Shown in pieces: positions 1-39,239 of a stretch of DNA of 39,239 bases. The position numbers and the translations under genes are program-made. Numbering within the stretch: the stretch's first letter is position 1; each line of letters starts with the position of its first letter. Below the pieces are notes generated by a model. The model was not told the origin of the DNA. It did not search any database and worked only from the letters and a program-made list of their open reading frames with translations. Origin of the DNA: Phycisphaerales bacterium (GTDB lineage Bacteria; Planctomycetota; Phycisphaerae; Tepidisphaerales; Tepidisphaeraceae); contig JADLBV010000064.1 of assembly GCA_020847545.1 (NCBI GenBank), positions 1-39,239 of the forward strand, read 5' to 3'.

Positions 1-88
1 ACCTCGTCGCGCTCCATCCTACGTGACAAGATTAACCGATTCCCCTCAATCGCGCGCCCCTGAAAATTATTGTGACGGTAAACAGTTA

Positions 89-111
89 CGACGCTAGATT
101 TAGTGCCATTA
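89..111 (-). repeat. 23-bp repeat, left copy (inverted relative to 39124-39146)
   Basis: These 23 bases are the exact reverse complement of 39124-39146 near the other end of the window. Each copy lies next to a GGGTCAGGA-type sequence: here GGGTCAGGA follows on the plus strand, and at the far copy GGGGTCAGGAAG precedes. Two exact copies of this length are not expected by chance, so this is probably part of a dispersed or mobile repeat. A link to REP/IS200-type elements is inference; no transposase is visible. Confidence 0.6.
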
Positions 112-127
112 GGGTCAGGAAGGTTTT

Positions 128-385
128 TCATGATATTGAATGATTTTCTTCCTCATTCGGCGTATTGGTCACTTTCTCGATGCGGCGATTAACGCCATCG
201 TCGCGCAGGGTGTCGATCACCGACCCGCTGCGCAACCTACCAGTGGAAACTCGATCCGTCTTGATCACCCGGTTACAGGCATCATAGCCATATTGTAAGA
301 TGCCGTCATAGGTCAAATTGCGGGCCATGTCGGGCATACTGCACAATCCGGCCACCATAGTGCCGCATGATCCACTCAGGGTCGT
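128..385 (-). pseudogene. RHS/YD-repeat protein remnant (C-terminal fragment)
   Basis: The minus-strand frame from about 385 to the stop at 128 encodes YD-repeat-like text: NLTYDGILQYGYDACNRVIK, then a D-G-x-x-R-R-I-E-K-V segment. These are the usual signatures of RHS/YD-repeat proteins (N-L-T-x-D-G, Y-x-Y-D-x-x-N-R, Y-D-G-x-G-R-R). Intact RHS proteins are usually far longer than 1000 residues, and here an upstream in-frame stop (386-388) leaves fewer than 90 codons with no plausible start signal. It is therefore a decayed or displaced fragment. RHS genes often sit in variable, rearranging regions, which fits the adjacent dispersed repeat. The family call is fairly sure; whether any part is translated is unknown. 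Confidence 0.6.
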
Positions 386-471
386 TTAAGCCGCTCAAAA
401 GGTTCAACCCATCGACTTGACGGGCTTCGAGCCGGCGATAAGATTTTGACCTGAAAACTGTTTTTGCGACC

Positions 472-542
472 GGGGCCATGGTCTAACGGGATGACGGCTG
501 AATCGCATTCAGCAAATCGGGGTTCGATTCCCCGTGGCTCCA
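472..542 (+). tRNA. tRNA-Ala (anticodon CGC)
   Basis: A cloverleaf can be folded. The acceptor stem GGGGCCA pairs with TGGCTCC and includes the G3:U70 wobble that identifies alanine tRNAs, with discriminator A. The anticodon stem is GCTGA/TCAGC with loop ATCGCAT, giving anticodon CGC at 504-506. The T arm is CGGGG/CCCCG with loop TTCGATT. The D arm is short (GTC/GAC) but has the GGG in its loop. CCA is not encoded, and the total is 71 nt. The anticodon and the identity pair agree on alanine, codon GCG. Confidence 0.85.
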
Positions 543-615
543 ATTTCGTTCTTTTTGGGGTGGGATGGGGCAACGAAGCCATCAATCATTGCATAAAATC
601 GAGTGATTGACCCAC

Positions 616-658
616 TATAATTATTTTTTACTTGCTTATCCCAATCGATTGGGATAAG
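616..658 (+). promoter_or_regulatory. Operator palindrome (635-658) and possible -10 upstream of the LacI gene
   Basis: Bases 635-658 are a perfect 24-bp palindrome with half-site CTTATCCCAATC. It ends 10 bp before the LacI-family start codon and follows a TATAAT (616-621). LacI proteins bind palindromes with a central CG, as here (ATCGAT core), so this is very probably the autoregulatory operator controlling the four-gene operon 669-6899. The -10 call is weaker: the nearest -35-like sequence, TTGCAT at 589-594, is 21 bp away, longer than usual. Confidence 0.8.
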
Positions 659-668
659 ATGATATTCG

Positions 669-1748
669 ATGATTCGGATGAAAGACATTGCGTCCGATCT
701 GCAACTGTCACCCACGACGGTTTGTTATGCATTGGGGAATAACTGGCAGGCCAAGGGGGTGTCGCCTCAGACCCGTCAGGCCGTGATTCGCCGGAGCAGG
801 GAACTGGGATTTCGACGCAATCGCATCGCCGCGGGGCTTTCCACCCGCACCACCCACACGATAGGGGTTCTGGTCCCCCGCATCGCCGACATGTACGCGG
901 ACATGCTTCAAGGCGTGGAGGCGGTGGTTGGAGACCAATACAGCCTGCTGCTGGGTGTTTCCCAGTACGAGGCCGCGCGCGAGCGCAAGCTGCTGGAATC
1001 ATTTGAAGATCGCATGGTGGATGGGCTGATTGTCGTCAGTGCCGCCAAATCGGAAAACCTTGAGATTTTAATGCGTCTGCATGAATCCGGCGTGCCGATG
1101 GTGCAGGCGGATCGATATTTTCCAGAATTGGAGACGGACATTGTCGAGGCGGATGGACAGCAATTGACGCGTTTGCTGACTGAACATCTGTTGGAATTGG
1201 GTCATCAGGAAATCGCCTATCTGGTTGGCGCGAAAGCTCACCTGGGCACCCTTGCCCGACAGGAAGGGTATGAACAGGCGATGGCGGACCGGGGTTTGAA
1301 GTCAAGGATTTGGGGGATGCGTCGCGAAGATCGTCGGTTGGGTTTGGAAGGGATGTCGTATGGTCGGCAGCGCAGTCTGGCCGCGTTGTCAGATGAACCG
1401 GTGCCGACGGCCGTGGTCGCCCATGATGAAGCGATGGCGGTCGGGTGCGTTCAGGCATTGCAGGAGCATGGATTGAGCTGTCCGGAGGATGTTTCGGTGG
1501 CCGGTGTGGGCCGAAGCAGCGCCTGGATGTGGGACAACCCGATGCTGCGAATGCGATTGACATGCGCGAGCTGGTCGGTGCGTGAGATGGGCCGATTGGC
1601 CGCCGGGATGTTGATGGGCCGGCTGCAAAAGCCGCGTGACCAGTGGCCCCTGCCGCAACGGGAACGATTGAGCGGGGAATTTGTCGCGGGAGGAACGACT
1701 TCCACGCCGCGAAGTCACATCATAACAATTGATCAGTTCAATGTTTAA
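669..1748 (+). CDS. LacI-family transcriptional regulator
   Basis: This 359-residue protein has LacI architecture. An N-terminal helix-turn-helix (residues about 3-50, with MKDIASDLQLSPTTVCYAL and the hinge region RNRIAAGLS) is followed by a periplasmic-binding-protein-like effector domain beginning TIGVLVPRI and ending near residue 345. Such proteins repress sugar-utilisation genes and are released by a small sugar ligand. A perfect 24-bp palindrome lies directly upstream, and the next genes (PEP-CTERM LamG protein, pseudopilin, candidate glycoside hydrolase) follow on the same strand after short gaps. It probably represses its own operon. A second in-frame ATG at 678 is an alternative start; neither has a good ribosome-binding site. 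The ligand cannot be read from the sequence. Confidence 0.93.
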   Translation: MIRMKDIASDLQLSPTTVCYALGNNWQAKGVSPQTRQAVIRRSRELGFRRNRIAAGLSTRTTHTIGVLVPRIADMYADMLQGVEAVVGDQYSLLLGVSQYEAARERKLLESFEDRMVDGLIVVSAAKSENLEILMRLHESGVPMVQADRYFPELETDIVEADGQQLTRLLTEHLLELGHQEIAYLVGAKAHLGTLARQEGYEQAMADRGLKSRIWGMRREDRRLGLEGMSYGRQRSLAALSDEPVPTAVVAHDEAMAVGCVQALQEHGLSCPEDVSVAGVGRSSAWMWDNPMLRMRLTCASWSVREMGRLAAGMLMGRLQKPRDQWPLPQRERLSGEFVAGGTTSTPRSHIITIDQFNV

Positions 1749-1774
1749 CCTTTCACTTTTTTTGGAGGATGCTC

Positions 1775-2617
1775 ATGCGAGTTCGAGATTCAATCATCGT
1801 GGCAACGGCGGCATTGGCGTTGGGGCCGGTTTCATTGTCATCGGCGGCCATCCTTTCCGGTTGGGACATGGAGACAATCACCGGATTAAGCAAGGCGGCC
1901 AATGCATTAAAAGTGGACCCCAACGAGGACAGCGGATCATTTAACCCCAACAGCGGAACATCACAGCAATCAAACGTCAAATCCAGGTTTGGCACCTACT
2001 CCGCCTACATCGCGGGCAGCAGTGCGAACATGACCATCTATAACTACGGCGCCTATGCACCGACGGGAGCCTTGACGATCATGGGACACGTCAATCTGGG
2101 CACGGCGGTCCAGGCGGATGAGCGCGTGATCGCCCAGAACATGATGGACAACGGTTCGGATACCCTGGATCGCGCGGGGCAGTATCGCCTGGCCGTGAAT
2201 ACATCCAGCGGCAAGATTTATGTCGATCTGTATGACAACGGAAACGTGGATCATCTGGAATCGGCCGGTGGATTGATCGGAATCGATACATGGACACATG
2301 TTGGGATGACATTCAACGGCGGCCTGGTCAAGTTGTACGTCGATGGGAATGTGGTCGCCAGTCAGGATTATTCGGGAACACTGACCACTATCAGCAATAG
2401 CGCGGGTGATTTTCCACTGGTTGGAAACGCCAACTGGGGTGCCCGGTCGTTGACCGGCTACCTGGACGATTTTTATTACAACGACGGTGCCGCATTGAGC
2501 GACAGCCTGGTGAACTTCTATAGCACACATACCCTGACAGCGCCTGTGCCCGAGCCCGCAATCATGGGTATGCTGGCCGTCGGCAGTCTGATGATGTTGC
2601 GGCGACGGAAGGCTTGA
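1775..2617 (+). CDS. Secreted PEP-CTERM protein with LamG/concanavalin-like domain
   Basis: The start at 1775 is chosen because GGAGG at 1764-1768 sits six bases upstream; the in-frame ATG at 1769 overlaps that site. The 280-residue product has a signal peptide (MRVRDSIIVATAALALG...SSAA). A central LamG-like jelly-roll segment follows, recognisable by D-T-W-T-H-V-G-M-T-F and L-Y-V-D-G-N-V-V and ending with G-Y-L-D-D-F-Y-Y. The C-terminal PEP-CTERM sorting signal consists of VPEP, a hydrophobic stretch and a final LRRRKA. PEP-CTERM proteins are processed by exosortase/archaeosortase-type enzymes and end up on or outside the cell; no exosortase is in this window. LamG domains often bind carbohydrate, so a glycan-binding surface role in this operon is likely but inferred. 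Confidence 0.88.
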   Translation: MRVRDSIIVATAALALGPVSLSSAAILSGWDMETITGLSKAANALKVDPNEDSGSFNPNSGTSQQSNVKSRFGTYSAYIAGSSANMTIYNYGAYAPTGALTIMGHVNLGTAVQADERVIAQNMMDNGSDTLDRAGQYRLAVNTSSGKIYVDLYDNGNVDHLESAGGLIGIDTWTHVGMTFNGGLVKLYVDGNVVASQDYSGTLTTISNSAGDFPLVGNANWGARSLTGYLDDFYYNDGAALSDSLVNFYSTHTLTAPVPEPAIMGMLAVGSLMMLRRRKA

Positions 2618-2688
2618 GTTTGATGCACGAAATCACGCAGGCGACGTGATGGATGTGATTCTCCGCGGTTTCGCAGGAGGCCCATGCG

Positions 2689-3399
2689 ATGCGATATGGC
2701 CTAGATTTGAAGCGGCACAACGCGTTTACCTTGGTGGAACTGCTGGTCGTCATCGGCATCATAGCGCTGTTGATCTCGATATTGCTGCCGGCACTCAACA
2801 AGGCTCGTGAATCGGCCAAACAGGTCTCCTGCCAGAGTCAGTTGCGGCAGATCATACTGGCCAACATCATGTACGCGCAGGACAATCGTGGGGTCCTGCC
2901 GCATTTTGGCGACTATAACACCTACAGCGCGCAGTATGGCCTGCCTGGCAACTATGACAATTACCTGTGGCCCGTGTCACTGTATAAATACCTGTCTGGC
3001 AAGAGCATCCTGTTTACCTGTCCCTCCATCGAACGCTCCAACATCAACACCCTCTTTTACGGATGGCCGGATTTGGAGCGGAATTACGCCGGCAACGGGA
3101 TGGTATATGACGACTCGGTGCTGCGTACGGTGGTGATGGGGAAATTCATCAATGGCGTTCCGCTCTCATGGATCAAACGTCCCTCCACCTTTTGCCTGGT
3201 GGCTGATGGACTGGGAATTGGCGATCTGTGGGCGGTGGGGTTGCACAACAACTTTGATTACCTGAACGCCGGGTGCCGCATTGGTCCCAACCATAACAAG
3301 CAGGCCAACACCGCGTATCTGGATGGTCATGTGGAAGCGGTCTCCAGTAACGGCAAGGGACTGCCCGACAGCGGCATGGATCCGCGCGATCATATGTAA
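2689..3399 (+). CDS. Type II pseudopilin-like protein (prepilin N-methylation motif, H-X9-DG C-terminus)
   Basis: A ribosome-binding site AGGAGG (2675-2680) lies eight bases before the ATG. The 236-residue product carries the class III prepilin signal [20 protein letters not shown] near residue 13, cut before the phenylalanine by prepilin peptidase, with Glu at position 5 of the mature protein. The C-terminus has His, nine residues, then Asp-Gly ([12 protein letters not shown]), the signature of a pseudopilin-like family greatly expanded in Planctomycetota and Lentisphaerota. Such proteins are thought to be membrane-anchored, type II secretion-like subunits, but the function of the family is not established. 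It lies between a PEP-CTERM protein and a secreted hydrolase in one operon. A similar gene is present at 19940-20746. Confidence 0.9.
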
Positions 3400-3473
3400 T
3401 CCATTCGCGATGAGGGGCGAACCTTTGTCGTATCCCGCCTGATCATCAACCATTTTGGATGAAGGAGTTTCGT

Positions 3474-6400
3474 ATGATGACCCGCGTGTTTCTGATGCTG
3501 GCCGGATTGGCGTGCGTATTGGCCGCGGCGGCCCCGGGAGGAGCGCCCAATACATACATCATCGAAGATGGCCGACAAGACCCCGACAAATATTACGATG
3601 AACGGCCCAAGGTGCTCGACCAGAGCCACACGATGGTGACCGAAGGGAAAACTTCGATCCACTTTCAAAGTGGATCAGGTGCGGGGCGAATGCTGTTGAC
3701 GAAGTTCAAGTGGCCGCAGGAAGTGGATTTTTCGACCATCGCCGCCGATGGCACGGTGCGGTTTTCACTCTGGATCGACGATCCATCCCGAATTCGCTCC
3801 TCTGAAATGGGCGATCGCCTTGAATTCTGCATCGGCAGTCGAACCAACGACAAGTTCGCCTACTGGTATGTGCCGGCGGCGCTGTTGCAACCTCGCATTT
3901 GGAATCAGATTTCACTGGCGTTGCGTGATGGGAGGCCGAATCTGGAAGATTCCACGGTGAACGGGTCTTCATTATCAAAAGACAAAAACAGCGCTGTCGT
4001 GGGCACGGACATCGACTGGCAACATGTCAATTATCATCGCTGGTCGATTCCATTTTCCGATTCGATGGAAGGATATCTGGACAATGTGGTGGCCACTGCC
4101 GACGTTTCGGCCACTTCCCAGCCGGTTTCGTTGACGGAACATGAACTGGACCCCATGCCCGGATGTCCTGATTTCGATACCGACCGCATCACGCCACCGG
4201 ATGTCAGCAAGGAGGCATTTTTCGGCCACCCCGACATCGATTTCACCAGGATTAAAGGATGGACAGCGCAGTTTGTCGGTGGAACGGGACAGTTTTATCT
4301 GTCCAAACGACAGGCCATACGAGGCATTCCCAACGCCCGTCTGGAAATGAACGCCGACCGCACCGGCCGGATCGTGCTTACCCCTCCAGAGCCTGTGGTC
4401 GTCGATCATCCCTTCGACACGGTTGAAGCATGGGTTTATGGCGCGTATCACGAAGGTGTGGCGTTGAAGATCAATTTTCAGGATCCTTCCGGCCAAACCT
4501 TCTCCATCGCGGGCGGCAATGAGCAATACGCCCCCGGCGGATTGATCTTCTCCAATTGGACGCTCTATCGCAAACGCAACCCTGCCAAACTCACAGCGCC
4601 GGCCGGCACGCGCATCACCTCCATTGAGATCGGCCCCATCCCATCCGGCAGCTATTTATTCACTCTGGACCAGCTTCAACTGACTCGATTCGATCTCTCC
4701 CAGGAACCGGCCCCATCGTTTCCCCATGCCGGACCGGAGATTCAGATTCCGGTAACCGCCGATGGATCCTGCCCGATCACAAGAAGCGAGATTCAAACCC
4801 GGACTTATCAGGATCACGATCGGTTTATTCTCGAATATCAGCCCAAGGATCAGTCGCCAACAGTGCGCTATGTCTTGTCACCCAGGACAGGAACCATGAC
4901 CGACCTGAGCGTCGAGATTGTGGGGCGAGGTACATTTCGGCCCGCGGTGGACAGCGGGCCGGTGATTGTGCAGGGCGCAAACATGCTCGATCCCACCCAC
5001 GATCCGAACATCCCGCGCCAACTCCTGTCGGCCAACCTCAACGAGCAGGCATTGGCGGTCTCCTGGGCGTATGGGCCGCCCGGGTCGCAGACGATCATCG
5101 ACTACCAATTTCAACTCATGGGCAAGACGCTGGCGGTGAGTGCTTCTTCGCATACGCCAACCGTCAGCCGCTGGTTTTACGGCCATGCCGATGGGCTGGA
5201 AAAACCCAAGGTCATCGAATCACCCTATCGCAAGTACGATGCCAATTTTCTATTCGACCGCGGCATGTTTCTCTCCTATCTGCCCGACTGGTACTTTTCC
5301 AATTCCAGTCACACCCCATGGATGAACGTGAACAGGATCGAAGGAGACAAGGCGTGGTTTGGCTGGGCGGAAGACACGGGAGGGGAATATGGATATCTCC
5401 CACGCACCGACGGAAACCGCTGGCCATTCAAGGAACGATTCTACATCTCCGTCAGCAACCACTACGATGAAATTCTGCCCACGGTGAACAACCCCAAATC
5501 ACCCATGAAGGAGACGTTAAGGAAATACGTCTGGCTGATGGTCAGCAACCGGGGAGACCAGTTTCCCCTGGTTAAACAATACATCCAACAGTGCATCGAC
5601 CTGGGGATGACCAATACCTATTTCATGTGGCATGCCCCGCTTTGGAGCAATCGCGGCGGACGAGGGCCGGAGCCGTTTATCGGCCGAATGAAAGTCTCCG
5701 AAAAATTCGACGATCAAGGCGGAACCGAGGCCGTCGTCGAGTTCTACAACATGCTGCGACAGAATGGCTTTCGCACCGGTTATTACGAGGGATACTGTTT
5801 CATGGAGCCGGTCGCATCCTTTTTCCACCGCGACTGGCTGGGGTACGATTCCAACGGCGACTGGCTGCCGCTGTGGGTGCAGTCGTATAAACCAAAACCT
5901 CAGGCATTTGCCGAGTATGCCGCCACCACCTCAAAGGAACGACAACAAAAGTTCGGCGCGGATGTGGTCTATATGGATGGTTGGACCGCATCGCTTGCGT
6001 TTGAATTCAACGACTACGACGCGCGCTATCTTGAATCCGGGAAAACGATCACCACCCTCCGCGACATTGCGCGGGGTTTTCGGAACCTCAGGCAAACCTT
6101 TAACGGCCCGGCCTTCACCGAAGGTTCCGGAAGGCATTACCGCGAGGCGGGCCTGGTCGATGGCAGCTATGGACAAACGTACGATCAGGACCGCAAAAAA
6201 CCCACGCCGCTGTTCGTCGATTTTCAGCTCCTCAAAACGCACCCTCTCGGTGGCGATCTGGGAATGGGCTGTTGCCGATATATGTTCACCCCCGGCCCAA
6301 ATCCCACCGCGCAGGATGTGTACGATTTTGTCGCTTCCGAGATCGCATTCGGTAACATCGGCCTGCAGGAACCTTATGCCTATTTGAGCATCGAACCGAA

Positions 6401-6899
6401 GATTTTTGACCAATCCCTTTTGACCTATTTCATGGTCCAACAGCTTCAACAATACTATGTGATGGAGCCGGTGGCGCAAATTCGCTACTTCGACGGCCAA
6501 ACCCTGCTCGATACCGATCGGGCCATCGCAACGAATGCACATCTGCTCAGTCAGGTTTACATTCGCTATCAGAATGGGCTGGAGATCTGGGTCAATTGTC
6601 ACCCGGAAGGAAAGCCATGGACCATCCGGAACAATGACCAGACCTTCGTATTGCCCAAAGGGGGATGGCTGGCTCGTATGGGCGATGAATTACTGGAGTT
6701 TTCCGCCCTGATTGACGGCCGGCGGGTCGATTATGTCAATGGACCGGACTATACCTATGTCAATCCTTCCGGCCACGCGTTCGAGTTCGCCGGCGAATCG
6801 TATCCGGCCGGGCAAGCCACGATCCTACATAAAAAAGGCGCGTTGGCAGGAAAACAACTACACTGGCCCAATCCTACCCCCACCACCTCGTCGCATTAA
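3474..6899 (+). CDS. Large secreted candidate glycoside hydrolase (TIM-barrel-like, family not recognised)
   Basis: AAGGAG at 3462-3467 fixes the start at 3474 rather than the upstream in-frame ATG at 3459. The 1141-residue product has a signal peptide (MMTRVFLMLAGLACVLAAAA). Two beta-rich regions follow: about 25-210, and 255-420 resembling carbohydrate-binding folds with phrases such as YLDNVV and FTLDQLQL. The region about 660-1000 reads like a glycosidase barrel. Asp835 in VVYMDGW at a probable strand end could be a nucleophile, and Glu883 in FTEGSG could be an acid/base; both roles are inference. The C-terminal 100 residues look like the beta-sandwich that follows many barrels. It resembles GH101/GH36-type enzymes in style only; I cannot place it in a family. 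It closes the LacI-controlled operon, which supports a role in degrading an extracellular polysaccharide. Confidence 0.72.
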   Translation: MMTRVFLMLAGLACVLAAAAPGGAPNTYIIEDGRQDPDKYYDERPKVLDQSHTMVTEGKTSIHFQSGSGAGRMLLTKFKWPQEVDFSTIAADGTVRFSLWIDDPSRIRSSEMGDRLEFCIGSRTNDKFAYWYVPAALLQPRIWNQISLALRDGRPNLEDSTVNGSSLSKDKNSAVVGTDIDWQHVNYHRWSIPFSDSMEGYLDNVVATADVSATSQPVSLTEHELDPMPGCPDFDTDRITPPDVSKEAFFGHPDIDFTRIKGWTAQFVGGTGQFYLSKRQAIRGIPNARLEMNADRTGRIVLTPPEPVVVDHPFDTVEAWVYGAYHEGVALKINFQDPSGQTFSIAGGNEQYAPGGLIFSNWTLYRKRNPAKLTAPAGTRITSIEIGPIPSGSYLFTLDQLQLTRFDLSQEPAPSFPHAGPEIQIPVTADGSCPITRSEIQTRTYQDHDRFILEYQPKDQSPTVRYVLSPRTGTMTDLSVEIVGRGTFRPAVDSGPVIVQGANMLDPTHDPNIPRQLLSANLNEQALAVSWAYGPPGSQTIIDYQFQLMGKTLAVSASSHTPTVSRWFYGHADGLEKPKVIESPYRKYDANFLFDRGMFLSYLPDWYFSNSSHTPWMNVNRIEGDKAWFGWAEDTGGEYGYLPRTDGNRWPFKERFYISVSNHYDEILPTVNNPKSPMKETLRKYVWLMVSNRGDQFPLVKQYIQQCIDLGMTNTYFMWHAPLWSNRGGRGPEPFIGRMKVSEKFDDQGGTEAVVEFYNMLRQNGFRTGYYEGYCFMEPVASFFHRDWLGYDSNGDWLPLWVQSYKPKPQAFAEYAATTSKERQQKFGADVVYMDGWTASLAFEFNDYDARYLESGKTITTLRDIARGFRNLRQTFNGPAFTEGSGRHYREAGLVDGSYGQTYDQDRKKPTPLFVDFQLLKTHPLGGDLGMGCCRYMFTPGPNPTAQDVYDFVASEIAFGNIGLQEPYAYLSIEPKIFDQSLLTYFMVQQLQQYYVMEPVAQIRYFDGQTLLDTDRAIATNAHLLSQVYIRYQNGLEIWVNCHPEGKPWTIRNNDQTFVLPKGGWLARMGDELLEFSALIDGRRVDYVNGPDYTYVNPSGHAFEFAGESYPAGQATILHKKGALAGKQLHWPNPTPTTSSH

Positions 6900-6975
6900 G
6901 CGATCGAACAATCTCGATATATCATACGGTTCATGCTGTGAACGCATTGGGGCAATTTCTTGACTTACAACTCGA

Positions 6976-8151
6976 TTACCGCCCCGCCTGCGGTACGGAC
7001 CAATTCAAACTCTCAGGATTGGACTGGCGATACTGCTCGCCGGCCAGTCGGTTGGCGGACAGTGAAGATTCAAGGATTTGCGCTGTCAGCGACCGACCGA
7101 TGGATTGCACATCCGGGGCATCAGTCGGGCCGGATTGGTGATTGACTCGACGGATTAATATATCGCCAAGTGATGTGCGGAAATGACTCGGTTCCCAATA
7201 CCAGCGCATCGGCCTGTCAGGGTGGTCGGCCGATGGGATCGGTTCGGTTGTGAAGGGATTGTAAGTGAAACAATCCCAGAGAATCGGAACCGGACCGCCC
7301 GATTCATCCGTCGGCAGCTCGGCCGTCAGGTCTCGCTTCCATTGTTCCCATTGATCCCACAAACCGATCATCCGAAAATGCTCCATCATGATCGCATGAG
7401 CCGGTGCCAGAACGGCATGAAGCTGGATATTGCGTTGTTGACACAACCGGGCGATCTGACCAAAGCGAATCGACAACTGCCGATCATAAGCAAAATGACG
7501 AAATGGCCCGCCGCGACTCATGCGCTGAAGGGTCTGGATCAGATATTGCCGAGGTGTCAGGTCGGATGGGATCTCCATATTCAATTTCAGACCATGATCC
7601 GAAAATTTGGAAGGCTTGCCGCGAAGTGTGTTGTACAACGCCGAAAACGAACGATCGGTCGAAAACAGCGTCAGGCAATTGTCCTGATGATAGGACAGGA
7701 GATTCAAATTGGGATTAAACCGCGACTTGGCGAATTCTTCGTGTCGCGGAAGTGGAAATTGAGTGAATCCAAAAAAATCGAGCATGAGCACCAGCGTGCG
7801 CGGATGTGCATCGCGGATGGCAAATTCGGCCGCATCCGCCAATTCGCCAAAGAACGCCCCCGGCAATCCACCATTGTAAACCCGCAGCCCACCCCACGCA
7901 GGCGAATCCGGATCGAGGCCGATTTCGACCCTCGAACTGCCGATCATGATGACATCCCATGTGCCGTGGTGGATCATCTCAGCCTTGATGATCCGGCTGG
8001 AACCATAATCCTTGTGAGCATCCAACTTCGGCATGGGAATCAGGCGATACGCACGAAATGGATCGACCAGCAGATTAAAAACCCCCATCCCCAGCAGCAC
8101 GGCCGCCGCGATGAACAACCAGATTCGTAAATAGCGGCCAAAGCAGGACAT
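6976..8151 (-). CDS. Membrane-anchored SGNH-hydrolase-like protein, partner of MBOAT acyltransferase
   Basis: The 391-residue protein has one N-terminal membrane segment (YLRIWLFIAAAVLLGMGVF), so the rest is probably extracytoplasmic. GSSRVEIGLDP near residue 72 matches the block I serine motif of SGNH-type proteins that accompany MBOAT enzymes, and WYWEPSHF near residue 318 resembles the C-terminal block carrying the histidine. The gene starts three bases after the stop of the upstream MBOAT gene, so the two are surely co-transcribed. In alginate (AlgI/AlgJ/AlgX) and Dlt-type systems such pairs move acyl groups across the membrane and onto a polymer. By analogy this protein would complete O-acylation of a surface polysaccharide; the polymer is unknown. 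The C-terminal 50 residues are less conserved in character. Confidence 0.75.
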   Translation of the reverse strand: MSCFGRYLRIWLFIAAAVLLGMGVFNLLVDPFRAYRLIPMPKLDAHKDYGSSRIIKAEMIHHGTWDVIMIGSSRVEIGLDPDSPAWGGLRVYNGGLPGAFFGELADAAEFAIRDAHPRTLVLMLDFFGFTQFPLPRHEEFAKSRFNPNLNLLSYHQDNCLTLFSTDRSFSALYNTLRGKPSKFSDHGLKLNMEIPSDLTPRQYLIQTLQRMSRGGPFRHFAYDRQLSIRFGQIARLCQQRNIQLHAVLAPAHAIMMEHFRMIGLWDQWEQWKRDLTAELPTDESGGPVPILWDCFTYNPFTTEPIPSADHPDRPMRWYWEPSHFRTSLGDILIRRVNHQSGPTDAPDVQSIGRSLTAQILESSLSANRLAGEQYRQSNPESLNWSVPQAGR

Positions 8152-8154
8152 AGA

Positions 8155-9666
8155 TCAAAATCGGTAATAGATGAATTCACTCACTCGCGATAGTTGGGTA
8201 AAAGCGGCCAACGACATCGCCGCGATCACCGCCGCCCAAATAGGCGTTGGGCGCCAGACAAAGGCACCCGGCCGTCTGATCCTGGCTACGGATGGACTGA
8301 ATCGACGCAGGTATTCCAATGCGGGCTTGTAATGACTCATCAACTCCTGGGTATTGGGCAGCAAAAAGACCGCCGCCAGCAACCCCCCCACCCACAGCAG
8401 TCTATTGTTCTCCTCAAAAACCATTGGCCCGGCCAGTGAGGTGACATCGGCCATCCCCAACAGGACGATTTTGGCCGCGTGAAATGTATCCGCCCGAAAA
8501 AAGACCCACGCCCCCACCACCGCCACAAATGTCAACGCGCCCGCTCCCAGTCGAAAGATCGAAAATCCAACCTTAACCCCGGTCGACCGATCCGGCCCGG
8601 CGCCGCGCAAATGTCGCCATGCATGATTGACCACCAGATACAGGCCATGAAGAAATCCCCACGCGATGAATGTCCACGCCGCCCCATGCCACAGGCCGCC
8701 CAACAGCATCGTGACCATGAGATTGATATACCGGCGGAATTTTCCTTTGCGGTTTCCCCCCAGCGGGATGTAAAGGTAGTCGCGTAAAAAACGGGAGAGG
8801 GTGATGTGCCAACGTCGCCAGAATTCGATGATGTTGAGGGATTTATAAGGTGAATCAAAATTCAACGGCAGCCAGATGCCAAAGAGCCTCGCGATGCCGA
8901 TGGCCATGTCGGAATAGGCGGAAAAATCGAAGTAAATCTGTAGCGTATAGGCCAGCGCCCCCAGCCAGGCATCGGCAAACCCAACCGATTGCCCCGCGGC
9001 CGCCGCCCCAAAGACGGCCGAGGCGTGCGGTGCGATGGCATCCGCCAGTGCCACTTTCTTAAACAACCCGATCAGAAAAATCGTCCCCCCCACCGCAATG
9101 TCGCGGAGAAAGACACGATGCCACCGACGGGTTGCAAATTGAGGAACCAGTTCGGCGTGGTGAACAATCGGACCGGCGATCAGTTGCGGGAAAAACATGA
9201 CAAACAGGCCAAAATCCAGCAGGTTGTATGCCTCGGCCTTGCCGCGATAACAATCAACCAGATAGGCGATCTTCTGAAACGTGAAAAACGAAATCCCCAA
9301 CGGCAGAACAATATCGAGCATCCCCCAGTGCGAACCGGCCAATTCGTTAAAACTTTGCAGGAAAAAATTGGTGTACTTGAAATAGACCAGCAACCCCAGA
9401 TTAAATACCAGCCCACAAACCAGAATCGTGCGACGAAGGACCGGATTGACCCGCGTCACCAGCAGCCAGCCGGCCGCGAAATTGACCAGTATCGCCCCCG
9501 CCAAGAGCGGCACAAAGCGCAACTCGCGCCAGCCGTAATAAAAAAACGAACAAAAAACCAGCCAAGCGATCTGCCCCCGCCGCCAATTCAGCCGGCCAAG
9601 CAATAAATATCCCACCACCGACAGCGGCAGAAAGATGAAAATGAATTCGCGAGAGTTAAAGAGCAT
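8155..9666 (-). CDS. MBOAT-family membrane O-acyltransferase (AlgI-like)
   Basis: The protein begins MLFNSREFIFIFLPL, the characteristic start of AlgI-like proteins; for that reason I use the ATG at 9666 and not the in-frame one at 9690. The roughly 503 residues contain about ten membrane segments. The MBOAT core includes FFPQLIAGPIVH, FWRRWHITLSRFLRDYLYIP, GGNRKGKFRRYINLM and GGLWHGAAWTF, with the near-invariant active-site histidine in LWHG. The enzyme passes acyl (usually acetyl) groups from the cytoplasm through the membrane. The downstream SGNH-like gene is translationally close (three-base gap). A bacterial exopolysaccharide or cell-wall polymer is the likely target. The family call is firm; the substrate is not visible. 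Confidence 0.93.
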   Translation of the reverse strand: MLFNSREFIFIFLPLSVVGYLLLGRLNWRRGQIAWLVFCSFFYYGWRELRFVPLLAGAILVNFAAGWLLVTRVNPVLRRTILVCGLVFNLGLLVYFKYTNFFLQSFNELAGSHWGMLDIVLPLGISFFTFQKIAYLVDCYRGKAEAYNLLDFGLFVMFFPQLIAGPIVHHAELVPQFATRRWHRVFLRDIAVGGTIFLIGLFKKVALADAIAPHASAVFGAAAAGQSVGFADAWLGALAYTLQIYFDFSAYSDMAIGIARLFGIWLPLNFDSPYKSLNIIEFWRRWHITLSRFLRDYLYIPLGGNRKGKFRRYINLMVTMLLGGLWHGAAWTFIAWGFLHGLYLVVNHAWRHLRGAGPDRSTGVKVGFSIFRLGAGALTFVAVVGAWVFFRADTFHAAKIVLLGMADVTSLAGPMVFEENNRLLWVGGLLAAVFLLPNTQELMSHYKPALEYLRRFSPSVARIRRPGAFVWRPTPIWAAVIAAMSLAAFTQLSRVSEFIYYRF

Positions 9667-9806
9667 GATGCCCCAACCGCCACAGATCATCAGAAACAGG
9701 CGTTCGCGGGCATCTTATATAAAGGAGGATTCGGTGCAATTCGCGGTTTGAGTCACATCCTCAGACTAAAAGCCAAGTATGATTCTCGAAACTCTCTGCG
9801 CATTTA

Positions 9807-9904
9807 CTCCCTCCTCCGGTAATCCGGGGGAGGGTTGGGGTGGGGGCTCTTTGCCTCGTAAATAAACCCCCTCCCTGCCCTCCCCCGGATTACCGGGGGA
9901 GGAG
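9807..9904. repeat. Imperfect inverted repeat (hairpin-forming intergenic element)
   Basis: The left arm (9807-9846, containing CCGGTAATCCGGGGGAGGG) and the right arm (9866-9904, containing CCCTCCCCCGGATTACCGG) are near-perfect complements separated by about 20 bases. It lies between the 5' ends/upstream region of the MBOAT gene and the 3' end of the receiver-domain gene. The outer arms include GGGGTGGGGG and CCCCCTCCC tracts. It has the look of a dispersed REP- or MITE-like element, but only one copy is in this window. It could also act as a transcription barrier. Confidence 0.7.
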
Positions 9905-9963
9905 ATAACTGCTCGTTTCATAAAATTGTTGTTCGAGAGATATGGGCTTCAAGTTCCTTGAGT

Positions 9964-10389
9964 TTAATGCGGTTTCATTCGTTGCTCATCCAGCACCTTC
10001 AGCAACTGCGCAAAATTGATGGGTTTGCGGACATACAATAAATCCTGCTGATCATGGCGAAGAAGATCAATCCGTTCACGGCTGGTGGCGGTCACCAATA
10101 CGGGTGTGATATGAGGGGCGAGCCGCCGCAGCCATTGAATGAATTCCAACCCGTTCATGCCGGGCAGGTCCAGGTCGATCAACGCCAAGACGGGGCGTTG
10201 TCCTGTCGTCAAAAGCGCCAACGCCTCTTCGGCCGACGCGGCCGGCAACGCGCGATAGCCACTCCCGCCCAGCAATGCAACCAACGCACGTCGAGAGACC
10301 GGCTCATCTTCAACCACCAATACGGGTGTCCCTGTCGGCAAACGATGAGGATCATGGGTGATGGACAACATTGGAACCAACCGCATCAT
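9964..10389 (-). CDS. Stand-alone response-regulator receiver domain (CheY-like)
   Basis: The 141-residue protein is a single receiver domain. Its features are VLVVEDEP (acidic pair near residue 27), the phospho-acceptor Asp in ALIDLDLPGMNG, the Thr/Ser switch position in PVLVTATS, and Lys-Pro in YVRKPINF. Length and motifs match CheY-type receivers with no output domain, preceded by about 20 extra N-terminal residues. No histidine kinase is in the window, so its partner and target are unknown. It is transcribed leftward, divergent from rnd. The start is uncertain because ATGs at 10389 and 10386 are both possible and neither has a strong ribosome-binding site. Confidence 0.9.
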   Translation of the reverse strand: MMRLVPMLSITHDPHRLPTGTPVLVVEDEPVSRRALVALLGGSGYRALPAASAEEALALLTTGQRPVLALIDLDLPGMNGLEFIQWLRRLAPHITPVLVTATSRERIDLLRHDQQDLLYVRKPINFAQLLKVLDEQRMKPH

Positions 10390-10574
10390 TCAATTGCCTG
10401 CAAACACAATGCCAAAATGTTACAACTCGTCAAAATAAACACCGGATCAGCCATTGATGAGCCGGAAGGTGAATTCAAGTAAGATATGCGGTTTATCACC
10501 TGACGACCAACCGGACAGGTTGTACCGGCAAGCCGTCATCATTGTCGTACTCCAGAATGAGGAAATAAGGTTGT

Positions 10575-11882
10575 ATGTCTGACTCAAAAAAATCATCCGG
10601 CATGTCGTGGCGTTCGCGGCATCGCAACGCGGCCCATCAACAGGCGCATTCATTGCCGGTCGATCTGCCGGCGTCGGTCTCCAATGATCCACTGGTGCCG
10701 GCCGGTCCAGCGCAACTGATCGACACACCCTCCGCATTGGCCGAGTTGATCGACCACCTGTCCGGCGTCGATTCCTTTGGATACGACAGTGAATTCATCG
10801 GCGAATTGACCTACATCCCCAAGTTGTGCCTGATCCAGGTCTCATCCGCCCAGCGGGTGGCTTTGATCGACCCGTTGGCCGGGTTGGATTTGTCCCCTTT
10901 CTGGCAACTGTTGTGCGATGAAAAGGTCGAAAAGATCGTCCACGCCGGCCAGCAAGACCTTGAACCGGTCATCCGACTGCACCAAGGCCGACCCGCAAAT
11001 GTGTTCGACACGCAAATCGCGGCCGGTTTCGTCGGCATCGGTTATCCGGTCGCCTTGTCCAAATTGGTGAAGGAACTGATCAGCGTCAAACTGGGTAAAG
11101 GGTTGACCTTCAGCCATTGGGACCAGCGGCCACTGTCGGCATCGCAACTGCATTACGCGGCCGAGGATGTGCGGTACCTTCCGGCGTTGCATCGGGAATT
11201 AAACAACAAACTACAAACCAACGGCCACGCCGACTGGGCCAGGCAGGAATGCGATGCCATGGCCCAGGTTCGCCTCTACCAGTTCGACCCCCAAGCCCAA
11301 TTGGGCCGACTGCGCGGGACAACTTCATTGTCGGCACAGGGGCTGGCGATCGCACGGGAACTGCTCCTCTGGCGTGATGCGGCCGCCAAATGCCACGATG
11401 TGCCACCCCGATCGCTCGTGCGCGATGAGGTGCTGGTTGACATGGCCCGCACCCCGATCAAATCGGTGGAAAAACTCAACCGCGTACGCGGCCTGCCCAA
11501 ACCAGTGGAGGCGGCCCACGGCATGGCGATTGTCGAGGCGATCAACCGCGCCTGCGCACTACCCCCCGACCAGATGCCGACTGTCAAACAACACGAGGAA
11601 GGACCGGTCGAGAAATTCCGTGCTGATGGGCTATGGGCGCTGGTGCAATGCCTGTCGGCCGGCCTTGGGATCGATCCCTCGCTGGTCAGCAGCCGCCAGG
11701 AGACCGGTGAGTTGTATCGCGCGCTGACCAACGGCAACGCCCAAACCCCCGACCTCCGCCTGTTGCAAACCTGGCGACATTCGGCCGTCGGCCAGACTGT
11801 GATAAACATGGTCCTACAGGAGCTGCGAGCGGAATTTTATTTCGATAAACAGGGATTACACAGCCACACCCCTACAAAATAA
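10575..11882 (+). CDS. rnd: Ribonuclease D (DEDDy 3'-5' exonuclease with HRDC domain)
   Basis: The 435-residue protein has an N-terminal extension of about 45 residues and then the RNase D exonuclease fold. Exo I is GYDSEF (Asp71, Glu73), Exo II is KIVHAGQQDLEPV, and Exo III is HYAAEDVRYL with the tyrosine of the DEDDy class. The motif TYIPKLCLIQV is typical of RNase D. A helical HRDC-type region follows (about 245-330, RELLLWRDAAA ... RDEVLVDMA) and a less conserved C-terminal helical part. The enzyme trims 3' ends of tRNA precursors and other small RNAs in the cytoplasm. It is followed after 118 bases by murE, so the genes may be partly co-transcribed. Confidence 0.92.
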   Translation: MSDSKKSSGMSWRSRHRNAAHQQAHSLPVDLPASVSNDPLVPAGPAQLIDTPSALAELIDHLSGVDSFGYDSEFIGELTYIPKLCLIQVSSAQRVALIDPLAGLDLSPFWQLLCDEKVEKIVHAGQQDLEPVIRLHQGRPANVFDTQIAAGFVGIGYPVALSKLVKELISVKLGKGLTFSHWDQRPLSASQLHYAAEDVRYLPALHRELNNKLQTNGHADWARQECDAMAQVRLYQFDPQAQLGRLRGTTSLSAQGLAIARELLLWRDAAAKCHDVPPRSLVRDEVLVDMARTPIKSVEKLNRVRGLPKPVEAAHGMAIVEAINRACALPPDQMPTVKQHEEGPVEKFRADGLWALVQCLSAGLGIDPSLVSSRQETGELYRALTNGNAQTPDLRLLQTWRHSAVGQTVINMVLQELRAEFYFDKQGLHSHTPTK

Positions 11883-12000
11883 TGTTCCTGAAAACACAGG
11901 GTATCTTCGCATTGTATCGCCCCCCCGCGCGTGATATCTTTATTCCGGCGATTGGCCAGGAGGGCCATGCCTCCATTGCCTCACCGGGAAAGGATTCCCA

Positions 12001-13476
12001 ATGCTTCTACACCAACTCCTGCGGCAACTTGATTACAACGAATCCTTCGCTTCCGTCCCCAATATCCCCATCACCGCGATTGTTGACGATTCTCGCCGGG
12101 TGATCCCCGGTTCGCTGTTTATCGCCCGTCCCGGCACAAAGACTGATGGGACGAAATTCGTCGCCGATGCGGCCGCTCGTGGCGCGGCCGTGGTTTTGAC
12201 CCAAAGCCACATCGACAGTTGTAGTCTGCCGCAAGTTTTAATAAAAAATACCGCCTTGGCCGTCCCGTTGCTCGCCCATGCGTTTTGCGATCATCCCACC
12301 CGGCAGGTCAAGGTCATTGGCGTCACCGGAACCAATGGCAAAACCACCACGACCTATCTCATCCGCCACCTGCTGGCCAAGATCGGACGGCATTGCGGAC
12401 TGATCGGCACGGTCCAGATCGACGATGGTCAAAAAACCACCGAAGCCGCCATGACCACCCCCGGCGCCATCGAACTGGCTCAATTATTGGCCACCATGCG
12501 GGACAATGGCTGTCAGACCTGCGCCATGGAGGTCTCCAGCCATGCGTTGCATCAACAGCGCACCGCAGGCATCGGGTTCGCGGCGGCCGCCTTCACCAAC
12601 CTGACGGGCGACCATCTGGATTATCACAAGACCATGGACGCCTACGCGGATGCCAAGGCGATGCTGTTTGAAGGATTGGACGACCAGGCGGTAGCGGTGG
12701 TCAACGCGGAGGATTCATTCACTCCGCGCATGATCCGCGACACCTCCGCGCGGATCATCCACTTCGGATTCACCGAAAAGGCCGATTATCAGGCCCGCGA
12801 CATCGCCGTCACGGCCCAGGGAAGCCATTTTGTGCTGGTGACACCCGATGGCCGGGCCAATGTGCAGATGCAATTGATCGGGCGACACAACATCGAAAAC
12901 GCCCTGACGGCGGCCGCGCTGGTCGGCGAAACGTTCGGATTATCGGTACATCAAATCGCCGCGGGATTGAAGGATGCGCAAGGCGCTCCCGGACGATTGC
13001 AGGCGGTGCGTTCCGGGCAGCCATTTGCCGTGCTGGTGGACTACGCCCATACGGACGATGCGTTGGAAAACGTCCTGTCGGCGCTGCGGCCATTGTCACG
13101 CGGCAAGCTGCGCATCCTGTTCGGATGCGGTGGCGACCGGGATCGGACCAAACGCCCGCGAATGGCGCGCACCGCGATGAAATTCGCCGATGTCATCTAC
13201 ATCACCAGCGACAACCCAAGGACCGAGAATCCACAGGGGATCATTGATGAAATTCTTACGGGCCTCCCTGCCGATAAATCAACGTCGGTGGTGGTTGAGC
13301 CGGATCGTCGGCGCGCCATCGAATTGGCACTGAATGATGCGCAAGAAGGCGACATCATCCTGCTGGCGGGAAAAGGTCACGAAAATTACCAGATTATCGG
13401 CACCGAAAAACGCCATTTTGATGATGTTGAGGAAGCCACCCGAATTTTGGGCCAACGATTTAACATTCAGGTGTAG
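12001..13476 (+). CDS. murE: UDP-MurNAc-L-Ala-D-Glu:meso-diaminopimelate ligase
   Basis: The 491-residue protein is a full-length Mur ligase. It has the ATP-binding loop GTNGKTTT (residues 110-117), TTPGA for substrate binding, MEVSSHAL, FTNLTGDHLDYHKTM, the lysine in DAKAMLF that is carbamylated in this family, and DNPR (404-407). DNPR selects meso-diaminopimelate over lysine, so the peptidoglycan is predicted to be of the DAP type. GGGAAAGGA (about 11988-11996) gives a ribosome-binding site. The gene is followed after 10 bases by murF, and then by mraY. It acts in the cytoplasm, adding the third amino acid to the peptide stem. Confidence 0.96.
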   Translation: MLLHQLLRQLDYNESFASVPNIPITAIVDDSRRVIPGSLFIARPGTKTDGTKFVADAAARGAAVVLTQSHIDSCSLPQVLIKNTALAVPLLAHAFCDHPTRQVKVIGVTGTNGKTTTTYLIRHLLAKIGRHCGLIGTVQIDDGQKTTEAAMTTPGAIELAQLLATMRDNGCQTCAMEVSSHALHQQRTAGIGFAAAAFTNLTGDHLDYHKTMDAYADAKAMLFEGLDDQAVAVVNAEDSFTPRMIRDTSARIIHFGFTEKADYQARDIAVTAQGSHFVLVTPDGRANVQMQLIGRHNIENALTAAALVGETFGLSVHQIAAGLKDAQGAPGRLQAVRSGQPFAVLVDYAHTDDALENVLSALRPLSRGKLRILFGCGGDRDRTKRPRMARTAMKFADVIYITSDNPRTENPQGIIDEILTGLPADKSTSVVVEPDRRRAIELALNDAQEGDIILLAGKGHENYQIIGTEKRHFDDVEEATRILGQRFNIQV

Positions 13477-13486
13477 CCGCTGAATC

Positions 13487-14905
13487 ATGAAACCCCTTTC
13501 ATTGCACCAGATTCGCAAAGCCATTGGCGGCAAGGCCTTAACGCCGATACCGGCGACGGTCCCTCCCATCGCGGCGATCTGCATCGACACGCGCCGACTG
13601 GAAAAAGGGTGCTTGTTTGTCGCGATCAAGGGTGACAAATTCGACGCCCATCGTTTTTTGCGCGATGCGGCCGGGGCGGGGGCGATCGCGGCGCTGGTGG
13701 ACCATGTGCCGGCCGAGACATTGCCCAATGTCCACCTGATCCATGTCCCCGATACGCGGGTGGCACTGGGCAAACTGGCCCGATATGTCCGCCAGCAGAT
13801 GATCAGCAAAGTCATCGCGGTCGGCGGATCGAACGGCAAAACAAGCACCAAAAATCTGATTGACGCGGCCTTGCGCGGAAAATTGCGCGGGTCGATCTCC
13901 CCCAAGAGCTTTAACAATGACATCGGCGTGCCGCTGACCATCTTCCCGGCCGACCCGTCGCAGGATTATCTGGTGCTGGAGATGGGAACCAACCACCATG
14001 GCGAGATCAAAATCCTCAGCGATATGGCGCTGCCGGACATCGCGGTCATCACCAATTGCACGGCCGAACATCTCGAAGGGCTGGACGACTTGGCGGGTGT
14101 GCGTCGGGAAGAGGCCAGCATCATCAGCGGCCTGAATAAGAAGGGATTATTGGTCGTCAACGGGGATGATGATGAACTGCTGACGCTGGTTCAGCCTTAT
14201 GCGGGCAAACGGATCACCTTTGGATTCAAACACACCAACGACCTCTTTGCCACCGAAATCCAGTGTGATGAAAAGGGGGTGAGTTTTCTATTAAACAACA
14301 ATCCGCGCCGGCGGATTTTCATCCCCATTTTGGGCAAACACACCGCCGCCAACGCGCTGGCCGCCATCGCTGTCGCCCGCCGAATGGGTCTTAACGAAGA
14401 TTCTGTCATCCAGAGCCTCGCACAGGCCAACGGCCCGGAGATGAGGCTGCAATTGCAGCACATCGGCCATCTGACTCTCCTGAACGATGCGTACAACGCC
14501 AACCCCGCATCCATGCGGGCGGCGTTGGAGACGCTCTGCTCGTTGTCTGCATCCTCCCGGCGCATCGCCGTCTTGGGCGACATGCGCGAACTGGGCCAAT
14601 CCTCCGAACGGTTTCACCGCGAGATGGGTGAATTCGTCGCCACCTGCCCGCTGGATCGGTTGCTGTGCGTCGGGCCACTCTCGACCATGATCGCCAAGGT
14701 CGCAAAGGAATCGGGCATGAAGGCGAATGCCATTTCGCACCATCCCGACGCCGCGGATGCCGCCAAGGCCCTGTCGGCGTTCGTCCGGCCCAATGACACG
14801 ATCCTGCTCAAAGGCTCCCGCGCGATACACCTGGAAGAAATCGCCGCCACGCTGGAAACCGCCTCCCAACCCGCCCGCACCACCCGCCGTCGAACCGCAT
14901 CATGA
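13487..14905 (+). CDS. murF: UDP-MurNAc-tripeptide:D-Ala-D-Ala ligase
   Basis: This 472-residue protein has MurF architecture: an N-terminal substrate domain with CIDTRRLEKGCLFVAI, the ATP loop GGSNGKTST (residues 113-121), NNDIGVPLTIF, LEMGTNHHGEI and ITNCTAEHLEG, and a C-terminal domain with LNDAYNANPASMRAAL and LGDMRELG. All are MurF hallmarks. It adds D-Ala-D-Ala to the tripeptide made after MurE, completing the cytoplasmic pentapeptide precursor. Its stop overlaps the start of mraY by four bases (ATGA), so translation is coupled. The D-Ala-D-Ala supplier, ddl, is not next to it as in some clusters but about 14 kb away at 29145. Confidence 0.96.
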   Translation: MKPLSLHQIRKAIGGKALTPIPATVPPIAAICIDTRRLEKGCLFVAIKGDKFDAHRFLRDAAGAGAIAALVDHVPAETLPNVHLIHVPDTRVALGKLARYVRQQMISKVIAVGGSNGKTSTKNLIDAALRGKLRGSISPKSFNNDIGVPLTIFPADPSQDYLVLEMGTNHHGEIKILSDMALPDIAVITNCTAEHLEGLDDLAGVRREEASIISGLNKKGLLVVNGDDDELLTLVQPYAGKRITFGFKHTNDLFATEIQCDEKGVSFLLNNNPRRRIFIPILGKHTAANALAAIAVARRMGLNEDSVIQSLAQANGPEMRLQLQHIGHLTLLNDAYNANPASMRAALETLCSLSASSRRIAVLGDMRELGQSSERFHREMGEFVATCPLDRLLCVGPLSTMIAKVAKESGMKANAISHHPDAADAAKALSAFVRPNDTILLKGSRAIHLEEIAATLETASQPARTTRRRTAS

Positions 14906-16044
14906 TCTACATTCTCGTCAATCATTACTGGGAGTGGCTGCAGGTCCACAACCTGCGGTTTTTGCGGGTCTTCATGTTCCCCTCCTTTCAGGCGACCATT
15001 TCGGTGTTGCTGAGTTTTTTCCTGTGCATCATTTTTGGCCCAAGGGTGATCGGCTGGCTGCGGAAACAGAAAATCGGCGATTTGCCGGAATTTGATCAGG
15101 CCGACATCAACAAACTCATGGAGGGCAAAAAGGGAACGCCCACGATGGGGGGCATCCTCATCATCGGCGCGATCGCCTTCACAACATTCCTGATGGCCGA
15201 CCTTCGCAACTTTTATGTCCAGATGGCGCTCTTATGCCTTTTGTGGCTGGGCGCGGTCGGGGCGACCGATGACTGGCTGAAATTAACCGCCGGCCGGCGA
15301 CAAGGATCGCGACAGGGGCTGACCACACTTGAAAAACTCCTCTTTCAAGTCGGCCTTGGTGTGGTGTTGTGCTATTTCACCTTTCAGTATCACCAGAACA
15401 TCCCCCCCGCCAACCGCTTTTATTTCCCGTTCCTGAAAAACGTCTACATCCCGCTGGGGCTGACCGGATTTGTCATCATCGGCACACTGGTGATGACCGG
15501 CTCTTCCAACGCCGTCAATTTGACCGATGGCCTGGACGGCCTGGCCTCCGGCTGCACGGCCATCGTCTCGTTCGCCTTTCTGGTGCTGGCATTGATCGTC
15601 GGCACGGATGATCTGGCCAACACGCTGCTTTTGACCTACATCCAGGCCTCCGACCAGATGGTCGTCCTGGCCGGCGCCATGACCGGGGCGTCACTTGGTT
15701 TTCTCTGGTACAACTGCAACCCCGCCAAGGTCTTCATGGGGGACACCGGCTCATTGGCACTGGGGGGCCTGCTGGGATACATCGCCATCGTCACCCGTCA
15801 GGAACTGATGCTTTTCATGGTCGGCGGCATCTTCGTCCTCGAAGCCCTCTCCGTGATCATTCAGGTAAGCTATTTCAAATACACCCGCCGCCGCTATGGC
15901 CAAGGGAGACGAATCTTCCTCATGTCCCCCCTGCACCACCATTTTCAGCGCAAAGGATGGACCGAAAACCAGGTCGTCGTCCGCTTCTGGCTCCTCACCG
16001 CCATGCTGGCGGCGATGGCGCTGGCAACCGTCAAGTTGCGATAA
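14902..16044 (+). CDS. mraY: Phospho-MurNAc-pentapeptide transferase (lipid I synthase)
   Basis: The 380-residue integral membrane protein has around ten membrane segments and the MraY signatures. These are KKGTPTMGGILI in the N-terminal third, GATDDWLK with the Asp-Asp pair, SSNAVNLTDGLDGLA, NCNPAKVFMGDTGSLALGG, and the histidine loop MSPLHHHFQRKGW. It transfers phospho-MurNAc-pentapeptide to undecaprenyl phosphate in the inner membrane. The start overlaps the end of murF. The cluster ends here: murD, ftsW and murG, which often follow, are absent and the next gene runs in the opposite direction. Confidence 0.96.
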   Translation: MIYILVNHYWEWLQVHNLRFLRVFMFPSFQATISVLLSFFLCIIFGPRVIGWLRKQKIGDLPEFDQADINKLMEGKKGTPTMGGILIIGAIAFTTFLMADLRNFYVQMALLCLLWLGAVGATDDWLKLTAGRRQGSRQGLTTLEKLLFQVGLGVVLCYFTFQYHQNIPPANRFYFPFLKNVYIPLGLTGFVIIGTLVMTGSSNAVNLTDGLDGLASGCTAIVSFAFLVLALIVGTDDLANTLLLTYIQASDQMVVLAGAMTGASLGFLWYNCNPAKVFMGDTGSLALGGLLGYIAIVTRQELMLFMVGGIFVLEALSVIIQVSYFKYTRRRYGQGRRIFLMSPLHHHFQRKGWTENQVVVRFWLLTAMLAAMALATVKLR

Positions 16045-16057
16045 GCAAACAGAGCGA

Positions 16058-16071
16058 CGGGATGAATCCCG
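16058..16071. terminator. Small hairpin between convergent genes
   Basis: CGGGA and TCCCG pair around a TGAA loop, 13 bases after the mraY stop and before the convergent stop of the GH123-like gene. There is no T tract, so it is at best a weak or factor-assisted terminator serving both directions. Confidence 0.35.
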
Positions 16072-16097
16072 CCCCAACACCTCAACACATGACAAGA

Positions 16098-18587
16098 TCA
16101 GCGAACCGGCGCTCCCGCTTCAATCATCTCCGCCACCTGATTTCGATACTCCATCAATTCCCGCGGATCATCGCTGAATTCATACGCCGATTTCACCAGA
16201 TGATCCGGCACGACCAACAGCGCTTCGGCCTGTTTCAACCATGCGCGCTCCGATGTGGAGAGCTTGTTCAGCGGCTTTTGTTTCAATTCACTCACACGCT
16301 CCCGCAGGATGGTTAAATATCCATAATCCTCAACCCCATCCCGGAAATTCTCCAGCCGCACGCTGGCCAGCGGATTGCCATCCTGCCCCGGATAGATCAA
16401 ATACCCTTCACCGTTGTACGGCTGACGAAAACAACGCGCATCCCACTGTGTGAACGGCCCGCTGTCCACGGTCTTCCGTGGTGGGCCTTCATCCCGCAAC
16501 ATGCTGTAATATAAAAATCCCTGCGAACCCATCTTGAATGTCATCACCCCCGGCAACAACCGAAGCTCGATCGCCGGATATTCCGTGAACACATTCGGAT
16601 ACGGATGCGCCGGCGACTGACAGGTATACCACCACACTTCCTTCCCCTCCGATTGCACCTGCATCGCCCGCTGCTGGTTGTAATCGGTCAACACCGGAAC
16701 CCAGATGTCCCAGTTGGTCAGCCCGCTTTGCGGCCCCCAGTCGGCCGCCAGCGCTGTGGTCATCAATTTCACTTCCGGAAATTCATGCTTCAGCGCCGTC
16801 GTCACTTTTTTCATCAGCGGGATGTAATCCGCCGTCACTTCATCAAATCCGTAAATATATGCGCGATCCAGCACCCCCGCCCCCTTGGCCGCCTCATATC
16901 CCGGCCGCAGTTCGGCCAGCAGCTTTTCAATCTCCTCCTGCTGTTGCGCCTCGGTCAGGGAGGGCGTCAGCACCGTATAATCCAGCGTCCCCAGATTGAA
17001 CCACCCCAATGTCCCCTTGTCGCGCAGATACTTGATCAACTCCATGTCCGGCGGGCCATGCCGATAAAGATCATCGTATGTCAGGTCATATTCAGCGAGA
17101 AAATCCGCATATTTGAACTTGAACCGGCTCCAATCCTGTGTCGTGTATTTGGCGAAAAATGACTCCCCCGACGTCGTCATCGCCAAAGAGAGCGGCGAGC
17201 GGTCCGGCAATTCAAAATCATACACCCGCACGCACAATTCCACCTCGGCGGCGGGTTTTCCCTCCATCACCACCCGTATCTTCCCGCGATAATCCCCCGC
17301 CGGCTGATCCTTGGCCGCCTTGATCCTCACCCAAAACGCCTGCGCATCCCCCGGTTGCACATCCACGGTCGGCAGAAAATCAATCAACGGGTCCGGCCAC
17401 CACCCGACATAATCCACCGCATATTCCGGCCGGCTGGTCTTCACATACCCCACCACCCGCACATCCAAATCCTCACCCTTCAACACCGCCCCTTTCTCAC
17501 CTGTCAAATCCGAAGTTTCAACATGAACCCCTCGCAACGGCGCATCCAGCGGCACCAGCGCCACCTGAAAACTCTCCCGCTCATTGCGCGCCAGACTCAA
17601 CCGCACCTTCTCGCTCCCATCCAACCGCACCGGCATGTCGCGCGGCAGAATTTTTTCGGCCGCCGGCGCCACGCCCAGCAGATACCCATCCCGCCCCGCC
17701 TTCGACCCGATCTGGTCGGCCAGATTCAGCAAACTCACCAGCCGATGGCCCCTCTGGCCGGTCCGCACCACTTCGTGTGATAACTCATCAATCCGATCCA
17801 ACGTCCAATTACCCTCCGCAAGCTCCTTTTTCGCATCTTGAATCGTCTTGGTCAGTTCCTGTCGTTGCTGTGCGGCCCACTTCGCAATCGCGGCCGGCCG
17901 GCTGGTCTTACCCATCGACTTTTCCACTTCCTCCATCGCGCGCACGGCCTGTGGCAACGCACCCTGCGCCACTTTCATTTGCGCCACTTCCCGCAAATAT
18001 GATTTTGGAAATTCCGGCGGCATCTCCCCCGGCGCCAGCAGCATCACGTTGTCGATATAAATCTCAACATCCCCCTCCGCCCGCGCGGTGTAAAAAACGA
18101 AAACCGATATGTCCGACCGATCCACCCCCGACATCCAGGCATCCAGCGGCACAATCTCCCGCCGGGCGGACCTTGGTGGGATGCTCACCGATCCCCCCGG
18201 CCAACTTCCGCTGCTGGTTTTGGCCATCTTGGAATCCACCGCCTTGAATCGAATCAACGCGGTCGAATCGGTTGGATTGGTCAGATCAATCGAAATCCGG
18301 TCATAGCCGCGCCAATCCTTGATCGTCGGCGTCGTCACCCACTGCGGCCACTGCTGCATCCCCGGCTTCCATGTGGGCGTCGTCCAGACCACGGACTTCT
18401 CCCCCCGCGTGACGAACCGGCTCGACAATTCCAGCCGATCCTGTTGCGGCAAATTCAACGACCACGCCGACAAATCGGCCGGTCTCTCAAAATCAAACAA
18501 ATTAACTGACTTTGGCTCCCCTGCCCGCGCCAACCCTGCCCCAATAATCGCCACCGCCACCACCCAACACGCCAACAATCGATTCAT
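16098..18587 (-). CDS. Secreted DUF4091/GH123-like glycoside hydrolase
   Basis: The 829-residue protein starts with a signal peptide (MNRLLACWVVAVAIIGAGLARA). Residues about 25-190 form a beta-rich, carbohydrate-binding-like domain ending DIYIDNVMLL in style (VEIYIDNVM). A helical stretch follows (about 195-290), then an N-terminal beta domain (310-455) and a catalytic barrel. Asp582-Glu583 in YIYGFDEV matches the Asp-Glu pair of GH123 (substrate-assisted beta-N-acetylgalactosaminidases; the barrel corresponds to DUF4091). The C-terminal part has FLYYSMLRDEG and LIYPG and LRDGVEDYGYL-like text, typical of this family. It lies 17 bases after the GntR-type regulator on the same strand, so it is probably under that control. 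The family call is good; the exact sugar is inferred. Confidence 0.85.
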   Translation of the reverse strand: MNRLLACWVVAVAIIGAGLARAGEPKSVNLFDFERPADLSAWSLNLPQQDRLELSSRFVTRGEKSVVWTTPTWKPGMQQWPQWVTTPTIKDWRGYDRISIDLTNPTDSTALIRFKAVDSKMAKTSSGSWPGGSVSIPPRSARREIVPLDAWMSGVDRSDISVFVFYTARAEGDVEIYIDNVMLLAPGEMPPEFPKSYLREVAQMKVAQGALPQAVRAMEEVEKSMGKTSRPAAIAKWAAQQRQELTKTIQDAKKELAEGNWTLDRIDELSHEVVRTGQRGHRLVSLLNLADQIGSKAGRDGYLLGVAPAAEKILPRDMPVRLDGSEKVRLSLARNERESFQVALVPLDAPLRGVHVETSDLTGEKGAVLKGEDLDVRVVGYVKTSRPEYAVDYVGWWPDPLIDFLPTVDVQPGDAQAFWVRIKAAKDQPAGDYRGKIRVVMEGKPAAEVELCVRVYDFELPDRSPLSLAMTTSGESFFAKYTTQDWSRFKFKYADFLAEYDLTYDDLYRHGPPDMELIKYLRDKGTLGWFNLGTLDYTVLTPSLTEAQQQEEIEKLLAELRPGYEAAKGAGVLDRAYIYGFDEVTADYIPLMKKVTTALKHEFPEVKLMTTALAADWGPQSGLTNWDIWVPVLTDYNQQRAMQVQSEGKEVWWYTCQSPAHPYPNVFTEYPAIELRLLPGVMTFKMGSQGFLYYSMLRDEGPPRKTVDSGPFTQWDARCFRQPYNGEGYLIYPGQDGNPLASVRLENFRDGVEDYGYLTILRERVSELKQKPLNKLSTSERAWLKQAEALLVVPDHLVKSAYEFSDDPRELMEYRNQVAEMIEAGAPVR

Positions 18588-18604
18588 GTCAATCCTGTTG
18601 TTAG

Positions 18605-19711
18605 TTATTCATGACAGGCCTGTGCGCAGGTCTGTCTGATTTTCAACTCCACCCCCACCGCTTCCGGCCGCGGTTTTTGGCCGTTCATCATCTGGGACAG
18701 ATATTTCACCGCACGCTGCGCGATTGCTTCCATCGGCAGATGAATCGCCGTCAACGTGCTGCCCGCCGGCAGAAAATCACCGTAAGCCAACACCGACAAA
18801 TCTCGCGGCACCGACAACCCAAGGCTCTGCGCCAGTTTGATCCCCTCCAACGCCATCTGGTCATCCGTAAAAATCAGCGCCGTCGGCCGATCATCCGATG
18901 TCAGCCACTCACGCACCCTCTCCTGAACCGTCGGCCAACGAAAATCGCTATAGACGATACGGTCCTCGCGGCACGGTGTTCCCGCCGTCGCCAGTTCCAC
19001 CAACAGCCTTTCGGCAAGCAATCCCGATGGCCGCACCACCCTTGGATCAACCCCCGGCCGCGGCCCCATCACCAATCCGGTCCGCCGATGCCCAAGCGCG
19101 GTGATAAACCGCACCAGTTGAGTCGCGCCGTCGGCCACATCCTCCATCACCCACGGGACGCGATCTTCCGGATCAAGATAAATATCCCGACTGGTCACCA
19201 CGGGGACTTTCAATTGCACCAGCCGATCAATGTCCTCCGCCGGCGGCGCGCTATAGGTAATCACCCCATGAATGTGCCAATCCTCAATCAGCCGCGACAA
19301 CAGCGTCGGCTCATTGGCCGAAAAAATCGTCCCTTCCATCAGCGGGAAAAGTTGCAGATGAATCCGCTCATCACACGCGGACATCACCCCGCGCTGAAAC
19401 CGCTCCACATCGCGCAAAATGGCCTGTTGATACCCCCGGTCAAACGTGATTGCGATGTTCTGCACGCGCCTGCTGGGCACTTCCTGCACATAGGTTCCAC
19501 GCGAAGGAACACCCTTCAACAACCCCTGCTTTTTGAGGGTGTTCAACGACCGGATCACTGTCCGATAGGCCACGCCAAACCGCTTGGACAACTCCTGGCC
19601 ATTGGGCAAACACGCCCCGGCCGGCAACTCTCCCTGCAAAATCTTCTCGCGCAACTGATCTTCAATCTGCCGATAGACCGGCACTGTTCGATTGCGATCC
19701 AAGTCGAGCAT
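18605..19711 (-). CDS. GntR-LacI hybrid transcriptional regulator
   Basis: Residues about 1-75 form a GntR winged helix-turn-helix (PVYRQIEDQLREKILQGEL, LPNGQELSKRFGVAYRTVIR, GLLKGVPSRGTYV). The remainder is a LacI-type sugar-binding domain, with LGHRRTGLVMG, TALIFTDDQMALEGI and PRDLSVLAYGD. This layout is that of AraR-like repressors of sugar genes. I use the ATG at 19711; an in-frame GTG at 19729 would add six residues. The DUF4091/GH123-like gene follows 17 bases downstream. Inverted repeats with AGTAT half-sites overlap the likely -10 (19773-19778) of this gene, pointing to autoregulation and to control of the divergent pseudopilin operon. The inducer is unknown. Confidence 0.92.
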   Translation of the reverse strand: MLDLDRNRTVPVYRQIEDQLREKILQGELPAGACLPNGQELSKRFGVAYRTVIRSLNTLKKQGLLKGVPSRGTYVQEVPSRRVQNIAITFDRGYQQAILRDVERFQRGVMSACDERIHLQLFPLMEGTIFSANEPTLLSRLIEDWHIHGVITYSAPPAEDIDRLVQLKVPVVTSRDIYLDPEDRVPWVMEDVADGATQLVRFITALGHRRTGLVMGPRPGVDPRVVRPSGLLAERLLVELATAGTPCREDRIVYSDFRWPTVQERVREWLTSDDRPTALIFTDDQMALEGIKLAQSLGLSVPRDLSVLAYGDFLPAGSTLTAIHLPMEAIAQRAVKYLSQMMNGQKPRPEAVGVELKIRQTCAQACHE

Positions 19712-19752
19712 GATTGATGCGGAAGTCACAATTATCGAATCCCTAATAGGCT

Positions 19753-19800
19753 AAGTATACATTTATACCTAGAGTATACTAATACTTCATCGTAAAGCAA
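19753..19800 (-). promoter_or_regulatory. Promoter and tandem operators of the GntR-type regulator gene
   Basis: Read on the minus strand, TTGCTT (19795-19800) and TATACT (19773-19778) are 16 bases apart and form a plausible -35/-10. Two inverted repeats overlap or follow the -10. One is AGTAT-ACTA-ATACT at 19773-19786. The other is AAGTATA-CATT-TATACCT at 19753-19770 (one mismatch). Their centres are 18 bp apart, close to two helical turns. The position is right for repression by the GntR-LacI hybrid encoded just downstream. This is inferred from symmetry and location. Confidence 0.55.
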
Positions 19801-19883
19801 GTCAAATTGGCCTTGATTCATAAATACTGTTATTCCAAGCAATATATACGCTTCCTTCATTTTTGCGATTCTAAATAATTTTC

Positions 19884-19931
19884 TTGACACCCCTATAAAA
19901 TGGTGTTAAATATACTTTAGTGACAAAGTAT
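19884..19931 (+). promoter_or_regulatory. Promoter and inverted repeat upstream of the second pseudopilin operon
   Basis: TTGACA (19884-19889) is followed after 17 bases by TAAATA (19907-19912). Directly downstream, ATACTTT and AAAGTAT flank AGTGAC (19912-19931), a 20-bp inverted repeat over the expected transcription start. Its AAGTAT/ATACTT half-sites resemble those in the divergent regulator promoter at 19753-19786. This suggests that one repressor controls both directions. Confidence 0.55.
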
Positions 19932-19939
19932 GGATCGGG

Positions 19940-20746
19940 ATGCACATGGAAAAATCAATGACCCAATTCCGCTCGTTCACAATCCGGCCGGCACATCGGA
20001 CAACCGCATTTACCTTGGTTGAGCTGCTTGTCGTCATAGGCATTATCGCGCTATTGATCGGCATCCTCATGCCCGCCCTCACCCGCGCCCGCGAGGCCGC
20101 CAATCAGGTGGCCTGCGCCAGCAATATGCGTCAATGGGCCACCTCATTGGTCGCCTATTCCACCGACAACAAGGGGTGGCTCCCCATGTTTGGCGAAACC
20201 TATGCCCTCGATGGCCCAGAACCCACCCTCTGGTGGAACACCCTGGCCCCCTATCTGGGCAAACAGCCGACCAATGCGGGTGGATATTACCCCTCTCAGG
20301 CCGCCAATCTGGAATCCATGTCCAAAATTCGCGGCTGTCCCTCCGACCCGGAACACACGTTCGTCGGCCCACACTATGGTGGCTTCGCATATGCGAGTGG
20401 AGTCCTGTACGGCCCCATCGTCTGGGGTCGCTACAACGCCACCGATCCTGTCGTCGGAGTGCGCATCACCCGGATCAAACAATCCGGCAGCCTGATCGTC
20501 TTCGCCGAAACCACCAACCCTTATTATCAGATTTACAGCCCCAGCAACTGGGTCTTCAATTCGGATGCCGATGGCGATGGGATTCTGGATACCTACAGCT
20601 ATTACCTTGGCTGGAACAACTACAACGGCGGCAAACCCAAGATTCACCACGGCAGTTCCAACGTCGGCTTCTGTGACGGCCACGTTGAAAGCCTGCCTTT
20701 CAATACATGGGTGACCGACATGAACTATTGGACCATTAAACAGTAA
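19940..20746 (+). CDS. Type II pseudopilin-like protein (H-X9-DG family)
   Basis: This 268-residue protein has the prepilin cleavage/methylation motif [20 protein letters not shown] near residue 24. It also has the C-terminal His-X9-Asp-Gly signature (HHGSSNVGFCDGHVE), as in the protein at 2689-3399. Between them is a soluble domain rich in Gly, Tyr and Trp, with DADGDGILDT resembling a calcium-binding loop. It is the first gene of the rightward arm controlled by the divergent region, followed by a PEP-CTERM protein. The start could be 19940, 19946 or 19958, since no clear ribosome-binding site separates them. The N-terminal class III signal argues for the inner membrane with an extracytoplasmic C-terminal domain. 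The function is unknown; association with secretion or glycan handling is inference. Confidence 0.9.
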   Translation: MHMEKSMTQFRSFTIRPAHRTTAFTLVELLVVIGIIALLIGILMPALTRAREAANQVACASNMRQWATSLVAYSTDNKGWLPMFGETYALDGPEPTLWWNTLAPYLGKQPTNAGGYYPSQAANLESMSKIRGCPSDPEHTFVGPHYGGFAYASGVLYGPIVWGRYNATDPVVGVRITRIKQSGSLIVFAETTNPYYQIYSPSNWVFNSDADGDGILDTYSYYLGWNNYNGGKPKIHHGSSNVGFCDGHVESLPFNTWVTDMNYWTIKQ

Positions 20747-20801
20747 ACCAAGATGCCTGTTTGGGCATCAGTTATCACCCCTTTTTATAGGAGCAGAGAT
20801 C

Positions 20802-21638
20802 ATGAGTGGAATGCGTCATTTGAGTATCGTTGCCACAGGCATGGCCGGACTTTTGGTCGCGGGTGCCGCGGCACAGGCCTCGACCATCTCCTTCCAGAAC
20901 GGCGCCAGCAATTCGTATGTCAGCAACTATGCGGGTACGTCGGACACGACGTTCAACAGTTCCGGCAGCAGCGGCTACGGCGACGGGAACTGGGGTGCCA
21001 GGAACGCGATGTCGGCCAATCAGTCCAGAACATGGGAGGAACTGGAAGCTTTGGTGCGATTTGACCTGTCGGCATTGACTGGGCAGGGACTGACGGTCAA
21101 CAGCGCGACGCTGAAACTGGCGTCAATTGCCGGTGGTGGATACGACAACTTGCCCGTCTCTTTTTATGCCATTTCGGCTGCCAATGCGGGATGGCAACAG
21201 GGAACTGGGACGTCTTTCGGTCCATCGGCACCCGACGGTGAGGCGACTTGGCAAAAACTGGCGGAGTCATCGACAAACTGGGCCGGGTCCGCGGGTCTGA
21301 AAACATCGAATACGGATTATAATCCAACCGCGGTGGCCACCGGGATTTACAATACCAGCGATGCGAGTGGGACAATCGTGTCGTTCACATTGTCGGCAAG
21401 CCAGGTGCAATCGTGGATTGACACGCCGTCGGGCAATGCGGGCCTCGTGTTGCGGACGGCCAACTGGTCGGGAAATCCTACTCCGATATATTACGCAAAT
21501 GCACAGTATTCCACTTCTGAACAGTCCAATGCGGCCTTGAGGCCGGAGCTGGTGCTGGAAGTGTCTGCCATCCCCGAACCCGCCTCATTGGCCGGCCTGG
21601 GATTGCTCGGCCTGTTCCTTCGCCGCCGTCGGGCTTGA
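20802..21638 (+). CDS. Secreted PEP-CTERM protein with DNRLRE-like domain
   Basis: AGGAG (about 20789-20793) precedes the ATG. The 278-residue product has a signal peptide ending near AAAQAST. The middle resembles the DNRLRE beta-sandwich: an opening segment that includes DTTF and YGDGNWGARN, then EALVRFDLSALTG, VNSATLKLAS, W-x-x-G-T, TWQKLAES and VQSWID, then GLVLRT. The C-terminal PEP-CTERM signal is IPEPASLAGLG...LRRRRA. DNRLRE domains occur in surface and carbohydrate-active proteins. It follows the pseudopilin by 55 bases and is followed by a good terminator, so the two form one transcript. A glycan-binding or surface-display role is likely but not shown. Confidence 0.87.
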   Translation: MSGMRHLSIVATGMAGLLVAGAAAQASTISFQNGASNSYVSNYAGTSDTTFNSSGSSGYGDGNWGARNAMSANQSRTWEELEALVRFDLSALTGQGLTVNSATLKLASIAGGGYDNLPVSFYAISAANAGWQQGTGTSFGPSAPDGEATWQKLAESSTNWAGSAGLKTSNTDYNPTAVATGIYNTSDASGTIVSFTLSASQVQSWIDTPSGNAGLVLRTANWSGNPTPIYYANAQYSTSEQSNAALRPELVLEVSAIPEPASLAGLGLLGLFLRRRRA

Positions 21639-21665
21639 ACCACTTGTGATGTGATCCCCCTCACC

Positions 21666-21699
21666 CTCCGATGAAACCATCGGAGCGTTTTTCTTTTTC
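21666..21699 (+). terminator. Rho-independent terminator
   Basis: CTCCGATG and CATCGGAG form a perfect eight-base stem around AAAC, followed by CGTTTTTCTTTTTCC. It lies 28 bases after the stop of the DNRLRE PEP-CTERM gene and closes the rightward pseudopilin operon. Confidence 0.88.
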
Positions 21700-21703
21700 C
21701 CCA

Positions 21704-21751
21704 TCTCCCTGTCTCCTTGTCTCCTTGTCTTTTTGTCTCCCTGTCTCCTCC
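21704..21751. repeat. Short tandem repeat, 8-bp unit
   Basis: About six units of TCTCCyTG and close variants (TCTCCCTG, TCTCCTTG twice, TCTTTTTG, TCTCCCTG) run between the terminator and tRNA-Ser. It is a low-complexity pyrimidine tract of the kind that can vary in length by replication slippage. Confidence 0.7.
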
Positions 21752-21827
21752 TCATCCCCAAATTTCAACAGGAATTGCCCGCTTTTTGACACCCATCGCG
21801 CTCTTGAATAACATACCGAACACTCCC

Positions 21828-21914
21828 GGAGGAGTGGCAGAGCGGTCGAATGCGCCGGTCTTGAAAACCGGTGGGCCCGTAAGGGTCCCGTGAGTTCGAA
21901 TCTCACCTCCTCCG
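21828..21914 (+). tRNA. tRNA-Ser (anticodon TGA)
   Basis: An 87-nt class II tRNA. The acceptor GGAGGAG pairs with CTCCTCC and the discriminator is G. The anticodon arm is CCGGT/ACCGG with loop CTTGAAA (anticodon TGA). The long variable arm GGCCCGTAAGGGTCCC is typical of serine, and the T arm is GTGAG/CTCAC with loop TTCGAAT. CCA is not encoded. Confidence 0.96.
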
Positions 21915-21928
21915 TTGCTATTTTCCCA

Positions 21929-23467
21929 TCAATTCAAACGGGTTCTTTTCCGTCGCGACAGGATCAATGCCCCCGCCGCCAGCCACGCAAGCCCCGTCGG
22001 CTCGGGCACGCTGGTGAGCAAAACGGCCATCCCCTCCTCGTTGTTGGGTCCGTAATACCCCACCGAGAAGGCGAGTTGATTGTTGTTGGACAAGCCATCC
22101 TTATAAATGTCCCCCTCCAGCCCCAGCCCGACACTCATCACATCCGTCAGGGTGTATCCACCATTGCCATCAATCTCCACCACATCCGACAATTTGGCCA
22201 CCAGGTGCAGTTGACCATTCTCCCACCAGAGCAGCGCCGGTATCCCCTGATCGTTCAGGTTTTCCGCAACCCACGCCCCAAAGACCACCACGCCGTTTTC
22301 GTTGAGCATCGGCGCGGCCTTGCCATCAATCCCCACCGCTTGCACCAGATAGGATGATCCCGTGATCGTCGTCCCCACGCCGGCCACCAACTGTGCCGGC
22401 CCATTGTCGGCCGGGTCGTAAAACATCAGTTCCGTCTGATCCTGATTGTCGGTTGCCAAAAACGCCGCCAAACCATTTTCCGTCAACGCCCCGGCGGCAT
22501 ATTCACCCACCAGTGTCTGCCCATACATCCCCACCTGTTTGATCGGATCAGAACCGCTCTTGATGAAAATGGACCGGTCATTGTTCACATCCACCCCTTG
22601 AAACAAGACCGAATCATCCGTGGCCCCCAACACCTGCGACGGGGTGTAATCAGACCCGCCGGCCGAGATCGGGCCGTTGATCCACGCCTGTGGAGTCTGC
22701 ATCGCGCCGGTCATGCGATAAATCGCGTTGTTTCCACCCGATCCATCAGCCAAAAAGACGGCCGAGCCGTTGGAGGTGATCCGCCGCTGCGCCAATGGGC
22801 GCCCATCCTCGTTAAAATTCGTCATTCCCAGCGTCGAATCCAGATACCGCGACGCCGGCCCACCATTCACACCGGCCAACACCTGACCATTGTTGACCTT
22901 CCCCCCGAAAATCGCCTCTCCCGATTCATTGGCATGCACCGACACCAGCGACAAATCCGTCACCTGACTGGGTGATGGTTGAAACGAATAGGGATACGTG
23001 TTGGCATCCCCTGTGAAAACCAAATCCCCCTGCACCACGCCGCGATAATCGGTTCTTCCCCCCGTTGCCATGTCCACCTGAAACACGCCAAACTGCTGCG
23101 AACCGGCATCCGAACTGCCGGCAAAGGTCAATCTCGTGCCACCCGCTCCCGCCCCGCCGGTCATGCTGACATTGGCAAATCCATTAAACGCCCCACCACC
23201 GCCGAATAGACTCGATCCACCCTGCACCAGGGTTTGGGCCTGATTCGTGCCGGGTGTTGAATTAAATAAAATCGTGGGGATGTAATCGACTCCATTGTCC
23301 ACATCCACCACCGCCGACACGGCCCCGGTGTCGGAGATGACCACCTGATTCACCGAAAAGACCGGATCGGGCAGATCCCCACCCATCCACACCGACTGAA
23401 ATCCCCCCATCGCCGGTGCTGTCATCACACCCAAACCCACCGCTCCCGCCAACATCAATCGAATCAT
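21929..23467 (-). CDS. Secreted PEP-CTERM protein with repeated N-x-x-G motifs
   Basis: The start at 23467 has AGGAAGG six bases upstream. The 512-residue product has a signal peptide (MIRLMLAGAVGLGVMTAPAMG). The long beta-rich body contains recurring units such as NESGEAIFGG, SNGSAVFLAD, TENGLAAFLA and NENGVVVFGA, roughly every 50-70 residues, which suggests a beta-propeller-like fold. The end is VPEPTGLAWLAAG...RRKRTRLN, a PEP-CTERM sorting signal. No enzymatic motif is visible. It stands alone on the minus strand between tRNA-Ser and the divergent hemL gene. A cell-surface or extracellular structural role is the only safe statement; similar repeat proteins are common in Planctomycetota. 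Confidence 0.85.
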   Translation of the reverse strand: MIRLMLAGAVGLGVMTAPAMGGFQSVWMGGDLPDPVFSVNQVVISDTGAVSAVVDVDNGVDYIPTILFNSTPGTNQAQTLVQGGSSLFGGGGAFNGFANVSMTGGAGAGGTRLTFAGSSDAGSQQFGVFQVDMATGGRTDYRGVVQGDLVFTGDANTYPYSFQPSPSQVTDLSLVSVHANESGEAIFGGKVNNGQVLAGVNGGPASRYLDSTLGMTNFNEDGRPLAQRRITSNGSAVFLADGSGGNNAIYRMTGAMQTPQAWINGPISAGGSDYTPSQVLGATDDSVLFQGVDVNNDRSIFIKSGSDPIKQVGMYGQTLVGEYAAGALTENGLAAFLATDNQDQTELMFYDPADNGPAQLVAGVGTTITGSSYLVQAVGIDGKAAPMLNENGVVVFGAWVAENLNDQGIPALLWWENGQLHLVAKLSDVVEIDGNGGYTLTDVMSVGLGLEGDIYKDGLSNNNQLAFSVGYYGPNNEEGMAVLLTSVPEPTGLAWLAAGALILSRRKRTRLN

Positions 23468-23591
23468 AACGAACCTTCCTTTGTGCTTTGCTCATCGGAA
23501 GCGACGTTCCCAAAACTTGATGGAACCTGACGCATCTCCGACAAGCGCATTGATTTCCCTTCCATGCCCCATAAGATGCGCCAGAACGCTT

Positions 23592-24923
23592 ATGGCAGAC
23601 CAACCCCCCCGATCGTTCGCCAATTCCGAAGCGGCGTACCTTAAAGCCCGCCAGCTCATGCCAGGCGGGGTCTCCTCTCCCGTGAGGGCCTACAAGGCCG
23701 TCGGCGGGACACCCATTTTCATCAAGGAAGCCTCCGGCTGCAACCTTACCGATCTCGACGGCAATAAATATATTGATTACGTCGCCAGCTATGGCCCGCT
23801 CATCGCTGGCCACGCCAATGAGCAGGTCGAGGCGGCCCTCGCCAAGGCGATCGGCCGGGGAACCAGTTTCGGCGCCCCCACCGAAGGGGAAACCGCCTTG
23901 GCCGGCGCGATTGCCGCGGCGCTTCCCTCTGTCGAAATGTTGCGGTTCGTCAACAGCGGAACCGAGGCGACGATGAGCGCGGTTCGTCTCGCCCGCGCCG
24001 CCACCGGCCGCGATCTGATCGTCAAGTGCATCGGGTGTTACCACGGCCACGCCGACTCGATGCTGGTTCAGGCCGGCTCGGGCGCGCTGACAATGGGAAC
24101 CCCATCCAGCCCCGGCGTCCCGCAGTCCATCACCCAAAACACGATCCTGATCCATTACAACGACATCGACTCGGCCAAAGAGGCATTTGCAAAACACGAA
24201 GGACAAATCGCCGCGATCATTATCGAACCGGTCGCCGGCAACATGGGAGTTGTCCCTCCCAGGGCCGACTATTTGTCGCAGTTGCGCGAATTATGCACCG
24301 CCGGCGCAACACTTTTGATCTTTGACGAAGTGATGACCGGATTCCGTGTCGGATGGAATGGCGCACAAGGGCTATACAACATCCAACCCGACCTAACCTG
24401 TCTGGGCAAAGTAATCGGCGGCGGTCTGCCGGTTGGCGCGTATGGTGGCAGCCGCAAGCTCATGGAACTGGTCAGCCCCGCCGGCGCGGTCTATCAGGCC
24501 GGCACGCTCAGCGGCAATCCACTGGCCATGGCCGCGGGGTTGGCGACGTTGGACATTCTCAAGGAACCCGCCAGTTACACCCGGTTGGAAGAACGCTCCC
24601 AACAGTTGGCCAATGGATTGGCGAATGAAGCCAAGGAAACCCGCATTCCGTTGGCGATCAACCGCGTCGGTTCGATGTTGACCCCGTTTTTTGTCCGCAA
24701 GGCCGGCCAGTCGGTCAACAACTATGCCGATGCCACCGAGTGCGACACCGAACGATACGCCCGGTTTTTCCATCTGATGCTCAACGAGGGAATTTTCCTT
24801 CCCCCCTCGCAATTTGAAGCCTGGTTTGTGGGCCTGGAGCATGATGAAGAAGCCATCGGACAAACGATCCGCGCCGCTCGTCGGGCCTTTGATCTGCTCA
24901 ACAAACAGGCCGAAACGAAATAA
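23592..24923 (+). CDS. hemL: Glutamate-1-semialdehyde 2,1-aminomutase
   Basis: The 443-residue protein (from the ATG at 23592; two upstream in-frame ATGs would add a non-homologous leader) is a class III PLP aminotransferase. The PLP lysine is Lys273 in GKVIGGGLPVGAYGG. Other HemL motifs are PGGVSSPVRAY, NKYIDYVASYGPLIAGHA, RFVNSGTEATMSAVRLAR, CYHGHADSMLVQAGSG, IFDEVMTGFRV and YQAGTLSGNPLAMAAG. It converts glutamate-1-semialdehyde to 5-aminolevulinate in the C5 pathway of tetrapyrrole synthesis, in the cytoplasm. Neighbours are unrelated to haem synthesis. Confidence in the call is very high. Confidence 0.96.
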   Translation: MADQPPRSFANSEAAYLKARQLMPGGVSSPVRAYKAVGGTPIFIKEASGCNLTDLDGNKYIDYVASYGPLIAGHANEQVEAALAKAIGRGTSFGAPTEGETALAGAIAAALPSVEMLRFVNSGTEATMSAVRLARAATGRDLIVKCIGCYHGHADSMLVQAGSGALTMGTPSSPGVPQSITQNTILIHYNDIDSAKEAFAKHEGQIAAIIIEPVAGNMGVVPPRADYLSQLRELCTAGATLLIFDEVMTGFRVGWNGAQGLYNIQPDLTCLGKVIGGGLPVGAYGGSRKLMELVSPAGAVYQAGTLSGNPLAMAAGLATLDILKEPASYTRLEERSQQLANGLANEAKETRIPLAINRVGSMLTPFFVRKAGQSVNNYADATECDTERYARFFHLMLNEGIFLPPSQFEAWFVGLEHDEEAIGQTIRAARRAFDLLNKQAETK

Positions 24924-24966
24924 TCAAACAAAAAGGTCAATTTTGTCGGAATCGCGCAAAAACTGC

Positions 24967-25117
24967 TTTACATTCCGATGAATTTTGCTATCAATAGTTT
25001 CCTGTTGGGGCTGTTACGGGCAGATGGCTTGACTGTAGGTTGAGTCATCCCAATTCGGATAAACATCCAGGCGGGAAGTGGCCGGTGTGCCACCGATGGA
25101 GTCCCCGACCTGGCACA
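24967..25117 (+). promoter_or_regulatory. Possible promoter and leader hairpin upstream of the SH3-domain gene
   Basis: TTTACA (24967-24972) and TATCAA (24989-24994) are 16 bases apart and could form a promoter, leaving a leader of about 130 nt. In that leader TGTGCCA (25086-25092) pairs with TGGCACA (25111-25117), ending just before the GGAGG ribosome-binding site. The hairpin could influence translation, but this is only suggested by position. Confidence 0.35.
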
Positions 25118-25130
25118 TGGAGGTGCTGCG

Positions 25131-26459
25131 ATGTCAGCCGGTCGATTGATTCTCAGTTGCGTCTTTTCCCTTACCACGATGTCGGTTCTTTCGCCCGCGG
25201 TCATGGCGCAGGATGTCGCCCAGCCGGAGGTGGAGAATTCCAAATATCAGTTTGCCGGCGAGATCAACTCCAACTCGGTCTATGTCCGCAGCGGGCCGGG
25301 TGAAGGGTATTACCCCACCATCAAGCTCGACAAAGGGGCCGCGGTCACGGTCGTCGGGATCAAGTTTGAATGGCTCAAGATTCTCCCCCCCGAAGGGAGT
25401 TTCAGCTATGTCGCCAAGGCGTATGTGGAGCGCACCGGCGATGGCTCCATTGGCTCGGTCACCAAGTCGGATGTCAACGTCCGCGCCGGCAGCAGCTTGA
25501 ACGCCATGAAAGGTTCGCTGCAAACCAAGCTCAATCAAAACGACCGCGTTGTGATTCTCGGTGAGCAGGATGAATATTTTAAGATTCAACCCCCGGCCGG
25601 TGCTTATCTGTATGTCAACAAGGATTTTGTGACGCCTGTGAAGGCGATTGCCAACAATGGTACGGCCACGCCGGCGGATTCGGCCCAGCCGCAGACCAGC
25701 ACGACGCCGCCCGTCACGGATTCGACCCCCGCCGCCAACACCGGCACGGCCGTCGTCACCGATACGCCCGCTCCATCGACCCAACCAACCGATGGCACGC
25801 AGGCGGCCGCCCCCACCACGCAGGATTCAGCCGGCCAGCAGGCCCAGACCCAGTTTGAACAACTCGAAGCCCGCTTCGCCGAGGCCGAAAAATTGCCGCT
25901 GGATCAGCAGCCGATCAAGGAATTGCTGGCCGGTTATGAACCGTTGGCCAATGGCAACCTGCTTCCCGAATCGATGCGCCGAATCGCCGCGTACCGCGTG
26001 GCCGTCCTTAAAGTGCGTGCCGAATCTCAGGAGCAGATACTGGCGCTCAAAAAGCAGCAGGAAGAATTTGAAAAGAAACAACAGGCCTCCCGTTCCGAAC
26101 GTGAGGAATTGCAGCAGCGCATCGACAACAGCAAGGTGAAGGTTTACGCCGCCGTCGGCGAGGTGCGATCCAGCAGCCTGCAACAGGGCACCGAGATGCT
26201 CTATCGCCTGACCGACCCGGCCAACGGGCGAACCGTCGTCTATCTGCGCAGCAACGACCCCAAAATGACCAATTGGATCGGCCAGTTTGTCGGCGTCAAA
26301 GGGGACATCCAGAACGATTCACAACTGGGATTAAATGTGATCTCCCCCACCGCCATTGATCCGGTGGACCCCTCGCAGGTCAATGACTCGGTGGCCGCCC
26401 AGATTCTGCCACCCAGCCTGATGCCCAAAGCGCCCAGCGCGGATACAACCACCCCCTGA
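25131..26459 (+). CDS. Secreted protein with two bacterial SH3 domains and a coiled coil
   Basis: GGAGG lies seven bases before the ATG. The 442-residue protein has a signal peptide (MSAGRLILSCVFSLTTMSVL...VMAQ). Two SH3b-type domains follow: about 40-100 (VYVRSGPGEGYYPT ... WLKILPP) and 105-170 (VNVRAGSSL ... YFKIQPP). A Thr/Pro/Ala-rich linker spans about 175-240. A helical, probably coiled-coil region (about 240-335) contains ALKKQQEEFEKKQQ. A small C-terminal beta domain (about 340-415) has TNWIGQFVGVKG. Bacterial SH3 domains commonly bind peptidoglycan peptides, so an envelope-associated role is likely. No hydrolase domain is present. It follows hemL with a 207-base gap and probably has its own promoter. 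Confidence 0.82.
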   Translation: MSAGRLILSCVFSLTTMSVLSPAVMAQDVAQPEVENSKYQFAGEINSNSVYVRSGPGEGYYPTIKLDKGAAVTVVGIKFEWLKILPPEGSFSYVAKAYVERTGDGSIGSVTKSDVNVRAGSSLNAMKGSLQTKLNQNDRVVILGEQDEYFKIQPPAGAYLYVNKDFVTPVKAIANNGTATPADSAQPQTSTTPPVTDSTPAANTGTAVVTDTPAPSTQPTDGTQAAAPTTQDSAGQQAQTQFEQLEARFAEAEKLPLDQQPIKELLAGYEPLANGNLLPESMRRIAAYRVAVLKVRAESQEQILALKKQQEEFEKKQQASRSEREELQQRIDNSKVKVYAAVGEVRSSSLQQGTEMLYRLTDPANGRTVVYLRSNDPKMTNWIGQFVGVKGDIQNDSQLGLNVISPTAIDPVDPSQVNDSVAAQILPPSLMPKAPSADTTTP

Positions 26460-26485
26460 TTGATCGGGATTATGCTCCGATCAAT
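26459..26485. terminator. Inverted repeat between convergent genes, possible bidirectional terminator
   Basis: ATTGATCGG and CCGATCAAT form a perfect nine-base stem around a nine-base loop. It spans the last base of the SH3-gene stop and the last codons and stop of the convergent ferritin-like gene. It lacks a T tract in either direction, so termination is plausible but not certain. Confidence 0.5.
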
Positions 26486-27798
26486 TCGCGGGCGCGGGCC
26501 ATGGTCTGCTCGAATGTCTCCATGACCTCTTTTTTGTCCTTCTCCGTTGCGGTGGCGCGGATCGCCGTCACGCACGCTTCGGATTGGTCGCGAAAATCGA
26601 TCGGTTTGCGCGGATCGCCCGTCTTTTCCAGAAAATATTTCAGCCAATGCGCGCCGTAATGGGCGTGTATTTGTTCATCCGCCCAGTCAAAGTCCATGTC
26701 GTGGCTGCTGGTGCGATCGCCGAATTCGCTAAAATAGTGCATCCGCTTGCTTTTGGTGTGGATGTAGGTGCTTTCAAAGTAAAAGATGATCCCCAGCCGA
26801 GTGATGGCATCCGCATTGGCACCCGCATCGTATGAAAAACTCCCCAGCGGCATCTCGGACACTTTGAATCCCCACTCGTCCAGCCGGGTGTACCCCATCC
26901 GACAATGGCGGATTTCATCGTAACACCATCTCGCGGCATCGGTTAAAAATTCCGCATCGGCATCGGCTCCAAGGTCATAAATGCAAGCGGCCGCCATTTC
27001 CGCGGCCCAGACCTCGTTGATGTGATGAACCGCCTGGCGAATCTGCAACTGCATCCCCTCTCCGGCCCCAAAGGCGGGGTCCAGCGCATCAGGCCAGCCG
27101 AAACGAACCAATCGAAACCGCCGATCCCGCTGGCCCAGCCGCGAAATCGCAAAGGGCTTGCCGCCGAATTTTCGTGGATCATACGCCCGTTCATCCACGC
27201 TGCTTCGTGGGTCCAGCAAATCGCCGATGGCCGACAACCAAGTTGATTCCAATCCATCCAGCCAGCGATCCGTGCCGGCGATCAACTCCGGATAGACATT
27301 GCGAGCATCCGCAATCGCATCATTCCATCGGCCAAGCTGCTCATCGATATCGGTCAACGCGATCTTCAAAATGCGCACGGTTGGACCATCATCCAGCGCA
27401 TCGGCACGTTGGAGATACTCTGTAAAAACCTGCCGTAACAACGGCTTGACGACCTTCGCCAGCGCCTCAACAAACGCCTGCGGCTGCGGGGCTTCGATCA
27501 GATGCTTCCAACAGGCGACCAGCCGTTCATCGGGTGACAGGTCGATCTCACGCTCGGGATATCGCAACTCCAGCACACGCTGGCGCAACGCCTGCACCGT
27601 CTGCTGATCCTGCCACAACACCTCCGGCAGCAGCAGCTTGCTTCCCCAATGCGCGGTACCCGGCATCCAGCCGGCCTGCATCAAAACCAGTTCGCGCAGG
27701 AGAAAATAAAACCGTTTCAAGATGGCCGCGCTGTCGGGGACCATCAACGCGGCCCGTGTATCGCGGGCCTTCATTTTGACAGGGTTTGCGGTTGTCAT
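26470..27798 (-). CDS. Ferritin-like DUF455-type protein
   Basis: Starting at the ATG at 27798 (an in-frame ATG at 27843 would add 15 residues that overlap the divergent promoter region), the protein is about 442 residues and mostly helical. The C-terminal half has candidate di-iron ligands in a ferritin-like arrangement: HHINEVWAAEMAAACIY, then WCYDEIRHCRMGYTRLDEW, then FESTYIHTKSKRMHYF and WADEQIHAHYGAHWL. This pattern resembles DUF455, a ferritin-like family of unknown activity. The N-terminal half contains RELVLMQAGWMPG and no motif I recognise. No membrane segment or signal peptide is seen, so it is probably cytoplasmic. It runs convergent to the SH3 gene and divergent from an AraC regulator, which may control it. 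Confidence 0.7.
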   Translation of the reverse strand: MTTANPVKMKARDTRAALMVPDSAAILKRFYFLLRELVLMQAGWMPGTAHWGSKLLLPEVLWQDQQTVQALRQRVLELRYPEREIDLSPDERLVACWKHLIEAPQPQAFVEALAKVVKPLLRQVFTEYLQRADALDDGPTVRILKIALTDIDEQLGRWNDAIADARNVYPELIAGTDRWLDGLESTWLSAIGDLLDPRSSVDERAYDPRKFGGKPFAISRLGQRDRRFRLVRFGWPDALDPAFGAGEGMQLQIRQAVHHINEVWAAEMAAACIYDLGADADAEFLTDAARWCYDEIRHCRMGYTRLDEWGFKVSEMPLGSFSYDAGANADAITRLGIIFYFESTYIHTKSKRMHYFSEFGDRTSSHDMDFDWADEQIHAHYGAHWLKYFLEKTGDPRKPIDFRDQSEACVTAIRATATEKDKKEVMETFEQTMARARELIGA

Positions 27799-27859
27799 GA
27801 TGGAACCCAATGATATCGAAATGGCGAGTTTTCGGGTATACATTCTTTGACTAAAGGGC

Positions 27860-27865
27860 TATAAT
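27860..27865 (+). promoter_or_regulatory. -10 element of the AraC-family gene
   Basis: A consensus TATAAT ends ten bases before the ATG at 27876. Transcription would then start at or within a few bases of the start codon, giving an almost leaderless mRNA; no ribosome-binding site is visible. No good -35 is found at the normal distance, which would suit an activator-dependent promoter. Confidence 0.5.
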
Positions 27866-27875
27866 ATTCGACTGT

Positions 27876-28736
27876 ATGCCCACGGAAGCCGCATTTCCTG
27901 ATCGCCGTTATCTGGTCACCGGCCATTTCCATAACACATTGGGATATAAGGTTTTACGGACGCTTGGATGTCACGACTGGCTTTTGATCTACACATTGGG
28001 CGGCAAAGGTCGATTTCGCTATTCGCGCGGGACATTCACCACCGAGCCGCACGATCTGGTGTTGATTTCACCCTGGGTTTATCACGGATACGAGGTGGAG
28101 GAGTCGGCCGGGCAGTGGGAATTATTGTGGGCGCATTTTGTGCCGCCGACCGAATGGCTTCCTTATTTGCGCTGGCCGGAAGTGGTGGATGGATTGATGC
28201 GGCTGACATTGCCGGAAGGTCCCAACCGCCGGCGGGCGCTGGATCATCTGGCCGAGGCGCATCGCATCAAGACCACATTCACCCGTCTGCGCGAGCCGTT
28301 GGCGCTCAATGCGCTGTTTGGCTGCTTGCTCTGGTGTGATGAGCACAATCCATCGGCCAACCATGCCCTGGACGACCGCGTGCGCGAGGCGCTGGAGATT
28401 TTATGCAGAAACCTGGCCGAACCGCTGAGCGCGGATGAACTGGCCAGCCGAGTGGGGCTGTCCGCATCGAGGTTGCGCTATTTGTTTCAAAAACAGGTGG
28501 GGATCAGCCCGCAGCAATACCACGAAAACCAGCGCATCGCCCGCGCCCAGCAGTTGCTGGAACGCAGCGGCTTCAACATCGCCGAGATCTCGCGCAAGGT
28601 GGGATTCGTCAACCCCTTTTATTTCACCCAGCGTTTCAAACACGCCCTCGGCCAAAGCCCCACGCAATATCGCCGCCACTTCGGCTCCACCAACGGCGGC
28701 GGCCTTGGCCAAATCGGCGGCCGACCACTGGAGTAA
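27876..28736 (+). CDS. AraC-family transcriptional regulator with cupin-type sensor domain
   Basis: The 286-residue protein has an N-terminal AraC-type ligand-binding cupin (about 15-100, with DWLLIYTLGGKGRFRYS and DLVLISPWVYHGYEV). A C-terminal pair of helix-turn-helix motifs (about 180-275) follows: LSADELASRVGLSASRLRYL and IAEISRKVGFVNPFYFTQRF, ending GQSPTQYRRHF. These are the typical two HTH elements of the family. Members with this cupin usually sense sugars. It is divergent from the ferritin-like gene with a 77-base gap, and that gene is the only obvious local target. The family call is firm; the ligand is not visible. Confidence 0.93.
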   Translation: MPTEAAFPDRRYLVTGHFHNTLGYKVLRTLGCHDWLLIYTLGGKGRFRYSRGTFTTEPHDLVLISPWVYHGYEVEESAGQWELLWAHFVPPTEWLPYLRWPEVVDGLMRLTLPEGPNRRRALDHLAEAHRIKTTFTRLREPLALNALFGCLLWCDEHNPSANHALDDRVREALEILCRNLAEPLSADELASRVGLSASRLRYLFQKQVGISPQQYHENQRIARAQQLLERSGFNIAEISRKVGFVNPFYFTQRFKHALGQSPTQYRRHFGSTNGGGLGQIGGRPLE

Positions 28737-28958
28737 CCTATCGCGCGGCGATGGGAAAAAGACGCACAAGATGGTACCCAAAATGGTACCCAGAAATTAG
28801 TCCAAAGCTGTCAAAACGTGTCCAACAATGACCGGCCTTCGGCCGCTTGTAATTCGTCGCAACTTCAGCCCCAACAGGCAAATACGCTCGATTTGTCCGG
28901 TGTTGTCCAACCCTGTCAAAACGACGTGAAAAACTGGGGATCTAGGATTCGAACCTAG
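28737..28958 (+). pseudogene. Possible integrase-gene tail remnant ending in tRNA-Gln
   Basis: After the AraC stop, the same frame stays open from 28737 to a stop at 28956-28958 inside the tRNA-Gln gene. It encodes a tail with DGTQNGTQKLVQSCQ and ending NWGSRIRT. Low-complexity tails of this style, running into a tRNA, are what I would expect from the 3' end of a tyrosine-recombinase gene integrated at a tRNA. No catalytic Arg-His-Arg-Tyr residues are present, so at most a fragment remains. It could equally be chance readthrough. Confidence 0.3.
28800..28923. repeat. Pair of 19-bp direct repeats next to tRNA-Gln
   Basis: Bases 28800-28818 and 28905-28923 match at 17 of 19 positions (GTCCAAnnCTGTCAAAACG). 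They are 105 bp apart and the second lies 11 bp from the 3' end of tRNA-Gln. They may be recombination-associated repeats of a lost integrative element, or part of the repetitive coding tail described for the same stretch. Confidence 0.5.
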
Positions 28959-29004
28959 ACAAGCAGATTCAGAGACTGCTGTGCTACCGTTACACCAATC
29001 CCCA
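28934..29004 (-). tRNA. tRNA-Gln (anticodon CTG)
   Basis: On the minus strand the acceptor TGGGGAT pairs with ATCCCCA, with the U1-A72 pair and G73 discriminator usual for glutamine tRNAs. The anticodon arm GCAGT/TCTGC holds loop CTCTGAA (anticodon CTG) with the common mismatch next to the loop. The T arm CTAGG/CCTAG holds TTCGAAT. Length is 71 nt and CCA is not encoded. Confidence 0.94.
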
Positions 29005-29144
29005 ACAGGTCCATTGAAGTTTAGCCGCTGGGGGTGGGTTTTCAAGTGCGGGATCGGCTTGAATCATCGGGGGTTGCCCCCTGGCGGCTGGATCGGATAG
29101 CATCGGCGGATCATTCGATAAAGGTTTCCAACAGGGCGATCATC

Positions 29145-30047
29145 ATGGCATCCCAACTTCGCATCACCGTTCTTCGTGGCGGGCCTTCGGCCGAGCGGGA
29201 GGTTTCGTTGGTTTCCGGGGGGGCGGTGGCCAATGGGTTGCGGCAGATGGGACATCTGGTTTTTGAGTCGGACATCACACCCGACCATCTGGCCGCGCTG
29301 GATCAGCCGGCCGATCTGGTCTTTCCGGTGTTGCATGGGGCGTGGGGAGAGTCGGGGGAGTTGCAGGAGATTCTGGAAGGGAGGAAGCTCCCGTTTGTCG
29401 GGTCCGGGTCGGCGGCATCCCGGTTGGGAATGAACAAGGCACAGACCAAGCTCGCGTGGGAACTCAACGGCCTGCCGACACCCTCCTATCAGGTTCTGTC
29501 CCGACAGAATCGGTCGGCCGACATTCCGGTCCCCTGTGCGGTCAAGGCGCTCGATTCGGGGTCTTCCATCGATGTTTACATCTGTCATACATCGGCCGAG
29601 GCGCATAAGGCGATCGATGCGATTTTGGCCAAGCAGGATCAGGTGTTGGTGGAACAGTTTATCAAGGGGCCGGAATTGACCATTGGCCTGCTGGAGGAGG
29701 AGCCGCTGGCCCCCATTCGCATCGTCGCCAAGCGGGCGTTTTTTGATTATGAGGCCAAATATCGATCCAGCGACACCGAACACCGGTTCGACACCGGCCT
29801 GCCGGCCGAGGTGGTGGAGTCTTGTCGTCAATTGGCCAAAAAGGCCAATGAGATCGTGGGTGCGCGTGACTTGTCGCGCATCGACCTGATGCTGGATGAA
29901 AAGAACAATCCTTATTTGCTGGAAATCAATACGCTGCCTGGGTTTACGCCAAAAAGCCTGCTGCCGGAGGCGGCCGCCCACGCGGGGATTGCCTTTGGGC
30001 CGCTGGTGGATCGGCTCGCCCGGCGGGCCTTTGCGCGGTCGCAATAA
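29145..30047 (+). CDS. ddl: D-alanine--D-alanine ligase
   Basis: The 300-residue protein from the ATG at 29145 is a compact ATP-grasp ligase. It has LRGGPSAEREVSLVSG at the N-terminus (the Ddl G-G-x-S-A-E motif) and FPVLHGAWGESGELQ. The ATP-grasp core carries VEQFIKGPELTIGLL and FFDYEAKY, then RIDLMLDEKNNPYLLEINTLPGF in segments, with the metal-binding Glu and Asn in EIN. It joins two D-alanines in the cytoplasm, the substrate MurF needs. It lies upstream of an ftsQ-like gene, the usual ddl-ftsQ order, but away from murE-murF-mraY. Upstream open reading frame into tRNA-Gln is not part of the gene. Confidence 0.95.
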   Translation: MASQLRITVLRGGPSAEREVSLVSGGAVANGLRQMGHLVFESDITPDHLAALDQPADLVFPVLHGAWGESGELQEILEGRKLPFVGSGSAASRLGMNKAQTKLAWELNGLPTPSYQVLSRQNRSADIPVPCAVKALDSGSSIDVYICHTSAEAHKAIDAILAKQDQVLVEQFIKGPELTIGLLEEEPLAPIRIVAKRAFFDYEAKYRSSDTEHRFDTGLPAEVVESCRQLAKKANEIVGARDLSRIDLMLDEKNNPYLLEINTLPGFTPKSLLPEAAAHAGIAFGPLVDRLARRAFARSQ

Positions 30048-30103
30048 GTTGACAACCCCACCAATAGTGCAGTTCATCTCTTGACCCGTCCGATAACACC
30101 CCT

Positions 30104-30159
30104 GTAGGGTGGGCATCGCCCACCAAATTAGAGCAAGAGGTGGGCCATGCCCACCCTAC
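30104..30159. repeat. Inverted repeat between ddl and the ftsQ-like gene
   Basis: The left arm (30104-30124, GTAGGGTGGGCATCGCCCACC) and the right arm (30139-30159) are complementary over 21 bases with one mismatch, around a 14-base spacer. Each arm is itself nearly palindromic (GGTGGGC/GCCCACC type). The pattern is that of a dispersed, non-coding hairpin element. It ends only nine bases before the ftsQ-like start codon, so it occupies the leader of that gene. Confidence 0.8.
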
Positions 30160-30168
30160 TTAAGAAGT

Positions 30169-31128
30169 ATGCCCAAACCGAAGAAGACCAAGCCCGTTCG
30201 GGTAAAAAAACCCACCGACCCGCAGCGCGCCGTCCGTTGGCGGCGGATGGCGCTGCATGGGGCGCTGGCGTTGTTTGTGATCAGTCTGGGGACGGTGGGG
30301 TTGAGGTATCTCAAACGGTATGTGGAGACGCGCCTGGCCTATCCGGCCGAGCCGCCTAAGGTGGTGATCGTCAATCGGCCCGCCTGGATGAGCGATTTTC
30401 TGGCCGCCCAGATCGCCGCCACCGTCCGCCCCATCGGCAACCATTCCGCGTTTGATCATCAGATGCTGGTCGATGCGTATCAGATGCTCAAAACCGATCC
30501 GAAGATCAGCCCGTGGATCAAGCAGATTCGGGAGATTCGACGGGTGTATCAGAACGGGCCGGGGGATGTGATCGAGCTGGATTGCGAATTTCGCGCCCCC
30601 ATCGCGCTGGTGCAGGCGGACAATGATTTCTGGCTGGTGGATGGGGAGGGTGTTCGTCTGCCGGACAAATTCAACGTCAAGCAGATTCCGCAGATCGTCT
30701 ATGGGAAGGATGGACACACCAACATCCGCGTGGTGCAGGGTGTGCGTGCCAATCCGCCGGCGCTGGGTGGACAAAAATGGACCGGGGCCGACCTGACGGC
30801 CGCGCTGGACATGGTCAAATTGTTGTATGGCCGAAAATTCGCCGAGGATATTTTGACCATCGATGTCTCCAACTTTGGCGGCCGAAAAGACCCAAGGCAG
30901 GCGCAACTGGTGCTGGTGACGCGATATCTGACACAGATCCGCTGGGGTCGGCCGATCAACGCGGATGACTATTTTGTCGAGGTGTCAACGGCACAAAAAC
31001 TCGATTATCTTCAGCGCATCTACAGTGAATACCATCGCGTGGACGCCAACCGCCAGTGGATCGACATCCGATTCGACCAGATCACCTACCCCAGCGACCC
31101 GGCCGCACAGGTGGAAACAAGGCGGTAA
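30169..31128 (+). CDS. FtsQ/DivIB-like division protein
   Basis: The start at 30169 is preferred because the in-frame extension back to 30109 only translates the hairpin repeat. The 319-residue protein has a basic N-terminus (MPKPKKTKPVRVKKP), one membrane segment near residues 25-42 (ALHGALALFVISLGTVGL), and a periplasmic part. That arrangement, together with its position after ddl, fits FtsQ/DivIB, which scaffolds the division machinery. The POTRA-like region would be about 55-130, followed by a beta domain with DFWLVDGEGVRLP, a pattern also found in FtsQ proteins (V-D-x-x-G-V). Sequence similarity is weak by eye, so this is partly a context call. Most Planctomycetota lack FtsZ, which makes its role here interesting. 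Confidence 0.65.
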   Translation: MPKPKKTKPVRVKKPTDPQRAVRWRRMALHGALALFVISLGTVGLRYLKRYVETRLAYPAEPPKVVIVNRPAWMSDFLAAQIAATVRPIGNHSAFDHQMLVDAYQMLKTDPKISPWIKQIREIRRVYQNGPGDVIELDCEFRAPIALVQADNDFWLVDGEGVRLPDKFNVKQIPQIVYGKDGHTNIRVVQGVRANPPALGGQKWTGADLTAALDMVKLLYGRKFAEDILTIDVSNFGGRKDPRQAQLVLVTRYLTQIRWGRPINADDYFVEVSTAQKLDYLQRIYSEYHRVDANRQWIDIRFDQITYPSDPAAQVETRR

Positions 31129-31160
31129 TCGATCCGGCAATAACTCCCCTATCGAACCCC

Positions 31161-31177
31161 GGCCGAGATGCTCGGCC
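31161..31177 (+). terminator. Probable terminator hairpin after the ftsQ-like gene
   Basis: GGCCGAG and CTCGGCC pair perfectly around ATG, 32 bases after the stop codon. The following bases (CGGTGTTGCGTTTCT) are T-rich but not a clean T tract. Confidence 0.5.
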
Positions 31178-31193
31178 CGGTGTTGCGTTTCTA

Positions 31194-31270
31194 AATTGAA
31201 TTCATCAATTCATACTATAGAAATCGTTTGCACAGTTCATTATGCTATCAATACCCCGAAGCGTTCGGGG
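31194..31270 (+). promoter_or_regulatory. Inverted repeats upstream of the PIG-L-like gene
   Basis: AATTGA-ATTCA-TCAATT (31194-31210) is an inverted repeat in an AT-rich, promoter-like stretch. Further on CCCCGAA-GCG-TTCGGGG (31254-31270) is a strong hairpin followed by CGGGTTT. The first could be an operator; the second could be a terminator for upstream transcription or a leader hairpin of the PIG-L-like gene, whose start is 68 bases further. Neither role is proven by the sequence. Confidence 0.4.
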
Positions 31271-31337
31271 CGGGTTTGAATGAATACATTCGCCGCGCCC
31301 GCCAAATGCGGGGATGTCCACTGACCAGGATCAGCTT

Positions 31338-32237
31338 ATGCAGGATAAAATTCGTCTACTCGTGATTGGTGCTCACCCGGCCGATATTTTTGACCAGTCG
31401 GGCGGGACGATGGCTCATCACACTTCCAGAGGGGACTGGGTCGGCTGTATTGTCTTGACGCATGGTGCGCGCATTCACGACAGAGTGATTTCAGACAGCA
31501 TGTACCATCGCAGCGAAGTGCCGGAGGGTGATGAGCTAAGCCGGATGATGGCCCAGCGATCGGACGTCAAAGCCAGGGAAGTGGTCGCGGCCTGCGCGAT
31601 CATCGGCGTACACGAACAAGACATCTTCTTCTTTGGAGAAGATGACGCGGTGCTTCAGGTAACCAAAGAAAATGTTCATCGGCTGGCAAGCATGATTCGT
31701 CAATTAAAACCCAACGTGGTGATTACACATTTCCCCAAGGAATATGGTGGCATTGGCAATCCTCATGCGGTGGCCGGTCAGATCGTGATGGAGGCCTTGT
31801 TCCTGGCCGCCGGCGTTGATCCGGGCGACCGCCATCCACCGCATCGCGTGGCACAGGTCTTTTTCTTTGGCCAGGGAGCCGCTCATGTGCGCAGCGGCCT
31901 TTGGAGCGCTGAAGGCGGTTTTTACAATGACATCTTTATAGATATCAGCGATGTCGCCCATTTGAAGATCGCGTGCCTGGACGCGATGTTCTCCCAGGGG
32001 TATGGCGGCGCGTATGCAAGAAAGCGCATTGAGACCAGCGATGGCGCAATGGGTGACTACGCGGGCGTGGGGTATGCTGAAGGGTTTATTCGCAACCACT
32101 CCACAGTGTGTCGATATCTTCCGGTATCGGAGATGGATTTACAAAAAACTCAACTGTCCGATCATGAGAACATTCAGCGGCGCAGCTTCAAGCTTGATGA
32201 ATCCAAAATCCCGAAAGTTGCCTTGATTGACAAGTAA
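31338..32237 (+). CDS. PIG-L/LmbE-like deacetylase family protein with altered active site
   Basis: The start at 31338 has AGGA at a usable distance; 31314 (eight residues longer) has none. The 299-residue protein has the PIG-L fold signature near the N-terminus as GAHPADIFDQSGGT, then VLTHGARIHD, and GNPHAVAGQIVMEA mid-protein. In standard members the first motif is AHPDDE and the second HPDH. Here the metal-ligand His and second Asp remain, but the position of the catalytic-base Asp is Ala, and the first His of the second motif is Gly. So either it uses other residues or it does not act as a normal N-deacetylase. It faces a three-gene sugar operon, convergent, and is likely part of the same pathway. 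Its gene gap to that operon is 38 bases. Confidence 0.8.
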   Translation: MQDKIRLLVIGAHPADIFDQSGGTMAHHTSRGDWVGCIVLTHGARIHDRVISDSMYHRSEVPEGDELSRMMAQRSDVKAREVVAACAIIGVHEQDIFFFGEDDAVLQVTKENVHRLASMIRQLKPNVVITHFPKEYGGIGNPHAVAGQIVMEALFLAAGVDPGDRHPPHRVAQVFFFGQGAAHVRSGLWSAEGGFYNDIFIDISDVAHLKIACLDAMFSQGYGGAYARKRIETSDGAMGDYAGVGYAEGFIRNHSTVCRYLPVSEMDLQKTQLSDHENIQRRSFKLDESKIPKVALIDK

Positions 32238-32275
32238 GGTTCACAGTGCGAGTGCAATCCAGACGGGGACGCGCA

Positions 32276-33061
32276 CTATGCGCCAGGCGTGACATGGCAG
32301 GTCGCGTAAGCCTGTGCAAGTCCCTGGAGCAGATCCGCCTTTGGCCGAAACTCGTGCGCCAGATATCCATCGTATCCTGTCGCCAAAATGGCTCGACAGA
32401 TCGCTGGATAATAAAGTTCCTGCTGGTCATCCATATCCTTGCGCCCCGGGCAACCGGCCGTATGAAAATGGCCGATCCACTGAATGTTGTCCTGAATCGT
32501 CCGGATGATGTCCCCTTCCATCACCTGCATATGATAGATGTCATACAGCAGCTTGACGCGCGGGCTGTTGACCCGCTTGCAAACCTCGACCCCCCATGCG
32601 GTGCGGTCGGCCTGATAGCCGGGATGATTGACCTTGGAATTCAGCAGTTCCATGTTCAGGTTGATTCCCGCCGATTCCGCGGCCGCGGCGACGCGCCTGA
32701 ACCCCCGCACGCATGCATTTAATCCATCCGCATCACTTTGTCCCTCGATATGGTTGCCGCTGAAGCAGATCAAGTTGGGAATCGCGTACCGCTTGGCCAC
32801 TTCGATCGACGCAAGAATCTCGTGCTCAATGCGATCGTGATCCTTTGGGTTATTCAACCCTTCGGTCAAGGAAGTATGGCCACACATGCTGGCCACGACC
32901 AACCCATTGGCCCGGGCGGTCTCCACCAGGGCGCCCAGCCCATCATCCCAAAACCAGAGTTCGATCCCTTTATACCCAATCGTGGCGGCCCGCTTGCACA
33001 GCTCGTTGAATTCCATGCCGTCTGGCTGGAAACAGGGATAGCAAAATGATTGCTTAAGCAT
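32276..33061 (-). CDS. TIM-barrel sugar isomerase/epimerase (hydroxypyruvate isomerase-like)
   Basis: The start at 33061 is favoured by AAGGA eight bases upstream (ATG at 33067 is only two bases from it). The 261-residue protein is an AP-endonuclease-2/xylose-isomerase-like barrel. Likely metal ligands are Glu in MELLNSK, Asp in LLYDIYHMQ, His in IGHFHTAG and Glu in YLAHEFRP. The segments IYHMQVMEGDI and IGHFHTAGCPGR resemble hydroxypyruvate isomerase (Hyi), and the inositol enzymes IolE and IolI share the fold. It is the last gene of the leftward operon DegT - amidohydrolase - isomerase, 42 bases after the amidohydrolase. The substrate is not visible; a keto- or amino-sugar is likely from context. 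Confidence 0.83.
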   Translation of the reverse strand: MLKQSFCYPCFQPDGMEFNELCKRAATIGYKGIELWFWDDGLGALVETARANGLVVASMCGHTSLTEGLNNPKDHDRIEHEILASIEVAKRYAIPNLICFSGNHIEGQSDADGLNACVRGFRRVAAAAESAGINLNMELLNSKVNHPGYQADRTAWGVEVCKRVNSPRVKLLYDIYHMQVMEGDIIRTIQDNIQWIGHFHTAGCPGRKDMDDQQELYYPAICRAILATGYDGYLAHEFRPKADLLQGLAQAYATCHVTPGA

Positions 33062-33103
33062 CGTCATGATCCTTCTGAATGTAACCAGGAATCCGCGCCG
33101 ACA

Positions 33104-34711
33104 TCACGGGCGAAGACTGTATCGCGTGAGCAGCTTTTTCAAGTTCTCACCCAGGATTTTGCGCTTATCGGTTTCGGAAATATACGCAAACAAAATAGGG
33201 CCAATTCCCCAGGAGATCGGCAAGTCGGTCAGATCCGAACCAAAGAGGAATCGATCCGCGCCGATCGTATCCACCACTTCTTCCACAATGCGGGGTTCAA
33301 GCACAGGACATGAGCAGACATACAAGTTCTGATACTTCTTCATGACCTGGGCATACTCCGTCGTGGTATGGCCGGTAAAAAAGCAGGCGTCAGGATAAGT
33401 GCTGACCAGCCGCTCCAATTGTTTAGCTCCCCCCCAGTAGTGATTCAAAATAAACTGCTTATGCTCATGCGCCCACTGACAGGCCACGTCGATATTAGGT
33501 CCTTCTTCGGGGTATGCTTGATAGGAGGGGATCAGCTTGATGCCGCGCATTCCCAGCTTCTGACAGCGCTCCAGTTCTTGACGCATAAAATCCGGTCCAC
33601 GGTGAGGATTGACCAGAGTAAATCCCACAAAGCGATCAGGATATTGATTGATGTATTCCAGCGCGCGGTTGTTGCCGTAAACCTCATCCGTAAAGACGCC
33701 CGACAGCGAGAAGACACAAACCTGCTGGACGCCAAACCGATCCATGTCATGAATCAATGATTCAACATCCCCGTCCGGGACATGATAATGGCCGCTCGTG
33801 CCGCCGACGTGGCCATGATTGTCGTATAGCTTGATCGTCTCCGGTTTTTGGCCGGTGCGTCCCCACTGCACCAGCTCATCGGCCGGCGGCTTTACCGTAA
33901 CCGCTGGATGAGCCGGCTGGCACCATTTGATCAGCCCGCGCAGATTATCTCCGGCAATCTTCCGCTTGTCCGCATCGCTGATTTCAGCACAGGCCACCGT
34001 CGCCTGTGTCAATCCAATCCCCAGCGTCGGCCAGTTGGAACCAAACAGCAGCCGCTCGGATCCCCACCGCTTGGTGACGTACTCAATCCCGTGGTGCAAC
34101 CAATAACAACTGACATCCAGATGAAGGTTGGGACAGGCATCAAACGCCTTGTAAAGCGCTCGCTGCGAACGACGGATACGAAATTCACTGACGATCACAG
34201 GCAACTGCGGCCAGCGACGACAAAGCCCCACCACCGCATCCAGGTCTGTTGAGTCTGTTTGCCACACCGGCCCAGGACCGACCTCATAGTGGCTCACAAA
34301 CACGGGCACTTTTTGCGCTGCCAGTGGTTCAATCAGCTCATCTATACTCCAGTCGTTCAGGGTGTAACGATACTGCCTGGGCAACAGATAAATACCCACC
34401 ACCTTATTGAGCCTCATCTGCCTGAGAATCTCATCAGGTGCGGGTGTTTCATCCGACCCAGGAGGCAACGCCACCCAAACCGGATGAAGCCGAGGGCTGG
34501 TCTTGACTTGATCCAGCACGCGCGGATTGCCATCCAGCGGACTGTTCTCGACACTCAGGCAATCCAGTACCAACGCCTCGGCCACGCCGCAGTGATCCAT
34601 GTCGCCAAGCAGATGCTCTACCGACCAGGGGCTGCGCAGGTCCATCGTCTGGCGCACATGCAAACCGACCTTGCAGTGAGCATCAAAAAAATTCCAGTCC
34701 ACCGGATTCAT
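33104..34711 (-). CDS. Two-domain amidohydrolase (amidohydrolase-2 family), N-terminal half probably inactive
   Basis: GAGG six bases upstream supports the ATG at 34711; the frame extends four codons to a TTG at 34723. The 535-residue protein is a tandem of two amidohydrolase-2 barrels. The second (about 290-535) has the expected metal ligands: DNHGHVGG (His-x-His), His in FILNHYWGG, His in FFTGHTT and Asp in LFGSDLTD. The first (about 5-265) aligns in style but reads DAHCKVG in place of His-x-His and LFGSNWP in place of Gly-Ser-Asp. Two ligands are thus lost, and a regulatory or structural role is likely. Members hydrolyse lactones or decarboxylate sugar-like acids. It follows the DegT gene by 33 bases. 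Confidence 0.83.
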   Translation of the reverse strand: MNPVDWNFFDAHCKVGLHVRQTMDLRSPWSVEHLLGDMDHCGVAEALVLDCLSVENSPLDGNPRVLDQVKTSPRLHPVWVALPPGSDETPAPDEILRQMRLNKVVGIYLLPRQYRYTLNDWSIDELIEPLAAQKVPVFVSHYEVGPGPVWQTDSTDLDAVVGLCRRWPQLPVIVSEFRIRRSQRALYKAFDACPNLHLDVSCYWLHHGIEYVTKRWGSERLLFGSNWPTLGIGLTQATVACAEISDADKRKIAGDNLRGLIKWCQPAHPAVTVKPPADELVQWGRTGQKPETIKLYDNHGHVGGTSGHYHVPDGDVESLIHDMDRFGVQQVCVFSLSGVFTDEVYGNNRALEYINQYPDRFVGFTLVNPHRGPDFMRQELERCQKLGMRGIKLIPSYQAYPEEGPNIDVACQWAHEHKQFILNHYWGGAKQLERLVSTYPDACFFTGHTTTEYAQVMKKYQNLYVCSCPVLEPRIVEEVVDTIGADRFLFGSDLTDLPISWGIGPILFAYISETDKRKILGENLKKLLTRYSLRP

Positions 34712-34744
34712 TGCGTACCTCAACCTTTACCACAACCCGCCGGC

Positions 34745-36076
34745 CTACCACCACTTTTTGGCATTGGGGGATGCCGTGCAGAACGCGGCCAAGACCTTGT
34801 TGACGCCATTGGCCACGGCGTCGCAATCCGCTTCGGTCCACCATTGATCCACATAGATGGCAATCTCGCGATGATACAAATCTTCGGCCACCGGGCACTG
34901 ATCCGCGCGGCTGTGCGCCTTGAGCGATCGTTGCAGCGGGAACATCTGGCTGCACAAATGCCAGTCAGGCCCATTGGTGGGTCCGCGCGATCCGCAGGGA
35001 ACCCCTTCGGCCTGAAACGCGGGGAGTAGCTTCTTTCGCAATTCGTGAGACTCCGGGAAAAACCGCAACTGATAGCCAACCGCCCCGTCACGGTCGTTGA
35101 TCGTCTGCGGATGAATCTCTTGAACAGGGGTCAATTGTCGCAGAACCCTTTGATAAGCATCGTGCGTGCGCTGCACAATTCCAGTCAACTTGCCAAGCTG
35201 AACCACATTGACGGCGGATTCCAGTTCCGAAAGACGATAATTGGTCCCTACAAACAATTCACCCTCATACCGTTCGGGCGCGAAGCGATCCTTCCGCCAC
35301 AAACCGCCACACTCGACCAACTGGTTGATGCGATCAAAGAGGCGTTCATCTCTCGCCAGAACCATGCCCCCTTCGCCGCCGCCAATGATCTTGTAAGCGG
35401 AAATGCTGAAGCATCCCACATCACCAATTGTACCGACACAACGACCCTTGTACTTCGCCCCGGGCGACTGGGCGCAATCCTCAATCACCTTGATCTTATG
35501 CTTCCTTGCGATCCGCATGATGGGATCCATGTCCGCCACGTTGCCCCAGTGGTGCGTCGGGGCAACCGCCACCGTTTGAGCGGTTATACAAGATTCGAGC
35601 TTTTTAGGATCCAGTTGCAGGGATTCATCAACGTCGCAAAACACCGGCGTGGCACCAGAAAGCGCCGCGGCCGCCGCCGTTGCCATAAAACCCAGCGCCG
35701 GCAGGATCACTTCCTTGCCGGGGCCAGCACCAACCGCCACCATCGCGGCGTGCAAAGCGCCTGTGCCAGAACTCACGCCCAGCGCGTAAGGAGAACCGAA
35801 CAGCTCGCGTGCAGCCGCTTCAAACCTTGAGCCGCTCGACGGCTGGGGAAATGTCGAAGCATACTTGGCCAGCGTGGGGCCTTCTCCCTGAAGGTCCTTA
35901 TCGGTCAGTGCGGACCGCAACCGCTGCATGGCATCGGGTTTGACGCCAAATCGCTCGGCGATGGCAAAAAGCTCCTCAACACCAATTTTGTTCTGAGAAT
36001 GTCCTTGTTTTGTGGTAAAAGCCTTTGGCCCACCATCAATCGCCAGAACCGATTTATTCGCCGTTGCTGTTGTCAT
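34745..36076 (-). CDS. DegT/DnrJ/EryC1/StrS-family PLP aminotransferase
   Basis: AGAGG eight bases upstream supports the start. The 443-residue protein has the sugar-aminotransferase features: VSSGTGALHAAM for phosphate binding, EVILPALGFMATAAAA, VIEDCAQSPGAKYKG with the PLP-binding Asp, and Lys229 in FSISAYKIIGGGEGGMV as the Schiff-base lysine. FVGTNYRLSELESAV follows. The family aminates keto-sugars or keto-cyclitols (for instance scyllo-inosose) using glutamate or glutamine; some members are dehydratases. The N-terminal 100 residues include a short helical extension. It is the first gene of a leftward three-gene operon and divergent from an AraC regulator, 108 bases apart. An aminated-sugar or aminocyclitol substrate is the best inference. 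Confidence 0.88.
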   Translation of the reverse strand: MTTATANKSVLAIDGGPKAFTTKQGHSQNKIGVEELFAIAERFGVKPDAMQRLRSALTDKDLQGEGPTLAKYASTFPQPSSGSRFEAAARELFGSPYALGVSSGTGALHAAMVAVGAGPGKEVILPALGFMATAAAAALSGATPVFCDVDESLQLDPKKLESCITAQTVAVAPTHHWGNVADMDPIMRIARKHKIKVIEDCAQSPGAKYKGRCVGTIGDVGCFSISAYKIIGGGEGGMVLARDERLFDRINQLVECGGLWRKDRFAPERYEGELFVGTNYRLSELESAVNVVQLGKLTGIVQRTHDAYQRVLRQLTPVQEIHPQTINDRDGAVGYQLRFFPESHELRKKLLPAFQAEGVPCGSRGPTNGPDWHLCSQMFPLQRSLKAHSRADQCPVAEDLYHREIAIYVDQWWTEADCDAVANGVNKVLAAFCTASPNAKKWW

Positions 36077-36184
36077 GTCGAATCCTCTTTAATATGTTCT
36101 ATCTTGCATTAGGCCCCATGCGTCCACAGCATGGATTCACCGCTATTGTTGTATATAACTTATAAAGTCAGTAATATTTTAGCT

Positions 36185-37066
36185 ATGGCAGATTTTGTAA
36201 ATTACATGAACAATACTGCACATACAAATGATTACGCGCTGGCCGAAAACGGGCTTCATGTGGTCTCCGCGGCATCTTTTCGGATGGACCGTACCGAGCC
36301 TAGCGGCATCTTGTCTCGCAGGGTGTGGACGCTGGAAATATTTACCTCCGGCCAGCTCTCGATCAGTATCGCTGAAACAAACTGGCGCACACTGGGTCAA
36401 AATCAAGGTGTGCTGTATTCCCCCGACACACCTTACCGTGAGAAAAATGCCGACCGCACTGCCTGTGAAAGCATCTGCCTGTTATTCGAGGTGGCACAAT
36501 CATCTGATCCCGGCGGGTGGACCCAGCGAATGAATCCGTATCGCATTGTTGAGGATCCTCAAACCCTGTTGGCCCCTCTGATCGACCAGGTTCTGCGTTA
36601 TCACCATCTCGCCGGACCTGATGCTCTGTTGGCCCGTGGCGCTTTTTTACAAGTGATGGGGTATCTGTTTCGTGCGGGACTGCGAGACGATCATCTGCTC
36701 ATCACCGAAAATCCCCTCCATGGAGACCTGCTGACCCGCGCGCATGGTTTTATGCGCGCCAATCTACACAAGCCGATTTCTTTGCCGGACTTTGCGGAGC
36801 ATTTGCAAATGACCGAGTCCGGCTTTTCCCATGCCTACAAGCGCCTCGCAGGCATCTCGCCCATGCTGAAATTGCGCCAGTTGCGGATTCAGGCGGCCAA
36901 ATCTCACATTGCCACGGGCCAGTATTCTCTGGCGCGCATCGCCCGCCTCACGGGCTTTGCCGATGCCTTTCATCTCTCCCGCACGTTCAAAAAAATAACC
37001 GGCCAAAGCCCCAGCAACTTCAGAAAGAAAATAAACGGGGACGCAGTCAGTGGGATCATTTCATAA
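36185..37066 (+). CDS. AraC-family transcriptional regulator of the divergent sugar operon
   Basis: The ATG at 36185 is used because the longer frame from 36131 would translate the AT-rich promoter-like stretch (TATAACTTATA at 36154-36164, a symmetric site). About 293 residues: an N-terminal sensor domain (LEIFTSGQLSISIAE, GVLYSPDTPYREKNAD) and a C-terminal HTH pair, ISLPDFAEHLQMTESGFSHA and LARIARLTGFADAFHLSRTF, ending GQSPSNFRKKI. It is divergent from the DegT-amidohydrolase-isomerase operon with a shared 108-base region, the usual arrangement for an AraC activator and its target. Ribosome binding is not obvious. The ligand is unknown but is expected to be the pathway substrate. Confidence 0.88.
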   Translation: MADFVNYMNNTAHTNDYALAENGLHVVSAASFRMDRTEPSGILSRRVWTLEIFTSGQLSISIAETNWRTLGQNQGVLYSPDTPYREKNADRTACESICLLFEVAQSSDPGGWTQRMNPYRIVEDPQTLLAPLIDQVLRYHHLAGPDALLARGAFLQVMGYLFRAGLRDDHLLITENPLHGDLLTRAHGFMRANLHKPISLPDFAEHLQMTESGFSHAYKRLAGISPMLKLRQLRIQAAKSHIATGQYSLARIARLTGFADAFHLSRTFKKITGQSPSNFRKKINGDAVSGIIS

Positions 37067-37093
37067 GGCGCGAATCGCGGTAGTATACGCCGC

Positions 37094-37702
37094 ATGCTCC
37101 GGGCATCGAACCAGAATTCAAATCATTGTTTGGCCGGCCCATTGGCCATCTGGCTGGTGCCGCAATTGTTGATGTTGGTGGCGTGCGCGGGTGGATGGGT
37201 CTGGAATCGCATCCAACCCCGGCCGGCGGATCGACTGGCGTTGCATCTGGTTGTCGCCACGCAGATCGTCGTGTTGTTTCTTTGTTTTCCGATGTTGGTG
37301 GATCGCTGGCGAAAGGGTGTGGTGATCGCCGCGGCGGTCGGGCCATTTGGGTTGATCTCAATGATCCTGGCGGGGGTCGGCTGGCCGGCCATGCTGTCGG
37401 CGGCCGTTTATGTGCTGCTCTGGATGTTCGCCCTGCGGCTGGTGATGACCTTACTCGTAAAACCGTCAATACAACTGTCTGCCTTCACGATTTTCAATGT
37501 CTGGCTGGGAATCGGCCCATTGGTCTGGTATCTGCGGCAGGAAATCGGCCAAAGCGCCCCGCAATCGGCCTGGTCCCCCCTGACGGCAGGGATGGGATTG
37601 ATCGATGAACCCTTTCGGGCGATTCCATATGCGATTCCCTTGGGCGCTGGATTGATTGCTGGTGTGATTTTTTTGATCCGACATCGGGTCAAATTGAAAT
37701 GA
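37094..37702 (+). CDS. Multi-pass membrane protein, function unknown
   Basis: The 202-residue protein has about five or six membrane segments, for instance LAIWLVPQLLMLVACAGGWV, LHLVVATQIVVLFLCFPMLV, VVIAAAVGPFGLISMILAGV, AMLSAAVYVLLWMFALRLVM and IPLGAGLIAGVIFLIRH. There are basic loops and a C-terminal HRVKLK. I recognise no family or catalytic motif. It starts 27 bases after the AraC stop, with TAGTATA just upstream, so it may be transcribed separately. It is followed by the DnaA-box/mraZ promoter region. The strong membrane pattern makes it likely a real gene; nothing more can be said. Confidence 0.65.
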   Translation: MLRASNQNSNHCLAGPLAIWLVPQLLMLVACAGGWVWNRIQPRPADRLALHLVVATQIVVLFLCFPMLVDRWRKGVVIAAAVGPFGLISMILAGVGWPAMLSAAVYVLLWMFALRLVMTLLVKPSIQLSAFTIFNVWLGIGPLVWYLRQEIGQSAPQSAWSPLTAGMGLIDEPFRAIPYAIPLGAGLIAGVIFLIRHRVKLK

Positions 37703-37731
37703 AGCACCTCTGGCCAAATGGCCGTGACAAG

Positions 37732-37751
37732 TTATCCACAACTTATGCACA
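37732..37751 (+). promoter_or_regulatory. Two tandem DnaA boxes
   Basis: TTATCCACA (37732-37740), a perfect consensus DnaA box, is followed two bases later by TTATGCACA (37743-37751), which also fits TTWTNCACA. Both are on the same strand and lie in the 208-base gap before mraZ. They could be part of an origin or a DnaA-responsive control element; no dnaA or dnaN gene is near. Confidence 0.65.
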
Positions 37752-37862
37752 TCAGTCGCGCAATTTTGGCCGGTTTTTTCCCGAAAATCACCCAATTTCC
37801 CGCCTGTCGGCAGATGTCGGCCATTGACTTGAAATAATCTCAACAATTTCCAAATTTCTTCC

Positions 37863-37890
37863 TTGTAAAAGTGGGAAGATGTGGTAGATA
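37863..37890 (+). promoter_or_regulatory. mraZ promoter with MraZ-box direct repeats
   Basis: TTGTAA (37863-37868) and TAGATA (37885-37890) are 16 bases apart. Between them are TGGGA (37872-37876) and TGGTA (37882-37886), spaced ten bases start-to-start. MraZ proteins bind TGGGN direct repeats with five-base spacers upstream of their own gene, so autoregulation is very likely. Confidence 0.7.
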
Positions 37891-37910
37891 TTCCCTATCG
37901 CTGAAAGTGA

Positions 37911-38390
37911 ATGGAAATATTTCCCTTGCGGCCCCTGATTTTATATGGCGAGTACGAGCTGACCATCGACGACAAGAATCGCTTGTTGATTCCATCGGAG
38001 GTTCGCAGGGCGTTGGATGGACAGCGGGATGGTGAGGCGTTTTTCCTGGTGGTGGGCGTCAATCGTCGCCCATGGTTGTATCCCGAAAAGGGGTACGAGG
38101 CATTGGTGGCAAGGGCGCAGCAGGAATTGACGCCAGCCGAGGATTTGCTGGCGTTTGATCAGATGAATTTCGCGATGGCCAGCAGGTTGGAATGGGACAA
38201 ACAAGGTCGCGTTTTGATGCCTGAAAAAACCTTGCGACGAACCAACGTGGGCAAGGATGTGACATTGATCGGCGTTCGCGATCATCTGGAGTTGTGGAAT
38301 CGAGGCGACTGGGAGCCGCATTTTGAGCAGCTTCTGGCGCGCGGGGCCGAGGTGGCCTTGAAGGCAAAACAAGCACGACAGACGCCTTAG
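37911..38390 (+). CDS. mraZ: Transcriptional regulator MraZ
   Basis: The 159-residue protein has two SpoVT/AbrB-type swapped-hairpin domains: YELTIDDKNRLLIPSEVRRA near residue 14, and LEWDKQGRVLMPEKTLRR near residue 85 followed by VTLIGVRDHLELWNRGDW. These are the MraZ hallmarks (D-D-K-x-R-L-x-I-P and D-x-x-G-R-V). MraZ forms ring oligomers that bind TGGGN repeats and control the division/wall cluster. Here rsmH (mraW), which normally follows directly, is absent: 38391 onward has no recognisable gene. The gene thus stands alone. The ATG at 37911 lacks a strong ribosome-binding site. Confidence 0.93.
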   Translation: MEIFPLRPLILYGEYELTIDDKNRLLIPSEVRRALDGQRDGEAFFLVVGVNRRPWLYPEKGYEALVARAQQELTPAEDLLAFDQMNFAMASRLEWDKQGRVLMPEKTLRRTNVGKDVTLIGVRDHLELWNRGDWEPHFEQLLARGAEVALKAKQARQTP

Positions 38391-38746
38391 TCACGGCATG
38401 ACAAATATCGCCGGCGTGTGGCGCAAGTCGATGCGACGATTGGATTTCGGGTTGGTGGCGGCCGTTGCGGCCGGGCATGGATTGAACAACGCAACGGCTC
38501 ATATTTGCGGGAGACTTCCAGGGAAGGATGCCTCCTACGCAGTGAGAAAAAGGCGAATGATCGATTCGCGGCCGAAAGGATCAAAGGCGCGGGCACGGAC
38601 GCGGTGCGCATTGATCCACGATGGGAATGGATGCCCGTCGATAAGGCTGATCATCAGTGCATGAAGCATGGGTGATTGGACTGGCCGTGAAGCGATGAGG
38701 TGTGGCCCGCCGGCGCATGAGGTTGTGGAGCCGGTCGGCGACATCT

Positions 38747-38825
38747 GGCATCCGTCCGCCGTTGGATGGTCTGACTTGAGGGTGATGGAACACCCCGATC
38801 AGACCACAAACGGCCGGCGGATGCC
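38747..38825. repeat. Long imperfect hairpin (79 nt)
   Basis: GGCATCCG...GGTCTGA (38747-38774) pairs with TCAGACC...CGGATGCC (38799-38825), with most positions matched. Inside it GGGTG pairs with CACCC around ATGGAA, giving one extended stem. It could be a structured RNA or a REP-like element; the function is unknown. Confidence 0.65.
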
Positions 38826-38885
38826 GATTTTGAACGTTTCGTGCCGGACTTACGTGCGATACGCGGAGTCGTCTCACGGATGGGG

Positions 38886-38960
38886 CCCTCGTTGTAACCG
38901 AGGGGGTAGGACGCCCGGCTCTGCCGTATCGTTTTCGCAACCGGCCGAATCGCGCCGGTT
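38886..38960. repeat. Two further hairpins
   Basis: CCCTCG and CGAGGG (38886-38904) and AACCGG and CCGGTT (38939-38960) form stems with loops of 7 and 10 bases. They add to the impression that the gene-poor stretch is structured, but neither carries a T tract. Confidence 0.45.
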
Positions 38961-39123
38961 ACAAACAACGACCGAACAATTCTACGATTGAAACGGCCGG
39001 CAGGCAAGTTTTTAATCGTAATTTCTTGCGTGAACACATTTTATGGTTGGGAGGGGGTGGATGATTTGGTGGATGGCTGTGAATGGGTCGTTGATCCAAA
39101 AACACTAAAACGGGGTCAGGAAG

Positions 39124-39146
39124 TAATGGCACTAAATCTAGCGTCG
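39124..39146 (+). repeat. 23-bp repeat, right copy (inverted relative to 89-111)
   Basis: Exact reverse complement of 89-111, preceded by GGGGTCAGGAAG. The remaining 93 bases to the window end hold no recognisable gene; any element the repeat belongs to would continue past the window. Confidence 0.6.
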
Positions 39147-39239
39147 GCGATTTTCGTCTCGCCTGTAAATCTTTGAGTAAAAAGCAGTTGCGCGGTGGTT
39201 GGCGCAAGCCAAGGCCTCCTGGATGATGTGGTCGTCTCA

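Follow-up and report, generated by a model that had tools for sequence, protein, structure and literature searches.

The described enzymes whose fold is nearest to that of the protein analysed here act on alpha-linked GalNAc, 3,6-anhydrogalactose or galactose; mucin alpha-GalNAc and carrageenan anhydrogalactose are among the targets that such enzymes cleave. In GH13, GH101 and GH129 an aspartate on barrel strand 4 is combined with a glutamate on strand 5; in GH36 the acid residue is located on strand 6. For the GH129 enzyme NagBb the second catalytic residue, Glu478, follows strand 5. It was shown that Asp435 of NagBb is catalytic (PMC5698469) and that its Trp398 serves as the stacking platform for GalNAc (PMC8106489). 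The GH129-like enzyme DagB uses a residue from a second monomer in its active site (PMC5698469), and for GH101 the nucleophile and the acid/base have been described, with a carboxylate distance of 4.2 Å in EngBF (PMC10949244).

Here, a gene of a Phycisphaerales bacterium is presented, which is located in a window, i.e., the whole stretch of DNA that was analysed, of 39,239 nucleotides. Its product, P0001, had been interpreted in a first-pass annotation as a glycoside hydrolase. This interpretation is supported, with corrections: P0001 is likely to be a secreted alpha-glycosidase of several domains that retains anomeric configuration and has a barrel like that of GH101/GH129, in which D835 would act as nucleophile and E883 as acid/base.

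Gene, operon and protein layout

The list of open reading frames opens the frame of P0001 at position 3459 (1146 residues), and an ATG at 3474 gives 1141 residues. The latter start, which the first-pass annotation had used, is favoured because the sequence AAGGAG (3462–3467) sits six bases ahead of it. Two orthologues with 53% and 54% identity to P0001 are encoded in a genome of the same phylum and another class (G743); the frame is therefore a real conserved gene with near-full-length orthologues and conserved motifs. In its own genome P0001 is present as a single copy. It is the last of four genes on the same strand, the first of which encodes a LacI-family regulator, in agreement with the earlier placement at the end of a LacI operon. 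The features are as follows.

635–658, no strand: perfect 24-bp palindrome CTTATCCCAATCGATTGGGATAAG, candidate LacI-type operator (genome-wide search, position)
669–1748, plus: LacI-family regulator with sugar-binding domain (Peripla_BP_3 4.8e-29; LacI HTH weak)
1769–2617, start possibly 1775, plus: secreted LamG (concanavalin-like) protein with PEP-CTERM anchor (Laminin_G_3 2.1e-14, PEP-CTERM)
2689–3399, plus: DUF1559-type pseudopilin (N_methyl and SBP_bac_10 start, H-X9-DG-like end)
3474–6899, plus: P0001, predicted secreted glycoside hydrolase of 1141 residues (open reading frame, homologue alignment, model, structure matches)
3474–3533, plus: putative signal peptide, residues ~1–20 (sequence, model)
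3546–4208, plus: N-terminal domain, residues ~25–245 (stand-alone secreted copies beside orthologues in G743)
4227–4694, plus: beta-sandwich, residues 252–407, FlaA/CBM-like (model, FlaA profile match)
4785–5456, plus: beta-supersandwich, residues 438–661, as ahead of the barrel in GH101/GH129/GH36 (model, structure comparison)
5505–6461, plus: catalytic (beta/alpha)8-type barrel, residues 678–996 (model, Foldseek, VIA-align)
5874–5876, plus: W801, counterpart of Trp398, the stacking platform of NagBb (alignments)
5976–5978, plus: D835 (VVYMDGW), proposed nucleophile, equivalent of NagBb Asp435 (alignments)
6120–6122, plus: E883 (FTEGSG), proposed acid/base (alignments, model)
6471–6827, plus: C-terminal beta domain, residues 1000–1118 (model)

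The genes for the LacI-type regulator, the LamG protein, the pseudopilin and P0001 are separated by gaps of 20, 71 and 74 bp. The palindrome is located 10 bp upstream of the LacI gene start and is unique in the genome, with no second copy within three mismatches. LacI-family sites typically carry a central CG, and because of its position and its central CG the palindrome is a candidate operator. Near the two orthologue loci of G743, a sugar-binding GntR/LacI-type regulator and a pseudopilin (C17) and an AraC/PocR regulator (C75) were found.

By inspection, the N-terminal sequence MTRVFLMLAGLACVLAAAAPG looks like a signal peptide of type I, a signal peptide having also been annotated earlier, and the model places a helix at residues 2–18. 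The two sandwiches, the barrel and the C-terminal beta domain of the first-pass annotation are all present in the model, but one further N-terminal domain had been missed. Its region (13–240) is of low confidence in the AlphaFold model, and modelling of the N-terminal region alone from a single sequence yielded a pLDDT of 39 and no usable fold. In a profile comparison, the first sandwich (252–407) matched FlaA sheath proteins with E 2e-4. In two P0001-type loci of G743 (L158:7673–8365 and L159:8481–9164), the N-terminal domain of the enzyme is encoded a second time beside it, as a separate secreted protein, these copies being 52–55% identical to the domain of P0001; at a third locus (L173:15017–15577) a stand-alone copy with 57% identity lies next to an enzyme that has a different N-terminal domain.

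Family, fold and kinship with GH129 and GH101

P0001 alone gave no match in searches of Pfam, NCBIfam and PDB sequences, and as a single query it retrieved no relative in a first scan of genome contigs. A profile built from two remote relatives found matches in 59 of 397 genomes of the same class, many of them through the barrel segment only and thus belonging to the wider fold group. With a nine-member alignment, 79 loci were collected from public genomes, which are 22–32% identical to P0001, mostly across residues 252–1107. The family, of which about 90 members were aligned, covers at least 12 phyla (Planctomycetota, Armatimonadota, Acidobacteriota, Omnitrophota, Bacteroidota, Verrucomicrobiota, Lentisphaerota, Kiritimatiellota, Poribacteria, KSB1, Calditrichota and Nitrospirota), as taken from record titles, in which some labels of metagenome-assembled genomes may be wrong, e.g., a Bacillota record inside a Bacteroidota clade. 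The family representatives scanned, including L009, L011 and L013, matched no Pfam model, and the literature search found no paper on the family. As judged by Pfam, NCBIfam and PDB sequences, P0001 is a member of a widespread unnamed family, and the statement of the first-pass annotation that no numbered family could be recognised holds for P0001 and its closest relatives, for none of which a confident match was obtained. One Bryobacteraceae contig (L072, JAHCHE010000018.1) carries a near-tandem array of family genes, of which three are complete and a fourth is partial.

In 78 of 78 aligned homologues the residues D835, E883, H720, Y771, K808, Y833, D847, D849, R851, G893 and Y899 are invariant. 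D835 and E883, which are found at the positions given in the first-pass annotation, are also identical in all 87 core rows, and W801 is present in 86 of these. The conservation of D847, D849, R851, Y771 and Y774 is partly due to selection because these residues lie inside the two patterns used for retrieval; D835 and E883 lie outside both.

The kinship with GH129 becomes apparent by way of relatives. The relative P0002 (L002) aligns with NagBb (E 8.6e-9), placing Asp435 on the column of D835. A ten-member profile that includes P0001 finds NagBb with E 2.9e-13, aligning Asp435 with D835 and Trp398 with W801, and finds DagB with E 1e-6 over about 90 residues ahead of the catalytic aspartate only. 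E883 can be aligned with the glutamate in PF11308 (GH129) only by way of intermediates (one of 660 residues), and the link to GH129/GH101 as a whole passes through DUF5696-like and ~650-residue intermediates. The outer relatives L002, L008, L018 and L031 exceed the cut-off of DUF5696 (PF18952), for which the literature search found no paper, and in some outer relatives GH101 and DUF6259 give weak signals. For P0001, no match above cut-off was obtained to PF11308 (GH129), which has none in its whole genome, to PF12905 (GH101) or to DUF5696, and the same holds for L009, L011 and L013 with DUF5696. Direct comparison of the family with the GH129 or the GH101 core alignment alone by hhalign was insignificant (E 0.14 and E 0.5), which argues for kinship at the level of a superfamily rather than for membership in GH129 or GH101.

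The AlphaFold2 model of P0001, built with a 78-row alignment, has a mean pLDDT of 76 and a pTM of 0.79, with values above 85 for most of residues 245–1118. In VIA-align, DagB (5opq) is the top match (Z 26.9, 544 residues aligned), followed by NagBb (5wzp; Z 26.6, rmsd 3.5, 514 aligned) and, at lower scores, by GH36 (Z ~20.6) and GH101 (Z 18.3); the best Foldseek match is GH101 (3ecq, E 2e-18). The likeness to GH101/GH36-type barrels that had been noted earlier is retained insofar as both are among the structure matches, but DagB and NagBb are closer. D835 closes the barrel strand 831–834 and E883 the next one, 880–883, in blocks with pLDDT values of 75 and 79. Both thereby lie at the C-terminal ends of consecutive strands, from which we infer the geometry of the common pocket that the first-pass annotation had expected.

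Catalysis, substrate and alternative readings

By sequence and model, P0001 is very probably a catalytic glycosidase of the GH101/GH129 fold group, and the LacI operon with its candidate operator and the polysaccharide utilisation loci around Bacteroidota members of the family speak for the same reading. D835, at the end of strand 4, would attack the anomeric carbon, E883, at the end of strand 5, would protonate the leaving group and subsequently activate a water molecule, and W801 would stack beneath the sugar in the -1 subsite. The earlier assignment of D835 and E883 as nucleophile/acid pair thus stands with respect to their invariance and to the strand pattern of GH13/GH101/GH129, but this pattern is not that of GH36. 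The beta-sandwich domains together with the LamG/PEP-CTERM partner may keep P0001 on the glycan. A LacI-type repressor may act at the one dedicated palindrome, the released sugar turning the operon on.

The closest competitor keeps the fold and D835 as nucleophile and assigns the acid/base, as in DagB, to another invariant acid, e.g., D847. DagB is the top structural match and the second catalytic residue of NagBb is not conserved in it (PMC5698469), D847 is invariant in all core and outgroup rows, and E883 is replaced by serine in the aligned rows L018 and L026. However, D847 lies inside a retrieval pattern, by which its conservation in the core is inflated, whereas E883 ends strand 5, is kept in five of seven outer rows in addition to the core (D835 in every one) and, through intermediates, is matched to the glutamate in GH129. 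A DagB-like pair is therefore improbable, and E883 is preferred as acid/base.

P0001 departs from 37 of the 106 near-invariant columns of the family, more than any other row, with replacements including R725S, D726N, N773G and D776F, all at pocket positions, and H837W. Several of these changes are shared by the G743 orthologues (e.g., F776, G773 and W837), and the motifs GYYEGY, YMDGWTA and RGGRGxEPF are conserved in P0001 and the two orthologues (L139 and L155). In a quick tree, P0001 and its two orthologues group together with a support of 100 and fall outside the remaining 84 core rows, which have a support of 99. The stem branch of the three measures 1.48, so that long-branch effects are possible. 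The many replaced pocket residues and the long stem would fit a subfamily that has lost activity, with P0001 descending from the barrel enzymes but binding carbohydrate or having some other role without catalysis. Yet P0001, L139 and L155 all retain D835, E883, W801, H720, Y771, K808 and Y833, and this reading is less probable still: because these residues are kept and new motifs are conserved among the three, a re-specialised active site is favoured. It is very improbable that P0001 resembles the alpha-galactosidases of GH36/GH31 type, with its acid on strand 6, since the GH36 structures with Z ~20 are outscored by DagB and NagBb, no Pfam GH36 match was obtained, and D904, which follows strand 6 in P0001 and its two orthologues, is missing as a conserved residue from the other family members, whereas E883 is conserved there.

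If P0001 is an active retaining glycosidase, the next point is its substrate. By alignment with NagBb, the replaced residues fall in segments that line the -1 subsite, and for this reason a sugar other than that of the rest of the family may be expected; P0001 and its two orthologues form a divergent subfamily, the specificity of which is probably new. Bacteroidota members of the family are located in polysaccharide utilisation loci (PULs) that also encode SusCD, a GH95 enzyme, a sulfatase, a SASA esterase and GH5-like and DUF6259 proteins, suggesting that the glycan used by these members is partly sulfated and contains fucose or galactose. The immediate neighbours of family members are diverse (one or two cases each of GH123, GH92, GH109, sulfatase and DUF6785), and a substrate call from them was dropped for this diversity. 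From fold neighbours and context, an alpha-galacto-configured substrate of the GalNAc, galactose or 3,6-anhydrogalactose type is tentatively proposed for P0001, with nearly as much weight for it as against it.

Genomic cassettes and comparison with known systems

The genome contains 47 DUF1559 matches, and the window together with 20 further stretches (L176–L195) was surveyed for their neighbourhoods. A PEP-CTERM-type open reading frame lies within 200 bp of 20 of the 25 pseudopilin genes. Up to 1.5 kb from a pseudopilin, 23 of 146 frames are of this type, compared with 12 of 246 at larger distances (Fisher p 4e-4), where the motif is a rough regular expression and overlapping frames in the count are not independent. 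The neighbours are rich in LacI/GntR sugar-binding regulators (Peripla_BP_3 in 16 of 109 proteins) and further include PEP-CTERM and LamG proteins and large enzymes, many of them without a common Pfam family. Judged by these neighbourhoods, the operon of P0001 seems to follow a cassette design that is used many times in this genome. A pseudopilin as constant neighbour of the family of P0001 was rejected; as only 5 of 79 family loci have one, it belongs to the cassette style of this genome. A description of this arrangement is not known to us.

A second cassette in the window (16098–21638) comprises a GH123-type enzyme, a GntR/LacI-type regulator, a DUF1559 pseudopilin (19940–20746) and a PEP-CTERM beta protein (20802–21638); the GH123 family is known for beta-GalNAc. 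On the minus strand, 6976–9690 encodes an MBOAT (DltB-like) acyltransferase and a 391-residue partner without Pfam match, which on inspection reads like a DltD/AlgJ-type SGNH protein, and the pair probably serves acylation of a cell-surface glycan. MurE and MurF (12001–14905) and, further on, D-Ala-D-Ala ligase (29034–30047) are part of a peptidoglycan gene region in this planctomycete-type genome.

Taken further, and with somewhat less than even odds, these proteins from at least 12 phyla may make up a glycoside hydrolase family that is new within the GH101/GH129 fold group, with P0001 in a subfamily re-specialised for a new substrate, and its operon may be one of some 45 parallel cassettes composed of a LacI/GntR-type regulator, a lectin-like protein with PEP-CTERM, a DUF1559 pseudopilin and a large enzyme for SusCD-less glycan utilisation, in which the pseudopilin might be the part for capture or delivery. 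The family, which has no Pfam model, is directly testable, with its proposed catalytic pair located and with relatives in PULs of cultured Bacteroidota (Carboxylicivirga, Mariniphaga). It would fill a gap in glycan annotation in planctomycetes, Armatimonadota, Acidobacteriota and Kiritimatiellota, and the cassette pattern offers a route to enzymes paired with their regulators in phyla that do not generally use SusCD.

Among the known systems, the GH129 alpha-N-acetylgalactosaminidase NagBb (5wzn, 5wzp) has the fold of barrel and supersandwich in common with P0001, and Asp435 corresponds to D835, Trp398 to W801, and the strand-4 aspartate and the strand-5 glutamate, the latter aligned through intermediates, suggest a like pattern; the identity is only about 10%, and P0001 has two or three extra domains. 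The His/Asp/His of the presumed calcium site, altered in the NagBb quadruple mutant (5wzq), aligns with H720 and Y771 of P0001, letters that differ from those of NagBb, and the histidine of the mutated motif (THDQY) is set against a tyrosine that is invariant in the family of P0001. DagB (ZGAL_3152; 5opq, 8rzk), a 3,6-anhydro-D-galactosidase, has the highest structural score but is 12–13% identical, the family profile matching it weakly over strand 3. The GH101 endo-alpha-N-acetylgalactosaminidases (3ecq, 5a56, 2zxq) are large secreted multidomain proteins like P0001 and share with it the supersandwich, the barrel and the strand-4 aspartate/strand-5 glutamate at 8–10% identity. The GH36 alpha-galactosidases (1zy9, 6gta) are alike in fold, but their acid is on strand 6 and the proposed acid of P0001 on strand 5. 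Finally, those outer relatives of DUF5696 type that were placed on the tree form the sister group of the family; they carry a histidine at 771, whereas the family of P0001 combines Tyr771 with an invariant D-x-D-x-R at 847–851.
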